Shown piece after piece: positions 1-64,000 of a stretch of DNA of 64,000 nt (positions are counted from its first letter, which is position 1; every line of letters begins with the position of its first letter). The position numbers and the translations under genes are program-made. The stretch is from a virus, in IMG/VR virus record IMGVR_UViG_3300043411_001639, positions 1-64,000 of that record. One strand, given 5' to 3'. The notes under the pieces were generated by a model, which was not told the DNA's origin, did not search any database, and saw only the letters and a list, made by a program, of their open reading frames with translations.

Positions 1-111
1 AGAGATTTTATTCTTTATTATAAAATTTACGTTTTAAGATCCGACAACTTAATTATATCATTAACTGTATTAAACCATGAATTAAAACTAAGTAATTGCT
101 GTGAACTATAA
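1..111 (+). CDS. C-terminal end of a KPGD-family small protein, cut by window edge
   Basis: The frame is open from the first base to TAA at 109-111 (36 residues). Its end, SDNLIISLTVLNHELKL, lines up with SDNSVRLLALLENERRL of the next gene, so it is the preceding member of the same tandem small-protein family. The start lies outside the window. Confidence 0.6.
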   Translation, partial: RDFILYYKIYVLRSDNLIISLTVLNHELKLSNCCEL

Positions 112-307
112 GTCTTGTTGGAAAACAGTTAAATATGATAGACTGAAACTCGGGGACGTTATTTATTTTACATTAGAGGGAGAGAAAAAAATAGCTATTG
201 TTTTAAACCCAAGACTTACTGAAGTGCAAGCTCTTGTTTTAACTTCAGATAATTCTGTTAGACTTTTAGCATTGCTAGAAAATGAAAGAAGATTAAGTTT
301 TGAATAA
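101..307 (+). CDS. KPGD-family small protein
   Basis: 68 residues from GTG, overlapping the previous stop. It shows the family pattern: an aromatic N-terminus (SCWKTV), then L-K-L-G-D-V-I-Y near residue 18, a beta-rich middle ending in an I-V-L strand, and a charged tail. Size and pattern suggest a small SH3-like beta barrel, which is inference only. Function unknown. Confidence 0.65.
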   Translation: MNYKSCWKTVKYDRLKLGDVIYFTLEGEKKIAIVLNPRLTEVQALVLTSDNSVRLLALLENERRLSFE

Positions 308-443
308 CAGTTGGAAATTTGTTCCTTCTGTTTGGTTGAATGTTGGGGATATAATCAACTTTATGTTTAACAGGGAATGGTTTGTCGGAGTTGTTGTAGC
401 AAAAGATACTTGTATTATGATATTCTCTGTGAATCAAAAATAA
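300..443 (+). CDS. Short KPGD-family protein with TTG start
   Basis: 47 residues from TTG at 300, overlapping the upstream stop by 8 bases. It carries N-V-G-D-I-I followed by W-F-V-G-V-V-V, the family core, but lacks the usual C-terminal third. No ATG or GTG fits. Function unknown. Confidence 0.55.
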   Translation: MNNSWKFVPSVWLNVGDIINFMFNREWFVGVVVAKDTCIMIFSVNQK

Positions 444-482
444 TAGATTATCCAGTTTGTGGCCTTGAAAAGAGATTGGTCA

Positions 483-686
483 ATGAATAGTCCTTATTGG
501 TTAACAGTAAAATCTGAAAACTTTGAAAAGGGAGATGTAATTAGATTATTAAGATCTGGTATATACCAAGTTGGTGTGATTTTGTCAATTGAAAGTTATT
601 ACGTCCCAATTGTTCAAGTTTTAACTGAGAATGATATTGTTAGTTTTCAATTGGGAGAATATGAAAGAAAATTAGTCAGTGAATAA
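483..686 (+). CDS. KPGD-family small protein
   Basis: 67 residues from ATG 483; an in-frame GTG at 459 would add eight. ATG is preferred because the result, MNSPYWLTV, matches MNKPNWLTI of the next gene. The core is F-E-K-G-D-V-I near residue 15. Function unknown. Confidence 0.65.
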   Translation: MNSPYWLTVKSENFEKGDVIRLLRSGIYQVGVILSIESYYVPIVQVLTENDIVSFQLGEYERKLVSE

Positions 687-879
687 ACCTAATTGGTTAA
701 CAATAGACTCTAAAAATCTAAAACAAGGAAATATTATTATTGTTACTATTAGGGGGGTTAACTGTCTTGGTATAGTTTTAACTGATGCAACTCAACCGTT
801 TAAAACCATTCCATTGTTAGTTGATGGTCATGTTAAGATTATAAGTTTATTAAAAGGGGAAATAAGGTTGGAACAATGA
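679..879 (+). CDS. KPGD-family small protein
   Basis: 66 residues from a GTG inside the previous gene's stop (GTGAATAA). The core is L-K-Q-G-N-I-I-I-V, then L-G-I-V-L. It is the closest relative of the gene immediately upstream, so the pair looks like a recent duplication. Confidence 0.65.
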   Translation: MNKPNWLTIDSKNLKQGNIIIVTIRGVNCLGIVLTDATQPFKTIPLLVDGHVKIISLLKGEIRLEQ

Positions 880-1346
880 ATAAAAACACTTTTGTACTAG
901 GATATACTGGAGTGGGGAAAACTACTCTTGGATTAAAGTTACCAGGGAATCATATAGCGGGTTCGGGTTGGTTAAGAAAATATTCACAACCAAATTTTTC
1001 TTCTAAGAAAGACAGAACAGAATTTCTAACTGATCTTACTTTAAAAGAACTGGTAAGAGAACCACTAATAGCATCTAACTGGATAATATCTCAATTAGAA
1101 ATTGGCAAGGATAATATCATAGATGGTGTAAGAAACCCAGCAGATTTTATTAACTTGTTTGACTCAACAAGAGATGAAGTTGTTTGGGTTATCAACAACA
1201 ACATCAAACCAATGAATTCATTTGAACAACAGGGTTTGGTAATAATAAGAGACTATCTGATGTTCTTGTTAGAACATGGAATCATTGAAGGAAGCCAAGT
1301 TAGAACAGTAGAAACAACACATCACCATGATAAAACTCAAACCTAA
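876..1346 (+). CDS. P-loop NTPase, probably nucleotide-kinase-like
   Basis: 156 residues; ATG overlaps the previous stop (ATGA). A Walker A motif GYTGVGKTT lies at residues 9-17 and D-G-V-R-N-P near residue 88, where small nucleoside-monophosphate kinase-like proteins have a conserved D-G-x-R. This suggests an adenylate-kinase-like fold acting on a nucleotide or similar small substrate; the substrate is not readable. It ends in a histidine-rich tail overlapping the next start. Alternative: a DNA- or RNA-related P-loop ATPase. Confidence 0.65.
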   Translation: MNKNTFVLGYTGVGKTTLGLKLPGNHIAGSGWLRKYSQPNFSSKKDRTEFLTDLTLKELVREPLIASNWIISQLEIGKDNIIDGVRNPADFINLFDSTRDEVVWVINNNIKPMNSFEQQGLVIIRDYLMFLLEHGIIEGSQVRTVETTHHHDKTQT

Positions 1347-1809
1347 ACAAGAAATAATAGATTTATTAACGACAATAAGACCTGACACAGAAGAGAATGA
1401 ATTACTTTGTGAGGAAATAGGTGAAACTGAACATCCCTCTATGTTCTTTGAAGGGACTTATGAACATGGAACCTACAAACACATAGAAACAGGTAAAGTA
1501 TATAAAAATCATGAAATGTCAACCGCAGGACTTGACAGTGATAGTGAAAAATACAAAGAAAAATCTGATATTTGGAGTAAAGTAGACTACGTTCCATCGG
1601 ATGATGACCGTGAACATAGACGTGTTCAACTAGTTGAAGATTCAAATGACGGTGATGGACGTGAATGCAGAAGAATCTTCTATATTCCAGACTATGATCT
1701 ATATGTTAAAGCAGTCGGTACTTATTCAAGCTGGACAGCAGCTAGTTGGTATTTGTTTAAACTAGTAAAACCCAAAGAAGTCACTGTTACTGTGTATGAA
1801 GATCTCTAA
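1327..1809 (+). CDS. Unknown acidic protein, paralogue of the gene at 31318
   Basis: 160 residues, beginning MIKLKPKQEIIDLL and ending with Y-D-L-Y-V-K-A-V-G-T-Y-S-S-W. The gene at 31318-31692 has the same start (MRLKTKQEITDLI) and end (Y-Q-M-Y-V-T-V-E-G-T-Y-S-S-W), so the two form a family. The acidic middle is an insertion relative to the shorter copy. Function unknown. Confidence 0.75.
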   Translation: MIKLKPKQEIIDLLTTIRPDTEENELLCEEIGETEHPSMFFEGTYEHGTYKHIETGKVYKNHEMSTAGLDSDSEKYKEKSDIWSKVDYVPSDDDREHRRVQLVEDSNDGDGRECRRIFYIPDYDLYVKAVGTYSSWTAASWYLFKLVKPKEVTVTVYEDL

Positions 1810-2011
1810 TTCTTGGGAGACAAAACAAGCTGGTTACTTAGTTCCAGGCAACATTGTTTGGATATCAAAATTTCATAGTTATGGATTGGTTTTAACCAAA
1901 CCCGAAAAAGATGAGTTTGGTCCTAGTGGTTGGTTGAACATTAAGTTTCTTGTACAAGATAAAGTTATAACTATAAATTGTTATCGTGATACTCGTATAG
2001 TCTATGCATAA
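1796..2011 (+). CDS. KPGD-family small protein
   Basis: 71 residues, starting 14 bases inside the previous gene. The core is L-V-P-G-N-I-V-W followed by Y-G-L-V-L. It begins a second tandem run of this family (1796-2740). Function unknown. Confidence 0.65.
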   Translation: MKISNSWETKQAGYLVPGNIVWISKFHSYGLVLTKPEKDEFGPSGWLNIKFLVQDKVITINCYRDTRIVYA

Positions 2012-2282
2012 ACTAATATGGAACAAGATCAAACAGTGGTTTACTGGTATAGAATATATACAAACAGAGGCACCAACAATAGTATTTAAACAAGGTGATT
2101 ATCTTAAATTCAAACAGGGTTGGTTCCTAGTATTAGTTGTTGTATCAAATAATCAATGTACTTCACAACTTGTTTGTTTATTACCAACAGGTCAAACAGA
2201 AACTATCATGGTTGTAAATCTTAAAGAAGCTTATCATTCTTTTGGTGATAGTTTTTATTGTCTTAGCCACACCTGGATATGA
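2004..2282 (+). CDS. KPGD-family protein with extended N-terminus
   Basis: 92 residues. After about 28 residues of extra N-terminal sequence comes F-K-Q-G-D-Y-L-K, then W-F-L-V-L-V-V-V, the family core. It overlaps the upstream gene by 8 bases. Function unknown. Confidence 0.6.
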   Translation: MHKLIWNKIKQWFTGIEYIQTEAPTIVFKQGDYLKFKQGWFLVLVVVSNNQCTSQLVCLLPTGQTETIMVVNLKEAYHSFGDSFYCLSHTWI

Positions 2283-2283
2283 A

Positions 2284-2517
2284 ATGAGAATTCAAACTAA
2301 ACTGGAAGATCTAAGACCAGGGCATATAATTGAATGGGCAAACGATGGTAAAGGGTCAATCATTTATGGTATAGTATTACAGATAAATGACTATGTTAAA
2401 CTATCTTTAAAAAATAAAAATGTTATTGTAGTTTTAGTTGAAGGTCAAGTTGAGACAAGTGGATGGTTTTCTAAAGATGAATCAGTATGTAGATTGGCAA
2501 TCACTGAAGAGAACTAA
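2284..2517 (+). CDS. KPGD-family small protein
   Basis: 77 residues. ATG 2284, two bases after the previous stop, is preferred to earlier in-frame codons. The core is L-R-P-G-H-I-I-E-W then Y-G-I-V-L-Q-I. Function unknown. Confidence 0.6.
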   Translation: MRIQTKLEDLRPGHIIEWANDGKGSIIYGIVLQINDYVKLSLKNKNVIVVLVEGQVETSGWFSKDESVCRLAITEEN

Positions 2518-2740
2518 AGTTCAAGATATAACTCCAGGTGATGTTGTTTGTTGGTTCATTGATGGAAATGCTCAACTGGCTGTTGTATTGAAAATAAATC
2601 ATGATTTGAAAGAATATGATTTATATGGATGTGGAACATCTTTGCCTATAACTACTTTATGCAACGGAACTGTTACAACATGTCCATGTATTTCTTTAAT
2701 TAGAGTAGTTGATAACCTTGATGTGTTGCAAAGCACGTAG
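2477..2740 (+). CDS. KPGD-family small protein
   Basis: 87 residues from ATG 2477, overlapping the upstream gene by 41 bases. The core is I-T-P-G-D-V-V-C-W near residue 18, then A-V-V-L-K-I. It has four cysteines in the second half, unusual for the family. Function unknown. Confidence 0.6.
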   Translation: MNQYVDWQSLKRTKVQDITPGDVVCWFIDGNAQLAVVLKINHDLKEYDLYGCGTSLPITTLCNGTVTTCPCISLIRVVDNLDVLQST

Positions 2741-2761
2741 AACCATGTTAGTGTTCTAGCT

Positions 2762-3109
2762 ATGCTAACAACAGAAGAACAGTTTGATCAACATCTTCAA
2801 CAATTTAGTTCAATGCCTGGAGCAAGGGTAGTTGTTTCCCATGTTTTTAGACATTATGATTTTCAAAGGAAACTTGTTGAAAACGGAGAACACTATTCAA
2901 CACAAATCTATCCTTGCAGTCCTTCAACTAAACATCCAGTTGGTGATGTAGCAGGTTTTCATTCCCCTGAACGTATGTTCAGATATCACTGTTCTACAAA
3001 CAAAAATCCTGGCATTCCATGCCAAGTAAGACTTGAAACCTACAACTCTGTAACGAGCAAGTGGGAACTAGTAAAGAAAGAAACATATGAACCAAAAACT
3101 AACGAGTGA
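2762..3109 (+). CDS. Hypothetical protein
   Basis: 115 residues with no family I recognise. It is rich in histidine and arginine in the middle (HVFRHYDF) and has two cysteines near residues 81 and 91. It opens a new group of unrelated genes after the KPGD run. Confidence 0.65.
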   Translation: MLTTEEQFDQHLQQFSSMPGARVVVSHVFRHYDFQRKLVENGEHYSTQIYPCSPSTKHPVGDVAGFHSPERMFRYHCSTNKNPGIPCQVRLETYNSVTSKWELVKKETYEPKTNE

Positions 3110-3374
3110 TAAACAAGCACAACAACTTATAAAACAATTTGATACTATTAAAGTAAACCTAGTCCATGAAGAGGGAAATGAAGGTATTTGGGCAGTACCT
3201 TGCTCTGAAGAAGATAAAAAACTGTATGATAACGAAGCATCAATGCATGAAAAATTCAACTGTTATCTTCTAAATCAACCTCTTGGTTGGGGTGATAAGG
3301 AATGGGGAAGTAAAATAGTTGCTAGAACCAATGGGGACGAACGCCCTTATGCAAATCTTATTGACAATGTATAA
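3087..3374 (+). CDS. Hypothetical protein
   Basis: 95 residues, overlapping the previous gene by 23 bases. Polar, with a tryptophan-rich stretch (LGWGDKEWG) near residue 72. No domain recognised. Confidence 0.6.
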   Translation: MNQKLTSDKQAQQLIKQFDTIKVNLVHEEGNEGIWAVPCSEEDKKLYDNEASMHEKFNCYLLNQPLGWGDKEWGSKIVARTNGDERPYANLIDNV

Positions 3375-3540
3375 ACTGTTCAGTGCTTCACTAGATCATA
3401 TCCAGTTCTCTGAGACTAACAGTCTTGAACTAGCAATGTATGAAGCTAGATGTTTTGCTGTTAATCTCAGAGTTAGAACTATTATCCTTACTCCTTCTGG
3501 AAGAACCGTTCAGTTTGACAAACAAGGAAAACTAGTATGA
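3367..3540 (+). CDS. Hypothetical small protein
   Basis: 57 residues from ATG 3367, overlapping the upstream stop by 8 bases and placed at the operon junction. Longer in-frame starts would run far into the upstream gene. No domain recognised. Confidence 0.55.
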   Translation: MYKLFSASLDHIQFSETNSLELAMYEARCFAVNLRVRTIILTPSGRTVQFDKQGKLV

Positions 3541-3695
3541 CACACAAAGAAGCACTAGAGAAGATTCTTGAGTTTGAGAAGAATCCTATCAGACGTAACC
3601 AATATGCAGGAACTAGCTATAAAGCTCCTGATTGGATTCAAACAAAAGAAGAGATTTTTAAGATTGTTAAGGAAGCACTTAATGAAAACGGTTGA
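3537..3695 (+). CDS. Hypothetical small helical protein
   Basis: 52 residues, ATGA overlap with the previous gene. Alternating lysines and acidic residues around EALEKILEFEKN suggest helices. No family recognised. Confidence 0.55.
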   Translation: MTHKEALEKILEFEKNPIRRNQYAGTSYKAPDWIQTKEEIFKIVKEALNENG

Positions 3696-4044
3696 ACAAC
3701 AAAGAACAGAACTAGTAGAACTGGAACAGAAAACCAAAGTTAAACTAGCTCAACTAGGTTTAGTTAAAAACTGGTTAGGTCTACTTGACCATAGTAAGAT
3801 CAGATATCCAGAACCAGACTTCACTAGGTTTATGGAAATAGGGGGTGTTAGGTTTTATCCTGTTCAGGGATATAACCAAAACAAACTTTATCTAGTATGG
3901 TATGTTGTTGGAGATCAAGTTGAATTCCACATTCCTTCTCTTTGGGAAGAACAAGGTGACAGCCATGATCAAGTTACCTTTGAAGAGTTTGCTCAGTTTC
4001 TAAAAAACAATCAAGAAAGGTATGTAAAAACAAAAGATGTCTGA
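3682..4044 (+). CDS. Hypothetical protein, possible relative of the gene at 4191
   Basis: 120 residues from ATG 3682, just before the previous stop. A charged N-terminal helix leads to Y-P-E-P and then L-V-W-Y-V-V. The gene at 4191 has the same order (helix, L-P-E-P, short strands, C-terminal F-x-x-x-L), so they may be distant paralogues. Confidence 0.6.
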   Translation: MKTVEQQRTELVELEQKTKVKLAQLGLVKNWLGLLDHSKIRYPEPDFTRFMEIGGVRFYPVQGYNQNKLYLVWYVVGDQVEFHIPSLWEEQGDSHDQVTFEEFAQFLKNNQERYVKTKDV

Positions 4045-4168
4045 TACAACAATTAACCGTGGGATTGATGTGTTTGCTAACCTAGTATATTTCTGGATAG
4101 GACTAGAAGTGGTAGGAGTAGTTCTAGCAGTAGGATTTATGGTCTGGATAGTCAAAAAATGGATGTGA
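4037..4168 (+). CDS. Single-pass membrane microprotein
   Basis: 43 residues; the ATG lies within the end of the previous gene. One clear membrane segment spans about residues 13-38 (FANLVYFWIGL through VGFMVWIV), followed by a short K-K-W tail. One of about a dozen such microproteins in the window. Function unknown. Confidence 0.6.
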   Translation: MSDTTINRGIDVFANLVYFWIGLEVVGVVLAVGFMVWIVKKWM

Positions 4169-4190
4169 TTCTATCTCAAAGGATTCTTGA

Positions 4191-4565
4191 ATGCTAGAAG
4201 CTCATAAACAAAAACTTGTAAAACAATATAATCAGATTCTAACTGAATTTGTAGCTATTGATAAAATCAACTCTTTCCTTGGAAATGGTAAACAACAACT
4301 TCCAGAACCTACTTCTTGGGTTGATCATACAGATAAACATGGTTTTCATGTTACTTTGTTCTGGAAAATCAAGGACTATACAAGACAAGATCTTGCTCTG
4401 ATGATTGAAGAACGAAACAATGAACTTGTTTGTACTTGTGTGATTCCTCAGTTGTTGTCTGAAGATCCGAAGTATGTTTCTTTAAGAACCTTCAAAGAAA
4501 CTCTGTTAAAACTAGATCCTCACCTTATTGATAGAAGTTCTTCTGATAGTGATAATGATTTTTGA
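4191..4565 (+). CDS. Hypothetical protein with acidic tail
   Basis: 124 residues ending in a serine/aspartate-rich tail (SSSDSDNDF). The N-terminal 30 residues look helical. Possible distant paralogue of the gene at 3682. Confidence 0.65.
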   Translation: MLEAHKQKLVKQYNQILTEFVAIDKINSFLGNGKQQLPEPTSWVDHTDKHGFHVTLFWKIKDYTRQDLALMIEERNNELVCTCVIPQLLSEDPKYVSLRTFKETLLKLDPHLIDRSSSDSDNDF

Positions 4566-4581
4566 AAGACGATAAACTATA

Positions 4582-5076
4582 ATGCAAACAGAAAAAATTA
4601 GATCAGATCATCCAACAAACAATCATATAAGACAAGTTCTAAGAGGAACTTCTGATGATGAATGGATTGAGAGGTATGGTTCAACCACCGTCAGAAAAGC
4701 TAAGAGATTGGGTGCTAAATATAGAAATCAATACCTAGTTGAAAGAGTAGCTTTTGAGTTTGGATATCATTGGAAAATGATACCCGCGTCAAGAGTAGTT
4801 TTTGGTGATGTTATGTCTGAAGGAGACTGTCATCAACTAACAGAAGCTATCTGGTTATCTGATTGTTATATTGCTAAAAACAATTTTACGGAAGATAAGT
4901 TTGAGTTTAAATATATCATCGTTACAAACTCAGATGATTCCATAACAGAAGGTGTGGGTCTAGTATGTAGGCAAGTAACAAACTGCTCTTGGATTCCAGA
5001 TGGACAAATATTATACTGGATTCAGGCGGAATATGATAAAAAACTTAAATGTTTTAAAGAAAATATCAACCCATGA
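4582..5076 (+). CDS. Hypothetical protein
   Basis: 164 residues. The N-terminal third is basic (VRKAKRLGAKYRNQY). The upstream bases GATAAACTATA could be a -10-like box, but no convincing -35 is visible. No domain recognised. Confidence 0.65.
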   Translation: MQTEKIRSDHPTNNHIRQVLRGTSDDEWIERYGSTTVRKAKRLGAKYRNQYLVERVAFEFGYHWKMIPASRVVFGDVMSEGDCHQLTEAIWLSDCYIAKNNFTEDKFEFKYIIVTNSDDSITEGVGLVCRQVTNCSWIPDGQILYWIQAEYDKKLKCFKENINP

Positions 5077-5672
5077 CTATACCATCTATCTGTCATTTTA
5101 ATCTTCCAGTTCCTATCAAAACTTTAGTTGATACTGAGTTCTTAACAGGTCAACCAAGACCACAAGGAACAGAAAAATATTCTGAATGTTTACTCCTAGC
5201 TCTGTCCTGTTATACAGGTCACTATCCTACATTTAAAATCTTAGTTCTTTCAACGGGAGCAGTGTTTGAATATGTTGGTCTTGATGTTTTATATTGGAAA
5301 CATCCAATCACACAAACTCAACAGGTTGAACCAAGACTAAAACTTCAAGATATAAAACTACTATGTCCTATAGTATGCCCGTCAAACACACAGGTTGCCC
5401 TTGTAGAGCCACCGGAATATTTCAAGGACAAAACCTTCAAAGTATTTTTTATTCAAAAAGGAAAGAACTATGGTTCATTACAATCTCACAAACTACTCTT
5501 TACAGTTGACTGGATGGAAGACAATGAAAACCTGAACTTCATGAAACTAGAGAACGGACAGTTTGCGTTTGTTCCTAACCATAAACTAGTGATGTTGTTA
5601 TCAGGAGATAAACCTGTTAGTGAAGTTGTGTTGCCCTGTTATGTTAAAAACAGAAAGATCTATAAACCATGA
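5073..5672 (+). CDS. Hypothetical protein
   Basis: 199 residues, ATGA overlap. It looks beta-rich, without membrane segments or cysteine clusters. No family recognised. Coupled to genes on both sides by start/stop overlaps. Confidence 0.65.
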   Translation: MTIPSICHFNLPVPIKTLVDTEFLTGQPRPQGTEKYSECLLLALSCYTGHYPTFKILVLSTGAVFEYVGLDVLYWKHPITQTQQVEPRLKLQDIKLLCPIVCPSNTQVALVEPPEYFKDKTFKVFFIQKGKNYGSLQSHKLLFTVDWMEDNENLNFMKLENGQFAFVPNHKLVMLLSGDKPVSEVVLPCYVKNRKIYKP

Positions 5673-6004
5673 GTAGTAAGCAATTTGATTTTATTCGGTC
5701 GGAACTAAGTCTTGATCTGTTAACAAAAATAACAGCTAACCCTCCAAGTGATAGAATGATGGATACAGCATTAATTAACCTGATCAAAACTAGGTTGACA
5801 AACGTTCCTATTACTCTTAGAGAAGTATTTGTTTGGAATCTTTACAAAGAAATATTGGATAACATCGTAAGATATAGTTCTGCGGCTCCAGCCATTCAAA
5901 CACTTATGGATCTTGAATCCTTCAATGAACCTCCAGATAGTCCTGATGCATTTAGTATCAAAGCTGGAAACATGAATCAAGCACCATGGAGAATAAATTG
6001 TTAA
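5669..6004 (+). CDS. Hypothetical helical protein
   Basis: 111 residues, ATGA overlap, mostly predicted helix from composition (SELSLDLLTKI, NLIKTRL). No family recognised. Confidence 0.6.
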   Translation: MSSKQFDFIRSELSLDLLTKITANPPSDRMMDTALINLIKTRLTNVPITLREVFVWNLYKEILDNIVRYSSAAPAIQTLMDLESFNEPPDSPDAFSIKAGNMNQAPWRINC

Positions 6005-6096
6005 AAGATTTATTTAGTATTTTAGGTGTATTGTCAGTTCTGATTTCACCAATATTGTTGATTAGTTTGATTGCTTCTTCTGAATTCAAGAAATAG
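5986..6096 (+). CDS. Single-pass membrane microprotein ending in TAG
   Basis: 36 residues from an ATG inside the previous gene. The hydrophobic segment covers about residues 9-31. Its TAG stop is followed, in the same frame, by open coding-like sequence running into the next gene; see the next entry. Confidence 0.55.
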   Translation: MENKLLKDLFSILGVLSVLISPILLISLIASSEFKK

Positions 6097-6255
6097 TTAT
6101 GTTCGTGTAAAAAGATTAAATTAAATCCTAGAATAGTTTTTCCATCAGAAAGATCTTACCAAGAGTTTTTAATTTTTTGGTCTTGCAGAGGAGAAGAACT
6201 TTACAGAGAATGGTTAGATATTAATCTTATTGAACAAAAACATCCTGACTGTTTT

Positions 6256-6561
6256 ATGTTTTGTGCTAAACCTACAAAAATAGGTGCCAAACATAGTTGG
6301 ATAAAAAACAACAAGTTTGTTAACTCAGAACTAGATGATAAAACTCTTGATCAACTTGAACCAGGAACAACTTATTTAGTAGGTTTGTTTGGGGTTAATG
6401 AACCTGTTGTTATGACCCTTGATAAAATCATACTAGGTCCAGCTTTGTCTGAGACAAAGTCAGTTACAACTTATGAATTTCTATCCGACAATGATACTGT
6501 TCGTGTTACTAGAGAAGACATAAAAACAATAGCTTTATATAATGAAAATAAGAATCCATAA
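6256..6561 (+). CDS. KPGD-like protein, possibly longer at its N-terminus
   Basis: 101 residues from ATG 6256. It has L-E-P-G-T-T-Y-L-V, similar to the K-P-G-T variant of the KPGD family at 8376. The same frame stays open upstream to 6097, where translation reads like protein (VFPSERSYQEFLIFW) but contains no ATG, GTG or TTG. Either a rare start codon, readthrough of the TAG at 6094, a frameshift or a base error is involved. Confidence 0.6.
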   Translation: MFCAKPTKIGAKHSWIKNNKFVNSELDDKTLDQLEPGTTYLVGLFGVNEPVVMTLDKIILGPALSETKSVTTYEFLSDNDTVRVTREDIKTIALYNENKNP

Positions 6562-6920
6562 TGTGGAAATTTAAAAACTATACCTACTCAACAAGAATCA
6601 ATGCTCTGAAAGACTTTGGAGCATATGTGTTTGACCTATGTTTATCTCATGAAAACAACTACACTCATGAACAGAAACTATTTTATGCTCTGAATGTTAT
6701 AGAAAATAAAACTTCTAAACAATGGGAAGAACTATATACACTTGGTTTAACCATCTGGAAATCTGAGGATAGACCTGTATCAGAGATCAGAGTTGAAGAA
6801 ACAACACAAGCAGATAGTTTTATGTTTGATCATGAATCTCCTTGGGAAGATCCAGATAATCAAATACCAGAAATGTTAAGATACTACCATGAATACCATA
6901 CTCAAAAACAACATAGTTGA
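6561..6920 (+). CDS. Hypothetical protein, paralogue of the gene at 7243
   Basis: 119 residues, TAATG overlap. Its start (WKFKNYTYST), A-L-K-D-F, L-Y-T-L-G and the late I-R-V-E-E-T all have counterparts in the gene at 7243 (YKFKNKLYST, A-M-Q-D-F, L-Y-E-L-G, I-R-E-V). The pair flanks a membrane protein. Function unknown. Confidence 0.7.
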   Translation: MWKFKNYTYSTRINALKDFGAYVFDLCLSHENNYTHEQKLFYALNVIENKTSKQWEELYTLGLTIWKSEDRPVSEIRVEETTQADSFMFDHESPWEDPDNQIPEMLRYYHEYHTQKQHS

Positions 6921-7236
6921 AGGTTTGATATCGGTTATCATTTGGACAGTTGTTTTGTTTTTCACTGCTCCAATCTTGTTTGTTATGGCAGTTGCAGTGT
7001 TCATAGGATTGTTGTTTAGTTATTTAATAGTGGGAGACCTTAAAGGTTTAAACGGTTTTATCAAACAAACTAAGTTGTTTGCTTTGCCGGTTGTTGTAAG
7101 TTTTATTGTGGGATATGGAGTTGGTGATATAGTCTATGTTAGTTTTGATAATCCATCACTACTAACTTTATTAAAGATTTATGGGGTTGGCTGTATAGCT
7201 GGATCTATGTATTTCAATTTCTATAATAAGAAATAA
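6889..7236 (+). CDS. Multi-pass membrane protein
   Basis: 115 residues with about four hydrophobic spans (roughly 11-29, 30-48, 63-81, 91-110) and short loops. It starts 32 bases inside the upstream gene. Could be a small transporter-like or holin-like protein, but nothing specific supports either. Confidence 0.65.
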   Translation: MNTILKNNIVEGLISVIIWTVVLFFTAPILFVMAVAVFIGLLFSYLIVGDLKGLNGFIKQTKLFALPVVVSFIVGYGVGDIVYVSFDNPSLLTLLKIYGVGCIAGSMYFNFYNKK

Positions 7237-7242
7237 GAAACT

Positions 7243-7617
7243 ATGACAACAACAGTCTATAAATTCAAGAACAAATTATATTCAACCTTTGATTTAGCTA
7301 TGCAGGATTTTATCACGTTTGTGATAGAAAACTGTATGGGATATGAAACAGAAAATGAACATTGTTTTGATGACCGAGATCCAAGGTTTGAACATGATGA
7401 GATGATGTTCTACGGAGCTTGGTATAGTGGGGATTGTCCGTTGCAACATCTCTACGAACTTGGTATGGTGCTTGTTAGGAAGTTTACGTACAACAACACC
7501 ATAAATAATAATCATTACTCTATCAGGGAAGTTAAACTAACAGACAATCCAACTGTTTGTCAGTTTAATTTATATGAAAAAGACAAGTATGCAGAGTATT
7601 TTAAAGCCAATAAATAA
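7243..7617 (+). CDS. Hypothetical protein, paralogue of the gene at 6561
   Basis: 124 residues sharing its N-terminal K-F-K-N-K-L-Y-S-T and later motifs with the gene at 6561. It is acidic in the middle (DDRDPRFEHDE). Function unknown. Confidence 0.7.
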   Translation: MTTTVYKFKNKLYSTFDLAMQDFITFVIENCMGYETENEHCFDDRDPRFEHDEMMFYGAWYSGDCPLQHLYELGMVLVRKFTYNNTINNNHYSIREVKLTDNPTVCQFNLYEKDKYAEYFKANK

Positions 7618-7831
7618 TCTACCCAAACCAGGAATGTTGTTTGCTAACTCTTTGTTCGGAAGGTTATATCTGATTGTAGATGTACAGTATCGTAAACGTG
7701 GTTTGTTTGATGAACGAGGTTACTATGTTGTTTATGCGTTAGGTTTTAACAATAAAATAACAGGTTTTAATGTCTCAAAACAAGAAATCACCAATTTATT
7801 TAGTTTTTTAAACTGGAAGTTTGTACAATGA
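7589..7831 (+). CDS. KPGD-family small protein
   Basis: 80 residues from ATG 7589; an earlier in-frame ATG at 7574 adds five. The core L-P-K-P-G-M-L-F-A lies near residue 12, then Y-L-I-V-D-V. Overlaps the upstream gene. Confidence 0.6.
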   Translation: MQSILKPINNLPKPGMLFANSLFGRLYLIVDVQYRKRGLFDERGYYVVYALGFNNKITGFNVSKQEITNLFSFLNWKFVQ

Positions 7832-8196
7832 AGCCTTTACAACATGCCAAGATAAGTGTTCATAACCACGGAGGAAATATCACTGACTACCTTGATATTC
7901 ATGTATGGTTTGATCAGACTAAATCACACCATGCTTCTATGAAACACAGAGCTATCTTACATAATAGTTTGGGTATCTTTCTATGTTCTCAGGTTTTTGG
8001 TGAAGTTAGAACTAACTCCTCTGGAAGAGAATACTCTGTTAGAGATATTGCAGAACAACATGTGCTAGATGATCTTGGCTCAATTCCCAGCTTTGATAAA
8101 GTAGTTGAACTGCTTGACACAGACAAAACCTTAGCTTTGTTTGGTGGCAAACCAGCTAAAAAACTTACAAGATTTGGTAATTATGTTGTGGATTGA
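7828..8196 (+). CDS. DUF6915-like conserved protein
   Basis: 122 residues. The pattern L-Q-H-A-K, D-Y-L-D-I-H-V-W-F-D-Q-T-K, R-A-I-L-H-N, G-I-F-L-C, V-F-G, V-R-D-I-A-E-Q-H-V and D-L-G-S-I-P matches my memory of a widespread bacterial and phage family of unknown function (DUF6915). The many conserved histidines and acids suggest metal binding. It is one of the few conserved proteins in this AT-rich block; no function can be given. Confidence 0.7.
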   Translation: MKPLQHAKISVHNHGGNITDYLDIHVWFDQTKSHHASMKHRAILHNSLGIFLCSQVFGEVRTNSSGREYSVRDIAEQHVLDDLGSIPSFDKVVELLDTDKTLALFGGKPAKKLTRFGNYVVD

Positions 8197-8386
8197 AACG
8201 GTTAAACCCGGAGATGTATTATTAAATAAACTTCATGGGATATTATTTATAATTCTCCAAATAAAATACGATGTTCATTTTGATGATGTATATATTTTGT
8301 GGTTAAACTCAGTTTATAAAATACGTGTTGCTAACCATCAAGATATGAGTCATTGGAAACATTGGAAACTCATAGATGCTGTTTAA
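8183..8386 (+). CDS. KPGD-family small protein
   Basis: 67 residues from ATG 8183, overlapping the previous stop. The core is V-K-P-G-D-V-L-L-N-K near residue 7, then I-L-F-I-I-L-Q-I. First of five tandem members (8183-9140). Confidence 0.65.
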   Translation: MLWIETVKPGDVLLNKLHGILFIILQIKYDVHFDDVYILWLNSVYKIRVANHQDMSHWKHWKLIDAV

Positions 8387-8573
8387 ACCTGGAACAGTGT
8401 ATCTTAATGAAACATTGAACAACATTAATCTGATTTTAAAAACAGAGATTGTTGATCTTGATCATTCACAGGTATGGATAATGAATCCCTTGGGGAAAAT
8501 CATAAAACTATCAGTTAAAAACTATATCTTAAAGGGTGACAACCAAGATTCTTGCACTTGGAAAATAATATGA
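8376..8573 (+). CDS. KPGD-family small protein
   Basis: 65 residues beginning MLFKPGTVYLNE, the K-P-G-T variant. It overlaps the upstream gene by 11 bases and the downstream gene through ATGA. Confidence 0.65.
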   Translation: MLFKPGTVYLNETLNNINLILKTEIVDLDHSQVWIMNPLGKIIKLSVKNYILKGDNQDSCTWKII

Positions 8574-8800
8574 AACCTGGGACTTTGTACTATGAAAAAG
8601 AAATGAAATATTATGGTATTGTTCTTGAAATAAATATTGTAGAAAAAACAATAGTATCTGCAACAAACATAGTGATTTCAAAACATGAATATCGTGTAAT
8701 CTCTTTAACCGAACAGGGTTTAAAACTAAATAAATTCTGGACATTAGATGAACATGATAAAAATCTAAAAAGAGAGTTTTCCTGGAGAATCATTTGTTAA
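8570..8800 (+). CDS. KPGD-family small protein
   Basis: 76 residues from ATG 8570 (ATGA overlap), beginning MKPGTLYYEK and continuing Y-G-I-V-L-E-I. An in-frame ATG at 8552 is less likely because neighbours place the motif at the very N-terminus. Confidence 0.65.
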   Translation: MKPGTLYYEKEMKYYGIVLEINIVEKTIVSATNIVISKHEYRVISLTEQGLKLNKFWTLDEHDKNLKREFSWRIIC

Positions 8801-8973
8801 AACCCGGTCTAATATTTATTCTGGATATAAAACAATGTCCCGAACACTATGAATTAAAGATTCTAAGATGTCAAGACAATGTTGTATCAGTTTTTACCCG
8901 TGAAATTTTAGACTATCAATTCAAAAATGTTGGGGTTTATGAAAACTATTGGGGTTGGAAACTTGTATGTTAA
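8794..8973 (+). CDS. KPGD-family small protein with TTG start
   Basis: 59 residues from TTG 8794, overlapping the previous stop by 7 bases. It begins L-L-K-P-G-L-I-F-I and ends W-G-W-K-L-V-C, matching its neighbours' ends (S-W-R-I-I-C). Its spacing and motif support it despite the unusual start. Confidence 0.6.
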   Translation: MLKPGLIFILDIKQCPEHYELKILRCQDNVVSVFTREILDYQFKNVGVYENYWGWKLVC

Positions 8974-9140
8974 CTCTTAGACCTGGAACAATATACCTCA
9001 ACAAGTTACAAGGAAAGTTAAATCTAGTGTTATCAGTTAGATCTACTCCTAAAGGATATCACAGCCTGATGATATTAGGCTGTGAAGGTCAGGTATATGA
9101 TTGTAATGTTGAAGAATTAGAAAATCTTATAACTGGATAA
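8967..9140 (+). CDS. KPGD-family small protein
   Basis: 57 residues from ATG 8967 (overlapping TAA), beginning MLTLRPGTIYLNK, very close to the gene at 8376. Last member of this tandem run. Confidence 0.65.
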   Translation: MLTLRPGTIYLNKLQGKLNLVLSVRSTPKGYHSLMILGCEGQVYDCNVEELENLITG

Positions 9141-9146
9141 TATTAA

Positions 9147-9632
9147 ATGGCAGCAATTGAAAAAATAAAACAACTCTGTGTTCAAGAACAACAAAACCTG
9201 TTAACAGAATGGTCAGAGTTCTTAACAACTCTAGATCAAGAAGAAACTGAGTTTGTCAACAAGATGGTGGAGTGGAGATTAGATAAAAATCACACACTGC
9301 TGTACAGGATGTTTAATGAAAAGATTCAGTATGCCTCTTCCTACCAAACGTTCATAGAAAACCTGATGCACTTTATCAGATATGATATACATGATGATGG
9401 TGGATGTAAAATCAGATGGGTTAAGTACAAGTTCTATCTAAAAGAAACAGATCCTGATGATGAAACAGGTACAGACCTAGTTGATTGTGATCCAGACGAT
9501 GAACAGGGTTATCCTCTAGTTGTTGATCATGAAAACTATACCTCTCTGGAAGATCTATTAAAAGCTATGACCGTAGCAGAACAAAGAGATTTAAAACGTA
9601 CTAAAGAAATTGATGAATCACAATGGGAGTAA
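9147..9632 (+). CDS. Hypothetical acidic protein
   Basis: 161 residues, helical and strongly acidic in the second half (DPDDETGTDLVDCDPDDE). No family recognised. Confidence 0.65.
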   Translation: MAAIEKIKQLCVQEQQNLLTEWSEFLTTLDQEETEFVNKMVEWRLDKNHTLLYRMFNEKIQYASSYQTFIENLMHFIRYDIHDDGGCKIRWVKYKFYLKETDPDDETGTDLVDCDPDDEQGYPLVVDHENYTSLEDLLKAMTVAEQRDLKRTKEIDESQWE

Positions 9633-9829
9633 AGCCTGGGATGTTATTCCGTTCTTTTAACTGTAATAATGTTTATATAATTCTTGCTGTTCAATCACTG
9701 AAAACTCCAAACTTCTTCCGTATTTGGTTTGCTGATTCAAAAAATCAAGTAGATTCGTGGCCTGTATCAAATGAATATCTTTTGTCAAACAGATTTGAAA
9801 GTTGTATGGGTTGGCAACATGTCTTATAG
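9623..9829 (+). CDS. KPGD-family small protein
   Basis: 68 residues beginning MGVKPGMLFRS, then Y-I-I-L-A-V. It overlaps the upstream gene by 10 bases. Isolated from the main run by one unrelated gene. Confidence 0.65.
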   Translation: MGVKPGMLFRSFNCNNVYIILAVQSLKTPNFFRIWFADSKNQVDSWPVSNEYLLSNRFESCMGWQHVL

Positions 9830-10100
9830 AACAACTTGGACACCTGAACAATTGACCCACGAACAAGAGAAAAACAGTGTTGGTTATTATTGCCGTATCC
9901 TTGGGCATGATATAAAACATGAGTGGATGTTAGAAGAGTATTCATCTACAACTACAAGGTATGAACTACGTGAGAGTTTAATCTTTGTCTGTGCAAGATG
10001 CAAGTCGGTTGTGGTAGACTCTGAGTTAGATGTAGCAGACAAGTTACTAGTAGACAACATAGTAGAAAAAAAACTGAAAGAACTGAGAGATAAACAATGA
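9819..10100 (+). CDS. Hypothetical protein with CxxC pair
   Basis: 93 residues from ATG 9819, inside the previous stop. F-V-C-A-R-C near residue 58, with an earlier cysteine and histidines (YYCRILGHDIKHEW), could form a zinc site. Helical basic C-terminus. Confidence 0.6.
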   Translation: MSYRTTWTPEQLTHEQEKNSVGYYCRILGHDIKHEWMLEEYSSTTTRYELRESLIFVCARCKSVVVDSELDVADKLLVDNIVEKKLKELRDKQ

Positions 10101-10405
10101 AACCTAATAAACTATTTGAGTTAAGATTAACAGAAACAATCAACAGGATTATAAATGAGATTGTCCATCCAATGTTTCAGAAATGGGATTGTCAATCTCC
10201 TGTTGTTATAGGATATCGTATTGATAGTTGGTTAGAAAAAGTAGCACTAGAACAAGTATTACAAGATCTAGCTGATAACTGGAAAGTTGAAGTGGAACCA
10301 ATAATAATTGCACAATATCCAGGTGTTGAAATAACGCTTACAGCATTACAGTTAGAAGAGTTCCCAGATGAAGCTTTCAAATATCTTAAAGATATAAAAC
10401 CATGA
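10097..10405 (+). CDS. Hypothetical protein, paralogue of the next gene
   Basis: 102 residues, ATGA overlap. Shared layout with the gene at 10402: an N-terminal helix, a W-D turn, Y-R-I-D, a second helix, then W-K-V-E-V-E-P-I-I. Function unknown. Confidence 0.65.
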   Translation: MKPNKLFELRLTETINRIINEIVHPMFQKWDCQSPVVIGYRIDSWLEKVALEQVLQDLADNWKVEVEPIIIAQYPGVEITLTALQLEEFPDEAFKYLKDIKP

Positions 10406-10737
10406 ATACACCTCTTCAGTTAAAAACCTTAAAAATTAAAAAACAATTTGACATTTACTTTTCTAATATAACGGGACTAATAGAAAATTGGGATTTAACA
10501 ACTCCCATATATTATGTTTCAAGAGTATCACCTAAAGATGAGATTCTGCTCAGAGCTTTAGACAATGTGGTTACAAAACTAAAACTTAACTCTTGGAATG
10601 TTGATGTTATTATTGAAAATCTTAGAGAAGATTTCTGTGAATTAAAACTAAAAATAACTCCAAAACACCCTACTAACTCTGAAGACCCTTATGTTAATTT
10701 CAAACTAGGAGTTGCAACCACTACTGCAACCTGCTAG
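10402..10737 (+). CDS. Hypothetical protein whose 3' end encodes a promoter
   Basis: 111 residues, ATGA overlap, paralogue of the gene at 10097 (W-D-L-T-T-P-I-Y-Y, W-N-V-D-V-I-I). The last nine codons (VATTTATC) are read from the promoter at 10712-10740, so coding and promoter sequence share the same DNA. Confidence 0.65.
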   Translation: MNTPLQLKTLKIKKQFDIYFSNITGLIENWDLTTPIYYVSRVSPKDEILLRALDNVVTKLKLNSWNVDVIIENLREDFCELKLKITPKHPTNSEDPYVNFKLGVATTTATC

Positions 10738-10740
10738 TGT
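10712..10740 (+). promoter_or_regulatory. TTGCAA-N17-TAGTGT promoter
   Basis: TTGCAA 10712-10717, 17-base spacer, TAGTGT 10735-10740. The leftmost copy of the window's main promoter type. The leader holds AGGAGA ahead of the microprotein ATG at 10765. Confidence 0.75.
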
Positions 10741-10764
10741 CAGGTACGAACAGGAGACAGTTAC

Positions 10765-10896
10765 ATGAATAAAAACAAGTGTGTTGTCTGTGGTGGAATG
10801 ATTATCTGTCGTGTTGTATATTCAACAACCGTTAAAACCAACAGGTTCAAGTATTCCGTTAAACATTCCTGCACTCGCTGTGGAACTTTTCAATGA
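10765..10896 (+). CDS. Zinc-ribbon microprotein
   Basis: 43 residues, first gene of a promoter-led operon, with AGGAGA about 8 bases upstream. C-V-V-C-G near residue 6 and C-T-R-C-G near residue 37 form a two-knuckle zinc ribbon. Closely related in layout to the next gene. Probably a nucleic-acid- or protein-binding adaptor; target unknown. Confidence 0.65.
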   Translation: MNKNKCVVCGGMIICRVVYSTTVKTNRFKYSVKHSCTRCGTFQ

Positions 10897-11033
10897 ACAA
10901 TAGAAAATGTATTGTTTGCGGAAGTTCCGTTCATGTTGTAAAATTAATTCCAAAAACAACTCTGAAAACCACTAAGTTTAAATGGTATGTTCAGTGTAGA
11001 TGTAATTCAACAAGTTGCGGAGTTACGCAATGA
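10893..11033 (+). CDS. Zinc-ribbon microprotein, paralogue of the previous gene
   Basis: 46 residues, ATGA overlap. C-I-V-C-G near residue 6 and C-x-C with S-C-G near the end mirror the upstream protein, including the basic T-T-K-F-K-W middle (T-N-R-F-K-Y upstream). A tandem duplication. Confidence 0.65.
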   Translation: MNNRKCIVCGSSVHVVKLIPKTTLKTTKFKWYVQCRCNSTSCGVTQ

Positions 11034-11236
11034 ACTGTCCTGAAAACTATGATCGGTTTAATCCTGACCTCTGTAAAATAGTTTATATCTATTGCTGGGA
11101 GTGTAAAGGTAGAGATTTTATATTTCTCAATACAACCACTATCATTGATTGTTTGCATTGTAAAGCAACAGGGTTTGAACCTATGGATGATGTTGATAAA
11201 AAACGTGAACACACTTGCAATTCACTCTATCTGTGA
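11030..11236 (+). CDS. Small protein with DnaJ-like CxxCxG zinc motif
   Basis: 68 residues, ATGA overlap. C-W-E-C-K-G and C-L-H-C-K-A-T-G resemble half of a DnaJ-type zinc domain. The gene at 45897 has the same type of motif. Third zinc protein of the operon that precedes tRNA-Arg. Confidence 0.65.
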   Translation: MNCPENYDRFNPDLCKIVYIYCWECKGRDFIFLNTTTIIDCLHCKATGFEPMDDVDKKREHTCNSLYL

Positions 11237-11252
11237 TATAATTATTTGATAC

Positions 11253-11330
11253 GCCCCTATAGTCTAATCTGGATCAGGCACCTGCCTTCTAAGCAGTAAT
11301 ATGCAGGTTCAAATCCTGCTAGGGGTACCA
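11253..11330 (+). tRNA. tRNA-Arg(UCU)
   Basis: Acceptor GCCCCTA pairs with TAGGGGT (first pair G-U), discriminator A, encoded CCA. D-arm GTCT/AGGC, anticodon loop CTTCTAA giving UCU, T-arm GCAGG/CCTGC around TTCAAAT. Reads AGA and AGG, which are common in the AT-rich phage genes and rare in GC-rich hosts. Confidence 0.9.
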
Positions 11331-11359
11331 CGTCTCTATTCTCTCTATTCTATCTACAA

Positions 11360-11587
11360 ATGAAAAATATTTTTAGTTCATTAAAAAGAACTTTAGTAAA
11401 AGATATCAAACCAGGAGACATAGTCGTAAGTCCCGGTTCTGGGACTAAAGAACTTTTAGTTGTTCTTGTTATAAAGTTATTAGACAACAATAAATCGTGT
11501 GCAATAATAACCTTTCTTAATTCAAAAAACAAAGTTATACAATCTAGTGGTTGGGTCGCGTTACATAAAATAGGAAACAAACAATGA
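11360..11587 (+). CDS. KPGD-family small protein
   Basis: 75 residues. The core I-K-P-G-D-I-V-V near residue 17 is the clearest consensus copy, followed by L-L-V-V-L-V-I. ATGA overlap with the L12-like gene downstream. Confidence 0.65.
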   Translation: MKNIFSSLKRTLVKDIKPGDIVVSPGSGTKELLVVLVIKLLDNNKSCAIITFLNSKNKVIQSSGWVALHKIGNKQ

Positions 11588-11940
11588 ATAATAAAATTAA
11601 AGTTAGTTTTGCAGGCGCAGTGTTTGAACTAGAAACAGATAGTAGCTTTGTTGAAGTTCAAGGTGTTATGATTAGTTTCAGTCGGTTTAACAACAGTCAA
11701 CCAGTGGTTGTAGAACCAAAAAAATATAAAGTTACGTTTGATCATGGTTATGGTCTTTACAAAGATGGCTACTCAGTTAAGATTGCCAACATTAAAGCGG
11801 TTAGGACTCTAAAAGACTGCGGACTTAAGGAAGCAAAAGAACTAGTTGAAAGTTCCTATCCAGTTGTGTTTGCTACCAAACAACAGGTTGATACCATCAA
11901 AGATATTCCTGGTGTAACATACAACCTGGAACTTCAGTGA
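11584..11940 (+). CDS. Protein with ribosomal L7/L12 C-terminal-like domain
   Basis: 118 residues. Residues 64-118 read S-V-K-I-A-N-I-K-A-V-R, then G-L-K-E-A-K-E-L-V-E, a proline, and a closing Y-N-L-E-L, which follows the bacterial L7/L12 C-terminal domain that docks translation GTPases. The first 50 residues are unrelated and lack the L12 stalk-dimer region, so it could not simply replace L12. It may bind EF-Tu or EF-G, fitting the translation theme (tRNA just upstream, IleRS downstream). Phage L7/L12 homologues are known; this fusion is an inference from motif similarity. Confidence 0.65.
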   Translation: MNNKIKVSFAGAVFELETDSSFVEVQGVMISFSRFNNSQPVVVEPKKYKVTFDHGYGLYKDGYSVKIANIKAVRTLKDCGLKEAKELVESSYPVVFATKQQVDTIKDIPGVTYNLELQ

Positions 11941-12041
11941 TGATATTTGTTCTTTATGCACTGTTAGTGACAGTCTTTCTTGTTAAATTAACATATTACA
12001 TTATTCACTATAGAAAAATTATGAGAAGTGAAAACCAATGA
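11940..12041 (+). CDS. Single-pass membrane microprotein
   Basis: 33 residues overlapping the upstream stop. Hydrophobic span at residues 2-23 (IFVLYALLVTVFLV), then a basic tail (YRKIMR), so the C-terminus is probably cytoplasmic. Confidence 0.55.
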   Translation: MIFVLYALLVTVFLVKLTYYIIHYRKIMRSENQ

Positions 12042-12502
12042 GTTATTGTTATTCAGACACTAGTTTTGATGAACAAGGAAAACCTGTTTCTTCAGCAGAA
12101 TTTCTTGAGTTTAGAAACAAAGAGTTTTCTGTTGAGACATATAAGCAATGGTTGTATCTTAGAGTAACTGAAACTAATGAAGGTGTAAAAAACAAGATCT
12201 TCGTAGAAGAATATCCAGATTATTACAAACATCCTGGCAACTCTTACAGAGAGTTCTATGGGTTCAAGATCTATGCTTATAAATCATCTAACTGTCTAGG
12301 ATTCTGTGCTGTTATCCAAAACCCTGACTTGAGTTGGTGGTTTACTTCTGGATATTATGATGGTGATGATTGCACCGATGAGCAGGATCTTCTTGAAGAA
12401 TTCTTGTACAAGTCCAAATTCTTTGAAGAACAAGTTAACATACCCAATTCAATCAAAACAACATTCAAACAACTAATAAAGGAACACATAGAAAGACCAT
12501 GA
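12038..12502 (+). CDS. Hypothetical acidic protein
   Basis: 154 residues, ATGA overlap. Aromatic and acidic (SWWFTSGYYDGDDCTDEQD). No domain recognised. Coupled to the nucleotidyltransferase downstream. Confidence 0.65.
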   Translation: MSYCYSDTSFDEQGKPVSSAEFLEFRNKEFSVETYKQWLYLRVTETNEGVKNKIFVEEYPDYYKHPGNSYREFYGFKIYAYKSSNCLGFCAVIQNPDLSWWFTSGYYDGDDCTDEQDLLEEFLYKSKFFEEQVNIPNSIKTTFKQLIKEHIERP

Positions 12503-13179
12503 CAGTATATTATCAACAACAACAAGCAAACAGATACCTAACAAAAATTGAACAACTCTTAGATCCTAATGCTGTTTTAGCTGGCGGGGCTCCTAGAGAT
12601 TGGTTCTTTAACCGAAACGCTAAAGATCTAGACATCTTTGTCTATCTTGGTGAACAGAACAAAAAACCTAGTTACTGGAAACAGAAACTAGAAGACGTTG
12701 GGTTTAAGGTTAGTGCCATAAAAAACAAATATGGTCCTAAAGACGGTATGTTTGCTCAGTGTTTTGAGTGGACAAAAAATATATTTGCAAGTTGTAAACT
12801 TACTAAGTCTACTAACCAAGAAGATTACATTCTATCAATGAATCCTTATCTTGAGTGTGTAGTTGATATTGAAGTTGAACCAGGAGAGAATCCTGTTCAG
12901 ATCATGATCATGAATCAACCTGTTGATCAGTGTACTTACACTAAATTTCCAGTATCAATCTCACAGATCTGGTACAAGAATGGAAAGTTTAATAAAACTC
13001 CTGATTTTCTTGTAGGAATCAAACACAACATCATCTATCCAACTGGAATTGATAACAGTATGGATGGTAAGTACACAAAGAAAGTACGTGAGAAGTTTCC
13101 TGAGTTTGAATATCTAGACTCAAAAGATAAAGTTATTCACTTTTTGTCTGATAAACTATCTTCTACTCCTTTTCGCTGA
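12499..13179 (+). CDS. Nucleotidyltransferase-fold protein, CCA-adding/poly(A)-polymerase head-like
   Basis: 226 residues, ATGA overlap. L-A-G-G-A-P-R-D at residues 27-34 and K-D-L-D-I-F at 42-47 match the G-G-x-x-R-D ... D-x-D core of class II CCA-adding enzymes and related nucleotidyltransferases, with both metal-binding aspartates (43 and 45). It is too short to hold the usual neck and tail of a CCA enzyme. Its place just before ileS, with several phage tRNAs lacking an encoded CCA, makes a role in tRNA 3' maturation or repair attractive but unproven. Alternative: modification of another RNA or small molecule. Confidence 0.7.
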   Translation: MTVYYQQQQANRYLTKIEQLLDPNAVLAGGAPRDWFFNRNAKDLDIFVYLGEQNKKPSYWKQKLEDVGFKVSAIKNKYGPKDGMFAQCFEWTKNIFASCKLTKSTNQEDYILSMNPYLECVVDIEVEPGENPVQIMIMNQPVDQCTYTKFPVSISQIWYKNGKFNKTPDFLVGIKHNIIYPTGIDNSMDGKYTKKVREKFPEFEYLDSKDKVIHFLSDKLSSTPFR

Positions 13180-13186
13180 AAACTGA

Positions 13187-13205
13187 GAGTTAATTCAGTT
13201 AACTC
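13187..13205 (+). other. Hairpin with TTCAG loop, just upstream of a promoter
   Basis: GAGTTAA, loop TTCAG, TTAACTC: a perfect 7-bp stem ending two bases before the -35 box of the ileS promoter. The same loop recurs at other promoters. It probably insulates or terminates upstream transcription. Confidence 0.6.
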
Positions 13206-13206
13206 G

Positions 13207-13235
13207 TTGCATCTTCCGTACAGTTCTGGTAGTGT
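13207..13235 (+). promoter_or_regulatory. TTGCAT-N17-TAGTGT promoter of ileS
   Basis: TTGCAT 13207-13212, 17-base spacer, TAGTGT 13230-13235. The ileS ATG lies 13 bases after the -10 box, leaving a leader of only a few bases, so no Shine-Dalgarno can fit. Confidence 0.75.
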
Positions 13236-13247
13236 TGCCAGACTGCC

Positions 13248-16214
13248 ATGAAAACCCTCAATCAAAAACTATTTGTTGAAACAGAACTAAAGTGGCTGAA
13301 GCATTGGGAAAAAACCGATGTATTCAAGAAAACACTAAGGGGCGAGAAAACCTATGTTTTCTATGATGGTCCTCCTTTTGCTACAGGTTTACCTCATTAT
13401 GGACACTTGTTAGCTTCTGTGGTAAAAGATGTTGTACCACGTTACTTTGCAATGAATGGTTTTTTGGTTGAAAGACAGTTTGGTTGGGATTGTCATGGTG
13501 TTCCAGTTGAGAATGAAGTACAGAACCAACTAGGTTTGTTTTCAAATAAACAAGTTGTTGACTATGGAGTTGACAAATTTAATGAAACATGCCGTTCTGT
13601 TGTAAGACGTTATACTCAAGAATGGAAAGAAACTGTCCATAGAGTAGGACGTTGGGTTGATATGGAAAAACCGTATCACACAATGGACTTTGATTTCATG
13701 AATTCAGTCTGGTGGGTTTGGAAAGCTCTCTATGATAAGAACCTAACCTATCAAGACTATAAAGTTGTACCATATTCTGTTGGACTAGGTTCAGGTCTAT
13801 CAAACTTTGAGGCTGGACAGAACTATAAAACAGTTCAAGATCTTAGTTTAACAGTTGAGTTTGAAACAGATAACGGATATACTTTACTAGCTTGGACAAC
13901 GACACCTTGGACACTTCCAATGAATGTTGGCCTTGCTGTAAATCCAGAACTAAACTATGTTGTAGTTGAACAAAACAACAAACAATATGTGGTAGCAGAG
14001 AATCAACTAACAAACCAGTTTGTTGCTGGAACATCAGTCAAACAAACTCTAAAAGGTACTGATTTAGTAGGACTAACCTACAAACCTCTGTTTGGTTTTT
14101 CCTGTAAAAATCCCGAAGTAGTAGCAGGATCATTTGTTACTGATAGTTCTGGTACTGGAGTTGTTCATTTAGCTCCTTGTTATGGAGAAGAAGATTTTAG
14201 TTGTGCCAAAGCTAATGATCTTCCTTTGTTTCATGGTGTAAATGATGAGGGAAAATACTATCCTGGATTTGGTGAATTGTCGGGCAAACTAGCCTTTGAT
14301 TCAAACAACCTAGTAGCAGAACTTCTAGGAGATAAAGTTTATAAACAGCAAGTTTATGAGCATGAGTATCCTTTCTGTTACAGAACAGATACTAGACTTA
14401 TGTACCGCGCTGTAAATAGCTGGTATGTAAAGGTAGAACAGAATAGGGGGCAACTTCTAAAAAACAACAAGTTAACAAACTGGAATCCTGAATCTCTCAG
14501 GGATGGAAGATTTGGAAACTGGCTAGAAAACTGTAGAGATTGGTCTGTTTCACGTAGTAGATTTTGGGGAACTCCTCTGCCTGTATGGTTAAACAAACAA
14601 GGAGAAGAAGTTTGTTTTGGTTCTGCTAAAGAACTAGAGGAAGCTACAGGAGTTGTTTTAACAGATCTTCACAGTCATTTCTTAAAAGACGTTGTGGTTA
14701 AATCTAAACAAGGTGGCGATGATCTTGTTTGGTGTGGTTTTGTGTTTGATTGTTGGTTTGAAAGTGGAGCTATGCCTTATGCTAAGGTTGGTTTCCCTTG
14801 GAAAACCCAAACACTTAACACTCCAGCAGATTTTGTTGCCGAAGGACTTGATCAAACAAGAGGTTGGTTTTATACCCTTAGTGTTCTTAGTACACTGTTG
14901 TTTGACCAACCACCGTTTAAAAACGTAAGTGTTAATGGACTTGTTCTTGCTGAAGATGGCAAGAAGATGTCAAAAAAACTAAAGAACTATCCAGATCCTT
15001 CAGAAGTTCTTGAAGCTTATGGTGCTGATGCTCTAAGACTTTATTTCATGAGCAAACCAGTTGTTTGTGGGACTGAAATGAAGTTTTCTAAGAAAGAAGT
15101 TGAAGAACAAGTTAAGAAAAACGTTCTTAGACTTTATAATGCCTATCACCTGTTTGTTACCTATGCAAATCTACATGATCTTAAACCAACTGGAACAGTT
15201 CAACCAACTAAGTTCTTAAACAAATACTTGGTTGAACTTACTAATAACCTTACCTTTAATCTTTCTCAAGCTGTTGAATCATATCACCTTGAAAAAGTAA
15301 CAGGGTTTGTTACTGAGTATGTAGAGAACCTAGTAAACAACCATGTCAGACTAGCTAAACCGTTACTAAAACAAGGTGATGTTGAAACATTAAACGTAGG
15401 TTATCAGTGTTTACTCCAACTAGCTGTTAGTTTAGCACCTTTTACACCTTTCATGGCAGAAGAGTTTTATCAATCACTTGAAGGTCCACTAGAGAGTGTT
15501 CACCTTGAGAGTTATCCTAAACCTGAAAACCTGTTTAGTGTTTATGAAAAACAAATGGTAAGACTAGTAGAGGTTCTGGAGTTAGGGAGAAACTACAGAG
15601 AAAAACACAAACTTAGTTTAAAACTACCTCTTAAAACAATGGTAGTTTATGAGAACAACCTTGATGTTCTTGATGAGTTAAGAGAACTGGAAGATTGTTT
15701 AAAACAAGAACTAAACTTTGAACAGGTGTTGTTTAGTTCTGATGTTGAGTCTGTGTTTGATTTTAAAGTCAAACCCAACTTTAGCCTTCTTGGAAGAAAA
15801 CTAGGGCCTGAGATGAAATCATTTGTTGTTTATTTGGCAACTCTTGATACTCAAACAACACTCAATCTTGTCAAGACAAGAACAGGATTACAGTTTAAAG
15901 GAGTTGAAGTAACGTTTGATGAACTGGTTGTTGAAAAATTATCAAAACTCCCAGATGTTCTTACAACACCAAAGTATTGTTTAAGGTTTGATCTAACAGT
16001 AGATGAAAAACAACTTGAACAAGAACGGGAAAGAGAACTGTTCAGAGAAGTACAGGAACTACGTAAACAACTAAAACTAACTCCGGGTGATAAAGTAGTT
16101 CTGTGTTCAACAGAAGTTCCATCAGAAAGCCTTAGAAACAAACTAATGACAGAAGCTTTTGTTGTTGGGTTCAACACTGGTTCAGAAACAATGATGTTGC
16201 AACCTGTCCCGTGA
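13248..16214 (+). CDS. ileS: Isoleucyl-tRNA synthetase, type II
   Basis: 988 residues, near the usual length. It charges tRNA-Ile. The Rossmann signature DGPPFATGLPHYGHLL (40-55) and F-G-W-D-C-H-G-V-P-V-E are of the eukaryotic/MupA-like type II class, not the G-x-I-H-I-G-H form of E. coli. The editing domain is intact: W-T-T-T-P-W-T-L-P from residue 216 and GTGVVHLAPCYGEEDF from residue 302. G-K-K-M-S-K-K lies near 571-577, followed by an anticodon-binding domain. Type II enzymes are generally mupirocin-insensitive. Two tRNA-Ile(UAU) genes (16784, 44727) are its likely clients, letting the phage read AUA without the host lysidine pathway. Led by its own near-leaderless promoter. Confidence 0.96.
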   Translation: MKTLNQKLFVETELKWLKHWEKTDVFKKTLRGEKTYVFYDGPPFATGLPHYGHLLASVVKDVVPRYFAMNGFLVERQFGWDCHGVPVENEVQNQLGLFSNKQVVDYGVDKFNETCRSVVRRYTQEWKETVHRVGRWVDMEKPYHTMDFDFMNSVWWVWKALYDKNLTYQDYKVVPYSVGLGSGLSNFEAGQNYKTVQDLSLTVEFETDNGYTLLAWTTTPWTLPMNVGLAVNPELNYVVVEQNNKQYVVAENQLTNQFVAGTSVKQTLKGTDLVGLTYKPLFGFSCKNPEVVAGSFVTDSSGTGVVHLAPCYGEEDFSCAKANDLPLFHGVNDEGKYYPGFGELSGKLAFDSNNLVAELLGDKVYKQQVYEHEYPFCYRTDTRLMYRAVNSWYVKVEQNRGQLLKNNKLTNWNPESLRDGRFGNWLENCRDWSVSRSRFWGTPLPVWLNKQGEEVCFGSAKELEEATGVVLTDLHSHFLKDVVVKSKQGGDDLVWCGFVFDCWFESGAMPYAKVGFPWKTQTLNTPADFVAEGLDQTRGWFYTLSVLSTLLFDQPPFKNVSVNGLVLAEDGKKMSKKLKNYPDPSEVLEAYGADALRLYFMSKPVVCGTEMKFSKKEVEEQVKKNVLRLYNAYHLFVTYANLHDLKPTGTVQPTKFLNKYLVELTNNLTFNLSQAVESYHLEKVTGFVTEYVENLVNNHVRLAKPLLKQGDVETLNVGYQCLLQLAVSLAPFTPFMAEEFYQSLEGPLESVHLESYPKPENLFSVYEKQMVRLVEVLELGRNYREKHKLSLKLPLKTMVVYENNLDVLDELRELEDCLKQELNFEQVLFSSDVESVFDFKVKPNFSLLGRKLGPEMKSFVVYLATLDTQTTLNLVKTRTGLQFKGVEVTFDELVVEKLSKLPDVLTTPKYCLRFDLTVDEKQLEQERERELFREVQELRKQLKLTPGDKVVLCSTEVPSESLRNKLMTEAFVVGFNTGSETMMLQPVP

Positions 16215-16225
16215 CGTGGTAGTGT
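16197..16225 (+). promoter_or_regulatory. TTGCAA-N17-TAGTGT promoter inside ileS 3' end
   Basis: TTGCAA 16197-16202 lies in the last ileS codons, TAGTGT 16220-16225 just after the stop. The leader carries the recurring GGTTGTCAG segment and GGGAGAC before ATG 16267. Confidence 0.75.
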
Positions 16226-16266
16226 CAGGTTGTCAGTAGGGCAGAGTAACACGGGAGACACTAAAG

Positions 16267-16464
16267 ATGGCAACAATCAAGTTTTCAGAGGGTGGTTCAC
16301 TCAAGAAGGTAATTGTAACTCTCTGTTGTCCTGAATGTGACAACTCAGAGGAATATTACGTAACCGAACTGATGGATCTTGGTTATCCACGTTGCGTTGA
16401 CTGTGACAAGTTTAAGAATGTTCTAACAGAACTCGTAGCTGTGGAAGGATATGTAGATCCATGA
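16267..16464 (+). CDS. Zinc-ribbon small protein
   Basis: 65 residues with GGGAGAC upstream of ATG. C-C-P-E-C near residue 19 and C-V-D-C near residue 42 give a four-cysteine zinc site. First gene after the promoter; its codons are less AT-biased than those of the distal genes. Confidence 0.65.
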   Translation: MATIKFSEGGSLKKVIVTLCCPECDNSEEYYVTELMDLGYPRCVDCDKFKNVLTELVAVEGYVDP

Positions 16465-16547
16465 TTTCAGACGTAGAAAAATGGATTGTTGTTTCAATCT
16501 TTCTAACTCTAGCAATGTTTGCAGTTGTTATTTTCCTGGTGTTCTGA
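16461..16547 (+). CDS. Single-pass membrane microprotein
   Basis: 28 residues, ATGA overlap. Residues 8-28 are a continuous membrane span (IVVSIFLTLAMFAVVIFLVF) with a short acidic N-terminus. Confidence 0.55.
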   Translation: MISDVEKWIVVSIFLTLAMFAVVIFLVF

Positions 16548-16548
16548 C

Positions 16549-16728
16549 ATGAAAAAAAAAACATGTGATGCATGTGGCAAAGAAACCTCAACGTTTGTTA
16601 CAGCAGTAAAACTTGGAGAGGTTAAAGTCTTTTGTCAAGAATGTGTTGTAAACTATCTCCAAGTTTCTGTTGATAGAATTGTAAATCTCATGTGGTGGGC
16701 TAAAAACAACGGTCCAAATCCTGGTTGA
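16549..16728 (+). CDS. Zinc-ribbon small protein
   Basis: 59 residues from ATG 16549, one base after the previous stop. MKKKTCDACGKE and C-Q-E-C form a zinc site like that of short anti-terminator-type or adaptor proteins. Function unknown. Confidence 0.6.
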   Translation: MKKKTCDACGKETSTFVTAVKLGEVKVFCQECVVNYLQVSVDRIVNLMWWAKNNGPNPG

Positions 16729-16783
16729 TTATCTATGTCTCAAGTTGGGCGGCAGTCCTCAAAAAACCTACTTTAAGGGTTTT

Positions 16784-16857
16784 GCGCGAGTCGGATAGGT
16801 TGTCCGGTTTGGCCTTATAAGCCAATAGGCTGAGTTCAATTCTCAGCTCGCGCACCA
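16784..16857 (+). tRNA. tRNA-Ile(UAU)
   Basis: Acceptor GCGCGAG/CTCGCGC perfect, discriminator A, encoded CCA. Anticodon arm TTGGC, loop CTTATAA, GCCAA gives UAU, reading AUA. T-arm CTGAG/CTCAG around TTCAATT. The D-arm is slightly irregular (GGAT..GTCC or CGGA..TCCG register). UAU is rare in bacteria, which normally read AUA with a lysidine-modified CAU tRNA. Confidence 0.85.
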
Positions 16858-16862
16858 ATAAA

Positions 16863-17177
16863 ATGAAACCTGTAAAACTATTTGGAAATGTTTTTTTGGT
16901 TCAGTCACGCAGTTCTGATGAACTGTTTGATCTGGTTCTATGTAAAGAAAACAGGGAGCTTCCACTGGTTGAAGAAATTCCAGACCCATGTTCATATCAT
17001 GAAACTGATTCTCACGTTCTTGATGACAAATATCTTGATCTTGTTGAACATTGTTTGGATGTTTGTACTTATCAGCAAACAATTGCTCTGCTAGAAGAAA
17101 TAAAATCAGAACAAGTTGATCCAACTAAAATAGCTGCATTTTTAACCAATCAAATGCTTGCGTGGTTTGAATCTTAA
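16863..17177 (+). CDS. Hypothetical acidic protein
   Basis: 104 residues, starting 5 bases after the tRNA. Acidic, with four cysteines. No family recognised. Codon use is AT-rich. Confidence 0.6.
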   Translation: MKPVKLFGNVFLVQSRSSDELFDLVLCKENRELPLVEEIPDPCSYHETDSHVLDDKYLDLVEHCLDVCTYQQTIALLEEIKSEQVDPTKIAAFLTNQMLAWFES

Positions 17178-17192
17178 CAAAAAGGTAAAACA

Positions 17193-17450
17193 ATGATGAT
17201 TCTTTCTGTTGAACAAGGGCAAGCTCTGGTAGATAAATATTTTGGAAAGTATAATGAATTAAGAAAACAGTGTACAGTTTATTACAGTCAAGGTAAACAA
17301 CCTCCTGAATCTCTTGACTTGAAAGAAATGGAACTTTCTTACATGTTGAGACACATCAAAGAACTCCTTGAAGCAGAAGGTTTTGATTGTGTGTTTGATA
17401 TGGAACAGCCATTTGCAAGTTCTAGTGGGATTGTTCGGGTAAAACAATGA
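17193..17450 (+). CDS. Hypothetical protein
   Basis: 85 residues; ATG 17193 or 17196. AAAGG lies just upstream. A helical N-terminal half with tyrosines, then LLEAEGFDCVF. No family recognised. Confidence 0.6.
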   Translation: MMILSVEQGQALVDKYFGKYNELRKQCTVYYSQGKQPPESLDLKEMELSYMLRHIKELLEAEGFDCVFDMEQPFASSSGIVRVKQ

Positions 17451-17602
17451 CACGAAATGATATCAAAGACTGGAAAAGTATTAAAAGATTTTTCTACCCA
17501 GGTTCAAATCAAAGAACTGCTCTGATCATGGGAAGTTTTATTCTAAGCCTCTACCTGATGATGATTCTAACAATGATACTCAACGGTAGGAAACCATTAT
17601 GA
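17447..17602 (+). CDS. Single-pass membrane microprotein
   Basis: 51 residues, ATGA overlaps at both ends. A basic N-terminus (WKSIKRFF) precedes a span at about residues 27-45 (LIMGSFILSLYLMMILTMIL). Confidence 0.55.
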   Translation: MTRNDIKDWKSIKRFFYPGSNQRTALIMGSFILSLYLMMILTMILNGRKPL

Positions 17603-17844
17603 CAACTGTTCTTGAACAACTAATCAAAGCAGGTGGAAACAGTTATGGAATTCGTACAATTGCTGGGTTTTTGCTAACAATTGAAGATTGCAATGAAATT
17701 GGCAATTATGATAATTCTCCTATCCTCCAGGCAATGGAAGTTATGAAAGTCATTAAGAAGGTTGATCATAAAGCTTCTGATGGAAGAACTAAACTATGGG
17801 AACTTCAACAACTTCTAAAGATGTTTGACGCCAAACTAACTTAA
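17599..17844 (+). CDS. Hypothetical small protein, possibly winged-helix-like
   Basis: 81 residues, ATGA overlap. The order helix, I-R-T-I-A-G-F-L-L, helix, V-M-K-V-I-K-K-V-D-H-K-A, strand is compatible with a winged-helix fold, but this is weak. Its last 15 bases overlap the tRNA-like element at 17830. Confidence 0.55.
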   Translation: MTTVLEQLIKAGGNSYGIRTIAGFLLTIEDCNEIGNYDNSPILQAMEVMKVIKKVDHKASDGRTKLWELQQLLKMFDAKLT

Positions 17845-17913
17845 CAGAGAAAAGCGGCCCCGTTGAAGGGGTGATAATTCTAGACGTTCCAGGTGCAATT
17901 CCTGGGTTTGGCA
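17830..17913 (+). tRNA. tRNA-like element, possibly degenerate tRNA-Ser(UGA)
   Basis: Acceptor GCCAAAC/GTTTGGC pairs perfectly (7 bp), discriminator A then CTA, as in the clear tRNAs at 44406 and 44727. T-arm CCAGG/CCTGG, but its loop is TGCAATT instead of TTCAATT. The putative loop GTTGAAG gives UGA, the extra arm is long, the D-arm is weak. The 5' end overlaps the preceding gene. Could be a decayed tRNA. Confidence 0.4.
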
Positions 17914-17931
17914 CTATAAAAGAAAACAACA

Positions 17932-18168
17932 ATGAAAAACAAGTTAAAGTTTGGTTGGAATGTTAGTTGGTTGTTTTTTTTAACGTGGTTGAATCTAAGC
18001 CTTAGAGTGGTGGTTTTACTACTTGTTCCTGTGTTGATCATGTTACCTTTTACGACCAGATATTTACCTGTTCTTTATGTTTGTTATTTGTTTTATACTT
18101 TTGTTTGTAATTTAGCAGCATTTTTGATTGAATGGGGCAGTGTTTTATATCTTTGTAGAATCAAATAA
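17932..18168 (+). CDS. Small multi-pass membrane protein
   Basis: 78 residues, strongly hydrophobic, with two to three spans (about 10-20, 24-42, 45-72) and a C-terminal R-I-K. Lies between two tRNA-like elements. Function unknown. Confidence 0.6.
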   Translation: MKNKLKFGWNVSWLFFLTWLNLSLRVVVLLLVPVLIMLPFTTRYLPVLYVCYLFYTFVCNLAAFLIEWGSVLYLCRIK

Positions 18169-18172
18169 TCAT

Positions 18173-18249
18173 TGCAATGGGCTGGTTAAGTCATCAGTAA
18201 TGGACAAGAAACCCTAAACAAACAGGTGCAATTCCTGTCATTGCAACCA
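18173..18249 (+). tRNA. tRNA-like element with no clear anticodon
   Basis: 77 bases including encoded CCA. Acceptor TGCAATG/CATTGCA is perfect, D-arm GCTG/CAGT fits, T-arm ACAGG/CCTGT has loop TGCAATT, the same deviation as the element at 17830. The anticodon arm does not pair. Either a dead tRNA or a tRNA mimic. Confidence 0.4.
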
Positions 18250-18349
18250 ATGGGTGGAAACAATTGCTGCAACGGAGTAAATAGTGATCTAATATAATAG
18301 TTCATCATCAATGACCCAATAAGACAGACAGGAACAATTCCCATAACAA

Positions 18350-18377
18350 CCTGCTAAGAGTTAAAAGCCTTAGCAGG
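18350..18377 (+). other. Strong hairpin in non-coding stretch
   Basis: CCTGCTAAG and CTTAGCAGG form a perfect 9-bp stem with a short loop, placed between two tRNA-like elements in the 387-base stretch 18169-18555 that holds no gene. No T-tract follows, so it is not a classical terminator; it may guide processing. Confidence 0.45.
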
Positions 18378-18386
18378 TATCAGTCT

Positions 18387-18545
18387 GAGAGAAAGTTAAG
18401 CGGTAACTGTTTTCATACACAAGTTTGCAGATGACTACGGTGATGGGTATTTCCAACAACAAGATCAGGGACGGTCTTAAGCTAAACCAGCAATGGTACT
18501 TGTGTCACTGTAAACAACTAGGTTCAAATCCTAGTTCTCTCACCA
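18387..18545 (+). tRNA. tRNA-like element with a large internal insertion
   Basis: GAGAGAA at 18387-18393 pairs with TTCTCTC at 18535-18541, followed by A and encoded CCA. D-arm GTTA/TAAC and T-arm CTAGG/CCTAG with loop TTCAAAT are canonical. Between them lie about 110 bases instead of about 23. ACACAAGT (18417-18424) pairs with ACTTGTGT (18498-18505), closing an 89-base domain in the anticodon region. It looks like a tRNA with an intron or an extra domain; isotype cannot be read. Confidence 0.45.
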
Positions 18546-18555
18546 AAGGAATACT

Positions 18556-18636
18556 ATGACTATAACACAGTTTATTACTGGAATAACAATAATTTTATTG
18601 GTATTTATCACTGTTTCTTATATGATAGAGCACTAA
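18556..18636 (+). CDS. Single-pass membrane microprotein
   Basis: 26 residues: MTITQFITGITIILLVFITVSY, almost all membrane span. Immediately follows the tRNA-like element. Weak evidence beyond composition and spacing to the next gene (2 bases). Confidence 0.45.
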   Translation: MTITQFITGITIILLVFITVSYMIEH

Positions 18637-18638
18637 CC

Positions 18639-18923
18639 ATGTTTATTCCAGATAAAACTCTAAGGTATAGCGGGCTATCCTTAGCCTGTGTATTGCCCGA
18701 AAATATTCAGATGAGTAATCTCCTTGAGAAATATTCGGAGGGTGTTGTAGACGAACCTGGAGATCCTGAAGATGGTTATGGATCAAAGATGATCTGTTTC
18801 CGAAATGACAAAACAGGTCGTTGTTTAACGGTTTATGAGCGGCACGGCCGTCTTCGTATTGGGTGTAATCCCAAATATCTTTATGAAGCAACGGAACTAT
18901 TGGAACAATTAAAACAATTATGA
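18639..18923 (+). CDS. Hypothetical protein
   Basis: 94 residues, less AT-rich than its neighbours. R-C-L-T-V-Y-E-R-H-G-R-L-R-I-G-C near residue 63 suggests a beta hairpin. No family recognised. Confidence 0.6.
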   Translation: MFIPDKTLRYSGLSLACVLPENIQMSNLLEKYSEGVVDEPGDPEDGYGSKMICFRNDKTGRCLTVYERHGRLRIGCNPKYLYEATELLEQLKQL

Positions 18924-19105
18924 AAACTATTGAAACAATGACGGTTGAAAACTGGAGTGACAACTACATGACTACAAGAGGTGAAATTCTTGCCGATAGT
19001 TTTGTAGGATTGCTTCTTAAACTAGGTGAAGAGGGTTGGTGGTTTAGTTGTTTTAATCCAAAAACAATCGTTGAGACACTTGTATTTCAAAGGGAAACAC
19101 CATGA
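18920..19105 (+). CDS. Small protein with L-x-x-x-G-W-W motif
   Basis: 61 residues, ATGA overlap. L-K-L-G-E-E-G-W-W-F-S followed by L-V-F-Q-R resembles DUF4177-type proteins (a helix, G-W-E, then a strand ending in R). Paralogue of the next gene. Confidence 0.6.
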   Translation: MKTIETMTVENWSDNYMTTRGEILADSFVGLLLKLGEEGWWFSCFNPKTIVETLVFQRETP

Positions 19106-19344
19106 CAATTTCATTTCCAGGTATTGTTGAAACAAAGTATGTTAAGTATGAATCTAAACTAGCTGAACAAGGAACTTATCATTACATCAATGACAATGGT
19201 GTAAAAATCAATTTTGATACCTTTGAGGGAGTTGTTGAACATTTTGGTTCACAAGGTTGGTGGTACAGTGAACCAACTGGATATAATGTTTTTATATTCC
19301 AGCGTTTTGAACCAAAACTAGTTGATGTTCCGGCAACCATCTGA
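19102..19344 (+). CDS. Small protein with G-W-W motif, paralogue of previous
   Basis: 80 residues, ATGA overlap. H-F-G-S-Q-G-W-W-Y-S and F-I-F-Q-R match the upstream protein. Such proteins are common in phages and of unknown function. Confidence 0.6.
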   Translation: MTISFPGIVETKYVKYESKLAEQGTYHYINDNGVKINFDTFEGVVEHFGSQGWWYSEPTGYNVFIFQRFEPKLVDVPATI

Positions 19345-19405
19345 ATAATAACAACCATGTATAACACAATCTTTCTAAGAGTTGGTTCTGCTAAACATCA
19401 AGCTA

Positions 19406-19489
19406 ATGCTATTCTTCCTTATTGTAGTTTTAGTCGGAGTAACTTTTGAAGGTATTGTAGAAGTAGTAAAGATTTTTATAAAAGGATAA
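19406..19489 (+). CDS. Single-pass membrane microprotein
   Basis: 27 residues from ATG 19406 (an in-frame TTG at 19382 is possible). Span MLFFLIVVLVGVTF, then an amphipathic V-K-I-F-I-K-G. A 30-codon frame at 19357-19449 overlaps it and looks less coding. Confidence 0.4.
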   Translation: MLFFLIVVLVGVTFEGIVEVVKIFIKG

Positions 19490-19497
19490 TAAAAACA

Positions 19498-19734
19498 ATG
19501 ATTAAAGATGTATTTAAAATTCTCGGTGTGGCTGTACTATTCCTTCTGTTTGTAGCCTTGTTTTTAGCTGTGTTCTTTGGAATACCTGCACTAGTTCAAT
19601 GGTGTATTAACAGTATTGCTCAGAACGCTCATTCAGACTTTAGAATGGATTATTGGCTAACTTTTGGTTGCTGGATTGTACTAGGTTTAATTGGTGGAAT
19701 GTTCCGCAATTCTAACAAATCAAGTTCAACATGA
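19498..19734 (+). CDS. Two-span membrane protein
   Basis: 78 residues with spans at about 8-30 and 54-72. Begins a run of four coupled membrane proteins (19498-20097). Function unknown; holin-like topology is possible but the neighbourhood does not support lysis. Confidence 0.6.
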   Translation: MIKDVFKILGVAVLFLLFVALFLAVFFGIPALVQWCINSIAQNAHSDFRMDYWLTFGCWIVLGLIGGMFRNSNKSSST

Positions 19735-19934
19735 CATATAAAACTCTTAAATTTATACGATTAACTATGTTTTTTGTTTTTGTAGGATTTATTCCAGGTA
19801 TTTTTTGTTGGTTTGTATTTGATTTACCACTGTTAAAAACCATGGTGCTTGGATTGTTTGTTTTAAATATGGTTTTATTAAAAACCTTTATTCTTTCATA
19901 TGTTGAAGATTATTGGTATAATAACAAAAAATGA
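19731..19934 (+). CDS. Two-span membrane protein
   Basis: 67 residues, ATGA overlap. Spans at about 9-30 and 34-56, then an acidic/aromatic tail (YVEDYWYNNKK). Confidence 0.6.
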   Translation: MTYKTLKFIRLTMFFVFVGFIPGIFCWFVFDLPLLKTMVLGLFVLNMVLLKTFILSYVEDYWYNNKK

Positions 19935-20035
19935 TCATTGTAATATATCTTTGTTTAGTGCTAGGTGTCTTGTTTATTATAGCAGTTTTAGCAATGTTGT
20001 TAGGTATTTTAGTTGATATCTGGATTCATAAATGA
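19931..20035 (+). CDS. Single-pass membrane microprotein
   Basis: 34 residues, ATGA overlap with the upstream gene. Residues 2-30 are hydrophobic (IIVIYLCLVLGVLFIIAV). ATGA overlap again downstream. Confidence 0.55.
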   Translation: MIIVIYLCLVLGVLFIIAVLAMLLGILVDIWIHK

Positions 20036-20097
20036 CAACTACAATTATATATTTTATCTGTGTGTTTATAACTTGGTGTGTTATTGATATTCTATAA
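20032..20097 (+). CDS. Single-pass membrane microprotein
   Basis: 21 residues: M-T-T-T then IIYFICVFITWCVIDIL. Last of the coupled membrane-protein run, ending just before a promoter. Confidence 0.4.
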   Translation: MTTTIIYFICVFITWCVIDIL

Positions 20098-20102
20098 ATC
20101 AG

Positions 20103-20131
20103 TTGCAACCATCTTCCAACTCTGCTAGAGT
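20103..20131 (+). promoter_or_regulatory. TTGCAA-N17-TAGAGT leaderless promoter
   Basis: TTGCAA 20103-20108, 17-base spacer, TAGAGT 20126-20131. The start ATG at 20138 is 7 bases past the -10 box, where transcription should begin, so the mRNA is predicted to be leaderless. Confidence 0.8.
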
Positions 20132-20137
20132 TCCCAT

Positions 20138-20959
20138 ATGCCAAAAAAATCTGAAATGGTTGAAGGCTATCTAAAACCAAAAAAAATCTTTCTTGAGGGG
20201 TATAAATCTCAAGTTGAATCTGGGTGTAGACTTCTTGATATTCCTACTCAATGTTTTTATGAAAGGGATATTCCAAGGCTGGTTAAGTCAGGCGAAATGA
20301 CACCCTTTACTCCAGTTAAAGGAACTGTAAAAACTGTTAGAACCTACTTTCACCACGTAGGAATCAAACAACCTAAGAACGTTGATATTCCTGAAGAACT
20401 CCGTACCATGAAGTTTTGTGGACGTAAGTTCTATGACGGAATGACTCTTGGTAAAATCAGGAGAATGCCAGAGAAGGAACGTTCTAAGCTATTCATCAAA
20501 GCAAGAGATATTCAAAAAGCTTGGAGTGGATCAAATGCTGCTGATGATCTTTTACAAAACACAGGACTGTTTCCTGATAGCACTCCTGTGTTTTGTTGTG
20601 ACTACAAAGAGAATCTTAACGAAAACTATTATTGTCATGTTAGAGAAGGAAAAATTATAGACAATGTTGATCAGAAAATTGAAAAATTTATTGAACAAGC
20701 AATTAAAACTTGGACAAAGAATGTTCATTCAGCATATCGTATTGATATCGGCGAAATAAACGATAAACTAGTAATCACAGAACTAAATGAAGTTTGGTCA
20801 AGTGGAAGATCTGTTTTCTCTAAAATAGAACAGAACTGGGATCACTTTGATTATTATAATCCAAAAAGACAAGAACTAGAAAAAAACTGGCGTAACAAAA
20901 CAAACACCGAAGCTGTTCTTCTGCTTTTGGCACGTTGGAAAGATTTTAAGCTAGTATGA
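20138..20959 (+). CDS. ATP-grasp-like protein (DUF4343-type)
   Basis: 273 residues with a predicted leaderless start. Near residues 200-222, Y-R-I-D-I-G-E-I-N ... V-I-T-E-L-N-E-V-W-S-S-G follows the metal-binding end of ATP-grasp folds (D-x-G ... E-x-N ... G), as in phage DUF4343 proteins. ATP-grasp enzymes join a carboxylate to an amine or thiol using ATP; the substrate is unknown. The N-terminal half is not recognised. First gene of its operon. The assignment rests on one motif. Confidence 0.6.
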   Translation: MPKKSEMVEGYLKPKKIFLEGYKSQVESGCRLLDIPTQCFYERDIPRLVKSGEMTPFTPVKGTVKTVRTYFHHVGIKQPKNVDIPEELRTMKFCGRKFYDGMTLGKIRRMPEKERSKLFIKARDIQKAWSGSNAADDLLQNTGLFPDSTPVFCCDYKENLNENYYCHVREGKIIDNVDQKIEKFIEQAIKTWTKNVHSAYRIDIGEINDKLVITELNEVWSSGRSVFSKIEQNWDHFDYYNPKRQELEKNWRNKTNTEAVLLLLARWKDFKLV

Positions 20960-21432
20960 GTGAACTGTTACAACACACTGTCTGTTACACAAAACATTCT
21001 TTTTCTAATTTTGAACCCAAAGATCCTGTTCTTGAGATGATTTATAAACTGTGTCCATTGTTTGGATTAACATTTGAACAAACAGATGGAACAGGAATTT
21101 GTTCTGTTATAGGATATCACAACAGCACAGCTTTAGCCTGCCCAATTATCCAGATTAAGACAAACCAGATATGTTTTACATTTGGGTATAACTTTGATCA
21201 TTGGACTGTATCTTATCAAGGTCCAAAGTTTAATCCAGAACCCATGAGTTGTTTAACCTACAATGGTTTGGAGCATACAGGACATCCTGATATCAGTTAT
21301 ATAATGCCAAAAGAGTTAGTGTTTAAGAATATCAGTAAAACTAACACTTCTAAGTTTACTGTTGAGATAGGTAATAAATTCAACTTATACATGTTCGTCT
21401 GGTTGTTAACAAAACAACTGAAATTACACTAA
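20956..21432 (+). CDS. Hypothetical protein
   Basis: 158 residues, ATGA overlap with the ATP-grasp-like gene, so perhaps its partner. Contains five cysteines and looks beta-rich. No family recognised. Confidence 0.65.
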   Translation: MSELLQHTVCYTKHSFSNFEPKDPVLEMIYKLCPLFGLTFEQTDGTGICSVIGYHNSTALACPIIQIKTNQICFTFGYNFDHWTVSYQGPKFNPEPMSCLTYNGLEHTGHPDISYIMPKELVFKNISKTNTSKFTVEIGNKFNLYMFVWLLTKQLKLH

Positions 21433-21437
21433 ATCAG

Positions 21438-21466
21438 TTGCATCTACCTCTGGAACCTGCTAAGGT
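21438..21466 (+). promoter_or_regulatory. TTGCAT-N17-TAAGGT leaderless promoter of mnmA
   Basis: TTGCAT 21438-21443, 17-base spacer, TAAGGT 21461-21466. ATG 21473 is 7 bases downstream of the -10 box, predicting a leaderless mnmA transcript. Confidence 0.8.
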
Positions 21467-21472
21467 TCATCT

Positions 21473-22552
21473 ATGTCTACCAACAAGAAGATTCTCGTGG
21501 GAATGTCTGGTGGTGTGGATTCTGCTGTTGTTGCGGCTATTCTTGCAAAACAGGGGAATGAAGTCATCGCCTATACTCTGAAACTTCTTGAATCTTTTTC
21601 TGTTGATGAAGAAGGTGAAGAGGATAACACCAAGGGATGTTGTTCTTTTGAAGACATCAAAGATGCTACTCGTGTCTGTGACAAGATTGGTGGAATCAAC
21701 CACGTTGTTCAGAACTGGAAGAACCAGTTTTATCAGACTGTTATCAAGCCTTATATTGATGGTGCTCGTGAAGGTGTAACTACCAATCCTTGCATCACCT
21801 GTAATTCTTCTATTAAAATCCCTGTTTTGATGGCTGTTGCTGCAAAACTTGGATGTTCAAAAGTAGCAACAGGGCATTATGCCCGTGTTTCCAGTGATGG
21901 AAAACATATCATGCGTGCTGCTAATCTCAAAAAAGATCAATCTTATTTTCTCTGGGATCTTACTCCCGATATCATCTCACGTCTTGAGTTTCCTCTTGGT
22001 GAAGTTTCAGACAAAGAAGATACTCGGGAAATGGCTCGTGAGTTTAATCTTCATATTTCTGAGAAGAAAGATTCAACCAATCTCTGTTTTCTAAAGGGAG
22101 GAACAAAGGAAGAGTTCCTTTCTAAGAATGGCGTAGTATCTGAACCTGGGAACTTCGTTGACACCAACGGAACTATTCTAGGAAAGCACCAGGGATATAC
22201 AAAATATGTTCCTGGGCAACGTACAGGTTTGAACTCTAGCAACGGTGCAAGGTTTGTTCTTAACGTAGTTGCAGATACTAATACTGTTGTAGTAGGCGAC
22301 AAGTCTACTGATGGAATTTCAACCGTAACTATTAACAAAGCTAAGTGGGTTGATGGAACTAAGCCTTCACTTGATGCTCTTGAAGGTGTTTGCAGGTATC
22401 ATTCTGCACCTGTTGGAATCAAGTCTATCACTGAAAACTCTGATAACACTTGGACAGTTGAGTTTAATACTCCTGTGTTTGGTATCACCAAAGGTCAACA
22501 TCTTGTGTTTTATCAGAATGACTGCGTGATGGGTGGTGGAGTGTTTGTTTAA
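21473..22552 (+). CDS. mnmA: tRNA-specific 2-thiouridylase MnmA
   Basis: 359 residues, normal length. It puts sulfur on C2 of wobble U34 in tRNA-Lys, Glu and Gln. The ATP-binding PP-loop SGGVDS is at 12-17; the two catalytic cysteines are in N-P-C-I-T-C (Cys107) and N-L-C-F-L (Cys205); G-H-Y-A-R, D-Q-S-Y-F-L-W-D-L and P-G-Q-R-T-G-L are also conserved. All key residues are present, so it should be active if the host supplies sulfur carriers. Likely client: the phage tRNA-Lys(UUU) at 53436 and host tRNAs. Codon use is clearly less AT-rich than in the preceding genes. Leaderless promoter. Confidence 0.96.
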   Translation: MSTNKKILVGMSGGVDSAVVAAILAKQGNEVIAYTLKLLESFSVDEEGEEDNTKGCCSFEDIKDATRVCDKIGGINHVVQNWKNQFYQTVIKPYIDGAREGVTTNPCITCNSSIKIPVLMAVAAKLGCSKVATGHYARVSSDGKHIMRAANLKKDQSYFLWDLTPDIISRLEFPLGEVSDKEDTREMAREFNLHISEKKDSTNLCFLKGGTKEEFLSKNGVVSEPGNFVDTNGTILGKHQGYTKYVPGQRTGLNSSNGARFVLNVVADTNTVVVGDKSTDGISTVTINKAKWVDGTKPSLDALEGVCRYHSAPVGIKSITENSDNTWTVEFNTPVFGITKGQHLVFYQNDCVMGGGVFV

Positions 22553-22691
22553 TAATATAAATGTAGCCCATCTAGTTCCAGGTAATTTAATTCTTTATTG
22601 TGAAGTAATACATGTTGTTTTAACTCAACCAACCCGAGGATTGGGTGATTATACCAGTTATTGGTTTTTTCAAACATTGAACTCAAAATAA
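22545..22691 (+). CDS. KPGD-family small protein with TTG start
   Basis: 48 residues from TTG 22545 inside the mnmA stop. Core H-L-V-P-G-N-L-I-L-Y, then V-V-L-T-Q. Short, lacking the usual C-terminal third, like the gene at 300. Confidence 0.5.
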   Translation: MFNNINVAHLVPGNLILYCEVIHVVLTQPTRGLGDYTSYWFFQTLNSK

Positions 22692-22730
22692 CTCCCACAT
22701 GATAATATTAGGCAGCTATTTTAAAGTTCT

Positions 22731-22892
22731 ATGTTAAGAACTGTATTAGCTAAAAATTTAAAACCCGGAATGATTATCAAGTGTGGGTTTATGGTATTAA
22801 CAATCAACAAAGGTATTACTGTCTGGTTTTTAATGGAATATGAGATTCAGAAAAAATATATCCTTAAGTGGGAAGTACGCCAAACAATCTAA
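22731..22892 (+). CDS. KPGD-family small protein
   Basis: 53 residues: LAKNLKPGMIIKCG, then V-L-T-I. Very similar N-terminus to the gene at 23108 (LARDLKSGDIIKWN). Function unknown. Confidence 0.6.
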   Translation: MLRTVLAKNLKPGMIIKCGFMVLTINKGITVWFLMEYEIQKKYILKWEVRQTI

Positions 22893-22913
22893 CAAAAAAG
22901 AAAAACAACGACA

Positions 22914-23111
22914 ATGACATTCTACATCCTAGTGCTAAACGGTCTGTTTTATGTTGAAAATCCACAGGAAAGAATTTCTTTCTATGCTCTGGACTATGAA
23001 GATGCCTATGACCGTATTGAGTTTGAACTAGAAGAAATGGTTGACAGTGGTTATATTCCAGTTGAAACCAGTGTTCAGGTAGTTGAAATGTTCCTTCCTT
23101 TCCCACTATGA
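22914..23111 (+). CDS. Hypothetical small acidic protein
   Basis: 65 residues: an N-terminal strand MTFYILVLNG, then an acidic helix (YEDAYDRIEFELEEM), a layout typical of small alpha/beta phage proteins. Function unknown. Confidence 0.6.
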   Translation: MTFYILVLNGLFYVENPQERISFYALDYEDAYDRIEFELEEMVDSGYIPVETSVQVVEMFLPFPL

Positions 23112-23320
23112 CTAGAGCTATCTTAGCAAGAGATCTAAAATCAGGAGATATTATTAAATGGAACAATTCCTTGATGTTGGTTTTAACTGAAGAAATGGGA
23201 AACAATCAAACCATAGTATTTCGGTTGTTATCTGGTACTAAGATTAAAACTCAAACATTCTGGAAGGATGTAGATCTAGTAAATGTCTATGATCCAGCAC
23301 TGGTTGATCTATGGCAGTAA
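23108..23320 (+). CDS. KPGD-family small protein
   Basis: 70 residues, ATGA overlap. LARDLKSGDIIKW near residue 6, then L-M-L-V-L-T-E. Nearest relative is the gene at 22731. Confidence 0.65.
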   Translation: MTRAILARDLKSGDIIKWNNSLMLVLTEEMGNNQTIVFRLLSGTKIKTQTFWKDVDLVNVYDPALVDLWQ

Positions 23321-23514
23321 AAACTATTCACCCATCACACCTAAAACCTGGAATGGTAGTTGTATCAAACAACATTTTGCTTATTTTATTGGTATTAATT
23401 CCTAGAGATATTCATTTTAAGGAATATTTTATTGGTTTTAGATGCTTAACATTAAAAGGTGTTGTAGGTTGGGTATGGGATTTAGAAGAAGATCTAGTAC
23501 AGATACAAGTATGA
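23311..23514 (+). CDS. KPGD-family small protein
   Basis: 67 residues overlapping the previous gene by 10 bases. H-L-K-P-G-M-V-V-V-S, then I-L-L-I-L-L-V-L. Ends just before a promoter. Confidence 0.65.
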   Translation: MAVKTIHPSHLKPGMVVVSNNILLILLVLIPRDIHFKEYFIGFRCLTLKGVVGWVWDLEEDLVQIQV

Positions 23515-23529
23515 ATTACAACAAATCAG

Positions 23530-23558
23530 TTGCATCTCCCCTCGGAACCTGCTAAGGT
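23530..23558 (+). promoter_or_regulatory. TTGCAT-N17-TAAGGT promoter
   Basis: TTGCAT 23530-23535, 17-base spacer, TAAGGT 23553-23558. Here the first ATG is 33 bases downstream with CGGAG before it, so this copy drives a normal leader. Confidence 0.75.
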
Positions 23559-23590
23559 TGGATCGTAGACCACCACCAAACGGAGTTGTT

Positions 23591-24019
23591 ATGGGGACTG
23601 GTAAGCGGTTTTTGGATCTTGCTATCAGAAAGTGTAGAGAGCACAAGTTTGATTCCGCGATGGAATTTACTCTGTGTGCTATTCTCGTGAAGAGTGGACG
23701 TGTTCTGTCCATTGGTTTTAACCGTTCGGGTTATTCAGCAATGATGACAAAGCACAAACACCACGATGGTGTTTGTTCCGTACACGCCGAAGTTGACGCT
23801 TTACTTCAGGCAAGAATGTGTGGTGTTACTGACGCAACCATCTATGTTGCCCGTGTTCGTAAAAAGGGTGATCTTGGATTGGCAAAGCCCTGTCCTATGT
23901 GTCAGTCAATTCTCCATGAACAGGGTATCAAGACTGCTTTCTTTACCTTGATTGGTTCAGATAATGCGTTTGGTACCCTTAACCTTCGTATTCCTCCAAC
24001 CTTCAAGAGAATGGGATAA
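23591..24019 (+). CDS. Cytidine/deoxycytidylate deaminase-like enzyme
   Basis: 142 residues from ATG 23591, chosen because CGGAG sits 5 bases upstream; a TTG at 23558 overlaps the -10 box. Zinc motifs H-A-E at 65-67 and P-C-P-M-C at 100-104 are those of CMP/dCMP-type deaminases, with Glu67 as proton shuttle. Likely converts a cytosine-containing nucleotide to its uracil form, feeding dTTP synthesis in an AT-rich phage; a tRNA or nucleoside substrate cannot be excluded. Codon use is GC-richer than in its neighbours. Confidence 0.8.
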   Translation: MGTGKRFLDLAIRKCREHKFDSAMEFTLCAILVKSGRVLSIGFNRSGYSAMMTKHKHHDGVCSVHAEVDALLQARMCGVTDATIYVARVRKKGDLGLAKPCPMCQSILHEQGIKTAFFTLIGSDNAFGTLNLRIPPTFKRMG

Positions 24020-24021
24020 CA

Positions 24022-24321
24022 GTGAAATATATCATCAAAGATCTCTATAAGCGTTTTCTTCTACTGTTTGTTTTAACAGTTCGTTCTGAACAAAGGAATG
24101 AAGTAGAGTTCAAGCATTTTCTTTGTCTCTACTTTTTAACAGTGAGCCATCATACAAAATTCTTCTCTGTTACCTGGAGAACAGGTCCAGATAATCTTCA
24201 TGATGGTTTTGGAACAAGTTTTGGTAGGTTTTTTGATAACGCTTTTACTTTAAGTGGTATTGGTGTGAGCAAACAACAAGATACACAAGGATGTTTGACT
24301 CCTATAACGGTTGTTTCATAG
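24022..24321 (+). CDS. Hypothetical protein
   Basis: 99 residues from GTG 24022, two bases after the deaminase stop. The hydrophobic F-L-L-L-F-V-L-T-V near residue 12 is too short for a sure membrane span. Rich in F and H. No family recognised. Confidence 0.55.
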   Translation: MKYIIKDLYKRFLLLFVLTVRSEQRNEVEFKHFLCLYFLTVSHHTKFFSVTWRTGPDNLHDGFGTSFGRFFDNAFTLSGIGVSKQQDTQGCLTPITVVS

Positions 24322-24325
24322 GTTA

Positions 24326-24361
24326 GTGTAATCCTATTCATATAGGAAGAGGAGAGGGGTA
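24326..24361 (+). repeat. 36-base intergenic element, copy 1
   Basis: A near copy lies at 39761-39796. Both begin GTGTAATCCTATTCA, contain a small hairpin (here CCTAT/ATAGG), and end in a purine tract GAGGAGAGGGG. Here the purine tract is a strong Shine-Dalgarno for ATG 24363. Confidence 0.65.
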
Positions 24362-24362
24362 T

Positions 24363-24866
24363 ATGTCTTCAGATCTGTATATTGATGGTTTTGTTAGTTC
24401 AGATAGAACTTATGATGAAGATAATATTGAAACCAAATGGATTGGTCATCTAGGAACTTGTACTTACTTTGGTTTTCACCTAACAGATAGAATCAATGAT
24501 TATCGTCATAGGAACTGTCTGAGATATTCAGAAGTAAAGTTTTTGACTGATGAACAAACAAGTGAAATCTATTCCGATTATTATAATCAACTACGTAGGT
24601 TTCAAGAAAAATTAGGCAATGATCATTGTAGTTGTAATCAACCAATGTCTGATGAAGATGTTGAAGCACTTGTTTCTATCTTTGATGGTCTGGATAAACA
24701 CTGGCAACATCTAAACAGTTTAACAGATAAAGAGTTTGATGCTCTTGGTTATGCATATGTAAGACCAACTCCTGAGAAAGTTAGGGAGGATATCTTTTCT
24801 GGTGAAGAGATCAGGGATAGTTTGGTTGATATGATTGGCTTTTACTGGAATACAAGGTGTGACTGA
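24363..24866 (+). CDS. Hypothetical protein
   Basis: 167 residues with an unusually strong Shine-Dalgarno from the 36-base element. Acidic, with H-C-S-C-N in the middle. No family recognised. Confidence 0.7.
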   Translation: MSSDLYIDGFVSSDRTYDEDNIETKWIGHLGTCTYFGFHLTDRINDYRHRNCLRYSEVKFLTDEQTSEIYSDYYNQLRRFQEKLGNDHCSCNQPMSDEDVEALVSIFDGLDKHWQHLNSLTDKEFDALGYAYVRPTPEKVREDIFSGEEIRDSLVDMIGFYWNTRCD

Positions 24867-24867
24867 C

Positions 24868-25146
24868 ATGAATCAAAGATATTTCAACGGTACATTCATC
24901 TGTTACAGGGTTCCTAACCCACAGAATCCCAACAAAACAAACACAGTGTTTTATTTCTGTTGCATTGATGGTATTCCAGCTAATGTATCAGAAGAGGTTT
25001 GGGAGAACTGTAATCCTGAACATCAATGTCTTAGAGTAACCATCTCTCCTACCAAGGGATTTATTAGAGAATGGTTTAATGGTGCTAATGAGGCTGTGAT
25101 CAATACTCCAGCTAATCATTTTCAAACAACAAACATCTGGGGATAG
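24868..25146 (+). CDS. Hypothetical protein
   Basis: 92 residues from ATG 24868, one base after the previous stop. Looks like a small beta domain (FICYRVPNP, VFYFCCIDG). No family recognised. Confidence 0.6.
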   Translation: MNQRYFNGTFICYRVPNPQNPNKTNTVFYFCCIDGIPANVSEEVWENCNPEHQCLRVTISPTKGFIREWFNGANEAVINTPANHFQTTNIWG

Positions 25147-25153
25147 GATAGTT

Positions 25154-25282
25154 ATGAATACTACCAGAGTGCAACCCAATTACAATCCCAACACAGATCC
25201 AATTGAACTTGCTGTTATGGGTTTTGTGTGTTTGTTTGCGTTGTTCTCTCTGTTCTTTGTAATGATTGAACAGTGCAACTAG
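25154..25282 (+). CDS. Single-pass membrane microprotein
   Basis: 42 residues: an asparagine-rich N-terminus, then a span at about 18-38 (LAVMGFVCLFALFSLFFVM). Confidence 0.5.
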   Translation: MNTTRVQPNYNPNTDPIELAVMGFVCLFALFSLFFVMIEQCN

Positions 25283-25311
25283 TCTAGGACTGTGTTAGAG
25301 TAGGGTATCAA

Positions 25312-26007
25312 ATGCACGGTAAATACTCAACTCTTGTACTTCAATCAAAAAACATAAAAACTGGTCTTGTATCTGCTACCTATTCCTCTATTGATGCAAC
25401 CTGTCCTAAGTCTTGTCCCTTCATGGGAGAAGGTTGTTATGCGCAGATAGGAATGGTAGGAATTCACACTGTCAGATTTAATAAAAAATACCATAGAGCT
25501 CGCTCTGTTGTTACCCCCGAAGACGTAGCAAGGGAGGAAGCAGTTTTAATTAAAAAGGCAATCTGTGAATCTAAAAACAACCTTCCTCTCCGTCTTCATG
25601 TGGCAGGAGATAGCAGGACAAACAAAGCTGCTAAACTACTAAGCAACTCAGTTAAACACTGGAATCAACCTGTTTGGTGTTATACTCACGCTTGGAGGAA
25701 TGTTCATAGAGAGTCATGGGGAACAAAGGTTAGTATCCTAGCTTCCTGTGAATCTATAACAGATGCTAAGATAGCAATGAACAAGGGATATGCGGTTGCA
25801 ATAGTAACTCCTCCACATCCTTCTCCTAAAGCTTATATGCAAGATGGGGTTAAAGTTATCCCCTGTCCAGCACAAACCCATGACAATGTTACTTGTGTTA
25901 CCTGTAAACTATGTTGGAATGATCAGAAACTCCTGAAACAAAACGCTGTTATAGCTTTTGAAGCTCATGGAGTTATGAAACGTAGAGTATTGAATGTACT
26001 ACAATGA
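25312..26007 (+). CDS. Cysteine-rich GP88-like phage protein
   Basis: 231 residues with GAGTAGGG upstream. C-P-K-S-C-P-F-M-G-E-G-C-Y-A at residues 31-44 and C-V-T-C-K-L-C near residue 202 match my memory of a conserved phage family (Pfam GP88, related to DUF7227) of unknown function. The cysteine spacing suggests a metal or iron-sulfur site. L-R-L-H-V-A-G-D near residue 94 is also typical. Function cannot be stated. Confidence 0.7.
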   Translation: MHGKYSTLVLQSKNIKTGLVSATYSSIDATCPKSCPFMGEGCYAQIGMVGIHTVRFNKKYHRARSVVTPEDVAREEAVLIKKAICESKNNLPLRLHVAGDSRTNKAAKLLSNSVKHWNQPVWCYTHAWRNVHRESWGTKVSILASCESITDAKIAMNKGYAVAIVTPPHPSPKAYMQDGVKVIPCPAQTHDNVTCVTCKLCWNDQKLLKQNAVIAFEAHGVMKRRVLNVLQ

Positions 26008-26219
26008 AAATAAGAAAACAGATCCAAGAGATAAAACCTGGAGACTTGGTTTATTCTATCTTTGATAAAAGTTACTTAGTGTTAGACAATAAATTTATTG
26101 GATTGTCTTGTTTTAACAACGAAATTTTTAAAATGATCTGTCTTTCTGCTAAAGGAAATATTGTGGACATACAAGCTAACGCAGATAAATGTTATACTCT
26201 TTTAAATGATAGAAGTTAA
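26004..26219 (+). CDS. KPGD-family small protein
   Basis: 71 residues, ATGA overlap. E-I-K-P-G-D-L-V-Y near residue 11, then Y-L-V-L-D. First of three coupled members. Confidence 0.65.
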   Translation: MKIRKQIQEIKPGDLVYSIFDKSYLVLDNKFIGLSCFNNEIFKMICLSAKGNIVDIQANADKCYTLLNDRS

Positions 26220-26427
26220 AAAGATATCCGAGTTAATACCTGGAGATTTAGTGTTTATATATAACAAATTTCTTTGTATTCTATTATCAAAAAAAACTAA
26301 CACTGTGAAAAGTCTTACTATTCCTAGCTATGAAACTACAGGTTATGAACTAACATGTTTATGGCCCACAACTTTAGTTAAAACAACTTTTCATTCTGGG
26401 AATAAAGATATTCAGGTTTTAAAATGA
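26206..26427 (+). CDS. KPGD-family small protein
   Basis: 73 residues. L-I-P-G-D-L-V-F-I, then L-C-I-L-L-S-K, and the ending I-Q-V-L-K shared exactly with the next gene. Confidence 0.65.
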   Translation: MIEVKKISELIPGDLVFIYNKFLCILLSKKTNTVKSLTIPSYETTGYELTCLWPTTLVKTTFHSGNKDIQVLK

Positions 26428-26633
26428 TTTCCTATAAACCAACAGCTAAAACAGTTCCAGGTGATTTAATATTTGTTAAAAATAGATTTTGTGGAATGCT
26501 GATGTCAAAAACATCAGAAATAAGTCAAGTTTGGGGACAAGTAGAAACAATCTTTAAACTAACCTGTTTACATCCTGTAACTGGAATTACTGTCGTTAGT
26601 TATGCTTTTTATTCAATTCAGGTATTAAAATGA
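26424..26633 (+). CDS. KPGD-family small protein
   Basis: 69 residues, ATGA overlap. T-V-P-G-D-L-I-F-V-K-N, then G-M-L-M-S-K and the tail I-Q-V-L-K. A recent tandem copy of the gene at 26206. Confidence 0.65.
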   Translation: MISYKPTAKTVPGDLIFVKNRFCGMLMSKTSEISQVWGQVETIFKLTCLHPVTGITVVSYAFYSIQVLK

Positions 26634-26914
26634 AAACAACTCTAGAACCCGTATATCAATGTGAAACTTGTAACAACAGATCACTGGACAAACATCAGAT
26701 TGAACAGTGTGAAGCTAAAGGAAACCTCTTTGTTGGAAGAAAAGTAATGTTAAAAGAGTACCTAACCACCTGTAATATTATCAGTCACAGCACTGAGTTT
26801 ATGAACGGACACAAACCTTCAGAAATAACAGTACAATTCCCTTGGCAAGTATTACCAACTAAGATCTATCCAAACACTACCTGGGAATTTGTTAGTTACG
26901 CTGGAACATGGTAA
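26630..26914 (+). CDS. Small zinc-finger-like protein
   Basis: 94 residues, ATGA overlap. Y-Q-C-E-T-C near residue 10 and I-E-Q-C-E near residue 25 match the C-x-x-C ... K-C-E pattern at the start of the genes at 27376 and 38394. The rest is beta-rich and unrelated to those. Confidence 0.6.
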   Translation: MKTTLEPVYQCETCNNRSLDKHQIEQCEAKGNLFVGRKVMLKEYLTTCNIISHSTEFMNGHKPSEITVQFPWQVLPTKIYPNTTWEFVSYAGTW

Positions 26915-27153
26915 TGATAGGAAGCATTATAACCAATCTTGGTACAGCAACAACGAGTAACCGAAGCATTATAACCAATCTTGGTACAGCAACAACGAGT
27001 AACCAACTTGGTATAATTTTAGACAGGACTTTTGTAAGAACAAATGTTTACCAAGTTGATGTTTATCAGAATATTGTCCTTCTATCAAGTGGTAAAATAG
27101 TTAAATTAACTTTTGTTGATGCTGCGTTGGATGTTTTAACTGAAAGATATTAA
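26908..27153 (+). CDS. KPGD-like small protein with 14-residue internal duplication
   Basis: 81 residues from ATG 26908 (ATG 26914 also possible). S-I-I-T-N-L-G-T-A-T-T-S-N occurs twice because of a 42-base tandem repeat. The part after the repeat, L-G-I-I-L, matches the family's I-V-L strand and the downstream paralogue. Confidence 0.6.
   Translation: MVMIGSIITNLGTATTSNRSIITNLGTATTSNQLGIILDRTFVRTNVYQVDVYQNIVLLSSGKIVKLTFVDAALDVLTERY
26921..27004 (+). repeat. 42-base perfect tandem duplication
   Basis: Copy 1 at 26921-26962, copy 2 at 26963-27004, apparently identical. In frame, so it lengthens the protein by 14 residues. Its perfection suggests a recent event. Confidence 0.9.
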
Positions 27154-27368
27154 TGGTTGGAATAATCATAACCAATTTTAGTGATGGATTAAGAGACAAT
27201 CTAGTTGGTATAGTTCTAAGTCAAACTTTTGTTGGGAAAGGTCGGATGTCAAATCAAGATATCTGGCGTATTGTTGTTCTTTTATCTGATGGTAAATTGT
27301 TTGAACAAGTGTTCACTGAACATTTGTTAATGATGTATAACGTTCTAAAATCCAAAGAAACGGAATAA
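27153..27368 (+). CDS. Small protein, paralogue of the previous gene
   Basis: 71 residues, TAATG overlap. MVGIIITNFSDGL, L-V-G-I-V-L-S-Q-T-F-V and V-V-L-L-S-D-G-K parallel the upstream protein, here without the 14-residue repeat. Confidence 0.6.
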   Translation: MVGIIITNFSDGLRDNLVGIVLSQTFVGKGRMSNQDIWRIVVLLSDGKLFEQVFTEHLLMMYNVLKSKETE

Positions 27369-27375
27369 TAAACCA

Positions 27376-27729
27376 ATGCCCTATCAAGTCTGGAAATGTA
27401 GTATTTGTGACAAAGAGTGTGAAACAAAAAAAGAAGCTGTTAAGTGTGAAAAACAGAAGGTAGATCCACCACAACACAAGGTAGGAGATGTTGTTTTGGT
27501 TAAAACTGAGTACGAAAAAGAACCACATGGTATTATCCAAGAAACTGTTGAGAGAACAGTTATAGGAGTTGAGTTAGGTTGTTCCCCATATGCTCCTAAT
27601 GGTGGTATGCATGACTGGTATGTTATTCTTAATGAAGAGATATCAGAGCTTCTAACAGATAATGAAGGCAATGAATACCTTGATACTACAGATCAGATCT
27701 TAGAACACCGTGCAACTAAAAAACCATGA
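27376..27729 (+). CDS. Zinc-finger plus small beta-domain protein, paralogue of gene at 38394
   Basis: 117 residues. C-S-I-C ... E-A-V-K-C-E (residues 9-30) is a C2-type zinc site; then K-V-G-D-V-V-L-V-K, a KPGD-like strand. The gene at 38394 has the same layout (C-C-S-C ... E-A-S-K-C-E, then I-G-P-A). Likely a nucleic-acid or protein adaptor; function unknown. Confidence 0.65.
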   Translation: MPYQVWKCSICDKECETKKEAVKCEKQKVDPPQHKVGDVVLVKTEYEKEPHGIIQETVERTVIGVELGCSPYAPNGGMHDWYVILNEEISELLTDNEGNEYLDTTDQILEHRATKKP

Positions 27730-27932
27730 AGTTCCTCTATACTAATCCAAGAGACATAAACCTTGGTGATATAGTAATAAATATTCAACAAAGTAAAATC
27801 TGGATAATTCTTAACAAACAGCCTACAAAACATGAAAACCTACATATGTTTTCATACATGAGTTTTGATGGCAAGGTTAAAGTTGATATTTTTGGACAAG
27901 AGATTAAAGTATTAAACAATGGCAACAGTTAA
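27726..27932 (+). CDS. KPGD-family small protein
   Basis: 68 residues, ATGA overlap. D-I-N-L-G-D-I-V-I-N near residue 9, then W-I-I-L-N-K. Last gene before a promoter. Confidence 0.6.
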   Translation: MKFLYTNPRDINLGDIVINIQQSKIWIILNKQPTKHENLHMFSYMSFDGKVKVDIFGQEIKVLNNGNS

Positions 27933-27946
27933 ATGATTATATCATG

Positions 27947-27975
27947 TTGCAACCTCCCCTCTAACGTGCTAAGGT
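27947..27975 (+). promoter_or_regulatory. TTGCAA-N17-TAAGGT leaderless promoter
   Basis: TTGCAA 27947-27952, 17-base spacer, TAAGGT 27970-27975. ATG 27982 is 7 bases past the -10 box. Confidence 0.8.
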
Positions 27976-27981
27976 AAAACT

Positions 27982-28263
27982 ATGATCAAATATCATTCTC
28001 ATCCTGTGTTTGTATCATTGCTTGATGCTATTGCATATCATCAAATCAGAACGGAGAAATCTGCTGATTGCCTGTTTAATTCAAAGTGGCTCTATGACAT
28101 TTTGATGAACATGTGTGAAACAGAAACAGAAGAAGAGATGATGGAACAGAGAAAAGAATCATTCATGTTTGCTGTTCAAAAAACACAGGAGATTGAAGGT
28201 GTTACCTTTTCTCAGATTGAAGTTAACAATAAACTATACTGGACGTGGAACTATAATGGCTAA
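27982..28263 (+). CDS. Hypothetical protein, leaderless
   Basis: 93 residues, predicted leaderless start. An acidic helical middle (CETETEEEMMEQRKES). No family recognised. Confidence 0.7.
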   Translation: MIKYHSHPVFVSLLDAIAYHQIRTEKSADCLFNSKWLYDILMNMCETETEEEMMEQRKESFMFAVQKTQEIEGVTFSQIEVNNKLYWTWNYNG

Positions 28264-28657
28264 CAATGACTTGTTAAAGTTTGTAAGAAACATATCCGAT
28301 ACTTTTAAATCAGATCCTAGTGATGAAAATGAAACCTACTGTGACTGTGTTGTTAGAACAGTCCAAGATTTAGTTAAAACTGGATCTATTATCATATCTA
28401 ATCAACCTGGATATGACAAAGCAGTTAAATCTTATTGGAGTTCTGGCAAACCTGCCACTTATGATAGTTCCTATGAAGGCAAAGCAGCATATATGAGAGA
28501 TGTTGTTGCTTACGCAGAAACAGGTAATGATCAAGAACTAATTCTTGAAGCTGTGATTGATGAACTAGATCTATTGCTACAAAACCCGTTGCAACACCCG
28601 CTGGAACCTGCTAAGGTTGGGTTGCAAGTCAGTCAACGATCTAACAAGGGAATCTAA
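28256..28657 (+). CDS. Hypothetical protein with promoter-encoded tail
   Basis: 133 residues from ATG 28256, overlapping the upstream gene by 8 bases. Polar. The last 23 residues (from LLQNPLQHPLEPAKVG) are read through the promoter at 28589 and its leader. Confidence 0.6.
   Translation: MANNDLLKFVRNISDTFKSDPSDENETYCDCVVRTVQDLVKTGSIIISNQPGYDKAVKSYWSSGKPATYDSSYEGKAAYMRDVVAYAETGNDQELILEAVIDELDLLLQNPLQHPLEPAKVGLQVSQRSNKGI
28589..28617 (+). promoter_or_regulatory. TTGCAA-N17-TAAGGT promoter inside a coding region
   Basis: TTGCAA 28589-28594, 17-base spacer, TAAGGT 28612-28617, all within the end of the gene at 28256. Drives 28658 with a leader containing AAGGGAA. Confidence 0.75.
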
Positions 28658-28912
28658 ATGATTTTCAACATCGCTCTTCATCAAATGGTTGGCAAGAACA
28701 ACCCAAACAAGGTTCTTGAATACAAGAAGGCTCTGAAAGCAGCTTTTCTAGATGATGATATTCCTAATGCTCTTTCAGAGCAGATCTTTAAGCAGGCTTA
28801 TGATGGTGCGGACGGCGTTTATATAAATCTTGAGGAGAATTATGAGAAGCTGGCAACCCTTGTCAATTCTGCTTTTGCTTATGGTTGCCAGCATGTAGTT
28901 CAGAAATTTTAA
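28658..28912 (+). CDS. Hypothetical protein
   Basis: 84 residues, first gene after a promoter, less AT-biased codons. Helical (KVLEYKKALKAAFL, EQIFKQAYDGA). No family recognised. Confidence 0.65.
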   Translation: MIFNIALHQMVGKNNPNKVLEYKKALKAAFLDDDIPNALSEQIFKQAYDGADGVYINLEENYEKLATLVNSAFAYGCQHVVQKF

Positions 28913-28913
28913 C

Positions 28914-29180
28914 ATGACAATCACAACCAGACATATCAACGATCTTCTTTCTGAGTTCAATGTCTACGTGATGCCTGATGGAACAATTCTAACAACAGAA
29001 GACTCTGATATTCCAGGGGCTTTTGAAGCTCTGGATACTCTGAGAATGGGGATTAAGACAGTGTTTCAGGAAGTGAAAGGTCAGATTCTTACAGAACTTT
29101 CACTTATGGGACAATTCCGTATGATTACTTCAATGTCCATTCATCTAATTCATGGTGATGGTTTCTATCATCATTTCTAA
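28914..29180 (+). CDS. Hypothetical protein
   Basis: 88 residues, one base after the previous stop. Helical; ends in histidines (IHGDGFYHHF). No family recognised. Confidence 0.6.
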   Translation: MTITTRHINDLLSEFNVYVMPDGTILTTEDSDIPGAFEALDTLRMGIKTVFQEVKGQILTELSLMGQFRMITSMSIHLIHGDGFYHHF

Positions 29181-29192
29181 GGAAAAATATCA

Positions 29193-29453
29193 ATGATCAT
29201 CGTAAAAAACTTGGTAATGGATAGTCCTCGTGTTGATGCTGTTGATGAGAAGACAGGGGAAACTCTGTTTACTATCAAGATCTCCAAGGAAGGTTTGTTT
29301 CTGTGTGTTGGTTCTATTAGTGAGGTATGTATCAACGATCAGATTCCAAACTTTAGCTTTGATCTTCTGGTAGCTATCATGCAACTTATCGTGAACTGGT
29401 ATCAAGTTCCTGAGTCTGTTAAAGTAAATCCTAGCAACAAGGTAATGTCGTGA
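29193..29453 (+). CDS. Hypothetical protein
   Basis: 86 residues, with AAGGA upstream. D-E-K-T-G-E-T-L-F-T-I beta hairpin then a helix (FDLLVAIMQLIVNWY). No family recognised. Confidence 0.6.
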   Translation: MIIVKNLVMDSPRVDAVDEKTGETLFTIKISKEGLFLCVGSISEVCINDQIPNFSFDLLVAIMQLIVNWYQVPESVKVNPSNKVMS

Positions 29454-29560
29454 ATAACAATAAAACGAGTTTTCCAACTAATACATTACTTCCACATTCA
29501 AACAACCTTGGTATTCCAATTGTTGAAGGAGTACGTATGTTTTATGATTCCAGTATTTGA
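29450..29560 (+). CDS. Hypothetical microprotein with GTG start
   Basis: 36 residues from a GTG in the previous stop. Asparagine- and proline-rich. Supported only by spacing. Confidence 0.4.
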   Translation: MNNNKTSFPTNTLLPHSNNLGIPIVEGVRMFYDSSI

Positions 29561-29627
29561 ATCTAAAAAAGAATCACAAGAATTTTTTGATCAATCTGCA
29601 AAACTTTACATCAAACAACATGAATAA
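29544..29627 (+). CDS. Hypothetical microprotein
   Basis: 27 residues, beginning inside the previous frame: MIPVFESKKESQEFFDQSAK. Fills the gap between two coupled genes. Weak evidence. Confidence 0.4.
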   Translation: MIPVFESKKESQEFFDQSAKLYIKQHE

Positions 29628-29922
29628 CACAAAAACAACTACATCAGAACGTCTCAAATGTCTGTTCCTCATCAAAGGGAACAAAGCCTATGTCAACCTA
29701 GCATTCTATGCTCTTGACTATCTGAAATATCATAGTTTTCTAAGAGCATGGATGAACAGAAAGGGAATGATGGTTGAGTTTGAACTAACCACCTCTCCAG
29801 AGAAAGTAGAAAACGTTCTTCTTGCTATTGGAATGCAACGTGGATTGTTTAACGAAGAGAACCAACAGTTTCTTGCAACATATCAAGCTGCTCCAATGCA
29901 GTATGAATCAAAACTGGACTGA
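29620..29922 (+). CDS. Hypothetical protein
   Basis: 100 residues from ATG 29620, inside the previous stop. K-A-Y-V-N-L-A-F-Y-A-L-D-Y, then a hydrophobic core and L-L-A-I-G-M. Could be a small alpha/beta domain. Function unknown. Confidence 0.6.
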   Translation: MNNTKTTTSERLKCLFLIKGNKAYVNLAFYALDYLKYHSFLRAWMNRKGMMVEFELTTSPEKVENVLLAIGMQRGLFNEENQQFLATYQAAPMQYESKLD

Positions 29923-29926
29923 CATC

Positions 29927-30118
29927 ATGTTAAAAGAAGTATCAAACTGGTTTAAGATCCTAAAGGCAATCAACCAAGGATTGATCATTGATACTAAACA
30001 CTTCTCTATAGCAGACAGACGCGGTTGTTTGGTTGATTCAACAGGTAAAAACTGGTGGATCTATAACATGAGAGATGATGTCTCAGTTGATAACATCATC
30101 AATTCTATCAAGAAATAA
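29927..30118 (+). CDS. Hypothetical small protein
   Basis: 63 residues from ATG 29927, 4 bases after the previous stop. Basic, one domain-sized unit (K-N-W-W-I-Y-N-M-R). No family recognised. Confidence 0.6.
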   Translation: MLKEVSNWFKILKAINQGLIIDTKHFSIADRRGCLVDSTGKNWWIYNMRDDVSVDNIINSIKK

Positions 30119-30129
30119 ATAAAAATCTG

Positions 30130-30158
30130 TTGCATCTCCGCTCGGAACCTGCTAGTGT
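30130..30158 (+). promoter_or_regulatory. TTGCAT-N17-TAGTGT promoter
   Basis: TTGCAT 30130-30135, 17-base spacer, TAGTGT 30153-30158, then GAGGG before ATG 30176. Confidence 0.75.
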
Positions 30159-30175
30159 CGGGTTGAGGGCTGAAC

Positions 30176-30418
30176 ATGGATAACAATAAAATCCGAGATT
30201 TCAACAAACTCAAAATCATCCACGAAATTACAACTCTCCTGCTTTCTTCAAAACGGAAGAAGTTTTTCTATTATTATCCCACGGTTTTTTCTGGGAGTCG
30301 CCATTTTGTGGAAGAATTTCTTCATGAAATCGGATTTCAAATTGATGAAGATCGTAGTGGTGTGAAAAAGACAGGCCCCGATACTTTTCAATCGTTTTTT
30401 GTTTTTAAGCGTCTATAA
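30176..30418 (+). CDS. Hypothetical basic protein
   Basis: 80 residues, monocistronic between two promoters. S-S-K-R-K-K-F-F-Y-Y-Y and a C-terminal F-F-V-F-K-R. No family recognised. Confidence 0.65.
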   Translation: MDNNKIRDFNKLKIIHEITTLLLSSKRKKFFYYYPTVFSGSRHFVEEFLHEIGFQIDEDRSGVKKTGPDTFQSFFVFKRL

Positions 30419-30430
30419 CAAACAAACCAG

Positions 30431-30459
30431 TTGCAACCCACCTCTGAACGTGGTAGAGT
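30431..30459 (+). promoter_or_regulatory. TTGCAA-N17-TAGAGT promoter
   Basis: TTGCAA 30431-30436, 17-base spacer, TAGAGT 30454-30459. ATG 30469 is 10 bases past the -10 box, leaving a leader of about 3 bases. Confidence 0.75.
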
Positions 30460-30468
30460 CAACCCATC

Positions 30469-31146
30469 ATGGAAGAAAACAACACCATCAGGGTTGCACA
30501 CTTTAGTGACCTTCACGGCATGTGGAGGTTCATTGAACAAAAACTCCCTTATCTGGAAGATCAGAACGGGGAAGTAGAACTTCTCATCAACACAGGTGAT
30601 TTTCTTCCTAACATCGGTCGTCCTGTTAATCCTGAGCAGGAGATGGAGTTTCAGGCAAACTGGTTCAAGCAGAACAAAGATGGCATGTTTGCTGCTTTTG
30701 GTAACAGACCTATTGTTACCGTAGATGGAAATCATGATTTTCTTTGCCTTGGTGATCTTCTCAAGGAGAATGATTATCAGGGTGAAGTTCTTATCATTCG
30801 TCCTGGTGAGATTGTTAGCTACAAAAACAAAACCTTTGCCGGATTCAGTGAAATTCCCTATATCATGGGGGAATGGAACAGAGAAGTTCAGGGAGAAGAA
30901 CTAAAGCGCCTGAGCCATTTAACGCTTCAGCAGGGCGCGGAAATATTGCTAACTCATGTTCCGCCCGCTGGAATTCTTAGCGGCCCTTATGGGGCTAATG
31001 AGCTGACTAACGCTTTGTTCTATACTGAGCATAATACCAAGGTTCATATGTTTGGTCATGTCCATCCCGCGGGTGGAATGAAAATTATTGAATGCGGTAT
31101 GTTTTTTAGTAACGCTGCTTGTAGCATTAGTATCATTGAGATCTAA
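30469..31146 (+). CDS. Calcineurin-like metallophosphoesterase
   Basis: 225 residues. All metal-ligand blocks are present: S-D-L-H (13-16), T-G-D-F near 44, G-N-H-D (87-90), T-H-V-P-P (162-166) and G-H-V-H (196-199). Hydrolyses a phosphomonoester or phosphodiester; candidates are a nucleotide, a cyclic nucleotide or an RNA end. Near-leaderless promoter; codon use less AT-rich than in the following genes. Might act with the cyclic-phosphate receiver-like protein at 40731, but they are 9 kb apart. Confidence 0.88.
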   Translation: MEENNTIRVAHFSDLHGMWRFIEQKLPYLEDQNGEVELLINTGDFLPNIGRPVNPEQEMEFQANWFKQNKDGMFAAFGNRPIVTVDGNHDFLCLGDLLKENDYQGEVLIIRPGEIVSYKNKTFAGFSEIPYIMGEWNREVQGEELKRLSHLTLQQGAEILLTHVPPAGILSGPYGANELTNALFYTEHNTKVHMFGHVHPAGGMKIIECGMFFSNAACSISIIEI

Positions 31147-31150
31147 AACA

Positions 31151-31321
31151 ATGCAAACAAAACAACAACTTGAAATAAAATTTGATTCTGATTATTCAAA
31201 ACTTGGTATTTATTTTGAGGGAGAATACATTGCTTATATCCCTCAAAATCTAGACTGTTTTGAACTGTTGTATATCATGATTGTTATTTTGAACAAGTTA
31301 ATTTTAACAAAACATATATGA
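31151..31321 (+). CDS. Hypothetical small protein
   Basis: 56 residues from ATG 31151. Two strands then a hydrophobic helix near the C-terminus (LLYIMIVILNKLIL). No family recognised. Confidence 0.55.
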   Translation: MQTKQQLEIKFDSDYSKLGIYFEGEYIAYIPQNLDCFELLYIMIVILNKLILTKHI

Positions 31322-31692
31322 GACTTAAAACAAAACAAGAAATAACCGACTTAATAAACAGTGGTCTTGAATCAGAAGAAATAGGAAACCTGTATTACAG
31401 TGAAGATCATCTGGGACATCACATATTCTTTGATTATGATGAGTTCAGTGCTCAACAACCAAACCACTTTGAATCAAAAGCTATTTTAGAACAGAACTTA
31501 GAACAAGTATATGATCAAGAAGGTGGTGATGGACAGTTAATCACCAGAACTTTCTGGATTAAACCTTATCAGATGTATGTTACTGTTGAAGGAACTTATT
31601 CTAGTTGGGAAGGTCATGATTTTTATGATTGTTATATCTCTGAACCTTTCTGTTTTCAAGAAGTAAGATATAAAAAGAAAACTGAACAATGA
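31318..31692 (+). CDS. Unknown acidic protein, paralogue of the gene at 1327
   Basis: 124 residues, ATGA overlap. Shares the N-terminal K-Q-E-I-x-D-L and the C-terminal W-I-K-P-Y-Q-M-Y-V-T-V-E-G-T-Y-S-S-W with the longer copy at 1327. Function unknown. Confidence 0.7.
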   Translation: MRLKTKQEITDLINSGLESEEIGNLYYSEDHLGHHIFFDYDEFSAQQPNHFESKAILEQNLEQVYDQEGGDGQLITRTFWIKPYQMYVTVEGTYSSWEGHDFYDCYISEPFCFQEVRYKKKTEQ

Positions 31693-31722
31693 CAAACACC
31701 GTACATAATATTGAAATTCCTG

Positions 31723-31751
31723 TTGCAACTCTCCTCCGACTGTGGTAGTGT
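31723..31751 (+). promoter_or_regulatory. TTGCAA-N17-TAGTGT promoter
   Basis: TTGCAA 31723-31728, 17-base spacer, TAGTGT 31746-31751. The leader has AGAGAGGG before ATG 31780. Confidence 0.75.
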
Positions 31752-31779
31752 TGGATTTAGAAGAGAGGGATCAACGACC

Positions 31780-32079
31780 ATGAGTAGTTCATTTTTGGAT
31801 CAAATCCGTTGGCAGATGAAAGATCCTGATGTTTCTGGGATCACTCCTGAAAAGATTCAACAACTGGAGGATCTGAACAACAGAACCAATAATGGTCGTG
31901 GTAGTTCTGTTTGTAGGAGTGTTCTTGCATTCCTCAAGAGGAATCAACTGGAACTTGGAGCAAGGTACTGGTCAAATGAATACGGGACAGTTCATCAATA
32001 TCCAGAACTTATGAACTTCATGAATGATCTGTTCCAAACCAACTACTACAAGAAAATGTTCAATGACCCTTCTGTATAA
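31780..32079 (+). CDS. Hypothetical protein
   Basis: 99 residues from ATG 31780, chosen for the upstream AGAGAGGG. Helical, polar (ITPEKIQQLEDLNNRTNNG). No family recognised. Confidence 0.65.
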   Translation: MSSSFLDQIRWQMKDPDVSGITPEKIQQLEDLNNRTNNGRGSSVCRSVLAFLKRNQLELGARYWSNEYGTVHQYPELMNFMNDLFQTNYYKKMFNDPSV

Positions 32080-32203
32080 AAACAAACCAGTAGAGATTCT
32101 ATCTCCAAGACCAATGGGTAGTTTCTATGATTACAACGTCCGTATCATTAAAACTGGTACAGTTGTTGCAGTGAGAAAACATGAGTTACTCCAAAAAGAC
32201 TAG
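32063..32203 (+). CDS. Hypothetical small protein
   Basis: 46 residues overlapping the previous gene by 17 bases. V-R-I-I-K-T-G-T-V-V-A-V-R looks like a beta hairpin. Function unknown. Confidence 0.5.
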   Translation: MTLLYKNKPVEILSPRPMGSFYDYNVRIIKTGTVVAVRKHELLQKD

Positions 32204-32507
32204 TAAGTTCAACAAGAAACTAGCTGGAAAAACAGTCAGGGTTTAAGAAAAAGAATCTGGACAACTATTCCTGATTAAAATCATCAGTGTAAAACGTGGT
32301 TGTAGTCCAGGTAATATTATCTGGCCTGAATTTGCACAAGTGTTTACAGTTAAAAGAGATGGTAAGATGGCTAAACAGCCATACAACCAAATCAGAACAG
32401 TAGTTAAACAGAATTGGTATGTAAACTATACTGATGAAAACAATGAAATCTGCGAACAGTTCCTAGAAGAATCTACTCTAAAGAAATTCATCAAACAAAA
32501 ACCATGA
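32181..32507 (+). pseudogene. Gene interrupted by an in-frame TAA
   Basis: From ATG 32181 the frame reads 21 codons to TAA at 32244-32246, then stays open for 86 more to TGA 32505. The two parts read as one protein (KLAGKTVRV, stop, EKESGQLFLIKIISVKRG). A single C-to-T change in CAA would explain it. The downstream part lacks a good start of its own. Pseudogene, readthrough or base error. Confidence 0.6.
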
Positions 32508-32668
32508 ACCACACACTAGAACATTATCTAGCACTATCTGAACAAGAACTTGAAACTCTCAGAGGTTTGTTTAAACGTCTACCTGCTTTCAGTGAAAGTA
32601 ATCCCTGTACAAAACTGGAAGAAGAATTATTAACTCTGATCTTTGAACACAGAACAAACGAACAATGA
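32504..32668 (+). CDS. Hypothetical small helical protein
   Basis: 54 residues, overlapping stops on both sides (ATGA). Helical leucine/glutamate pattern (LALSEQELETLRGLFKRL). Function unknown. Confidence 0.55.
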   Translation: MNHTLEHYLALSEQELETLRGLFKRLPAFSESNPCTKLEEELLTLIFEHRTNEQ

Positions 32669-33147
32669 CTAATAAAAAACGCTGGAATCCTGGCAACATG
32701 TTTGGTGATATGGACTCTGATCTAACCAAACAACCACACTATAACCTTGCTGTTGATATTGGACAGTTTGTTGTTGAACTAAGTTCTAAACTAAAAAAAC
32801 TGGATATTTGGGAAAAACACCTAAAGTTTCTTGAAGAAACAAAATCAGTAGACAACTGGAGTTTTGCTTATGCAGAGGCAGTGTTGAGAAGCCGACAAAA
32901 TTCATTGAAAACAATTCAGTTTTATACTGATATGCCTATTCTTCTTGAATTTGCACCTAACCTGTTTGTGAAGTATGGTGTTGAAATTCTGTCTGTTCAC
33001 AAACATCCCAATGCTCCAATTGATTATCTATCAGATGGAACGTGTACAGGAAACACTAAACCTGAAAACTATAAACTAGCCCGTAAACATGAAGTTGAAA
33101 CCAGAAACTGGTGGAAATGTAATAACAAGAAAGAAATGTTAAACTAA
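32665..33147 (+). CDS. Hypothetical protein
   Basis: 160 residues, ATGA overlap. N-terminal half helical; basic C-terminus. No family recognised. Confidence 0.65.
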   Translation: MTNKKRWNPGNMFGDMDSDLTKQPHYNLAVDIGQFVVELSSKLKKLDIWEKHLKFLEETKSVDNWSFAYAEAVLRSRQNSLKTIQFYTDMPILLEFAPNLFVKYGVEILSVHKHPNAPIDYLSDGTCTGNTKPENYKLARKHEVETRNWWKCNNKKEMLN

Positions 33148-33148
33148 A

Positions 33149-33283
33149 ATGCATCCTAGAATTAAATTTTTAATGATTTTACTAACTGCATTATTTATAG
33201 CAGTCCCCTTTACTGTTATGTATTATAACCGTCATAACTCTGTTAAAAACAACACAGTTGCAACCCACTACTGTCCGTGCTAA
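33149..33283 (+). CDS. Membrane microprotein with promoter-encoded tail
   Basis: 44 residues: a basic N-terminus (HPRIKF), span FLMILLTALFIAVPFTVMYY, then a tail (VATHYCPC) read from the promoter at 33258. Confidence 0.5.
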   Translation: MHPRIKFLMILLTALFIAVPFTVMYYNRHNSVKNNTVATHYCPC

Positions 33284-33286
33284 TGT
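33258..33286 (+). promoter_or_regulatory. TTGCAA-N17-TAATGT promoter
   Basis: TTGCAA 33258-33263, 17-base spacer, TAATGT 33281-33286. ATG 33305 is 19 bases downstream. Confidence 0.7.
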
Positions 33287-33304
33287 CGGACCATAGATCA
33301 ACAA

Positions 33305-33514
33305 ATGAGAAACCCAACAAATGAAAAATTCCAGATAGGACAAAAGTATTCATTTCAAGACTGTCCCACAATTGTTTATCAAATTCTTAAAGTTGAAGAA
33401 AATGATAAAATCATTAAAATGATGAGAATTACTAACGGCGGCGGCATTTTTGCTGATCATCCTTGGTATGTTCCGTTTTCTGATATGGATCTTTTTGTTA
33501 GGGTGGATCAATGA
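33305..33514 (+). CDS. Hypothetical small protein
   Basis: 69 residues. F-Q-I-G-Q-K-Y-S-F near residue 9 then I-V-Y-Q-I-L-K-V resembles the small-barrel pattern of the KPGD proteins. Function unknown. Confidence 0.6.
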   Translation: MRNPTNEKFQIGQKYSFQDCPTIVYQILKVEENDKIIKMMRITNGGGIFADHPWYVPFSDMDLFVRVDQ

Positions 33515-33939
33515 CTCCTATCATCGTTGATAGTTTTGGTATGTTCCTTTCTGCCATTCAACGGGGAGAATCCTTTGTTGATTCTCCTGAAACTTTCTAC
33601 TGGTTCGGGTGCCCCCTGAACGATTTTGCTGTTGAAAAAACCTGCAAAAACAGAAACATAACCCCAGAAACCTTCAACAAAGTAATGGATATTCTCCTTC
33701 CTGCTTTTCAGGATGGACGTGTTTGGTTCAGTGAATACACTGATGAAAGTAAGTTCCAACTTCAACGGGAATATTTCCAAGATTTCCTTGACACGGTCTC
33801 ATCTCGTACTGGAAACTCTCGGATTGTTTTTGAGCGTTTTGCCAACAAATATTGGGAAGCACACCTCATTGTTCCTGTAATGTGTGAACTTCTAAAAGAA
33901 AACGGTTGGCAGGTTTCCTATCCATTCAGGAGATACTAA
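33511..33939 (+). CDS. Hypothetical protein
   Basis: 142 residues, ATGA overlap. Mixed alpha/beta, rich in phenylalanine. No family recognised. Moderately GC-shifted codons. Confidence 0.65.
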   Translation: MTPIIVDSFGMFLSAIQRGESFVDSPETFYWFGCPLNDFAVEKTCKNRNITPETFNKVMDILLPAFQDGRVWFSEYTDESKFQLQREYFQDFLDTVSSRTGNSRIVFERFANKYWEAHLIVPVMCELLKENGWQVSYPFRRY

Positions 33940-33943
33940 ACCA

Positions 33944-34642
33944 ATGAGTGATTATTATCAAGGTGAACACGGCAAACAACGTTGGTTAAGCAAAAGTATT
34001 GAACAACGTGCCCGATTTTTAACTGCTCTTTATCATAAACCTGATAGTTGGGTTCATAAAGCCACTGGTCAAATTTTCTTTGTAGAAAAAATAGAACTAC
34101 ACTATGTCTCTCTGTCTAATGAAAGAAAAGGGGTTGTTTGTGATACCTGGAAAACCAGTGGTCATAGTTTTGAAGAGTTTACCGATCAACCTGAATGGTA
34201 TCTTTCAGATGTTTGCTTGGTTCCAGTGGATGATGAAACCATTCAGTATTCACTCCAATATGAAGTGATGGAAAAAAGATTTAGAACTGAAAAAAACACT
34301 GAATATTTCTTCAAGGGTGAACAAGGTAAGAAACGTTGGTTAACTCATAGTCCACAACAACGAAGTTTGATTATACAAATTTTCAACCGTTCAGAAACGG
34401 TTAAATACCGCACTAAAACAGGTGAAATCCTTGACCTTGAATCTGTTGAACTAAACTATCTGTCTCTAACAGAAATAGGACATGATAATCCCTATTGGAT
34501 CAGTAAAGAACTGTTTAAATACATGCCTGATAATACTGAGACTGAATGGTACCTGCACGACATCTATCTAATTCCAGTTGGATCAAATAAAATCAAACAT
34601 TCAATTCACTTTGGAGAAGTAACGGAGATGTTTAATCAATGA
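33944..34642 (+). CDS. Protein with two tandem copies of an unknown domain
   Basis: 232 residues. Copy 1 begins Y-Y-Q-G-E-H-G-K-Q-R-W-L and ends E-W-Y-L-S-D-V-C-L-V-P-V; copy 2 begins F-F-K-G-E-Q-G-K-K-R-W-L and ends E-W-Y-L-H-D-I-Y-L-I-P-V. A third, diverged copy is the next gene. Function unknown. Confidence 0.75.
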   Translation: MSDYYQGEHGKQRWLSKSIEQRARFLTALYHKPDSWVHKATGQIFFVEKIELHYVSLSNERKGVVCDTWKTSGHSFEEFTDQPEWYLSDVCLVPVDDETIQYSLQYEVMEKRFRTEKNTEYFFKGEQGKKRWLTHSPQQRSLIIQIFNRSETVKYRTKTGEILDLESVELNYLSLTEIGHDNPYWISKELFKYMPDNTETEWYLHDIYLIPVGSNKIKHSIHFGEVTEMFNQ

Positions 34643-34977
34643 CAGACATTCAACTTTCCAGTGGTAAACGTGGTGATAAACACATCAAAAACAGAGGTAA
34701 AGCTCAGATTGAATACATGACCTGGGCTCTTGAACAAAAACCTGGAATTCAATATGAGGGTTGTGATGGGAAAGTCCACACTCTCAAACAAGTTCTAGTT
34801 AGCTACGGGGTGTTTGATAAAAAAGCTAAGAATTCAGGAGATTGGGATACTTCTGATACTAAACCAACAGATCCAACTGTTAGCTGGTTTATCTATGACA
34901 TTACTTTTGTATCAACAGATGGCATCAGTTGTTTTAGTTCTGGAGGTTGTTTTCAGCCACTAGGAACAGATTGGTAA
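34639..34977 (+). CDS. Single-domain relative of the previous protein
   Basis: 112 residues, ATGA overlap. S-S-G-K-R-G-D-K-H-I near the start and V-S-W-F-I-Y-D-I-T-F-V near the end match the repeat unit of the gene at 33944. Confidence 0.65.
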   Translation: MTDIQLSSGKRGDKHIKNRGKAQIEYMTWALEQKPGIQYEGCDGKVHTLKQVLVSYGVFDKKAKNSGDWDTSDTKPTDPTVSWFIYDITFVSTDGISCFSSGGCFQPLGTDW

Positions 34978-34981
34978 AATC

Positions 34982-35161
34982 ATGCCTGACAGAGAAGATT
35001 TCATTGTTAGTTTCTTAAATCTATGTACCTTCCTCGGTTATTTCTTTGTCATGGTAGGACATGGAGTTCTTTGGTGTATTTTAACTGGTAACAACTATGT
35101 TGGAACATCAATAGGTGTGGTTTATTTCTTCTGGTTTGGATATCAACTTTTAAAAGATTAA
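34982..35161 (+). CDS. Two-span membrane microprotein
   Basis: 59 residues with spans at about 13-33 (FLGYFFVMVGHGVLWCIL) and 41-55. No function visible. Confidence 0.55.
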   Translation: MPDREDFIVSFLNLCTFLGYFFVMVGHGVLWCILTGNNYVGTSIGVVYFFWFGYQLLKD

Positions 35162-35182
35162 CACAAAACGACGAGTAAAACA

Positions 35183-35515
35183 ATGACAACTAAAATCTAT
35201 TCCCCAGAAGATTTCAAACGTGATAACCACGAAGCAAAAGTAAAAGCTGAAGGTGCAAAACTAAAAGCTCAAAAAGAATTCCAGGCTAAAGTTGAAAAAC
35301 TTGTTGAAGAGTTTAATGTTCAGGCAAAAGATATTGCAGAAGATCCATTTCATGTTCAGCATAAAACCTTTCCTGTTATAACTGATACAAAAGAACTAGC
35401 TGTTGAACTAGCATCACGTCTTAGTTCTGTTGGATGGAAAACAACAAAGCCAGTTTTGTTTGATGATCTAGCAATGAGTCACTGTAAACATCAGTTCTGG
35501 GTATCAAAACCCTAA
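35183..35515 (+). CDS. Hypothetical charged helical protein
   Basis: 110 residues. Residues 8-50 are a long lysine/glutamate helix (HEAKVKAEGAKLKAQKEFQ), likely coiled coil; the C-terminal half is a small alpha/beta unit. Function unknown. Confidence 0.65.
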   Translation: MTTKIYSPEDFKRDNHEAKVKAEGAKLKAQKEFQAKVEKLVEEFNVQAKDIAEDPFHVQHKTFPVITDTKELAVELASRLSSVGWKTTKPVLFDDLAMSHCKHQFWVSKP

Positions 35516-35521
35516 AACCAG

Positions 35522-35550
35522 TTGCATCTCGCTCCGTAACCTGGTAGTGT
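35522..35550 (+). promoter_or_regulatory. TTGCAT-N17-TAGTGT promoter
   Basis: TTGCAT 35522-35527, 17-base spacer, TAGTGT 35545-35550, followed by the recurring leader CGGGTTGTCAGTCGGGCA and an unusually long leader of about 120 bases. Confidence 0.75.
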
Positions 35551-35577
35551 CGGGTTGTCAGTCGGGCACCACAACCA

Positions 35578-35621
35578 ACAGAACCAGGAGTACCATTTAG
35601 TTATGGCCCTGGTTGTTCTGT
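35578..35621 (+). promoter_or_regulatory. Leader hairpin
   Basis: AACCAGG (35582-35588) pairs with CCTGGTT (35608-35614), and outer bases pair after a 3-base bulge (ACAG with CTGT). A 7-codon frame, ATG 35602 to TAA, lies in it. The structure separates the promoter from ATG 35677 and may control it. Confidence 0.5.
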
Positions 35622-35676
35622 GGTAATCTACAAACAAAAAATCTCCAACTTCATCATCAAAAAGGACTGAAACACC

Positions 35677-35973
35677 ATGACAATCGGCATTCCTCAGATC
35701 GGTGACAGTGTTCCTTGGAATGAGATTCCTGAGTTCTACAACGATTCTTATCATCGTGAATTTCCTCCTCCTGATGGGATTGTTACTGATGTGTTTCTTG
35801 ATAGCAACTACTGCATTGTTCAGTGTGATGGTTATTTTATCCATTTTGATCTTGATGGTAGTTCCTGGGATTCAACTGGACAGTGGAAGCGTGATTTTCA
35901 GTGGGGTTATCAGCGTGAACAGGTAAATCAAGAACAGGATGAAGTTCTTGATGGTTTTGCTGAGATGGGTTGA
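35677..35973 (+). CDS. Hypothetical protein with long leader
   Basis: 98 residues. G-D-S-V-P-W near residue 8 and a beta pattern (YCIVQCDGYFIHFDLDG). AAAGGA lies upstream. GC-shifted codons. Function unknown. Confidence 0.65.
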   Translation: MTIGIPQIGDSVPWNEIPEFYNDSYHREFPPPDGIVTDVFLDSNYCIVQCDGYFIHFDLDGSSWDSTGQWKRDFQWGYQREQVNQEQDEVLDGFAEMG

Positions 35974-36014
35974 TTTTCAAGTTGTTTTGTTTGTACATTT
36001 GCAGTAAAAAAACC

Positions 36015-36209
36015 ATGAGTGAACCTAAATATAAAATCGGTGACAACGTAGTTCATCAAACCAAGATTTCTCTTGGTCCAATAGGAGATCCTTTTTCTGG
36101 TAAAGTAACAGGTGTAAACTTCTATTCTGGCTGTTGGAGGTATACAATTCTAGCAGCTAACAACAAAAGCCTTGTAGGCGCTGAAGAATTCTATATCACT
36201 AAACAATAG
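36015..36209 (+). CDS. Small barrel-like protein
   Basis: 64 residues from ATG 36015. Y-K-I-G-D-N-V-V-H, then G-K-V-T-G-V and Y-T-I-L, the order of small SH3-like barrels. Possibly a distant member of the KPGD group. Confidence 0.6.
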   Translation: MSEPKYKIGDNVVHQTKISLGPIGDPFSGKVTGVNFYSGCWRYTILAANNKSLVGAEEFYITKQ

Positions 36210-36216
36210 GACAATC

Positions 36217-36669
36217 ATGGAACGTCTAACCAAGACAGGTTTTCCAGTTTCAACTAGTACATTCTGTTTCTGTCAGATCTGTGGTAAAGGAGCTATCACA
36301 GATATCTGCCACTATACAATGTGGCAAGAGATGGATGATAAAGATGTTCCTGAACCTGGAAACTTCATAGTTGTTTGTAAAGATCCAGCATGTAACAAAG
36401 TAGTTGATGATCATCCAAGAGGTTATCAAGAAGTCCCTTGGAGCTTGGGTGGTCCTGGTGCCTTCATGCTGACTTGTGGTGATTGTGAATACCGCCAAGG
36501 TTTTTCCTGTACAAATCCAGGGCTGACTGCTAACGGTGGTTCAGGACTTGAAGTTGGTTTTAGAAACATGTTCGTGGATAACATGATTTATTGTTTCAAT
36601 GATGGTAGAGGTTGTAGAAAACCATTTGGGGACCGACCAGTTATTAGTTGTGTAGGAAACCCAAAATGA
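36217..36669 (+). CDS. Cysteine-rich, probably zinc-binding protein
   Basis: 150 residues with AGGACAATC upstream. Cysteine pairs F-C-Q-I-C, C-K-D-P-A-C and C-G-D-C plus later single cysteines suggest two zinc sites. Function unknown. Confidence 0.65.
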   Translation: MERLTKTGFPVSTSTFCFCQICGKGAITDICHYTMWQEMDDKDVPEPGNFIVVCKDPACNKVVDDHPRGYQEVPWSLGGPGAFMLTCGDCEYRQGFSCTNPGLTANGGSGLEVGFRNMFVDNMIYCFNDGRGCRKPFGDRPVISCVGNPK

Positions 36670-36806
36670 TGATAGCAAATGTTAGTAGCATTGAGTTGTT
36701 TACTAGAATTCTAGATGGTGGTTTTACAATCAAATGTAATTGTGGTCATATTCACAGGGTCGTTGAACCTTTTCCGAAAACCAGAAAGCATAACAACCAT
36801 GTTTAA
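36666..36806 (+). CDS. Hypothetical small protein with CxCG
   Basis: 46 residues, ATGA overlap. K-C-N-C-G-H-I-H near residue 24 could bind metal. Function unknown. Confidence 0.5.
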   Translation: MMIANVSSIELFTRILDGGFTIKCNCGHIHRVVEPFPKTRKHNNHV

Positions 36807-37011
36807 AGTTGAAGTAGGTTTAGTTGGTATTGTTTACTCAGGGCCTTCTAACACTGAAGCTGAAACAACCTATGAAGAATACTGTGAACAGTCTCATAGT
36901 CTGGTTGGTAATGCTGCAAACCAACCTGTAACCATGTGGTTTATGAACGAAGTAGTTCACTCATATCAACCTGACTCAGATGATTTTGGAATTAGTGATT
37001 GCAATGACTAG
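36799..37011 (+). CDS. Hypothetical acidic small protein
   Basis: 70 residues from ATG 36799, overlapping the upstream stop. Acidic C-terminus (QPDSDDFGISDCND). Function unknown. Confidence 0.6.
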   Translation: MFKVEVGLVGIVYSGPSNTEAETTYEEYCEQSHSLVGNAANQPVTMWFMNEVVHSYQPDSDDFGISDCND

Positions 37012-37204
37012 AAACTATGCAGTAGTTTTGAAATTCTTTGATGGTTATATCCAGGTAATAGTTCGGGCCAAAAGTTTAGTAGAAGCAGAAACCAAAGTAT
37101 TAGCAATCAAGCCTGGAAAACTACTCAAACTCTGGTTTGAACAAAACCCACCTAGTGTTGTAATGATTAGTACAGCAGATGAGGAACCTGTAACAAAACT
37201 ATGA
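37004..37204 (+). CDS. Hypothetical small protein
   Basis: 66 residues from ATG 37004. Y-A-V-V-L-K-F-F-D-G-Y-I-Q-V-I-V-R-A then a helix (LVEAETKVLAIKPG): a beta-hairpin-helix domain common in small phage proteins. Confidence 0.6.
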   Translation: MTRNYAVVLKFFDGYIQVIVRAKSLVEAETKVLAIKPGKLLKLWFEQNPPSVVMISTADEEPVTKL

Positions 37205-37533
37205 AAATCAATGCTAACACCAACTGTTTTGATGAACTAGAAGAAGCTATTACTCATCAATATGTTCTTCGTACTTCTGGATATGACTACAGTGAACGTG
37301 TAGTTCCAGAAAGAACAGATCTAGGAAATAGATTGGTTGATGCTGGAGTTTGGGATGGTGATAAACGAGATGATGAACGTTCAAAACTAGAGCTTGAAAG
37401 ACAGAGTGAGCCTTATGAAGAACAATCTAACCATGAAGTTAAAGTTCTAACAACTTTCAATGTTTCAGGGCATCTTTATGCTAATATCTCAATCCCTGAG
37501 ATTCCAGGTTCAGATTATTGGATTAGTATCTAA
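37201..37533 (+). CDS. Hypothetical acidic protein
   Basis: 110 residues, ATGA overlap. The middle is charged (DGDKRDDERSKLELERQ). Function unknown. Confidence 0.6.
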   Translation: MKINANTNCFDELEEAITHQYVLRTSGYDYSERVVPERTDLGNRLVDAGVWDGDKRDDERSKLELERQSEPYEEQSNHEVKVLTTFNVSGHLYANISIPEIPGSDYWISI

Positions 37534-37539
37534 CCAAAG

Positions 37540-37552
37540 TTGTTTCAGACAA
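37540..37552 (+). other. TTCAG-loop hairpin upstream of a promoter
   Basis: TTGT, loop TTCAG, ACAA, seven bases before the -35 box at 37559. Same element as at 43276 and 48754. Confidence 0.5.
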
Positions 37553-37558
37553 ACTCTG

Positions 37559-37587
37559 TTGCATCTCCCCTCTCAACCTGCTAAGGT
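37559..37587 (+). promoter_or_regulatory. TTGCAT-N17-TAAGGT leaderless promoter
   Basis: TTGCAT 37559-37564, 17-base spacer, TAAGGT 37582-37587; ATG 37594 is 7 bases past it. Confidence 0.8.
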
Positions 37588-37593
37588 ACATCT

Positions 37594-37779
37594 ATGAGTG
37601 CGAGATACTACTGTCCTCAAGCGTGTGATTCCCGTAAAGGGTGGGTTGATCTTCCCTCTTTGGCTTCAACCAAAGAAAAAGAAGCAGAAAAGAACGTCAT
37701 GGAATGGCGGGAACAATCCCCCTCAAACAACACCCTCCAAACCCGTGTTATTCGTAAACCTCATGGATGGGAGCCCTGA
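37594..37779 (+). CDS. Hypothetical small protein, leaderless
   Basis: 61 residues; the promoter spacing fixes the start. MSARYYCPQACDSRKGW may hold a metal-binding C-x-x-x-C. Codons are GC-shifted. Confidence 0.65.
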   Translation: MSARYYCPQACDSRKGWVDLPSLASTKEKEAEKNVMEWREQSPSNNTLQTRVIRKPHGWEP

Positions 37780-37784
37780 ACATC

Positions 37785-38108
37785 ATGGAATTCAACAAAT
37801 CAAGCCTGATTCATCGTCTCAAGCATATTCTCCAGATGAAGGGACAGATCGGACATGATCTGAAAGCTGGAGATGTTCACTACGAATCCATGTACGAGAT
37901 CTTCGTAAAAGAAGGTGGAAGGGAATACAGGTTCATCGGAACTCTGGGTTTTGGAGGTAAGATCTATTACTCCATTTCCAAGGGATTTTGGGTGGATTGT
38001 TATCCCGAAGATCTGACAGATGAACGGGCAGAGACAATCAAAGAGATCAACAGGTCACTGGACATTCTCGCGAACAAATCCGACAAGTTCGGTTTCCTTC
38101 AACACTGA
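37785..38108 (+). CDS. Hypothetical protein with KAGD motif
   Basis: 107 residues from ATG 37785 (ATG 37767 possible). D-L-K-A-G-D-V-H-Y near residue 25 recalls the KPGD motif inside a larger protein. Function unknown. Confidence 0.6.
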   Translation: MEFNKSSLIHRLKHILQMKGQIGHDLKAGDVHYESMYEIFVKEGGREYRFIGTLGFGGKIYYSISKGFWVDCYPEDLTDERAETIKEINRSLDILANKSDKFGFLQH

Positions 38109-38122
38109 AAGCAATCATTACC

Positions 38123-38392
38123 ATGCAAAACTCTGAAGAACTCATCAAATATACCTTGGGTCTGATGAATCAGAACATCAAGGTAGTAAACGAAAACAAG
38201 ATTGCTGCCTATGAGCACATGGAAATGATGGAAGAAAAGTTTTCTTTCGTATTGTCTGAGGGTTATTCTGATGAAGAAACTGCCAGAGCTGAAAATGATA
38301 GGATTGAAGCACTTAAATCCTATAAAGATCTCTGTGATGAAGAAACTGCCTGTCTAACAGATCGTAATGCTTTTCTAAAAGAAACAGCATAA
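38123..38392 (+). CDS. Hypothetical coiled-coil-like protein
   Basis: 89 residues, almost wholly helical and acidic (AAYEHMEMMEEKF, ETARAENDRIEALK). Function unknown. Confidence 0.6.
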   Translation: MQNSEELIKYTLGLMNQNIKVVNENKIAAYEHMEMMEEKFSFVLSEGYSDEETARAENDRIEALKSYKDLCDEETACLTDRNAFLKETA

Positions 38393-38393
38393 C

Positions 38394-38750
38394 ATGCCTA
38401 TCAAAAAAGAAACATATCTCTGTTGTTCCTGTATGACTGAATATCCAACAGAACAAGAAGCTAGTAAGTGTGAAACACAACTGCCAGGAACACGTAGAGC
38501 TACGAGAATCTACAATCCTGATGAAATTTTAACAGTTAAATCATGGACACCTTGTGAAACCTTTGAACTGGTTACTGTTAAAGTAATCCGAACAGAAATT
38601 GGTCCTGCAAGCAGTGGCACTAGAGGTTTGCATGAAAACTACGTCATAGTTGATAAATGGATTGATATCCTAGATTACTATGACCACGCTAGAGACTGTT
38701 GGGAAACTGAACATACAACTAGAATTCCAGCTTCAAAAATTGATGATTGA
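38394..38750 (+). CDS. Zinc-finger plus beta-domain protein, paralogue of gene at 27376
   Basis: 118 residues. C-C-S-C-M-T-E-Y ... E-A-S-K-C-E at 8-27 and a C-terminal beta domain (LVTVKVIRTEIG, HENYVIVD) match 27376. Function unknown. Confidence 0.65.
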   Translation: MPIKKETYLCCSCMTEYPTEQEASKCETQLPGTRRATRIYNPDEILTVKSWTPCETFELVTVKVIRTEIGPASSGTRGLHENYVIVDKWIDILDYYDHARDCWETEHTTRIPASKIDD

Positions 38751-38758
38751 ATAATCAT

Positions 38759-39067
38759 ATGAGTTATCAACGTTTGATTTCTACAATTTCAGATCTATCA
38801 GTTCCACTTAAACCAGCACCATTCACACAACGGGTTGTTGCTTGGTTCTTTTCAACCTATGCTAACAAATGGAAATGGCATAGACAGAAACAAGGTGGAA
38901 GATGGGCAAGAATCTTTAAGAGAGAATTTTTAAATAAACCCTATCAACTAAAAGGCTGGGAACAGGTTCCCAAATGCATATTTCTGTTATATCCAGAAGG
39001 AACATTTAGTTATATAACTGGGGAATGCACTAAAGAACAATGTAACTGTGAAGTTTATGGTTCTTGA
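38759..39067 (+). CDS. Hypothetical basic protein
   Basis: 102 residues from ATG 38759 (a TTG at 38747 is possible). Aromatic and basic middle (KWKWHRQKQGGRW), C-terminal C-x-x-x-x-C-x-C. It converges with, and overlaps by 13 bases, the leftward gene that follows. Confidence 0.6.
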   Translation: MSYQRLISTISDLSVPLKPAPFTQRVVAWFFSTYANKWKWHRQKQGGRWARIFKREFLNKPYQLKGWEQVPKCIFLLYPEGTFSYITGECTKEQCNCEVYGS

Positions 39068-39705
39068 TGATCTGGTGTATGATCCCAAACACTGTCTTTG
39101 AATTTAATGTTCTTGTTATACCAGATATTCATCTCTCCAAGATCTTCTTGGAATCCCTCAAAAGTTAAATAATCTAAAGCAGTCTGAGTGTCAATTTGTT
39201 TGACTACTTTGACTGTTTCTGGATCTAACAATGGTTCACCGTCTGAACCAACATCATACGTAATAAAAACAAACTCACCATCTGAGTTTTCTTGTAAACT
39301 CTCCACAGGCAGTAGTTCTCCCGTGACTATATATACCTCATCGTTAGCTATGGGTTTGATAAAAAGCTCCCAAAGCATGTGCTGAAAGTATTCCCTGCTC
39401 CCACCTGTTGAATATCTAGCACGGCTATGGTTAGGTGCTTGTATCTCATAATACTTCCCATATTTCTTAACAAAATAAACAGATAGACCGTTTTCTTTTG
39501 TTTTACCCCACATCATATCATTTCTAAATTCCGAGTCTAACCCTACCCTGCTCCTAGTAGTCTCATCGTATCTCCCAAATCTAATAAATAAGTGTGCTTT
39601 ATTATCAAGCATCTCAGAGTTCCTGACTCTAGGGAGTGACTTGATGTAGTTGGAGTATTCCTCATGATCTTGTTCAAACAACCAGTTAGCTAATACCAAA
39701 CTCAT
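39055..39705 (-). CDS. Hypothetical protein, the only leftward gene before 57.9 kb
   Basis: 216 residues on the minus strand. The protein looks well formed (KAHLFIRFGRYDE, YFVKKYGKYYEI, ELFIKPIANDEVYIV) but matches no family I recognise. A single reversed gene in 57 kb of rightward genes suggests a moron-like insertion with its own control. The opposite frames show nothing better. Confidence 0.75.
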   Translation of the reverse strand: MSLVLANWLFEQDHEEYSNYIKSLPRVRNSEMLDNKAHLFIRFGRYDETTRSRVGLDSEFRNDMMWGKTKENGLSVYFVKKYGKYYEIQAPNHSRARYSTGGSREYFQHMLWELFIKPIANDEVYIVTGELLPVESLQENSDGEFVFITYDVGSDGEPLLDPETVKVVKQIDTQTALDYLTFEGFQEDLGEMNIWYNKNIKFKDSVWDHTPDHQEP

Positions 39706-39760
39706 ATCTTGTTAATTACTTCCTTGTTCTAAGTAGTTCCAGCAACTTACTAGTTAGTCA

Positions 39761-39796
39761 GTGTAATCCTATTCAAGTAGGAGAGGAGGAGGGGTA
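39761..39796 (+). repeat. 36-base intergenic element, copy 2
   Basis: Near copy of 24326-24361, with the compensated hairpin CCTA/TAGG. No start codon follows the purine tract here, so its role is not only ribosome binding. It lies between the leftward gene and a rightward promoter. Confidence 0.6.
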
Positions 39797-39835
39797 GGTT
39801 CTTATCAACGAATAAATAACTGGATCATACTCAAC

Positions 39836-39847
39836 TTGTTCAGACAA
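39836..39847 (+). other. TTCAG-type hairpin upstream of a promoter
   Basis: TTGT, loop TCAG, ACAA, six bases before the -35 box at 39853. Confidence 0.45.
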
Positions 39848-39852
39848 ACTAG

Positions 39853-39881
39853 TTGCATCCTGCCCTGTAACCTGCTAGAGT
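39853..39881 (+). promoter_or_regulatory. TTGCAT-N17-TAGAGT promoter
   Basis: TTGCAT 39853-39858, 17-base spacer, TAGAGT 39876-39881. Leader GGGTAGAGAAGGA supplies a ribosome-binding site for ATG 39906. Confidence 0.75.
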
Positions 39882-39905
39882 CATGGGTAGAGAAGGAACA
39901 GAACA

Positions 39906-40124
39906 ATGCAGCACGTACTTTTTTCATTCAGTGAAAAAACTGACAATGAAACCCATTTCATCCATGAATGGGAGAACTGGAATGGAACTGTTCCTGTGAT
40001 CGGAGACATTGTTGTTGTGAAGGTAAATAAATATTATAGACGAGGTGAGCCATTTCAAGAAACTTACTTGGTGGTTGGGAGAACCATTCTCTCTGAAACC
40101 ATTACTGTGTGCTACGTAGAATAA
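39906..40124 (+). CDS. Small paralogue set member 1
   Basis: 72 residues. Shares with 40235 and 40483 the layout MxxxLFxF...D, H-F-I-H-E-W, V-I-G-D-I-V-V-V-K-V, then Y-L-V-V-G-R. The G-D-I-V core again suggests a small barrel. Own promoter and Shine-Dalgarno. Confidence 0.7.
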   Translation: MQHVLFSFSEKTDNETHFIHEWENWNGTVPVIGDIVVVKVNKYYRRGEPFQETYLVVGRTILSETITVCYVE

Positions 40125-40139
40125 AAGGAGTTAATTCAG

Positions 40140-40154
40140 CTTGTTTCAGACAAG
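40140..40154 (+). other. TTCAG-loop hairpin between paralogues
   Basis: CTTGT, loop TTCAG, ACAAG: a perfect 5-bp stem. A second TTTCAGACAA follows at about 40164, 7 bases before the -35 box region at 40180. Confidence 0.5.
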
Positions 40155-40179
40155 TCTGATTTATTTCAGACAAACTCTG

Positions 40180-40208
40180 TTGCAACACCCGCTGGAACCT
40201 GCTAGAGT
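40180..40208 (+). promoter_or_regulatory. TTGCAA-N17-TAGAGT promoter
   Basis: TTGCAA 40180-40185, 17-base spacer, TAGAGT 40203-40208; leader GTGTAGAGAAGGAG is nearly the same as that of the paralogous unit at 39853. Confidence 0.75.
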
Positions 40209-40234
40209 CATGTGTAGAGAAGGAGAACTGAGAA

Positions 40235-40462
40235 ATGAAGACCGATCTGCTTTTCTGGTTCAAAGACTCAATCAGTAACACAACCCACTCTATTACAGAA
40301 TGGGAAGATCCTCAGTTTATTCCTAACGTCGGGGATACTGTTGTTCTTGAAGTATTTGAACTTAATTCTTCTATCTGGAAGCCTTCTTTTCGCCGTACAT
40401 ATGTTGTTACTGGTAGACTCATCAATTCAAATGGTTGTGGCGTTGAAATCTTCGTAGAGTGA
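40235..40462 (+). CDS. Small paralogue set member 2
   Basis: 75 residues: H-S-I-T-E-W-E-D, V-G-D-T-V-V-L-E-V, then Y-V-V-T-G-R, as in its neighbours. The promoter and leader are duplicated with the gene. Confidence 0.7.
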   Translation: MKTDLLFWFKDSISNTTHSITEWEDPQFIPNVGDTVVLEVFELNSSIWKPSFRRTYVVTGRLINSNGCGVEIFVE

Positions 40463-40482
40463 TAAAGAAAGAACAAGTTCCC

Positions 40483-40707
40483 ATGAACGTCATGTTTGGT
40501 TTCAGTGATCCTCACAAACAAGAAAACTATTCAATCAAAGACTGGAAAGGATACAACAGTCCTTTTCTTCCTGGTGTTGGAGACCGTGTTTGGATTGCAG
40601 TCTATAAAGGGGAAGAAGTGAGCGACAAAAGAAAATACTGCAAAGTAGTTGAACGTTCTTTCTATCCAGACGGTGATGTTTTTATGGAAGTTCTCTGGGG
40701 AGACTGA
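40483..40707 (+). CDS. Small paralogue set member 3
   Basis: 74 residues from ATG 40483, preferred over GTG 40459 because it aligns with the other two starts. Y-S-I-K-D-W-K and V-G-D-R-V-W-I-A-V are the shared parts. Confidence 0.7.
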   Translation: MNVMFGFSDPHKQENYSIKDWKGYNSPFLPGVGDRVWIAVYKGEEVSDKRKYCKVVERSFYPDGDVFMEVLWGD

Positions 40708-40730
40708 CAACAACAAAGGAAACAATCTCA

Positions 40731-41090
40731 ATGAGCTACATTCTCTGGATTGATGATCTTCGTGATCCCAACAACCATCACTACGCAAGAAAAGTCAATA
40801 TGTATGCTCATAGGAAAAATCTTCCTGTGGTTTGGGTGAAAACCTCTCAGGAAGCAATCCAGTATGTTCAGAACAACGGTCTTCCTTTTCTTATGTCACT
40901 TGACCATGATCTGGGAATTCTGCTCAATGGTGTGGAGGATACCACCATGTATTTTCTCAAGTGGCTTGCTTATGAATATACGAATCTTACATCTGATAAT
41001 TTTCCTATCTGGATGATCCATTCAGATAATGGTCCTGGTAGACTTAACATGGATAGTTTTCTTGCATCACTGAAGAAGTCAATGGAATAG
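40731..41090 (+). CDS. Cyclic-phosphate-processing receiver-like protein (cREC type)
   Basis: 119 residues. W-I-D-D-L-R-D-P at 6-13 and S-L-D-H-D-L-G at 56-62 match the receiver-related cREC domain as I recall it, in which acidic residues and a histidine are proposed to act on cyclic phosphates of RNA ends. Common in phages. A role in RNA repair or in removing a cyclic-nucleotide defence signal is inference. Moderately GC-shifted codons. Confidence 0.75.
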   Translation: MSYILWIDDLRDPNNHHYARKVNMYAHRKNLPVVWVKTSQEAIQYVQNNGLPFLMSLDHDLGILLNGVEDTTMYFLKWLAYEYTNLTSDNFPIWMIHSDNGPGRLNMDSFLASLKKSME

Positions 41091-41092
41091 AA

Positions 41093-41278
41093 ATGACAAC
41101 CATAAAAACAATCGTTGTTATGATCGTAGATGACAAAGAAGTAGCCTCATGCTGGCATCTAAACAAAACCTCTGAAGGAAAATATGAAATCCTTGGAGGA
41201 AAAGGAGAACTTGAGAATTACCTAATTGAATCTCTCAACAATCCAGACTATCAACTTCCTTCTTTTGAGGATAAGTGA
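41093..41278 (+). CDS. Hypothetical small protein
   Basis: 61 residues, two bases after the previous stop. T-I-V-V-M-I-V-D-D-K-E-V-A strand then an alpha/beta tail. Might be a partner of the cREC protein. Function unknown. Confidence 0.55.
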   Translation: MTTIKTIVVMIVDDKEVASCWHLNKTSEGKYEILGGKGELENYLIESLNNPDYQLPSFEDK

Positions 41279-41416
41279 CCATCAGGTTTTCTTAGTCCTA
41301 AACCATCTTCGTTACTAGGAACACCTAGAACAAGAAACCTTTATATTCAATGTTCTAGTCCAATGGACAAGCAGAATTCAACTACAACGGTTTGATAAAA
41401 ACTAAAGTTAAAACTC

Positions 41417-41674
41417 ATGAAACTCAAATATTTTACTAGCTTTGGTGATATTAAACATCTGTTTGAATATAACTTCAACACTGTTGCAACAATCTGGTAT
41501 TCTGATTCTCAAACAAAGGTAAATGTTCTAGTAAAAAAACTAGGTGATAGGTTTGATGAGATAATTTATGATAAACAGTGGATGAATAATCTAGCAAACA
41601 TGTTAGTAGTTGAACATGTTGAGGTTAGTGATCAACCAAATTATTTATTGTTTAAATTTGATAAACTGGAGTAA
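41417..41674 (+). CDS. Hypothetical protein
   Basis: 85 residues, AT-rich codons. Preceded by a 138-base gap (41279-41416) holding two small hairpins (CTAGG/CCTAG and GTCC/GGAC) and no gene. No family recognised. Confidence 0.6.
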   Translation: MKLKYFTSFGDIKHLFEYNFNTVATIWYSDSQTKVNVLVKKLGDRFDEIIYDKQWMNNLANMLVVEHVEVSDQPNYLLFKFDKLE

Positions 41675-41678
41675 TAAA

Positions 41679-41903
41679 ATGGAAATGTTTCCTTTTGATG
41701 ATACTCTCTGGCTTCCAGTAGTTTCAAAAATCTCTGATGTTGGGATTTTAAAACCACCAAAGTTTGATGAAGAAAACAATATGTGGGTGTGTACATTTAC
41801 ACATAATGAAACAAAAGAAACCAAGAAAACTTGGGGCGATGATGCTCCAACTTGTATAATCAGATTGTTTAAATTTCTATTCCCAGGCATTAAACCCTGG
41901 TAA
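41679..41903 (+). CDS. Hypothetical protein
   Basis: 74 residues from ATG 41679. Ends IKPW over a small CCAGG/CCTGG hairpin just before the promoter. No family recognised. Confidence 0.6.
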   Translation: MEMFPFDDTLWLPVVSKISDVGILKPPKFDEENNMWVCTFTHNETKETKKTWGDDAPTCIIRLFKFLFPGIKPW

Positions 41904-41908
41904 AACAG

Positions 41909-41937
41909 TTGCAACCTGCTCTGGTACCTGCTAGAGT
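41909..41937 (+). promoter_or_regulatory. TTGCAA-N17-TAGAGT promoter
   Basis: TTGCAA 41909-41914, 17-base spacer, TAGAGT 41932-41937; leader with TAGGGAG before ATG 41960. Confidence 0.75.
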
Positions 41938-41959
41938 TGGAACTAGGGAGTACATCACC

Positions 41960-42304
41960 ATGTCTGTTCATCCTAAACACGCTTTGGAACGTGCTTCTGA
42001 AAGATATGGAATAGTTCTCAACAACCAGGATATTATCAACATGGAAAGGTTGATCATGGAGGGGAAAGACAAACCTTACTGGTTTATTCGGGATGGAATC
42101 AAAACCAGATTTCTTCCTCCTATTCATGATTTTCTCCGACGTGGTGATAAAAGTACCAACCAGCGGATTGCTGGTGAAGTGTATTACCGTGGTAAGTGGT
42201 TTATCTATATCTTTCGTACTTCTGTGAATGAGATTGTTACTCTAATGCATCCTAAAACCAAGTTCAACTCTGAGGGTTGTACTATCACCAAAAACCTGCA
42301 CTAA
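41960..42304 (+). CDS. Hypothetical basic protein
   Basis: 114 residues. Starts H-P-K-H-A-L-E-R-A-S-E-R-Y-G, a pattern seen in several small phage proteins. Later strands (KWFIYIFRTS, NEIVTLMHP) recall BrnT/RelE-like small toxins, but this is weak. Monocistronic. Confidence 0.6.
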   Translation: MSVHPKHALERASERYGIVLNNQDIINMERLIMEGKDKPYWFIRDGIKTRFLPPIHDFLRRGDKSTNQRIAGEVYYRGKWFIYIFRTSVNEIVTLMHPKTKFNSEGCTITKNLH

Positions 42305-42398
42305 CATAAAAAAGAACACACAAATAATTGCTTAGTATAGTGTTTCAAGGTTTTTGTAAACAGGTTACTACTCACATCAAGATTGGAAACTATTGATC

Positions 42399-42605
42399 AT
42401 GTTTATGGCAGGGGTGAGAAATGCAGGAAAACTTCAATCAACTTCAATCAGAGTGTTTGATGTAGTTGAGCAAGCTATTGAATATGGCAAAGATAAACCC
42501 TCATTCATGTATCAAGGGTTTATCTGGGAATTGTTTACAAACAGAAAACCCAAACTAATCTATTCCTTCTACAAAAAGAAATTCATGAAAAAGAATCATG
42601 TATAA
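42399..42605 (+). CDS. Hypothetical small basic protein
   Basis: 68 residues from ATG 42399; preceded by a 94-base gap without a recognisable element. Basic tail (YKKKFMKKNHV). No family recognised. Confidence 0.55.
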   Translation: MFMAGVRNAGKLQSTSIRVFDVVEQAIEYGKDKPSFMYQGFIWELFTNRKPKLIYSFYKKKFMKKNHV

Positions 42606-42789
42606 AATTATCAGGTTTTATTCAAATCCTTCAATCCCTAATAGAACAGTTCAAACTGGCCTAACTCTAGAACAAGCACAACGCCATTGTTCCGATCCCA
42701 ATTCCAGTTATAAAACCTGTACTACTAAAACAGGAAGAGCAAGAACAAAAGCTAATGGACCTTGGTTTGATGGATATACAAGACAATGA
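42598..42789 (+). CDS. Actinobacteriophage-type small protein (GLTLEQAQxHC ... WFDGY)
   Basis: 63 residues. MYKIIRFY, then G-L-T-L-E-Q-A-Q-R-H-C-S-D-P, T-C and P-W-F-D-G-Y-T match a small protein I recall from many actinobacterial phages; its function is unknown. This is one of the better host clues in the window. Confidence 0.75.
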   Translation: MYKIIRFYSNPSIPNRTVQTGLTLEQAQRHCSDPNSSYKTCTTKTGRARTKANGPWFDGYTRQ

Positions 42790-43031
42790 CATATTGTTAT
42801 GAATTTGAAAATCAATGTGATGGAGTTGAAAACATCTGGATAACCACTGAGAGCTTCTGGAATACTCACGGATATTTCTCCGATCAGGAAAGAGGTAAGG
42901 AATTTCCTCTGGCAATACAACACCTCCTAGTGAATATTAGTGAGGCATGTTTTGAACTACGAAAACCGTATACCAAACAAGAGTTTATTAACCTAGCCAA
43001 CCTCTTAGGATGGAAACATGTTGGTGTTTGA
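42786..43031 (+). CDS. Hypothetical protein
   Basis: 81 residues, ATGA overlap. Acidic N-terminus, helical C-terminus (KQEFINLANLLGWKHVGV). No family recognised. Confidence 0.6.
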   Translation: MTYCYEFENQCDGVENIWITTESFWNTHGYFSDQERGKEFPLAIQHLLVNISEACFELRKPYTKQEFINLANLLGWKHVGV

Positions 43032-43269
43032 ACTAGAACTATTCCAGCATGTAAACAACCAACAGAAGTTCTCCGTTGAACTATGGGGAGATGATGTTCT
43101 TGATAAAGCTAAGTTTTGGTATGATACCATGAAACTAAATGGTCCTGTATATGTTACAGTTAAATCAGACTGTAACTGTATAACCAAAACACCTATTCAA
43201 CTAAAAATACTTCCAGGTAATGTTTGGTGTACTAGACGTCAGTTGCATACCTGGACTGTATCAGTCTAA
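43018..43269 (+). CDS. Hypothetical protein
   Basis: 83 residues overlapping the previous gene by 14 bases. F-S-V-E-L-W-G-D-D then alternating strands (VYVTVKSDCNCITKT). No family recognised. Confidence 0.6.
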   Translation: MLVFELELFQHVNNQQKFSVELWGDDVLDKAKFWYDTMKLNGPVYVTVKSDCNCITKTPIQLKILPGNVWCTRRQLHTWTVSV

Positions 43270-43275
43270 TCAACT

Positions 43276-43311
43276 TTGTTTCAGACAACCCAACGATTAG
43301 CTGAACTAATC
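43276..43311 (+). other. Pair of TTCAG/CTGAA hairpins upstream of a promoter
   Basis: TTGT-TTCAG-ACAA at 43276-43288 and GATTAG-CTGAA-CTAATC at 43295-43311. CTGAA is the complement of TTCAG, so the second hairpin shows the same loop on the other strand. Ends 4 bases before the -35 box. Confidence 0.55.
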
Positions 43312-43314
43312 TCG

Positions 43315-43343
43315 TTGCAACCCTCTGTGAGTCGTGGTAGTGT
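43315..43343 (+). promoter_or_regulatory. TTGCAA-N17-TAGTGT promoter
   Basis: TTGCAA 43315-43320, 17-base spacer, TAGTGT 43338-43343; leader CAGGTTGTCAGTCGGGCA as at 16220 and 35545. Confidence 0.75.
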
Positions 43344-43383
43344 CAGGTTGTCAGTCGGGCAGAGCAACAGAGGAACTAATTCA

Positions 43384-43800
43384 ATGATCACTCCTGCACA
43401 GCAAAAGCGTATTGATGAGAAGCTCGCGCGTCAGGAACGAATCCGTAAGGAAGAGGAGAATCAGAGAATCGCAAAAGAAAAGCGGATGTCTGAAGAAACT
43501 CAACGTCTTCAGGCAATCGTAAGGTTTACCGAAAAATGCAATGGTATGGGAGATTTCAAGTTCTCCCATCACAGCATTCAGCGCGTGATGGAATTTAATG
43601 ATTTTGGGAATGGTTACGGAGAGTTTTATTTTTCATGCGATGATAAACCTGTTGTTGGGTTTTCTGATATCAAGCGTATTTCTGAGTTCCTTGGAACTGA
43701 AAACATCAGCATCAAGACCAACTGCGTACTGATTTCTCTGGATGATGACGATTCTTATAAGAAGGTATATACCCTTTGTGTTGAAGTGGGCTGGATCTAA
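43384..43800 (+). CDS. Coiled-coil protein of a five-member family
   Basis: 138 residues from ATG 43384 (AGAGGAAC upstream). Residues 5-50 are a charged coiled coil; the C-terminal half (GEFYFSCDDKP, DIKRISEFLGTENISI, then strands) matches the genes at 46657, 47214 and 47948. Function unknown. GC-shifted codons. Confidence 0.75.
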   Translation: MITPAQQKRIDEKLARQERIRKEEENQRIAKEKRMSEETQRLQAIVRFTEKCNGMGDFKFSHHSIQRVMEFNDFGNGYGEFYFSCDDKPVVGFSDIKRISEFLGTENISIKTNCVLISLDDDDSYKKVYTLCVEVGWI

Positions 43801-43808
43801 CAAACCAG

Positions 43809-43837
43809 TTGCAACGTGTCGGAGAGTCTGCTAGAGT
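43809..43837 (+). promoter_or_regulatory. TTGCAA-N17-TAGAGT promoter
   Basis: TTGCAA 43809-43814, 17-base spacer, TAGAGT 43832-43837; leader begins CAGGGTGTAGCAGGGCA. Confidence 0.75.
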
Positions 43838-43892
43838 CAGGGTGTAGCAGGGCAGTGAGAGATAAGACACCAACCAACAAGAGGAAAACATC

Positions 43893-44051
43893 ATGGAAAC
43901 CACCACCATCCGTTTCAAGTTCAAGCACCAGAACAACGTTCGTATCGTGGAAACCTCTTCTGTCAATGGTTTCAAGGGGTGTCTGGAACTCGCAATTGGT
44001 GAACTCGGCTGGAGCAATCCTTCAATCGTGTGGTTCGTGGAGAAGAACTAA
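43893..44051 (+). CDS. Hypothetical small protein with ELGW motif
   Basis: 52 residues with AGAGGA upstream, monocistronic. A beta hairpin, then L-E-L-A-I-G-E-L-G-W and a final strand W-F-V-E, the same L-G-W pattern as 44527. GC-rich codons. Confidence 0.65.
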   Translation: METTTIRFKFKHQNNVRIVETSSVNGFKGCLELAIGELGWSNPSIVWFVEKN

Positions 44052-44059
44052 AACCAGAG

Positions 44060-44088
44060 TTGCAACCCTTCGGCGAGTGTGCTAGAGT
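44060..44088 (+). promoter_or_regulatory. TTGCAA-N17-TAGAGT promoter
   Basis: TTGCAA 44060-44065, 17-base spacer, TAGAGT 44083-44088; leader begins CTGAGTGTAGCAAGG as at 44882. Confidence 0.75.
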
Positions 44089-44126
44089 CTGAGTGTAGCA
44101 AGGCAACCAACCTGGAGACAAGAATC

Positions 44127-44324
44127 ATGCAGGTAAACATCAAGCACGGTTACTGGACTTATCAGGGTTCTGTCAGTGATATTGGTGAAGTAACCAACGT
44201 CAAGGTGTTCAACGGTCGTGAACCTTATGTTTCTTCTGAAGAGGAGCTCACCGAAATTCAGGATCTTCTCTTCTCTGCTTCTAAGGGATCACGGTTTGCG
44301 GGAATGACCGTAACCCTGACCTAG
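44127..44324 (+). CDS. Hypothetical small protein
   Basis: 65 residues with TGGAGACAAG upstream of ATG. Beta N-terminus and helical C-terminus. An 8-codon frame with its own AGAGGA (44340-44366) follows; I see no evidence that it matters. Confidence 0.65.
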   Translation: MQVNIKHGYWTYQGSVSDIGEVTNVKVFNGREPYVSSEEELTEIQDLLFSASKGSRFAGMTVTLT

Positions 44325-44405
44325 AGAGGAAACAACACCATGAAGATGGCAACTGGTCCTCCCTGAACTAACAAGAACTCAAGGCTGATAGATATATAAA
44401 CACAA

Positions 44406-44490
44406 GCTGGGATGGTGGAACGGTAGACACCGGGGCCTTAAAAGCCCTTGCTCTGAAAAGAGCGTGCGAGTTCAAGTCTCGCTCTCAGCA
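44406..44490 (+). tRNA. tRNA-Leu(UAA)
   Basis: Acceptor GCTGGGA/TCTCAGC, discriminator A, no encoded CCA (CTA follows). Anticodon arm GGGGC, loop CTTAAAA gives UAA; long extra arm (TGCTCT/AGAGCG) typical of leucine; T-arm GCGAG/CTCGC. Reads UUA, very rare in high-GC actinobacteria. Confidence 0.93.
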
Positions 44491-44526
44491 CTATATTCAA
44501 AACCCGAACGAACAAGGAGAAAAACA

Positions 44527-44712
44527 ATGAGTCATCCGCGCGAAAACGTCATGGTCGTCACAGTTCTGGTTTTCTGCAATCCCGCAGACAAGTCTCAAAC
44601 CTCCGAACACGCGGTTTACGGGGATAGAGCCTACGAACGGGTAAAGAAGGAAATGGCAGATCTGGGTTGGGAAATCAAGGAAGAATTCGGTCGCGCAGTA
44701 GAATTCCGGTAA
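44527..44712 (+). CDS. Hypothetical small protein with LGWE motif
   Basis: 61 residues from ATG 44527 with AAGGAG upstream. V-V-T-V-L-V-F, a helix, then L-G-W-E-I-K-E-E, as in DUF4177-like proteins. GC-rich codons. Sits between two tRNA genes. Confidence 0.65.
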   Translation: MSHPRENVMVVTVLVFCNPADKSQTSEHAVYGDRAYERVKKEMADLGWEIKEEFGRAVEFR

Positions 44713-44726
44713 TAGTTTGATCATAT

Positions 44727-44798
44727 GCAGGGAACCCTCTGGTTGGGGGAGCGACTCTTATAAAGTCGTCATGGTGGGTTCAATTCCCACTCCCTGTA
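44727..44798 (+). tRNA. tRNA-Ile(UAU), second copy
   Basis: Acceptor GCAGGGA/TCCCTGT, discriminator A, CTA follows instead of CCA. Anticodon arm CGACT, loop CTTATAA, AGTCG gives UAU. T-arm GTGGG/CCCAC with TTCAATT. D-arm short but compatible. Its sequence differs clearly from the copy at 16784, so it is not a recent duplicate. Confidence 0.88.
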
Positions 44799-44815
44799 CT
44801 AATAAACCCTAAGTC

Positions 44816-44843
44816 GGTGGTTCAAATCCACCCTGGCGGACTA
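44816..44843 (+). tRNA. Orphan 3' half of a tRNA
   Basis: T-arm GGTGG/CCACC with loop TTCAAAT, then CTGGCGG, A and CTA, the same tail as other tRNAs here. The matching 5' acceptor (CCGCCAG) is not found nearby, so this is a truncated tRNA or a hybrid remnant. Confidence 0.55.
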
Positions 44844-44858
44844 AACAAAAGAATAGAG

Positions 44859-44887
44859 TTGCAACCTGTCTCGTGACCTGCTAGAGT
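44859..44887 (+). promoter_or_regulatory. TTGCAA-N17-TAGAGT promoter
   Basis: TTGCAA 44859-44864, 17-base spacer, TAGAGT 44882-44887; AGGGAGAC lies before ATG 44915. Confidence 0.75.
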
Positions 44888-44914
44888 CTGAGTGTAGCAA
44901 GGGAGACAGACAAG

Positions 44915-45103
44915 ATGACAAAAGAAAAGGAACTGGAAGTAGAGTGTACTTCATGTGGGTGTGAGCTTCTCATCACTCCAAGTCTTCAACCTGGAACTAC
45001 AAAGAAGGGACACTGTTGGTTTTTTGGTGAATATGACCCTGTTCTGATTCCTCTCGGTTCATATCTCTGTGACTTCTGCGAAGATCACTTTCATAGAGAT
45101 TAG
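44915..45103 (+). CDS. Zinc-binding small protein
   Basis: 62 residues. C-T-S-C-G-C near residue 11 and C-D-F-C-E-D-H-F-H near residue 52 give a zinc ribbon. Followed by 216 bases (45104-45319) without a gene, containing small hairpins and possible decayed tRNA sequence, then tRNA-Arg. Confidence 0.65.
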   Translation: MTKEKELEVECTSCGCELLITPSLQPGTTKKGHCWFFGEYDPVLIPLGSYLCDFCEDHFHRD

Positions 45104-45319
45104 ATAGACTTGTGACAGTGCGGACCCAATGATCTTGGATAAGACGCTCCTTAACCGGAAGTTTCTTTAGGTGATCTAGCATCATCCCTCAACTAAGTCA
45201 AACTAGCTGCGACTGAGGTTGAGTGTTAAGAAACATGTCACAAAACCTCAATGGCGAGAGGGATACTTAAAAGTTGTGTGGTTTTAGCCCATCTAACCCA
45301 CCAACTGCCATTGAACAAT

Positions 45320-45393
45320 GCTCCCGTAGCCTAGTGGATTCAGGCGCCTGTCTTCTAAACAGGTCTACGTAGGTTCAATTCCTACCGGGAGTG
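45320..45393 (+). tRNA. tRNA-Arg(UCU), second copy
   Basis: Acceptor GCTCCCG/CGGGAGT, discriminator G, CTA follows. Anticodon arm CCTGT, loop CTTCTAA, ACAGG gives UCU. T-arm GTAGG/CCTAC. Reads AGA/AGG. Confidence 0.92.
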
Positions 45394-45431
45394 CTAACTG
45401 CTAATCCTCATAAACAACAGGAGTCTGTTCA

Positions 45432-45893
45432 ATGAATTACGCCCACGCTGTTCTGTCAATGGATCAATTCATGGCAACTGAGAACTTCCTTTCTCTCCCT
45501 GCTGAGAAGCGGATGAAGATTCTCCAGAAGCGTAATGTCTATCAGGTAAAGGCTGAAAAGGTTGCTTTCCTTCATGCTCAGGAAAAGGCACGATATGAAG
45601 CAAACAAGATCAGAGCTCTGAACATCGTAAACATCCTCAAGATGAGGGAAGGTCTTCAGGATAAACTTCGGGCTACACTTAACAAGTGTGTTCGGGTAAA
45701 CTTCTGGAACTCACCCGAAGACGCAGAACAGAACGGTCATTCTGGGGTTGTTGAGATTGACGCTCCAATGTTGTTTAAGAGTGATTTCACTACCCTGAAT
45801 GATGTCTTTGAAGATTATGATTTTGTTACTGCGGGGAATGATAGTTTTGTTGTTGAGTTCAAGAACAGTCAGATCTTTGATTGGGAGCTGTGA
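45432..45893 (+). CDS. Coiled-coil family protein
   Basis: 153 residues with AGGAG upstream. N-terminal helices (LSLPAEKRMKILQKR) and a charged coiled coil as in the genes at 47214 and 47948; the C-terminal half is diverged. Function unknown. GC-shifted codons. Confidence 0.7.
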   Translation: MNYAHAVLSMDQFMATENFLSLPAEKRMKILQKRNVYQVKAEKVAFLHAQEKARYEANKIRALNIVNILKMREGLQDKLRATLNKCVRVNFWNSPEDAEQNGHSGVVEIDAPMLFKSDFTTLNDVFEDYDFVTAGNDSFVVEFKNSQIFDWEL

Positions 45894-45896
45894 AAC

Positions 45897-46103
45897 ATGA
45901 AACCCACTACCTGTTATCCCGACTATGGTTGTTTCTGCACTGGATTGTGTGATTCAGCAGAAACCCTAACTCCTGATTGCCTTGACTGTCAAGGAGAAAA
46001 GAAAATCAACAATACTTGGTGTCGTAGTTGTGATGCAGCAGGTTATTATTGGATAGAACAATGGTTCCCCTGTGGAACAAACAACAAACAGTGCAATGAT
46101 TAA
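45897..46103 (+). CDS. Cysteine-rich protein with DnaJ-like zinc motif
   Basis: 68 residues with nine cysteines. C-L-D-C-Q-G-E and C-R-S-C-D-A-A-G are a DnaJ-type C-x-x-C-x-G pair. Related in motif to the gene at 11030. Function unknown. Confidence 0.65.
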   Translation: MKPTTCYPDYGCFCTGLCDSAETLTPDCLDCQGEKKINNTWCRSCDAAGYYWIEQWFPCGTNNKQCND

Positions 46104-46296
46104 TAATAACAAGATTAGCTACTTTAAACAACTTGACGCATTCAGTCCGTTTACTAGTGAAGACAATGTTCCATTACTTTCTCTAGAAGAAAGAATTTTT
46201 CTTGATAAAAAACACTATCAAGTGGTTGATATCAATGAGTATGATGATTGTGTGATCTATACTGTAAAGCTCATTAAATGTACTGGAAAACCATGA
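46096..46296 (+). CDS. Hypothetical small protein
   Basis: 66 residues from ATG 46096 (ATG 46072 possible). Acidic, with a K-H-Y-Q-V-V-D-I ... V-I-Y-T-V-K-L strand pair. Function unknown. Confidence 0.55.
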   Translation: MINNNKISYFKQLDAFSPFTSEDNVPLLSLEERIFLDKKHYQVVDINEYDDCVIYTVKLIKCTGKP

Positions 46297-46544
46297 CCAA
46301 ACAAGAATATATCTATGTGCTCGTAGTGTTGTTTCTAACACTGGTTACTTGTGTAACAGTTAGTATTACTGGAGTTGATGGTCTTCCAGTTCAAGTTCTA
46401 ACTGTTCTTGTTTTTATAGCTCTGTTCAATGGTCAATACCTGATTAGTTTGGTTTTGAAGTATCTAAAACTATGGAAACATACGACCCAAGAGAACGTGC
46501 TAGAGAAAAACAAAGATCAAGAGATCAAGACGCTGAAGATCTAA
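46293..46544 (+). CDS. Two-span membrane protein
   Basis: 83 residues from ATG 46293 (ATGA overlap). Spans at about 7-27 and 33-57, then a charged cytoplasmic tail. The tail region is overlapped for 73 bases by the next gene. Confidence 0.6.
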   Translation: MTKQEYIYVLVVLFLTLVTCVTVSITGVDGLPVQVLTVLVFIALFNGQYLISLVLKYLKLWKHTTQENVLEKNKDQEIKTLKI

Positions 46545-46660
46545 GAACTGGAAAGAAAACTAGAGAACAGCTAACCAAAGAAAACTCACCGTTCTCAGGT
46601 TTAGTTCTAAAGGTTGATTTCACTAAAACAGGACTACCAGGATATAGGAAAACAAAATGA
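46472..46660 (+). CDS. Highly charged small protein overlapping the previous gene
   Basis: 62 residues: METYDPRERAREKQRSRDQ, then L-R-T-G-K-K-T-R-E-Q-L. The charged helix looks genuine, giving a 73-base out-of-frame overlap with the membrane protein tail. ATGA link to the next gene supports it. Confidence 0.6.
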   Translation: METYDPRERAREKQRSRDQDAEDLRTGKKTREQLTKENSPFSGLVLKVDFTKTGLPGYRKTK

Positions 46661-46908
46661 TCAAAGATCTTCTCCCAGGTTATTCATTTCCAAGAATGTC
46701 TTGTTACAAGTTTGTTGAGGAAAACGCAAAACAAGGTTCAATCATTTTCACCTGTTTTAATGAAACAGGTAGAGTTGAGATTAGTTTATCAGACCTAAAA
46801 CGTCTAGCGGAACATATCAACGCTGAACATCTTGCTGTTTCAAGAATTCACCTTGAAGACAACTACCATGGTGAATGGCAGATTGTAGTTAAATACCGTC
46901 TTTACTAA
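46657..46908 (+). CDS. C-terminal-domain-only member of the coiled-coil family
   Basis: 83 residues, ATGA overlap. S-I-I-F-T-C-F-N-E, D-L-K-R-L-A-E-H and the final strands match the C-terminal half of the gene at 43384; the coiled coil is absent. Confidence 0.65.
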   Translation: MIKDLLPGYSFPRMSCYKFVEENAKQGSIIFTCFNETGRVEISLSDLKRLAEHINAEHLAVSRIHLEDNYHGEWQIVVKYRLY

Positions 46909-46916
46909 CAAACCTG

Positions 46917-46945
46917 TTGCAACCTACTCCGCAACCTGTTAGTGT
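46917..46945 (+). promoter_or_regulatory. TTGCAA-N17-TAGTGT promoter
   Basis: TTGCAA 46917-46922, 17-base spacer, TAGTGT 46940-46945, leader CGGGTTGTCAGTC, CAGGAG before ATG 46975. Confidence 0.75.
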
Positions 46946-46974
46946 CGGGTTGTCAGTCAACCAGGAGTTATTCA

Positions 46975-47211
46975 ATGACAAACAGAAACTCTGATAAGTC
47001 CTCTGAAACCGCAAGTCTGATCAAAAACATTCTTCAGGCGTTTAAAGATCAGGGTCTTGACGAGGGTACTTTGGGGAATTTTGAGGTGTTTCTGGAGTAT
47101 TCAAATCTGGAAGATCCCAGCATTCCTCCCACTGGTCTTTCTATGACCATGATGGGAAAGTATATTCAGGGAAGTCTGTTTGCTCTCAATCTCGTTCAAA
47201 ACTGGTGGTAA
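46975..47211 (+). CDS. Hypothetical protein
   Basis: 78 residues, first gene after a promoter, with CAGGAG upstream. Helical. No family recognised. Confidence 0.65.
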   Translation: MTNRNSDKSSETASLIKNILQAFKDQGLDEGTLGNFEVFLEYSNLEDPSIPPTGLSMTMMGKYIQGSLFALNLVQNWW

Positions 47212-47213
47212 TC

Positions 47214-47705
47214 ATGGCTCAATCTCTGAAAGAACTTCTGGCATTCTCTGAAACTGCGGAGTACCTCACCCTTCCCAACAAGAACCAAGGTGCTATTCTT
47301 TCAAAGATCACACGTCTTCAAACACAAGAAGCTCATAATCTGCGTGAACAAGAAAAAGAGAAGGCAAGGATTCTTCGCCAAAAAGCAGAAGATGATGTTT
47401 TTAATGCTCTGAGAACCAAGAGCATTCAAGAAATCTCTTCTGTGATGAAAGGATTTATTCCGATCTATTCCTTCCATAATCCCGTTCCGTTTACTGTTAA
47501 TTTTCTTAGAGGTAACAACGGAAACGTTACATTTAACTGTGATAGCGAGCCTCATTTCTCATACAAAGATCTTCGGGAACTTTCAAAGAGACTCGGGACT
47601 GATACCATTACCTTCTCTAGTAAAAAACACACCACCAGATATGATCTGGACTATGACAACAACTGGACGTTTACTATCTGTTTCCCTTGGAACAAGGGAG
47701 TGTAA
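47214..47705 (+). CDS. Coiled-coil family protein
   Basis: 163 residues from ATG 47214. Residues 1-75 helical (LKELLAFSETAEYLTLP, then a K/E/R-rich coil); residues 85-163 hold V-T-F-N-C-D-S-E-P, D-L-R-E-L-S-K-R-L-G-T and closing strands, the shared domain. Closest to the gene at 47948. Confidence 0.75.
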   Translation: MAQSLKELLAFSETAEYLTLPNKNQGAILSKITRLQTQEAHNLREQEKEKARILRQKAEDDVFNALRTKSIQEISSVMKGFIPIYSFHNPVPFTVNFLRGNNGNVTFNCDSEPHFSYKDLRELSKRLGTDTITFSSKKHTTRYDLDYDNNWTFTICFPWNKGV

Positions 47706-47716
47706 AATAACTAAAC

Positions 47717-47929
47717 ATGGCTAAAATAGTACAAGAAGAAAGAAACCCTGTTATCCGTTGTTGTCAAGCTGTTGGACATAGAGTTAGAGGTTGTTTCTGT
47801 TTGTTTGAAGTTGAACCAGGAGATATTAAAACATCAACTGATAGTGATGGAGACACAACCCATTATTGTTATTGTCCAAACTGCAAAACAACTCTGTATC
47901 CAGCTTGGCAACTTCCAAACATCGGTTAA
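47717..47929 (+). CDS. Zinc-binding small protein
   Basis: 70 residues. V-I-R-C-C near residue 13, G-C-F-C near 25 and C-Y-C-P-N-C near 51 suggest one or two zinc sites. Function unknown. Confidence 0.65.
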   Translation: MAKIVQEERNPVIRCCQAVGHRVRGCFCLFEVEPGDIKTSTDSDGDTTHYCYCPNCKTTLYPAWQLPNIG

Positions 47930-47947
47930 ACCAAAGAAACAATGATC

Positions 47948-48514
47948 ATGGCTAACGAAGCTTTTCTGATCAAAAGAATCTCAGAACTTGAAGAGTTTAC
48001 ACAGACTACTAAGTTTAAGGATAATCCTCAAGAGTTCAAAGATAAAATCTTTGGTGCTCTAGAAACAATGAAACAGAAACTGATTAAAGAAAAAGCTCTA
48101 GCTCCCGTACGTGCTCTCCGCCGTGCTGAACAGGAGAGGATTGATAAAATCCGTTCTGAACAGTTAGAAAAACAAGACAAAGAGCGTCAACAGCTTGAAC
48201 TGTCATACAAAGCTAATTTGATCAATGTAAAAAAAGACGTTGAACGTCGTATGGAAGGATTCACATTCCAAGGGATGGAATCCATGAAAATCGTACCAGA
48301 AAGCTACACAACACAGTATGTCGGGAATATTGTGTTTAACTGTTATTCTGAACCTGATTTTAACTTTGAAGTTCTTAGTGAGATTTCTAAGAGACTTGAA
48401 ACCCGCAAACTGAACATCAACAACTCTTTTGTTTCAAACCCTGGTTGTGATAGTTGCCATCATGGACGTGAATGGGAATTCTCTGTTTCATTTAGCTGTG
48501 AACATCAACTATGA
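47948..48514 (+). CDS. Coiled-coil family protein
   Basis: 188 residues from ATG 47948 (ATG 47942 possible). A long charged coil at about 45-95; C-terminal I-V-F-N-C-Y-S-E-P, L-S-E-I-S-K-R-L-E-T and F-S-V-S-F are the family domain. C-D-S-C-H-H is an extra possible metal site. Confidence 0.75.
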   Translation: MANEAFLIKRISELEEFTQTTKFKDNPQEFKDKIFGALETMKQKLIKEKALAPVRALRRAEQERIDKIRSEQLEKQDKERQQLELSYKANLINVKKDVERRMEGFTFQGMESMKIVPESYTTQYVGNIVFNCYSEPDFNFEVLSEISKRLETRKLNINNSFVSNPGCDSCHHGREWEFSVSFSCEHQL

Positions 48515-48744
48515 AACTAACTCTAAAAGAAATAACAGATCAGTGTTATGTTGAAACTACTAGGATTTTTAGAGTTCAGTGGTTAAAAGATTCAGCTCTT
48601 GATCTTAAAGAAGTTGTTGATTTTGCTAAGAATATAGCAATTCCAAAACAGTTTAAACTAGAAAACTGGACTGATTGTACATTTGTTCGTGGGGCCGATT
48701 CTCAAGATATTGAAGTGTTTTATATAACTTATACTTTTAAATGA
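48511..48744 (+). CDS. Hypothetical small protein
   Basis: 77 residues, ATGA overlap. Ends in strands F-Y-I-T-Y-T-F-K; the order resembles the closing part of the coiled-coil family. Function unknown. Confidence 0.6.
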   Translation: MKLTLKEITDQCYVETTRIFRVQWLKDSALDLKEVVDFAKNIAIPKQFKLENWTDCTFVRGADSQDIEVFYITYTFK

Positions 48745-48753
48745 ACAACTCAG

Positions 48754-48766
48754 TTGTTTCAGACAA
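48754..48766 (+). other. TTCAG-loop hairpin upstream of a promoter
   Basis: TTGT, loop TTCAG, ACAA, six bases before the -35 box at 48773. Confidence 0.5.
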
Positions 48767-48772
48767 TTTCTG

Positions 48773-48801
48773 TTGCAACCACTGCCCGAACCTGCTAAGG
48801 T
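48773..48801 (+). promoter_or_regulatory. TTGCAA-N17-TAAGGT leaderless promoter
   Basis: TTGCAA 48773-48778, 17-base spacer, TAAGGT 48796-48801; ATG 48808 is 7 bases past it. Confidence 0.8.
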
Positions 48802-48807
48802 AGGACT

Positions 48808-49029
48808 ATGAAGCTGACCAAGACTGAATCGGCAATCATCATGGCACTGAAAGGTATGCTAGAACCTTTCGTGGGAAAGTCAGGTGTGCTTTACTATCTC
48901 CGACAGATCGTTTGTTGTGTGGAAAACAACGATCGTCATGGGATGAAGTGCAGTGTTGGATACTTGTCCAACATAGACGATGAACGTAAAAATCCCGCAA
49001 ACAACTGGAAGGAAGACTATGAAGCCTGA
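48808..49029 (+). CDS. Hypothetical protein, leaderless, paralogue of the next
   Basis: 73 residues. L-T-K-T-E-S-A-I-I-M-A-L-K-G-M-L ... Y-L-R-Q-I-V-C-C-V-E-N-N-D-R-H-G parallels the downstream protein (L-S-N-T-E-K-M-V-L-S-A-A ... L-L-C-N-I-R-D-S-D-V-E-G). Function unknown. Confidence 0.65.
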   Translation: MKLTKTESAIIMALKGMLEPFVGKSGVLYYLRQIVCCVENNDRHGMKCSVGYLSNIDDERKNPANNWKEDYEA

Positions 49030-49261
49030 TCCAAACAAATATCTCGGTCCTGTTGTTGACTTTCAGGTCAACACCAAAAAACAACTTTCCAACACTGAAA
49101 AGATGGTTCTCAGTGCTGCTATTGGGGCATTGACAGGTGCTCGTTACTATGCGGGTGAATCCCGTGTTCTTTCTTTCACTCAAGAGCTTCTCTGTAACAT
49201 TCGTGACTCCGATGTTGAAGGTGCAAAGCATCACTTCAACAAACTGATTTCTCTTCTCTAG
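49019..49261 (+). CDS. Hypothetical protein, paralogue of the previous
   Basis: 80 residues from ATG 49019 with GGAAGGA upstream. All-helical domain shared with the gene at 48808. GC-shifted codons. Confidence 0.65.
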   Translation: MKPDPNKYLGPVVDFQVNTKKQLSNTEKMVLSAAIGALTGARYYAGESRVLSFTQELLCNIRDSDVEGAKHHFNKLISLL

Positions 49262-49274
49262 AAGGAATCAAGCC

Positions 49275-49511
49275 ATGATCGTAGAACACGGCAAAGAAAA
49301 CGGTTATCCTCAGATCACTGTTTTCAAGTATGATGTGGACGGGAACAAAGTTCCTGTTCTTACGGTCTATGAATTCGGAAACGGGATGAGGTTCAATCAT
49401 TCTGGAGGAACTGGTAACAACTTCTATCATCCTCGTTCTGTTTGGCCCTGTGATTGGGCGCATCTTTTCCGTTGCCGCTATCCCGGTTGTGAAGTTGAAA
49501 CAAAGGAATAA
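49275..49511 (+). CDS. Hypothetical protein
   Basis: 78 residues, AAGGAA upstream. Beta-rich start (QITVFKYDVDGNKVPVLTVY), then C-D-W-A-H-L-F-R-C-R-Y-P-G-C. Function unknown. Confidence 0.6.
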   Translation: MIVEHGKENGYPQITVFKYDVDGNKVPVLTVYEFGNGMRFNHSGGTGNNFYHPRSVWPCDWAHLFRCRYPGCEVETKE

Positions 49512-49514
49512 ATA

Positions 49515-49808
49515 ATGCTCGTACCTACTCCTGAAATGCTTAAACAAGCTCTGGAAATCATCAACAAGTTTTCGCCAATTCCAGAGGGCGATGTTGTTAA
49601 CAACCTTCCTGAAGGAAAGATTAACTTCAGCAACGGTGGTCGTTTGCTTTATAGTAACGCTCACGGTTTCAGGTTTGATTTTGTTCCTTTTGATCTGGTA
49701 GAAGGCAAAGGTTTCGTTCGTTATTTTCCAGATGAACAAACTAACTTCTACTGTGATGTTGTTTATATGATCAACAACAGGTTTCTCAACAAACAACTCT
49801 CCTGGTAA
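49515..49808 (+). CDS. Hypothetical protein
   Basis: 97 residues, 3 bases after the previous stop. Phenylalanine- and asparagine-rich alpha/beta sequence. No family recognised. Confidence 0.6.
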   Translation: MLVPTPEMLKQALEIINKFSPIPEGDVVNNLPEGKINFSNGGRLLYSNAHGFRFDFVPFDLVEGKGFVRYFPDEQTNFYCDVVYMINNRFLNKQLSW

Positions 49809-49815
49809 TAAAACA

Positions 49816-50007
49816 ATGACTGAACCTAAAACTCTTCAAGAAGTTGAACAAGAACTAGCAGAGATCTATGAAAGAACGTTCGGGATTTACAGGGATCTGA
49901 TGAAACACTCAGAAACTAAACTCCCTGACGCTAAACCTTTCATCGCAATGCGTCAAGCTATCTCTGCAATTCAAATGGAAACAATCAGACTCAGGAACGG
50001 GAAGTAG
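49816..50007 (+). CDS. Small helical protein, relative of the gene at 51545
   Basis: 63 residues, all helix. E-Q-E-L-A-E-I-Y-E-R-T, then A-I-S-A-I-Q-M-E matches E-Q-Q-L-N-R-I-Y-E-E-T and N-I-T-I-I-K-F-Q of 51545. Confidence 0.6.
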   Translation: MTEPKTLQEVEQELAEIYERTFGIYRDLMKHSETKLPDAKPFIAMRQAISAIQMETIRLRNGK

Positions 50008-50012
50008 AAACA

Positions 50013-50279
50013 ATGGTGGTTAACCGCACACAAGAACTTACTGATTACTTGGATCAACACGTAGTTGAGATGGTTTATCCGCCTGGATTCAAGTCAAGAG
50101 GTAGGATCTTCATTATGGCTTATAATGAGTGTTTCCCTGATGTTTCAAGATCTTGGCTAGAAACTTATATCAGGGCCACTTATCTTCCTGAGAAATATGG
50201 AATCAACGAAGAGAAAGTTGATACAATCTATGGATCTATGACAGCAACAGAAGTTGTAACTTGGTTCAAAGTTTACTGA
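50013..50279 (+). CDS. Hypothetical protein
   Basis: 88 residues, helical. L-E-T-Y-I-R-A-T-Y-L-P in the middle. No family recognised. Confidence 0.6.
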   Translation: MVVNRTQELTDYLDQHVVEMVYPPGFKSRGRIFIMAYNECFPDVSRSWLETYIRATYLPEKYGINEEKVDTIYGSMTATEVVTWFKVY

Positions 50280-50302
50280 AAACACAAGAAAGATAAAACA
50301 TC

Positions 50303-50680
50303 ATGTACGGGATTAAGAACAACAACGGTAAAACCATTCGTGGTATGTGGACAAATCTTTTGGATGCACGCGCCAGGGCTTGTCAACTTAGCCATTTAGA
50401 CAACTATATCTGGAAAGTAGTTAGTGGGGATCAAGTTCTGTGTTTGTTCCAGAATGGAAAAGAGATTATCCAAGATCTGTCTAAAGAAGAACGTGAACTA
50501 GCAACTGCTATTCATGGAAAACTCTGCCGCTACAACCATGAAGATCAGTGTGATTGGTTTTATGGTGATAGATGGGATCAAGAGTTTACTGCAAAACATG
50601 AGTATCTAAAGAAAGCTCGTGCTATGCTTGATAACGGTATTGAGCTTAATCAAGCAATGAAAGTTATCACCAACCTGTAA
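50303..50680 (+). CDS. Two-part protein, N-terminus paralogous to the gene at 50914
   Basis: 125 residues. Residues 1-55 (MYGIKNNNGKTIRGMW, L-L-D-A-R-A-R-A) align with the whole of the gene at 50914; the C-terminal 70 residues are an added helical part. Confidence 0.65.
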   Translation: MYGIKNNNGKTIRGMWTNLLDARARACQLSHLDNYIWKVVSGDQVLCLFQNGKEIIQDLSKEERELATAIHGKLCRYNHEDQCDWFYGDRWDQEFTAKHEYLKKARAMLDNGIELNQAMKVITNL

Positions 50681-50687
50681 CAACATC

Positions 50688-50909
50688 ATGACAACTATAT
50701 CTCAGTTAAATCAAATCAGAAAACAACTTGACATTACTTGGGGAGATATCTCAAACAGTTTTAGGATATTAACCAACAGAACAGACCTGAATGAAATCTT
50801 TGTTGAGAATGTTTGTAGAAGGGTTGAAGATCCAATGAACTTTGAAGTAACTTGGAAACAATTCCTTAAAACAATGATCCATGCCTCTGAAAACAACTGG
50901 AGAAAATAA
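50688..50909 (+). CDS. Hypothetical helical protein
   Basis: 73 residues. L-N-Q-I-R-K-Q-L-D-I-T-W and W-K-Q-F-L-K-T-M. Might be DNA-binding by size and charge, but no motif is clear. Confidence 0.55.
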   Translation: MTTISQLNQIRKQLDITWGDISNSFRILTNRTDLNEIFVENVCRRVEDPMNFEVTWKQFLKTMIHASENNWRK

Positions 50910-50913
50910 AACA

Positions 50914-51084
50914 ATGTTCAAGATTGTAAACAGTGAAGGCGAAACCCTCAAAGGTCGTTGGAAATACTTGCTCAAAGCAAAAGAAAGAGCACTAAAAGAA
51001 AGTAACGAACACGGTTTTATTGTATTCGCAGTGATGGAACATGACACGGTAATTTATCGTTTTTGTTGCGGCAAACGAATCTAA
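50914..51084 (+). CDS. Small protein, paralogue of the gene at 50303
   Basis: 56 residues from ATG 50914: MFKIVNSEGETLKGRW, L-L-K-A-K-E-R-A, V-I-Y-R-F. A beta hairpin-helix-hairpin unit. Function unknown. Confidence 0.6.
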   Translation: MFKIVNSEGETLKGRWKYLLKAKERALKESNEHGFIVFAVMEHDTVIYRFCCGKRI

Positions 51085-51115
51085 TAGTTCCAGTTTTCTT
51101 AACTTAGTCTCATAT

Positions 51116-51189
51116 CTCGTCATCTCCTAACTGGATAAGGAAGCAGTCTTCTAAACTGCGATATGGGGGTTCAAATCCCTCTGACGAGG
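51116..51189 (+). tRNA. tRNA-Arg(UCU), third copy
   Basis: Acceptor CTCGTCA/TGACGAG perfect, discriminator G. D-arm TCCT/AGGA, anticodon arm GCAGT, loop CTTCTAA, ACTGC gives UCU, T-arm GGGGG/CCCTC. Three UCU tRNAs of different sequence show heavy demand for AGA. Confidence 0.93.
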
Positions 51190-51209
51190 CTCAAGGAACA
51201 AATAATAAA

Positions 51210-51545
51210 ATGAGTAAACCATTGGTCTTTGTTGAATACTACATGGAGTTTGGTGATGGTGATGCTACAACAACAGGCTTTGTTGTTCTTCTAAAAACTA
51301 CCTGGGAGGAACAGAAACAGAAGTTCAACCAATATCTTGAAGACAAAGGTATTGAGTCTGTAACTGTTGAACATGATAACATGGAAGAAGAAGTAAACCT
51401 TGAGATGTATGAAGAGAAACCTTGTTCTCAAAAAGAACTTGAGACTCTAACCAAGTTCTTTGGTGACTGTCCTGAATATCGTAAACAAGAAGGTTATCTC
51501 TATTATCATGGACAGTTTCAACCACTAGAAGAACTGATGTCCTAA
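51210..51545 (+). CDS. Hypothetical acidic protein
   Basis: 111 residues. Strand-helix-strand start (VFVEYYMEFGDG, F-V-V-L-L-K-T), very acidic. No family recognised. Confidence 0.65.
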   Translation: MSKPLVFVEYYMEFGDGDATTTGFVVLLKTTWEEQKQKFNQYLEDKGIESVTVEHDNMEEEVNLEMYEEKPCSQKELETLTKFFGDCPEYRKQEGYLYYHGQFQPLEELMS

Positions 51546-51706
51546 TGACAAAACAAGAAATTGAACAACAACTCAATAGAATCTATGAAGAAACAAAGAA
51601 TCTTAACTGGAGCTTAAAAGCATTAAACATAGATTCCAGCGAAGAACTTCACAAGATAAGAAACAATATTACTATCATTAAGTTCCAACTTGGAAAACAC
51701 AACTAA
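51545..51706 (+). CDS. Small helical protein, relative of the gene at 49816
   Basis: 53 residues, TAATG overlap. IEQQLNRIYEETKNL helix and a second helix. Ends the operon before the repeat region. Confidence 0.55.
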   Translation: MTKQEIEQQLNRIYEETKNLNWSLKALNIDSSEELHKIRNNITIIKFQLGKHN

Positions 51707-51755
51707 TCCTGGTTATTAAACTACCGGAACAAACTCCACCTACTCTATCCAGCTA

Positions 51756-51930
51756 AAAGTCATGCCAAATCTACTATAGACTAGGGAGGGTTAAAGTCAT
51801 GCCAAACTACCCATATCCCCTACCCAAAAGTCATGCCAAACCAGAGTTGTTAGAAACCACCAGAAGTCATACCACGCACACCCGCACGAGACACAACAAC
51901 TGTTTTAGATAAACTCATGACATGCCAAAC
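51756..51930 (+). repeat. Short direct repeats (AAAGTCATGCCAAA)
   Basis: Three exact copies at 51756, 51793 and 51827 (spacing 37 and 34), a degenerate copy near 51863 and a partial GACATGCCAAAC at 51919. The 364-base stretch 51707-52070 holds no convincing gene. Regular spacing suggests protein-binding sites such as replication iterons or operator repeats. Confidence 0.7.
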
Positions 51931-52012
51931 AAACCTTACCAGCGCCTCTACACTGCCCGCGGATATTCAAACCAACCATTTCCATCAACTGAATATAAAT
52001 CCAGCAAACCAG

Positions 52013-52041
52013 TTGCAACCACTGCCCGAACCTGCTAGAGT
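52013..52041 (+). promoter_or_regulatory. TTGCAA-N17-TAGAGT promoter
   Basis: TTGCAA 52013-52018, 17-base spacer, TAGAGT 52036-52041; AAAGGAA before ATG 52071. Confidence 0.75.
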
Positions 52042-52070
52042 AGGATCATCAAACGGGAAAGGAACTGACG

Positions 52071-52322
52071 ATGAGTGTCCTGAGAATCAAAGGTGTCAAG
52101 TTCGTAAACCGTCAACACCTGAAAGATCAGAAACAGATCCTCCTTCCCAATGAATACTATGAGAAACTGATCGGTGTTATCAACACACCAACCAAAGTAA
52201 CTCTGGCTTTCAAGTGTGGAAGACGCTGGAAGATGTACAGAGGATTCATCTACTCACAGACAGAAAGTAACTTCCGTTCAGAGTCTCAAACTCGCTGGTC
52301 TTGGCTCACTGTTGAAAAGTAA
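52071..52322 (+). CDS. Hypothetical basic protein
   Basis: 83 residues. K-V-T-L-A-F-K-C-G-R-R-W-K-M-Y-R basic strand region. First gene after the repeats; could bind nucleic acid, unproven. Confidence 0.65.
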   Translation: MSVLRIKGVKFVNRQHLKDQKQILLPNEYYEKLIGVINTPTKVTLAFKCGRRWKMYRGFIYSQTESNFRSESQTRWSWLTVEK

Positions 52323-52358
52323 CATCAACTGACTCTCTCATAAAAGAAAAACAAAACA

Positions 52359-52550
52359 ATGCATAACAAACTTGACCCCCGTGATCCCCGTTTCATTGAG
52401 TTTTACCTTTCTGGAGGAGATGTTCCGAAAGAGGTAAACGACAAAAACCCCAGTACTTCTCTTAGTTCAGAGGAGTCTGAGGTGCTTCTTAACCAGGGTT
52501 TCTATAAGCCTGTTGCTACAAAAGAAGGCGTTGGATTCAAGAACAACTGA
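52359..52550 (+). CDS. Hypothetical small protein
   Basis: 63 residues beginning MHNKLDPRDPRFIEFYLSGG, a start like that of several small actinophage proteins. Function unknown. Confidence 0.6.
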   Translation: MHNKLDPRDPRFIEFYLSGGDVPKEVNDKNPSTSLSSEESEVLLNQGFYKPVATKEGVGFKNN

Positions 52551-52564
52551 TTGACACTCATAGT

Positions 52565-52760
52565 CTGAACAGTTAGGTGAACCCTTCAACAACCCAACGG
52601 AGCGTTTTCCTAACTGTTCAGGCAATGAACTACTGTCCGCGCTTCATTCATAGAGCGCCCGTCGTTGATTGCCTGAAACCCTCTCAAACCGGAATAACCT
52701 GGAATCTTTGGAAAACCCTAGAGGCAAAACAGTTGACACTAGCAGCTCTCACAGAGGGTT
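52565..52760 (+). ncRNA. Strongly folded RNA with competing stems
   Basis: Stem A: 52565-52577 with 52609-52621, 13 perfect pairs. Stem B: 52617-52626 with 52668-52677, 10 perfect pairs, enclosing a GCGCT/AGCGC stem. A and B share bases 52617-52621 and so exclude each other fully. Stem C: 52677-52684 with 52753-52760, 8 pairs. A GGTTGC/GCAACC hairpin follows. No convincing gene covers it. It could be an attenuator, a riboswitch-like leader or a processed small RNA. Confidence 0.6.
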
Positions 52761-52802
52761 GCAACAGAGAAGTTTCATCTAGCAACCTCCGTGCCAAAAC
52801 TG

Positions 52803-52821
52803 AGATTAGCTGAACTAATCT
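52803..52821 (+). other. CTGAA-loop hairpin upstream of a promoter
   Basis: AGATTAG, loop CTGAA, CTAATCT; six bases before the -35 box. Same stem-loop as at 43295. Confidence 0.55.
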
Positions 52822-52826
52822 AGCTG

Positions 52827-52855
52827 TTGCAACCTCTCTTGGAACCTGCTAGTGT
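52827..52855 (+). promoter_or_regulatory. TTGCAA-N17-TAGTGT promoter
   Basis: TTGCAA 52827-52832, 17-base spacer, TAGTGT 52850-52855; leader CGGGTTGTCAGGTGAGGGA, AAGGAA before ATG 52907. Confidence 0.75.
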
Positions 52856-52906
52856 CGGGTTGTCAGGTGAGGGATAGCAGGGCAGAACGAACGAAGGAAA
52901 AAAACC

Positions 52907-53050
52907 ATGATGGAACTCTCGCTCAACTTCTCCGTTTCTCTGGAAACCATCACGGGCTTCACGCCGGTTTTCGTGAGCATCATGGCCGCGTGTTTCGTCA
53001 TGGGAGCGTCTCTCCGGTTCCTGGTGTGCAAGGTCCGCGCCAACTTCTAG
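52907..53050 (+). CDS. GC-rich membrane microprotein
   Basis: 47 residues with a span at about 18-40 (TPVFVSIMAACFVMGAS) and a basic tail (RFLVCKVRANF). Codons end mostly in C or G, unlike the left half of the window. Monocistronic. Possibly an early host-directed protein. Confidence 0.65.
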   Translation: MMELSLNFSVSLETITGFTPVFVSIMAACFVMGASLRFLVCKVRANF

Positions 53051-53070
53051 AAGTTAGCTGAACTAACTTC
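53050..53070 (+). other. CTGAA-loop hairpin upstream of a promoter
   Basis: GAAGTTAG, loop CTGAA, CTAACTTC: perfect 8-bp stem directly after a stop codon and six bases before the next -35 box. Confidence 0.6.
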
Positions 53071-53075
53071 GGGTG

Positions 53076-53104
53076 TTGCAACCTCTGAGAGAACCTGCTA
53101 GGGT
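53076..53104 (+). promoter_or_regulatory. TTGCAA-N17-TAGGGT leaderless promoter
   Basis: TTGCAA 53076-53081, 17-base spacer, TAGGGT 53099-53104; ATG 53111 is 7 bases past it. Confidence 0.8.
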
Positions 53105-53110
53105 AAGAGC

Positions 53111-53221
53111 ATGAAAAAGGCGAACAAGGGCAAGCGGTGGAACAAGCGGGAAAAACGCCGCAACGAATCGCTGGACGGTCGCAAGCAACGGCGCAAGTTT
53201 CTCGCGAGTCTCACTGACTGA
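53111..53221 (+). CDS. Very basic leaderless microprotein
   Basis: 36 residues, 16 of them lysine or arginine (MKKANKGKRWNKREKRR at the start). The start is fixed by the leaderless promoter. Such a peptide would bind nucleic acid, ribosome or an acidic host protein. Short, GC-rich and strongly promoted, so a candidate early host-takeover peptide. Confidence 0.65.
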   Translation: MKKANKGKRWNKREKRRNESLDGRKQRRKFLASLTD

Positions 53222-53253
53222 CTGGCATAGAGGTTGCAACGGAAAACCAACTG

Positions 53254-53282
53254 TTGCAACCTCCCCGAAAGGGTGCTAAGGT
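53254..53282 (+). promoter_or_regulatory. TTGCAA-N17-TAAGGT promoter of two tRNAs
   Basis: TTGCAA 53254-53259, 17-base spacer, TAAGGT 53277-53282. The first feature downstream is tRNA-Leu at 53310, then tRNA-Lys at 53436. Confidence 0.75.
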
Positions 53283-53309
53283 AGAAGAGTAGGTAACAGA
53301 AGGAAGAAA

Positions 53310-53392
53310 GCTCTAGTGGCGGAATGGTAGACGCGGGGGTTTCAAAAACCTCTTCCCGCAAGGGAGTGAGAGTTCAAGTCTCTCTTGGAGCA
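53310..53392 (+). tRNA. tRNA-Leu(CAA)
   Basis: Acceptor GCTCTAG/TTGGAGC, discriminator A. Anticodon loop TTCAAAA gives CAA; long extra arm TTCCCGCAAGGGAG; T-arm GAGAG/CTCTC. Reads UUG. Confidence 0.92.
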
Positions 53393-53435
53393 CAAAAGCC
53401 ACAAACGGCGCGGCAGTGTCGTTGGCTTGTCTCTT

Positions 53436-53508
53436 GCAACGGTAGCTCAACTGGCAGAGCATTCGGCTTTTAACCGAAGGGTTGAGGGTTCAAGTCCCTC
53501 CCGTCGCA
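53436..53508 (+). tRNA. tRNA-Lys(UUU)
   Basis: Acceptor GCAACGG/CCGTCGC with one A-C mismatch, discriminator A. D-arm GCTC/GAGC, anticodon arm TTCGG, loop CTTTTAA, CCGAA gives UUU, T-arm GAGGG/CCCTC. Reads AAA and is a natural substrate class for MnmA, encoded by the same phage. Confidence 0.92.
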
Positions 53509-53546
53509 CCGTGGTCGGCACCAGTCTTGCAAACAAAAAAAGGCTG

Positions 53547-53575
53547 TTGCAACCAACCCCGCAACCTGCTAGTCT
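53547..53575 (+). promoter_or_regulatory. TTGCAA-N17-TAGTCT promoter
   Basis: TTGCAA 53547-53552, 17-base spacer, TAGTCT 53570-53575, the only copy with C at the fifth -10 position apart from the T-ended consensus. CGGAG before ATG 53611. Confidence 0.7.
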
Positions 53576-53610
53576 AAGAATGTAGCAGGAAACAACCAAC
53601 GGAGTCAAGA

Positions 53611-54003
53611 ATGGCAAAGCGCACGACGGAAGAAACCATCGCTCACACCGTCAAGGTCAAGGGTATCGTCGCCGACCGCTCCGGCATCAACAACACGCGT
53701 GGCGCGCGTGCGATCATCGCGTCGGAAGTCTTCGGCGTCTCGCAGACACTCCGCAACCACGGCGCCGCCGCCGTCTTCGCGCTCCGCAACGGGGATAACG
53801 TCGTGGTGCTGTCCCGCGTCGCCCGCAAGGGCCGCCCGCGCTGGAGGCAAGTCGGGCACGGATCTTCCACGGTCATCACGTTCGCCCGCGTGCTCTCCGG
53901 TGGCAAGGTTTCCAAGGTCGTCAAGGCGTCCACGCTTGCGGAGCTCTGCAACAAGGGTGCCCGCTACATCGGGACGCGCGCCAACCTCTACGGCAACGGC
54001 TAG
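53611..54003 (+). CDS. GC-rich hypothetical protein
   Basis: 130 residues, basic, with strong C/G third-position bias on this frame. MAKRTTEETIAHTVKVKG start, R-K-G-R-P-R-W-R-Q-V-G in the middle. No family recognised. The other long frames over it are shadows of its composition. Confidence 0.75.
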   Translation: MAKRTTEETIAHTVKVKGIVADRSGINNTRGARAIIASEVFGVSQTLRNHGAAAVFALRNGDNVVVLSRVARKGRPRWRQVGHGSSTVITFARVLSGGKVSKVVKASTLAELCNKGARYIGTRANLYGNG

Positions 54004-54051
54004 AACCCGCTGGCACGAAGGTTGCAAGGGCAAGGCAAAGAAAACCCGCTG

Positions 54052-54080
54052 TTGCAACCTGTTTCGGAACCTGCTAGAGT
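54052..54080 (+). promoter_or_regulatory. TTGCAA-N17-TAGAGT promoter, tandem set 1 of 3
   Basis: TTGCAA 54052-54057, 17-base spacer, TAGAGT 54075-54080. First of three promoters spaced 85 and 78 bases apart before one gene. Confidence 0.75.
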
Positions 54081-54136
54081 CTGAATGTAAGGTGAGAGGT
54101 AGGGAAGACAGAGAACCGGAAGGAAAAAGAATCCGG

Positions 54137-54165
54137 TTGCAACCCTCCCCGAAACCTGCTAGAGT
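54137..54165 (+). promoter_or_regulatory. TTGCAA-N17-TAGAGT promoter, tandem set 2 of 3
   Basis: TTGCAA 54137-54142, 17-base spacer, TAGAGT 54160-54165. A GTG lies exactly 7 bases past the -10 box, the leaderless spacing. Confidence 0.75.
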
Positions 54166-54171
54166 CAGAGA

Positions 54172-54240
54172 GTGAGAAAAGGAACGGGGCCAGAAACTAG
54201 ACGAAACAATCTGGTTGCAACCCTCCGAAGAGTCTGGTAA
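54172..54240 (+). CDS. Possible leaderless 22-residue peptide
   Basis: GTG 54172 is at the leaderless distance from TAGAGT. The peptide is basic (MRKGTGPETRRNNLV start); its TAA is part of the next promoter's TAAGGT. Either a real regulatory peptide or a chance frame. Confidence 0.35.
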   Translation: MRKGTGPETRRNNLVATLRRVW

Positions 54241-54243
54241 GGT
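54215..54243 (+). promoter_or_regulatory. TTGCAA-N17-TAAGGT promoter, tandem set 3 of 3
   Basis: TTGCAA 54215-54220, 17-base spacer, TAAGGT 54238-54243. Leader with AGGAAAG before ATG 54315. Confidence 0.75.
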
Positions 54244-54314
54244 AAGAGTCAGAAAGGGAGTCAGGGTGGCAATGTCGCCTAGCCCACTCCCAAACCAGGA
54301 AAGAAAAAAGAATA

Positions 54315-55034
54315 ATGAACTCCATCAACGCCACCTCGCCCGTCGTTTCCTCGGATTCCATCGTCGCCGACCCCAACGCCTCGCAGGAGAACACCATGCA
54401 CACCCCCGACAACTCCGCCGACGCTTCGCCCCTGTCCATGCGCCCCGCGGATCGCGCCGCCCGCGGCGAGTCCCTCACGCCCGACGAGGAGGGCGCGCTC
54501 GCGGCCAGCGACGCGGCGGAGTTCCTCGCCTACCTCCGCGCACAGCGCGCGTACCTCGCCTCCGCGCTCGCGGCGGCGAAGGCCCCCAAGGTTCCGGGGA
54601 AGCGCGGGCCGCAGGGTCCCCAGCGCGGGAAGGTGGTCACGCTGGCCGACGGCCGGATGATGATCGTCGGCGCGGGTCTCGGCAAGCGGGCCGCGTTCAA
54701 TTCCGCGAAGGGTGCGCTCGGGGCGCGCGCGGAGCTCCTCCCCGGCGACGCGCTGAACATCGCCCTCGTGACGTTCGGGGCGGACGGGAGCGGCGTCCTC
54801 TACACCGTCAACGGTGTCGCGGGCGAGACGCCCCGCGGGAAGGGTTCGCCCGGTGTGTCGCTCTCTTGCACGCGGGCGGACAACGGCGAAGAGGTCGTGT
54901 TGTTTCCGACGATGGATTCCATCGTGGACGCGGTGTGCATCACGGGTTCCGCGGCGCTCCTCGCGGTGCTTCCGGTGCTTCAAGCGCAGAAGGTGCGCGC
55001 CGCGCGCGCAGCGAAGACGCCCGCCACGGTCTGA
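54315..55034 (+). CDS. GC-rich, alanine-rich protein behind three promoters
   Basis: 239 residues. A Ser/Asp/Ala-rich, probably disordered N-terminus (about 1-60), then a helix (FLAYLRAQRAYLASALAAAK), a basic G-K-R-G-P-Q-G-P-Q linker, and a beta-rich domain (TLADGRMMIVGAGLG, LNIALVTFGADGSG). Third positions are almost all G or C. Three tandem promoters and a strong terminator make it the most heavily promoted gene here. No family recognised. Confidence 0.75.
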   Translation: MNSINATSPVVSSDSIVADPNASQENTMHTPDNSADASPLSMRPADRAARGESLTPDEEGALAASDAAEFLAYLRAQRAYLASALAAAKAPKVPGKRGPQGPQRGKVVTLADGRMMIVGAGLGKRAAFNSAKGALGARAELLPGDALNIALVTFGADGSGVLYTVNGVAGETPRGKGSPGVSLSCTRADNGEEVVLFPTMDSIVDAVCITGSAALLAVLPVLQAQKVRAARAAKTPATV

Positions 55035-55063
55035 CGCCTCACCCGCCAGAATCCCACCTAAAG

Positions 55064-55119
55064 AAACCCCCCGCGACGACCCTAGAGAATAGGGAACCGT
55101 CCGGGGGTTTCCCCGTTTT
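55064..55119 (+). terminator. Strong intrinsic terminator
   Basis: AAACCCCC (55064-55071) pairs with GGGGGTTT (55103-55110); inside, GACG/CGTC and CCTA/TAGG extend the hairpin. CCCCGTTTT follows. Ends the GC-rich, promoter-dense block. Confidence 0.75.
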
Positions 55120-55225
55120 ACAACTTTGACCCCCTCTAGCCCCTGTACCCCCCCACCTCTACCTACCCGGACCCAGGAGGTGGTTGGCATGGAGGGTGCA
55201 TGACCCACGAGATTCTAAACCAGAT

Positions 55226-55247
55226 AAAATTTTTCTGGGAATTTTTC
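55226..55247 (+). promoter_or_regulatory. Repeated AATTTTTC-TGGG-AATTTTTC motif, copy 1
   Basis: AATTTTTC occurs twice around TGGG. The same 22 bases recur at 55945-55966, again just upstream of a gene. No TTGCAA promoter exists right of 54.3 kb, so this may be a promoter of a different class. Confidence 0.5.
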
Positions 55248-55264
55248 TATTTATGGGGACCTTT

Positions 55265-55903
55265 ATGTTATATTTTTCTAAATGGTTGTTTGAAAACGAC
55301 AATATAATTGATGATTTAAATACAGTGTTTTCAATTCAAGAAACTATAAAAACTGTTGAACAACATGGTTTAGAGCAGCTTGGTTTAGGAAACAACGAAG
55401 GAACAACAAGAATTGTTTTTAAACATCCAAATAACAAACAAGTGATTAAAATACCAAGACAAACAACATATCTCAAATATAATTTTAATGAGATTAAATC
55501 ATTTGCTTGTCTTGGAAAAGAATATGCTGCTGAGATAACAGAGTTTCATCCTAAAGGTTATTGGTTGATAATGGAACTTGTTAAACCATTTAAAGATCAT
55601 CAAGAGTTTAATCAGAAACTCCAACAAGTTTTAAACTTACCAGATACTATCAATGACGAACGTTTTTTATATAAAGCAGTGGTTCAGTTTAAAGAACAAG
55701 AAAGATTAAAACTTTCAACTAAACTATGTCATTCAAGTGAATGGTTTAGAAAACTTACAACCAAACTTTCCAGTTGTGAAGTAGGAGGACAAGATTTAAA
55801 CTGGTTTAACTTTGGATTAAGAGAATCAACAGGTGAATTGGTTATGTTAGACTATGCTGATTTATTAACAAATCCGGCTGTTCAACAACCTTGTTCCATT
55901 TAA
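55265..55903 (+). CDS. Kinase-like protein, paralogue 1
   Basis: 212 residues from ATG 55265, chosen for GGGGA 6 bases upstream. G-N-N-E-G-T-T-R-I-V-F, then V-I-K-I-P-R (the lysine), E-I-K-S-F near the alpha-C glutamate, L-I-M-E-L-V hinge, D-L-N-W-F-N-F-G-L-R and V-M-L-D-Y-A follow protein-kinase-like order. Relative to its paralogues the final D-Y-G is D-Y-A, so activity may be lost. Target unknown. Confidence 0.65.
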   Translation: MLYFSKWLFENDNIIDDLNTVFSIQETIKTVEQHGLEQLGLGNNEGTTRIVFKHPNNKQVIKIPRQTTYLKYNFNEIKSFACLGKEYAAEITEFHPKGYWLIMELVKPFKDHQEFNQKLQQVLNLPDTINDERFLYKAVVQFKEQERLKLSTKLCHSSEWFRKLTTKLSSCEVGGQDLNWFNFGLRESTGELVMLDYADLLTNPAVQQPCSI

Positions 55904-55944
55904 AACTAAAAAAGGTTCATAAAATAGGGCGGGTAATGCCTCTG

Positions 55945-55966
55945 AAAATTTTTCTGGGAATTTTTC
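55945..55966 (+). promoter_or_regulatory. Repeated AATTTTTC-TGGG-AATTTTTC motif, copy 2
   Basis: Identical to 55226-55247 over 22 bases and 19 bases upstream of ATG 55985. In both cases TATTTA or ATATTTA follows, a possible -10-like region. Confidence 0.5.
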
Positions 55967-55984
55967 ATATTTACCTCTAGTCTG

Positions 55985-56491
55985 ATGATAACATTACAAG
56001 AGTTTATATTTCTTCAAGAGGGAGACTTAAAACTAGTATCTCTTCATGGATGTGGGGAAGATAGTTTTGATATTGAACTTGATAATGATGAGGTTATAGA
56101 TTGCAATGATATAGCATCTAGTGTTGAGGAATTGTTTTACGATTCAAAGATTAGAATCATGAGGAATGAGAATCCTTATAATGCTATAATTGATTCTGGT
56201 ACTGGAAGGGTGATAGGGGCTAGTGTTATATCTTATGAACTACCAGAGGATTATGATGAATTTGAGCATGGTAATGGGGTTGTAACATTTAGTGTTGTGG
56301 TTGATCCAGAGTTTAGGGGACAGAGATTAGCTGAGAAGTTAATAAGGGATATAGTGAATAATCATAGGAGACAAGTTATCAAGGCTCAGGTTATTAATCC
56401 TATTATGGAGAAGATACTTATTAACTTAGGATTTGTTAAGGTTAGTGAATCAGGTTCTAGAGAAGGATTGGTTTATCAGTTAAAGAGATGA
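55985..56491 (+). CDS. GNAT-family N-acetyltransferase
   Basis: 168 residues. V-V-V-D-P-E-F-R-G-Q-R-L-A-E-K-L-I (about 100-116) is the acetyl-CoA-binding motif A, and N-P-I-M-E-K-I-L-I-N-L-G-F the motif B end. Transfers acetyl from acetyl-CoA to an amine on an unknown protein or small molecule. Lies between kinase-like paralogues, so a set of modifying enzymes is likely. The first 15 residues (ITLQEFIFLQE) resemble the microprotein at 57863. Confidence 0.82.
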   Translation: MITLQEFIFLQEGDLKLVSLHGCGEDSFDIELDNDEVIDCNDIASSVEELFYDSKIRIMRNENPYNAIIDSGTGRVIGASVISYELPEDYDEFEHGNGVVTFSVVVDPEFRGQRLAEKLIRDIVNNHRRQVIKAQVINPIMEKILINLGFVKVSESGSREGLVYQLKR

Positions 56492-57204
56492 ATAGTTTAT
56501 TTATGTTTGATCGGTTTTTGTTTGAGACTACTATTAATATCAATCCAGATAAAGTTATTTATGATCTTAAACAGGCAACAAGTTTTGGTGAGATTCAAGA
56601 GATAGGATATAAACTTAAACAGATAGGTGATGGTACTACTAGGAACGTGTATGACTTAGGAAGGAACCTTGTTCTCAAACTAGCAAAGTATCCTAATAAT
56701 AGTATCAGTAATTTAAAAGAGGTAGATTCATATCAGTGTTTAGGAAAAGAATACGCAGCACAGATAGTTGATTTTGATACAGAGAACTATTACTGGTTGG
56801 TTATGGAGAGGGTTAAAACTATAACAGCTAGAGAATTTCAGTCAAAGTTAACAGAGCTTATAGGATTTCCATTAACTCCAGAAGATATAGCATCTAGGTT
56901 TAAGACTGTTATTAGTAAAGAAGTTTATGTGGTGGGCGGTTATTATTATCTTCCACAGGTGTTACAACCTGGAAGATATCATTCCGGTACAGAGAGAGGA
57001 AGAGGATTAAGACAGTTACATGGTTTGTTATGCGGTCATAGTTCTTGGTTTAAGGAATTCAATAATAGATTAGTTAAGTGCAGAATTATGGCTGGTGATC
57101 TTGGATTTGGTAACTTTGGATTAAGACTGTCAACGGATGAGTTGGTGTTACTTGATTATGGGTTTGAGATGATTGAAGGGGATCAGATTGAATGTCATTC
57201 TTGA
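56488..57204 (+). CDS. Kinase-like protein, paralogue 2
   Basis: 238 residues, ATGA overlap with the acetyltransferase. G-D-G-T-T-R-N-V-Y (glycine loop), L-V-L-K-L-A-K-Y-P, Y-Q-C-L-G-K-E-Y-A-A, W-L-V-M-E-R-V hinge, G-D-L-G-F-G-N-F-G-L-R catalytic loop and V-L-L-D-Y-G metal site keep all kinase landmarks. Best-preserved copy. Substrate unknown; likely acts on a host or virion protein. Confidence 0.72.
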   Translation: MNSLFMFDRFLFETTININPDKVIYDLKQATSFGEIQEIGYKLKQIGDGTTRNVYDLGRNLVLKLAKYPNNSISNLKEVDSYQCLGKEYAAQIVDFDTENYYWLVMERVKTITAREFQSKLTELIGFPLTPEDIASRFKTVISKEVYVVGGYYYLPQVLQPGRYHSGTERGRGLRQLHGLLCGHSSWFKEFNNRLVKCRIMAGDLGFGNFGLRLSTDELVLLDYGFEMIEGDQIECHS

Positions 57205-57869
57205 TGAAGATATTGTTTTTTGAGGATAGGAACAGTGATGTTTTTGATGGTATTACTGAGTTTAGTTCTATTAAGAAGACATTGTTAGTTAACAAGTTTA
57301 AGTTGATAGGTCATGGTACTACTAGGGATGTTTATTCTGTTCCAGGTGATGATAGTATTGTTTTAAAGGTTCCAAGGTATCCAGATGCATTTGAGGTTAA
57401 CTTCAGTGAGTTTAAGAATTTTGGTTGTTTGGGGGAGGAGTATGCAGCTCGTGTAATAGATTGTGATACAGTTAACGGTTTATGGTTATTGATGGAGCGT
57501 GTTATAACATTTAATCATTCTGATAAATTTGATATTGAGGTTAGTAAAAGGTTAGGGTTTGAGTTTAGTAAAGGTGGAATGATTAAGAAGTTTGGATTAT
57601 CTCCTGATAGTATTGCGAGGTTTCCTTTATTATCTTCGGCATTTGCTCCTGGTGATTATGACAAGGGTATTAATTTAAAGGAATTACTTTGTAAGAACAG
57701 TAAATGGTTTAGGGAATTGAACAACAGGTTAATTGATTGTGATGTTTACGCGGAGGATCTTGATTTTAAAAACTTTGGATTAAGAAGAGATACTGGAGAG
57801 TTAATATTACTTGATTATGGATTTAGTGCTAGTAAAGATAGTACATTAGGGGTACAGTCAAAATGCTGA
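57204..57869 (+). CDS. Kinase-like protein, paralogue 3
   Basis: 221 residues from ATG 57204 (ATG 57192 possible). G-H-G-T-T-R-D-V-Y at 36-44, V-L-K-V-P-R (Lys55), C-L-G-E-E-Y-A-A, W-L-L-M-E-R-V, E-D-L-D-F-K-N-F-G-L-R and I-L-L-D-Y-G. Complete landmarks. The three copies differ enough to have separate targets. Confidence 0.72.
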   Translation: MKILFFEDRNSDVFDGITEFSSIKKTLLVNKFKLIGHGTTRDVYSVPGDDSIVLKVPRYPDAFEVNFSEFKNFGCLGEEYAARVIDCDTVNGLWLLMERVITFNHSDKFDIEVSKRLGFEFSKGGMIKKFGLSPDSIARFPLLSSAFAPGDYDKGINLKELLCKNSKWFRELNNRLIDCDVYAEDLDFKNFGLRRDTGELILLDYGFSASKDSTLGVQSKC

Positions 57870-57943
57870 TGAATCTGAATGAGTTTATATTTTTAAAGGA
57901 ACTAAAGAGTTACTTGGTTAGACCTAAAAACTATCAGTATTAA
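57863..57943 (+). CDS. Microprotein resembling the acetyltransferase N-terminus
   Basis: 26 residues, ATG within the previous stop. MLMNLNEFIFLKELKSY resembles MITLQEFIFLQEGDL at 55985, so it may be a decayed copy of that gene's start, or a shared leader segment. Confidence 0.4.
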   Translation: MLMNLNEFIFLKELKSYLVRPKNYQY

Positions 57944-58362
57944 GAGTTGATGAATTGATTTAATTTATTATTAAACTCAGTATCTTCTGGAAGTTTTGTT
58001 ACTATGATTTCTGTTGGATTGGGTTTGAATCTCTTCTCACCTTTGTTTACTAGTTGGTTATAAGCTAGGAACTCAGTGCTGCTTAGAGCTGTTAAAATAG
58101 TTTCCAGTGCTGTTTTAAGATAGACTAGTACCTTTGGATTTTTATAATCTAGCAAAGAAAGATCTAGTGTTAGAGCGGACATTAATCTAAAGTTAAAGTT
58201 GATAGGATTGATATTTTCTTCTATTAGTATCAGGTTTTGACTGTTTAAATCTTTGATGTTGTTAGGGAAGTTCCTGTTTAAGAAACCTACCAAACCAAGA
58301 ACTAGGAATAGTCTTAGTTTTAGTGACAGCACTGACAGTTTGTTTTTTATTGAAGTTATCAT
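57940..58362 (-). CDS. Membrane-anchored hypothetical protein
   Basis: 140 residues on the minus strand with one N-terminal span (about 15-30, LRLFLVLGLVGFL). Starts 11 bases from the rightward amidase start, so the two share a divergent promoter region (ATATCTATAGT). Could be a lysis accessory; not proven. Confidence 0.65.
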   Translation of the reverse strand: MITSIKNKLSVLSLKLRLFLVLGLVGFLNRNFPNNIKDLNSQNLILIEENINPINFNFRLMSALTLDLSLLDYKNPKVLVYLKTALETILTALSSTEFLAYNQLVNKGEKRFKPNPTEIIVTKLPEDTEFNNKLNQFINS

Positions 58363-58373
58363 ATCTATAGTAT

Positions 58374-59183
58374 ATGAGTATTATAGCTGGTAACACAAAA
58401 CATGAAATTCCTGGTCTGAAAACAATCTGTTGGGAAGACAGTGCTACAGATCAGATTAAATATATCACAGATAAATCTGATAGAAAACAATGGATCAGAG
58501 GTATTGTATGTCATACTAACAAAGGGAAGACAGGAGTTGTTTTACCTGGAGTTGGTAGTGATAGCGGTCAAGCTGTTAAACTTGCTAGATATCAGACAAA
58601 CACAGACAGACAAGTAAGCTGGGATTTTACAGAAGAACAGGATGGTGTTTGGTATATTCAGAACGATGTATTAAAACACTATAGTTGGCAAGCTGGAATG
58701 GTTAACGGGGTTACTTGTGGATTTGAGATGGTACAAGGAGAAGATGGATCTGTCTACGAGATACAGATAAAGAATGCTGTATTGTTTATAGATTTTCTTA
58801 CTGCACGTCTTGGGATACAGAGACAGATACCATGGGACAAGAAAAAGGATAAACCTGCTAGTAAACCTATAAAGAGAATCAGTGAAGACAACGGAGTTGA
58901 TGTTGTGGGTATTTATGGACATAGAAACCAAACAGACAACAGAGGTTTTGGTGATCCAGGTGATCATATATTTTATGCTCTAAGAGATGCAGGTTATGAA
59001 CTGTTTGACTATGACAACCAAGAAGATCTTAATACCTGGAAAACAAGACAGACAGAGGTTCTTAGTTTAACTTCTGGAGTTGATGGTGTTTGCGGTCCTA
59101 AGACTGTTGAACTGTTAAAACAACATGGTTATAAACACGGTATGTGGGTTTCAAGACCTATGGATAGTTTGATACAGTTATAA
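58374..59183 (+). CDS. Endolysin: N-acetylmuramoyl-L-alanine amidase with peptidoglycan-binding domain
   Basis: 269 residues. R-G-I-V-C-H-T-N-K-G (His47), G-F-E-M near 122, Y-G-H-R (about 181-184) and D-P-G-D-H-I-F (about 193-199) give the zinc ligands and acid of the Amidase_2/PGRP fold, cutting the bond between MurNAc and L-alanine. G-V-D-G-V-C-G-P-K-T-V-E-L-L near residue 236 is a short peptidoglycan-binding repeat. No signal peptide, so it needs a holin or other export. Short intergenic region to the divergent membrane protein. Confidence 0.85.
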   Translation: MSIIAGNTKHEIPGLKTICWEDSATDQIKYITDKSDRKQWIRGIVCHTNKGKTGVVLPGVGSDSGQAVKLARYQTNTDRQVSWDFTEEQDGVWYIQNDVLKHYSWQAGMVNGVTCGFEMVQGEDGSVYEIQIKNAVLFIDFLTARLGIQRQIPWDKKKDKPASKPIKRISEDNGVDVVGIYGHRNQTDNRGFGDPGDHIFYALRDAGYELFDYDNQEDLNTWKTRQTEVLSLTSGVDGVCGPKTVELLKQHGYKHGMWVSRPMDSLIQL

Positions 59184-59204
59184 CAACTAGGGTAAACTAT
59201 AATC

Positions 59205-59456
59205 ATGATACCCAACACTAAGATAAGAAGAGAGTTCCAGAGAGTTAGTACAGATCCTCTGTTGTTCCAAGAAGTTATAAACCACCTGATAGTTTGGAAG
59301 GATTTAGCTACTGGTTTAACAGAAGAAAAACTTGATAAATCTATTAGGAGAAAAATCTACAAACCAGGATCTGATATTGAGAGAACGATGAATGGTGAAG
59401 AATACTGGACAGATCCAGTTACAGGAATTGAGCATAGATTGGTAGCGGTGAATTAA
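59205..59456 (+). CDS. Hypothetical protein
   Basis: 83 residues. R-R-E-F-Q-R-V and Y-W-T-D-P-V-T-G-I-E-H. Between the two cell-wall enzymes. The upstream TAAACTATAATC contains a good -10-like TATAAT. Function unknown. Confidence 0.6.
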   Translation: MIPNTKIRREFQRVSTDPLLFQEVINHLIVWKDLATGLTEEKLDKSIRRKIYKPGSDIERTMNGEEYWTDPVTGIEHRLVAVN

Positions 59457-59458
59457 TA

Positions 59459-60229
59459 ATGATGACTCAAGATGAACAAAAACTATTATCAACCTATGCA
59501 GTGCCTAGTTGGTTAGATCCTCTAACAGAGATCAAACAACCTGATCAACCTGAATGGTTTAGTGAGTTAACCAAGGAAAGAAAGGCAGTTGAGTTTATTC
59601 ATTTGTCTTTGTTTTGTTTATATCCATTAGTTAGCCACAATATTGAAAGAGCATTCCAGGTTTGTTCTAATTCAATCTCTGAAACTGGATGGGGTAAAAC
59701 CTGGAGAGGTTGGAATTTTGGTGGTTGGAAAGTAAGACAATCTTGGGTTGAACAACACAGACAAGATCATCAGGGTAAAAACCCTAGTTGGTTTAGAGCT
59801 TTAGGACACGTTAAAAGTGGTGATGCTCCTGTTGTGTTTTATAGAGGGTTTAACTCTCCAGAAGAGTTCTATCAAGAGTGGGTTGACAAATTTATTCCAA
59901 GAATATCTCCTATAGATCATAGATACCATAAAACAGGTAAACAGTTCTGGTCTACAGAAGATGAACAATGGTTTCTTGAGTTATGTTTAGCTGGATATAA
60001 AGGTGAAGTAACTCAGGCAAAACCTGAAAAATCTTATGGTGATTTTAAACAAATAGTTAAAAGAGCAAAAACTCTGTTTGTACAAGATGTTTTAAACTTA
60101 GAAACTGATGGCAGTTGGGGTAAGATATCCAAACAAACAAGCAAAGAAGCTAATCTTGTTGATTTATTGCAAGGACACTGGTTGAGTGTTAATGAATTTA
60201 AACTGTTAGTTGATGAACTGAACAGCTAG
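59459..60229 (+). CDS. Glucosaminidase/muramidase-like protein (GH73-type)
   Basis: 256 residues. S-E-T-G-W-G-K at 74-80 with N-F-G-G-W-K near 86-91 matches the catalytic E-S-G-W-G-x-S ... N-L-F-G-I-K of flagellar-type glucosaminidases (Glu75 the likely acid). F-Y-R-G-F-N-S-P-E-E-F fits the following F-r-x-Y-x-S region. No signal peptide. Probably a second lytic enzyme or a virion-associated one. The C-terminal 80 residues are unknown. Confidence 0.62.
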   Translation: MMTQDEQKLLSTYAVPSWLDPLTEIKQPDQPEWFSELTKERKAVEFIHLSLFCLYPLVSHNIERAFQVCSNSISETGWGKTWRGWNFGGWKVRQSWVEQHRQDHQGKNPSWFRALGHVKSGDAPVVFYRGFNSPEEFYQEWVDKFIPRISPIDHRYHKTGKQFWSTEDEQWFLELCLAGYKGEVTQAKPEKSYGDFKQIVKRAKTLFVQDVLNLETDGSWGKISKQTSKEANLVDLLQGHWLSVNEFKLLVDELNS

Positions 60230-60510
60230 GCTAGGAGAATTTTTTTCTTAGGAATGTTTTGTTCTGATATTTGAACAGGTACTTTTGATCTATGTTTACC
60301 CACTACAGCAACTAAATCTCTCATGAATTCATTGTTCTCTAGTTCTAGAGACAAGCAATAAATCAAATAAACCATCTGTCTTTGTGACACACCAAAGTTT
60401 TTAATTTCTTTTATTATTTCCCTAACAACTTGTCTTTTCTCTGCTGATAGTTCCATTTCAATGTTAGGTTTTATGATATTGTTATCATCTTCGTTGTTGT
60501 TATCAATCAT
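60226..60510 (-). CDS. Hypothetical helical protein
   Basis: 94 residues on the minus strand, ending 4 bases into the rightward gene. Acidic N-terminus (NNNEDDNN), then helices (EKRQVVREIIKEIKNFG). First of five leftward genes (in reverse order 62476 to 60226). Confidence 0.6.
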   Translation of the reverse strand: MIDNNNEDDNNIIKPNIEMELSAEKRQVVREIIKEIKNFGVSQRQMVYLIYCLSLELENNEFMRDLVAVVGKHRSKVPVQISEQNIPKKKILLA

Positions 60511-60512
60511 TA

Positions 60513-60959
60513 TCAGTCTTCCTCTATGGTTGTTGTTCTAACTTGGAACAACTCTTTTCCAGCTATTAACAAGTATTTTACTAGTGTTTTCCCATCAAAC
60601 TGTTCTTTCTTAAGAACTATTAATTTGCCCCATAGTTCATGTTCAAAGATATATTTTGCTTCTTGCCATTCTACCAATGAAACTTTGTTGTTTTCTAGAA
60701 GCTTTCTTACTTGTTCTGGAAGTTCTAGTTTCATCTCTTCAATATTTGGGAGCATAGGAAAATCTTGTGTATCTTTTCCTATTTTTACAGATTGAAATAT
60801 TTCTATTATTTTATGAATGTTGCCACAGTTAGGACATTGAACATAGGAAGGAACCACTTCTCCCTTATTATCTATTAGAGATAATACTATAAATTTAAAC
60901 AGGTCTTGGTGTTGAGGGAGTATACAAACACACCCAACAGAATGTTTGATGAAATCCAT
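60513..60959 (-). CDS. Hypothetical protein with zinc-knuckle-like pairs
   Basis: 148 residues. V-G-C-V-C near residue 9 and V-Q-C-P-N-C-G-N-I-H near residue 41 could bind zinc. A helical, acidic middle. Two-base gap to the downstream gene. Looks like a phage assembly or base-plate accessory by neighbourhood only. Confidence 0.6.
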   Translation of the reverse strand: MDFIKHSVGCVCILPQHQDLFKFIVLSLIDNKGEVVPSYVQCPNCGNIHKIIEIFQSVKIGKDTQDFPMLPNIEEMKLELPEQVRKLLENNKVSLVEWQEAKYIFEHELWGKLIVLKKEQFDGKTLVKYLLIAGKELFQVRTTTIEED

Positions 60960-60964
60960 AACAA

Positions 60965-61279
60965 TTATTTGGTGGGTTTGGTAGTTTTAGCAGAAGGTAG
61001 TTCTTCTTGTAGTTCTTTAACGAAAGAAACAATAGTTTTGTCAATGTTTTTTTGGAAAGCATCTAGATTGTTAACTAACATAGTTTTATTTGAAGTTTTT
61101 ACCATTTCAAGAACATCAGAAATCAAGTTTCTTTGAGCTGGATCTGTATATTTTCTCTCTGTGATGGTTTTAATGTTTACAAAATCAAACGTACCTTCTG
61201 TTATTTGGTTTGTTAGTTTAAAGATCTCTGCTTCAATTTTTGATTTTAGTTGTTGTTTTTGTTGTTCTAGGGTTGACAT
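60965..61279 (-). CDS. Hypothetical coiled-coil protein
   Basis: 104 residues, almost all helix (LEQQKQQLKSKIEAEIF, AFQKNIDKTIVSFVKELQ), basic tail. Function unknown. Confidence 0.6.
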   Translation of the reverse strand: MSTLEQQKQQLKSKIEAEIFKLTNQITEGTFDFVNIKTITERKYTDPAQRNLISDVLEMVKTSNKTMLVNNLDAFQKNIDKTIVSFVKELQEELPSAKTTKPTK

Positions 61280-61287
61280 AGTTTATA

Positions 61288-61812
61288 TTATCTTGTGTGT
61301 TTGTCAGCAATTGTAAAGGCTGCAATGCTATCAGGCTTTAATTTACAGTCAAAACCTGAACTTACAACATAGGATTTTAGGTTGTCTGAAAATCCAGAAG
61401 TAAATTGTTTTGCTTCTTTTGGTGAAGCATCAATATGAATCTCTGATTTAAGTCCTATTTGGTCTTGTATTTGAGTTGCTAGATCAATACTGATAGTAGC
61501 TTCTTCAAACATTCTTGCTTGTTGATTACCTCTATATTGTTCCCTTGGTTTCCAGTTGACAGAGTAGAAATAGTTTCCTCCTTTACCTACCGTATACAAA
61601 CAAACAACAGAAATAAACCTGAACCTTAATCCCATGATGTTACTATCTGTACCAACATAAAGTTTTAAGTCTTCTTCATGTTTTAGTTTTGTTTGAGTTT
61701 TCAACCATTCAAACAGTTGAGTTTTGGTTATAGTTTCACTATCAGGATTTAACCAGATACTCAAACTTTCTATTGGAGGCTCTATGATTACTGGTTTTTT
61801 AGTGTTCTTCAT
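61288..61812 (-). CDS. YkuK-like RNase H-fold protein (DUF458)
   Basis: 174 residues. L-Y-V-G-T-D-S-N at 51-58, V-V-C-L-Y-T-V-G-K-G-G-N-Y-F-Y, F-E-E-A-T-I-S-I-D-L-A, I-H-I-D-A-S and P-D-S-I-A-A-F-T-I-A-D-K-H follow the YkuK family, a predicted RNase H-like fold found in Bacillus and phages. The conserved acids suggest a metal nuclease; no substrate is known to me. Start overlaps the upstream gene by 14 bases. Confidence 0.75.
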   Translation of the reverse strand: MKNTKKPVIIEPPIESLSIWLNPDSETITKTQLFEWLKTQTKLKHEEDLKLYVGTDSNIMGLRFRFISVVCLYTVGKGGNYFYSVNWKPREQYRGNQQARMFEEATISIDLATQIQDQIGLKSEIHIDASPKEAKQFTSGFSDNLKSYVVSSGFDCKLKPDSIAAFTIADKHTR

Positions 61813-62476
61813 TGGTTTTACTGCTATCTGTTTTTAAATTTACGTAGGTATTTGGATTTTGTCTTGTTCTAACTAAAAAATTACTTTTGATATATTGACA
61901 GTAATAATCTTTGCACATGTTTGGACGTTGTGAATAAATTGTACATACTCCTGATTTAACATTCAAGAATTTACAAACAAACCTCTGTCCATATACTTGT
62001 ATACGTAACATTGGATAAGATTTTTCATTTCTAAACACTGGATGATCATTGAACCATGTTTCACCTAGTAACTTACCTTCTTCATAATCTATTACTATAT
62101 CTTCTCTTGACAAGAACATTTTCTTGGTTGTTTTAAACCATTGTCTTATGTCTTCAATCCATTGTTCGTCTACTTTACCTAAAACGTGTTCAAGATCATT
62201 TGGATCTAGCATACAACAAGCACATTTTAATCCTTCATAACCACAACAGTTTTCTAAACATGTTTTCTTTGCTACCTCATCAGTAAATCTTTGTTTGTGA
62301 GGATTGTTTTCCCATTGAGTTGCATCATTAATATAAAGAACAGGTAGGTGATATTTGTTTAATACTTTTTGTGGTTGTTCAACTTCATTAACAACTTCTA
62401 CAGGTTGTGATTCAGGAATTTTCCTAATTATCCTGTCTGTTGAGATTAACAATTTTCTTTTTTGAACATCAGGCAT
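61799..62476 (-). CDS. YkgJ-like cysteine-cluster protein
   Basis: 225 residues. C-L-E-N-C-C-G-Y ... C-A-C-C near residue 75, then C-K-F-L-N-V-K-S-G-V-C-T-I-Y-S-Q-R-P-N-M-C-K-D-Y-Y-C in parts near 170-195 follows the YkgJ/UPF0153 pattern (C-x-F-L ... C-x-I-Y-x-x-R-P-x-x-C), a metal-chelating domain of unknown role. First gene of the leftward set; divergent from 62499 across 22 bases. Confidence 0.75.
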   Translation of the reverse strand: MPDVQKRKLLISTDRIIRKIPESQPVEVVNEVEQPQKVLNKYHLPVLYINDATQWENNPHKQRFTDEVAKKTCLENCCGYEGLKCACCMLDPNDLEHVLGKVDEQWIEDIRQWFKTTKKMFLSREDIVIDYEEGKLLGETWFNDHPVFRNEKSYPMLRIQVYGQRFVCKFLNVKSGVCTIYSQRPNMCKDYYCQYIKSNFLVRTRQNPNTYVNLKTDSSKTNEEH

Positions 62477-62498
62477 TTCTCACCACGATACTTATAGC

Positions 62499-63854
62499 AT
62501 GAATAACATGCAACTACAAGAAGAGATAAATTTAAACAGACTAAAACAAGAAACAGAGTTCAACAAAGTTTTCATAGAAAACAACTTGTTCTTTCTTGAT
62601 AATATTGAGGAACTCCAACAGAGTTTAACAGAACAGATAGAAACTGCTGAACAAGCTCTTGAATTTTATAATCTTCCAAAGATAAAAAATCATACTCAGA
62701 AACTTTGGGAACAACTAGCTGAATCTATTGCTCAAGGAGAACAAGAAAAAACCATAGGTTCTATCTGTGAGATATTTAATACTTATGCTTGTATAGCAGA
62801 TGAATTAGATGAAGAAAGAAAACTAGTTCTTGAAAGTAAAAACAACTGGTTTAAATTCAGCCTAAAACCTGAACTAGTACAAGAGTTAACTTCTACACTA
62901 GATTCCAGCCAGAAGCAACAACTGTCAGAACAACTAGAATCAGTTAAGCATCCAGTTTTAATGGAACAACTAGAGTTCTTACAAGAAAAAGTAACCACTG
63001 AAAACATTCAAGAACTACAACAAGCTGTTGCAGCATTAACCAAACTTGTTAAGAGTTTTCCTAAACTTGGTGAAATTAACAAACTTGTTCAGAAAACAAA
63101 TGTTGAGGTTGTTAACATGATCAGAAATAAAGGGTTTTTAAGCTCATTTAATCTTTCTGCTACAAGACTTGCTGGGAAAATAACATTTGTTTATGATGGT
63201 TTATATGAATTTTTTGTTCAAGATTTACCTTTAATACTAAATCTTCCTGATATGGAAGCAACAAAATTAAATCCAGATCAAGATTTATTAACATCTCTAG
63301 GCCAGAATTCAAAAAAAGTTGAAGAGATGATAAAAGGAAGAATTGAACCAACAACCCTATCAAAACTTCTACAATTTGTTGGTTCAGGTGGGACTAAACC
63401 TTCAATTGGATCAATGATTAATTTAAATCAATTTGCTAGAGAGATGCTAGAACTCACATACACTGAGATAGAGAGTTTAACAAAATATGGTCAAGCATTA
63501 CCAAAACCCCTAGCTGCTCCTAAACCAGAACAACCAAAGCCTGGAGAAACTCAACAACCTAGTGGTCAAGAACAACCCCTACCAACTATTCCTCCAGAAT
63601 GGAGTAATCAACCCACAACACCTGATAAACTTGAGACCATTAAAAAAGCTACCAAAGAAGATTCTGGACAGATGATCATTAATTTTAGAGATAATAAGGG
63701 TCAACCTCTTCCAGATAATGAAATGGTTAAATTATTAAAACTTCCCAAAGAACAACTGGTACAAATTCTTGATAAACTAGCAGAGAAGAACAATACACCA
63801 ACCCCCCCATCTTCACCACCTACCCCTAATGCTCCTGGTTCAACAGGAAACTAA
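62499..63854 (+). CDS. Large coiled-coil protein with proline-rich tail
   Basis: 451 residues, the largest unknown gene here. Residues 1-180 are mostly helical with heptad-like leucines (LKQETEFNKVF, LQQSLTEQIETAEQAL); residues 340-380 and the end are proline-rich linkers. No enzymatic motif. Position beside cell-wall enzymes suggests a virion structural or assembly protein; unproven. Confidence 0.65.
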   Translation: MNNMQLQEEINLNRLKQETEFNKVFIENNLFFLDNIEELQQSLTEQIETAEQALEFYNLPKIKNHTQKLWEQLAESIAQGEQEKTIGSICEIFNTYACIADELDEERKLVLESKNNWFKFSLKPELVQELTSTLDSSQKQQLSEQLESVKHPVLMEQLEFLQEKVTTENIQELQQAVAALTKLVKSFPKLGEINKLVQKTNVEVVNMIRNKGFLSSFNLSATRLAGKITFVYDGLYEFFVQDLPLILNLPDMEATKLNPDQDLLTSLGQNSKKVEEMIKGRIEPTTLSKLLQFVGSGGTKPSIGSMINLNQFAREMLELTYTEIESLTKYGQALPKPLAAPKPEQPKPGETQQPSGQEQPLPTIPPEWSNQPTTPDKLETIKKATKEDSGQMIINFRDNKGQPLPDNEMVKLLKLPKEQLVQILDKLAEKNNTPTPPSSPPTPNAPGSTGN

Positions 63855-64000
63855 ATATTTTCTAAAACTATAGCTCCACCAGTCTGATCAATCAACAATT
63901 TTTTAAGTTTCTCTCCAAACAACCAACCCAACTTTAAACTAACAACGGGAACTATCTTCTTGATAGATTTCAAGTATCCTGGTTTCACAACTCCATAGTG
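63851..64000 (-). CDS. C-terminal part of a leftward gene, cut by window edge
   Basis: The minus frame is open from the window edge to TAG (complement of 63851-63853), 49 residues. V-K-P-G-Y-L-K and L-K-L-G-W-L-F-G-E-K-L. Converges with the previous gene, overlapping by 4 bases. No family recognised. Confidence 0.6.
   Translation of the reverse strand, partial: HYGVVKPGYLKSIKKIVPVVSLKLGWLFGEKLKKLLIDQTGGAIVLENI

Follow-up and report, generated by a model that had tools for sequence, protein, structure and literature searches.

A type II isoleucyl-tRNA synthetase without isoleucine in a phage genome, and depletion of the cognate amino acid in other phage synthetases

Introduction

Type II isoleucyl-tRNA synthetases (IleRSs) are known from Priestia megaterium (IleRS2, PDB code 8c8u), from yeast (PDB code 8wnd) and as MupA/MupB. 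The phage IleRS analyzed here has the fold, the domains, the HxGH and KMSK signatures, the editing domain and the tree position in common with these enzymes. Known type II IleRSs are, however, rich in isoleucine (27–72 residues in the cellular set used here), whereas the phage enzyme contains none.

The avoidance of a scarce amino acid by the protein that relieves its shortage has been described as low cognate bias, a statistical tendency in the final amino-acid biosynthetic enzymes of cells (PMC4209129). The logic is shared, that such a protein should not need the amino acid in short supply; however, the phage case differs in that removal is complete, concerns tRNA synthetases, and is accompanied by codon restriction at the level of isoacceptors. 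The main text of PMC4209129 does not mention the term "tRNA synthetase". A second line of work deals with starvation-robust codons and the selective charging of isoacceptors. In serine-starved B. subtilis, the serine codons that continue to be read are AGY (PMC3862929), and for leucine limitation the lowest sensitivity is predicted for UUG/UUA (PMC1183508; see also PMC3783181). The same codons, AGY for serine and UUG/UUA for leucine, recur in the phage synthetases described below, but the three studies describe them for genes of cells, for leaders and for a biofilm repressor; phage synthetase genes are not among their subjects.

A single huge-phage genome can encode as many as 15 synthetases and 67 tRNAs, which have been proposed to redirect host translation (PMC7162821). 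The accessible part of that paper treats the phylogeny and proposed use of the synthetases, and loss of the cognate amino acid is not mentioned there. A search of the open literature, with preprints and most subscription journals outside its scope, returned no earlier description of synthetases from which their own amino acid has been purged. The enzyme is of a known kind and its logic has cellular precedent, and it is the completeness of the removal, its setting and the codon signature that appear to be new.

Results and discussion

A complete type II IleRS gene

The virus record is 156.7 kb long; the window, i.e., the whole stretch of DNA analyzed, covers its first 64 kb and harbors the only IleRS found in that record (Table 1). 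The ORF is intact, starts with ATG and encodes 988 residues, which score 763.6 bits against TIGR00392 (ileS), above the cut-off of 621.4. The catalytic signatures are present as HYGH at position 50 (HxGH) and KMSKK at position 573 (KMSK), and the CP1 editing motifs have been kept (WTTTPWT at 216 and GTGVVHLAPCYGE at 302). The closest relatives in the PDB are the eukaryotic (yeast) enzyme and the type 2 IleRS from Priestia, and an AlphaFold model (mean pLDDT 91.8, pTM 0.86) was aligned by Foldseek with the yeast IleRS–tRNA complex at a TM score of 0.88 over almost the full length.

Phylogenetic analysis places the enzyme inside the cellular type II IleRSs, where it groups with cellular and eukaryotic type II sequences and not with type I; its nearest neighbor comes from a proteobacterial MAG (43–45% identity). 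Taken together, sequence and predicted structure indicate that the ORF encodes a complete type II isoleucyl-tRNA synthetase with predicted aminoacylation activity, which agrees with the original prediction of an intact type II enzyme. Insensitivity to mupirocin is plausible for a type II enzyme, also in view of the titles of PDB entries.

Table 1. Features at and around the IleRS gene, in window coordinates
Feature	Position	Strand	Evidence
Probable phage promoter of the IleRS gene	13206..13232	+	Weak motif match, 3 mismatches to GTTGCAACC-N12-TGCTAG
Type II IleRS gene, 988 aa, zero isoleucine codons	13248..16214	+	ORF, TIGR00392, codon count, AlphaFold, Foldseek
tRNA-Ile(UAU), 3' CCA encoded, irregular D-arm	16784..16857	+	ARAGORN; Rfam 44.1 bits; fold
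Second tRNA-Ile(UAU), irregular D-arm	44727..44799	+	ARAGORN; Rfam 32.3 bits; fold

Isoleucine is absent from the window IleRS

None of the 988 codons specifies isoleucine; AUU, AUC and AUA are all missing. About 52 isoleucines would be expected, and the probability of observing none is approximately 10^-28 at the phage background and 10^-23 at the median of cellular type II IleRSs (5.2% in 79 sequences). Isoleucine is also the most depleted of the 20 residues in the enzyme (rank 1, log10P −23.1). No second isoleucine-free ORF of more than 100 residues was present among the stretches of the phage genome examined. A changed genetic code was dropped as an explanation, since the other genes of the phage use isoleucine normally, at an average of about 6%. 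Base composition is ruled out as the cause, because ATH triplets are common in the other two frames of the IleRS gene (65 and 28).

Valine and leucine are both raised, and at 41 alignment columns that are mostly isoleucine in cellular relatives the window IleRS has 21 valines and 10 leucines. As isoleucine, valine and leucine swap readily in protein cores, this increase could be read as neutral, with the low isoleucine content a by-product of genome-wide amino-acid usage or of the family fold. Against such a neutral origin stand the isoleucine content of the other phage ORFs, the out-of-frame ATH triplets and the 27–72 isoleucines held by cellular relatives.

Isoleucine-free IleRSs in other phages

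A scan of IMG/VR contigs with the window IleRS alone as query gave no matches, whereas the IleRS alignment as query returned 39 loci. The IleRSs of the clade around the 635-kb phage LR745206 contain no isoleucine, and neither does that of a 181-kb contig, L057 (0/841); the remaining IleRS loci of the scan have 3–11%. The few apparent isoleucines of two loci, L031 and L032, sit upstream of the likely true start. The window IleRS itself is a single sequence for which no close relatives were found. The two best matches labeled as phage, MT835484 and MT835536, appear to be bacterial contigs that were deposited under a phage label, and they were used as controls only.

Mapped on the tree, the isoleucine-free state needs at least three changes, in the window (type II), in the LR745206 clade and in L057 (both type I). 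Ours is a quick tree, the detail of which is limited by long branches and skewed composition; the deep split between type I and type II nevertheless separates the window from the LR745206 clade and L057. On these sequences, isoleucine-free IleRS is estimated to have arisen at least three times in phages.

The depleted residue follows the specificity of the enzyme

Other synthetase families were searched for in these and related records, a largely metagenomic comparative set with simple ORF calling, and specificities were assigned by NCBIfam, independently of composition; the survey took in specificities other than alanine, cysteine and phenylalanine. In LR745206, IleRS (0 Ile, 59 Val) and ValRS (0 Val, 58 Ile) form a reciprocal pair. 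Depletion tracks specificity in this reciprocal manner for Asp/Asn as well as for Ile/Val, and the Ile/Val pattern leads us to reject the neutral origin introduced above, the probability of which we regard as negligible.

The cognate residue is entirely missing, each in some phage, from ValRS, AspRS, AsnRS, ThrRS, ProRS, TyrRS, ArgRS, HisRS and TrpRS, with the provisos that His and Trp are rare, so that their zeros are weakly significant on their own, and that the ArgRS assignment is weak (39 bits). A phage MetRS has no internal methionine. A single cognate residue is kept in LysRS, GlnRS and GlyRS, the last again a weak assignment (about 57 bits), and GluRS retains 3–6 in approximately 490 residues. 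Cellular AspRS, AsnRS and LysRS retain their cognate residues. Fifty phage synthetases were tabulated, and in 40 of them depletion among the 20 residues is strongest for the cognate one; the log10P summed over the 50 enzymes is −373.6, compared with −188 in the most extreme of 5000 permutations of the labels. Cognate purging recurs in phages that are unrelated to one another and in about 17 specificities.

The rule is not universal. No purging was seen in TyrRS of the cultured jumbo phages GAP32, BF, CBB and XbC2, in many huge-phage IleRSs or in most phage ThrRSs, and depletion in ThrRS is graded across phages from 0 to about 4% Thr. One further enzyme, L129, was excluded from the statistics; its best score is that of a non-discriminating AspRS, although its composition is N=0 and D=20.

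Residual leucine and serine codons are confined to one isoacceptor class

Removal is incomplete for leucine and serine, and their remaining codons belong to a single isoacceptor class. All 18 leucine codons of the LeuRS of LR745206 are TTG, as are all 20 in the LeuRS of G001 (IMGVR_UViG_3300049793_000366), and the LeuRSs of several related phages use mostly TTG against a TTA-rich genome background. The SerRS of G001 uses AGY for 12 of 12 serines and no TCN. In the phages with these LeuRSs and SerRSs, the background is 11–13% for TTG and about 25% for AGY. ACG makes up 9/10 and 6/7 of the remaining threonine codons in the ThrRSs of two other phages. Mildly depleted IleRSs almost never use ATA, and several favor ATC, which accounts for 22 of the 27 isoleucine codons in one of them (L033) versus 13% in the background; ordinary translational selection could contribute in part to this ATC preference. 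The confinement of residual codons to one isoacceptor is accounted for by selection at the level of charged isoacceptors, but not by selection against the amino acid itself.

This signature also bears on a possible error loop, in which a mischarging IleRS would corrupt itself and purging would shield the enzyme from its own errors. Cognate-free synthetases across specificities are predicted by this model too, but the restriction of residual leucine and serine codons to one isoacceptor is not, and for that reason it was down-weighted. Nor does it predict purging in synthetases with little misactivation, and the window IleRS keeps its editing-site motifs; we consider self-corruption a highly improbable cause.

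Proposed translation of the synthetase without its own product

The absence of isoleucine from the window IleRS is likely the result of selection that purged the enzyme of isoleucine, so that its own mRNA stays translatable under a presumed shortage in which charged Ile-tRNA is absent or nearly so. When charged Ile-tRNA is lost, ribosomes would stall in almost all messages at the first isoleucine codon, and an ordinary IleRS mRNA would be no exception, whereas the purged IleRS message, lacking such a codon, would be translated to its end. The new IleRS would then recharge tRNA-Ile, i.e., the phage UAU tRNAs and presumably those of the host, and translation of other messages would resume. In cases where the cognate residue cannot be removed (Leu, Ser), its codons would be restricted to one isoacceptor instead. 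We infer this step from sequence to mechanism, including the shortage of charged tRNA as the selective force, with support from the codon signature. Other phage genes that would be needed early still contain isoleucine, which counts against the explanation, as do the unpurged synthetases of other phages and the fact that the window IleRS stands as a single sequence.

The shortage might be caused by host defence, by phage shut-off of the host, by an IleRS inhibitor or by demand outrunning supply. As the failing component we favor the charging capacity of the host, or a host tRNA pool that phage tRNAs can replace; loss of host charging is favored because an extra synthetase would be of no use without free isoleucine and tRNA.

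A milder version would be passive homeostasis, in which phage demand exceeds host supply only moderately and a cognate-poor synthetase is automatically favored, as a regulator-free equivalent of attenuation or a T-box. The codon signature predicted is identical, the graded depletion across phages (e.g., the ThrRS series) is in keeping with it, and it gains a rationale from the theory that predicts low cognate bias in enzymes of biosynthesis (PMC4209129). However, total removal of isoleucine means that even a single cognate codon was costly, and 0 of about 52 expected residues is easier to reconcile with an almost complete loss of charged tRNA than with a mild shortage. We therefore rate passive homeostasis as unlikely.

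With purging under severe loss of charged Ile-tRNA as the preferred reading for the window enzyme, a more general proposal can be made, namely that some huge phages infect cells in which the supply of charged tRNA collapses, and that they have repeatedly evolved synthetases that are cognate-free or use starvation-robust codons, for most of the 20 amino acids, by which translation could be restarted from nothing. We put the chances of this generalization, with the window IleRS as its type II, single-enzyme case, at about half.

If purging for self-sufficiency is correct, selection has rewritten a whole enzyme against a bootstrapping problem, such that the maker of Ile-tRNA no longer needs Ile-tRNA for its own synthesis. 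It also predicts a failure of charged-tRNA pools in cells infected by some huge phages, a phage–host conflict that has gone unrecognized from gene content. The comparative data suggest furthermore that one amino acid is apparently dispensable in large enzymes of ancient origin, among them IleRS, ValRS, AspRS and ThrRS, and enzymes lacking one amino acid are relevant to early genetic codes, to synthetic biology and to proteins built from a reduced alphabet.

The tRNA-Ile(UAU) genes and AUA decoding

A tRNA-Ile with anticodon UAU can read AUA without TilS, as in Mycoplasma mobile, and the window phage likewise has UAU tRNA-Ile together with an IleRS. Both tRNA genes, anticipated with this anticodon in the original prediction, were recovered by ARAGORN and lie above the Rfam tRNA cut-off of 29 bits (Table 1). 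That prediction further held that enzyme and tRNAs form a self-contained pair for AUA decoding that bypasses the lysidine step of the host (TilS), with a mupirocin-insensitive enzyme as an incidental outcome. The co-occurrence of a type II IleRS and two tRNA-Ile(UAU) genes in one phage speaks for such a pair. The enrichment of AUA expected in phage genes, the lack of which the original prediction had itself named as refuting, did not materialize, however: AUA constitutes 28% of the isoleucine codons in the window genes, where the share of A-ending codons among A-, T- and C-ending codons is 28–42% for Val, Thr, Pro and Gly. Moreover, unlike in TilS-free AUA decoding, all isoleucine codons are avoided in the IleRS gene. 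Since AUU and AUC have been removed along with AUA, a limitation affecting AUA alone does not explain the purge, and the signature points to charged Ile-tRNA in general. We regard the AUA pair as quite improbable as the explanation for this gene; a UAU-specific role may exist alongside the purge, although it is not the remarkable feature of the gene.

Upstream region

The motif GTTGCAACC-N12-TGCTAG occurs 35 times in the window compared with 1.1 expected occurrences. The weak match that constitutes the probable IleRS promoter ends 15 nt before the ATG, and there is no obvious Shine-Dalgarno sequence. Given this promoter position, the leader of the IleRS mRNA would be very short. Elsewhere in the phage, the terminase is distantly akin to those of T4-like, Microcystis and Desulfovibrio phages.

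tRNA genes and associated functions

In both tRNA-Ile(UAU) genes the D-arm is irregular, a feature in which the phage's other tRNAs differ. The minimum-energy fold of each leaves a spacer of one base between acceptor and D-stem and has a short loop with GGUU, and ARAGORN draws a 3-bp D-stem for both; orthogonality or escape from nucleases could lie at the origin of this irregularity. A nucleotidyltransferase-like ORF immediately precedes the IleRS gene, and tRNA 3' ends might be its substrate. Directly 3' of the second tRNA-Ile stands the 3' half of a tRNA alone (T-arm and 3' acceptor strand; window 44811-44832), for which no matching 5' half was seen.

Features of the window phage and of the comparison loci L129, L404 and L405
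Feature	Location	Strand	Remarks
Nucleotidyltransferase-like ORF	window 12499-13179		phrog_10174/1614; GGAPRDW...DLDIF motif
tRNA-Ile(UAU), first	window 16784-16857	plus
MnmA-like tRNA 2-thiouridylase, phage-encoded	window 21473-22552		Pfam PF03054
tRNA-Ile(UAU), second	window 44727-44799	plus
GroEL, phage-encoded	record 127002-128651 (L015:7002-8651, a stretch of the same record)	minus	phrog_5725
GTTGCAACC-N12-TGCTAG, example sites	window 10711, 20102, 41908, 52012, 54051
GluRS of two huge phages	L404:1495-2967; L405:1495-2973
Aspartate--tRNA(Asn) ligase-like enzyme	L129:1480-2748

Composition of other phage synthetases

The GluRSs of L404 and L405 are low in Gln (3 and 5) and low in Glu too (3 and 6), a double depletion that would fit a non-discriminating enzyme serving tRNA-Gln as well. 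The L129 enzyme has its top score with the non-discriminating aspartate--tRNA(Asn) ligase and contains no Asn and 20 Asp, a composition that may betray service to tRNA-Asn. For the MetRS of the 635-kb huge phage LR745206 (L026), even the usual start codon seems to be missing, ATG, GTG and TTG all being absent from the frame upstream of the conserved N-terminus; an ATA or ATC start is possible, or else a sequence error. The IleRS controls MT835484.1 and MT835536.1 (L016, L017), deposited publicly as 'Bacteriophage sp.', carry housekeeping genes and an ordinary IleRS, and appear to be bacterial contigs.

Base composition and promoter-like repeat

Within this 35% GC phage, a GC-rich stretch (about 50-60% GC) of host-like composition spans window positions of about 53600-55200 and is adjoined by two tRNA genes. 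The promoter-like repeat GTTGCAACC-N12-TGCTAG occurs at 35 sites in the window, versus 1.1 expected, and a start codon often follows just 10-15 nt 3' of the motif, which would give very short leaders.
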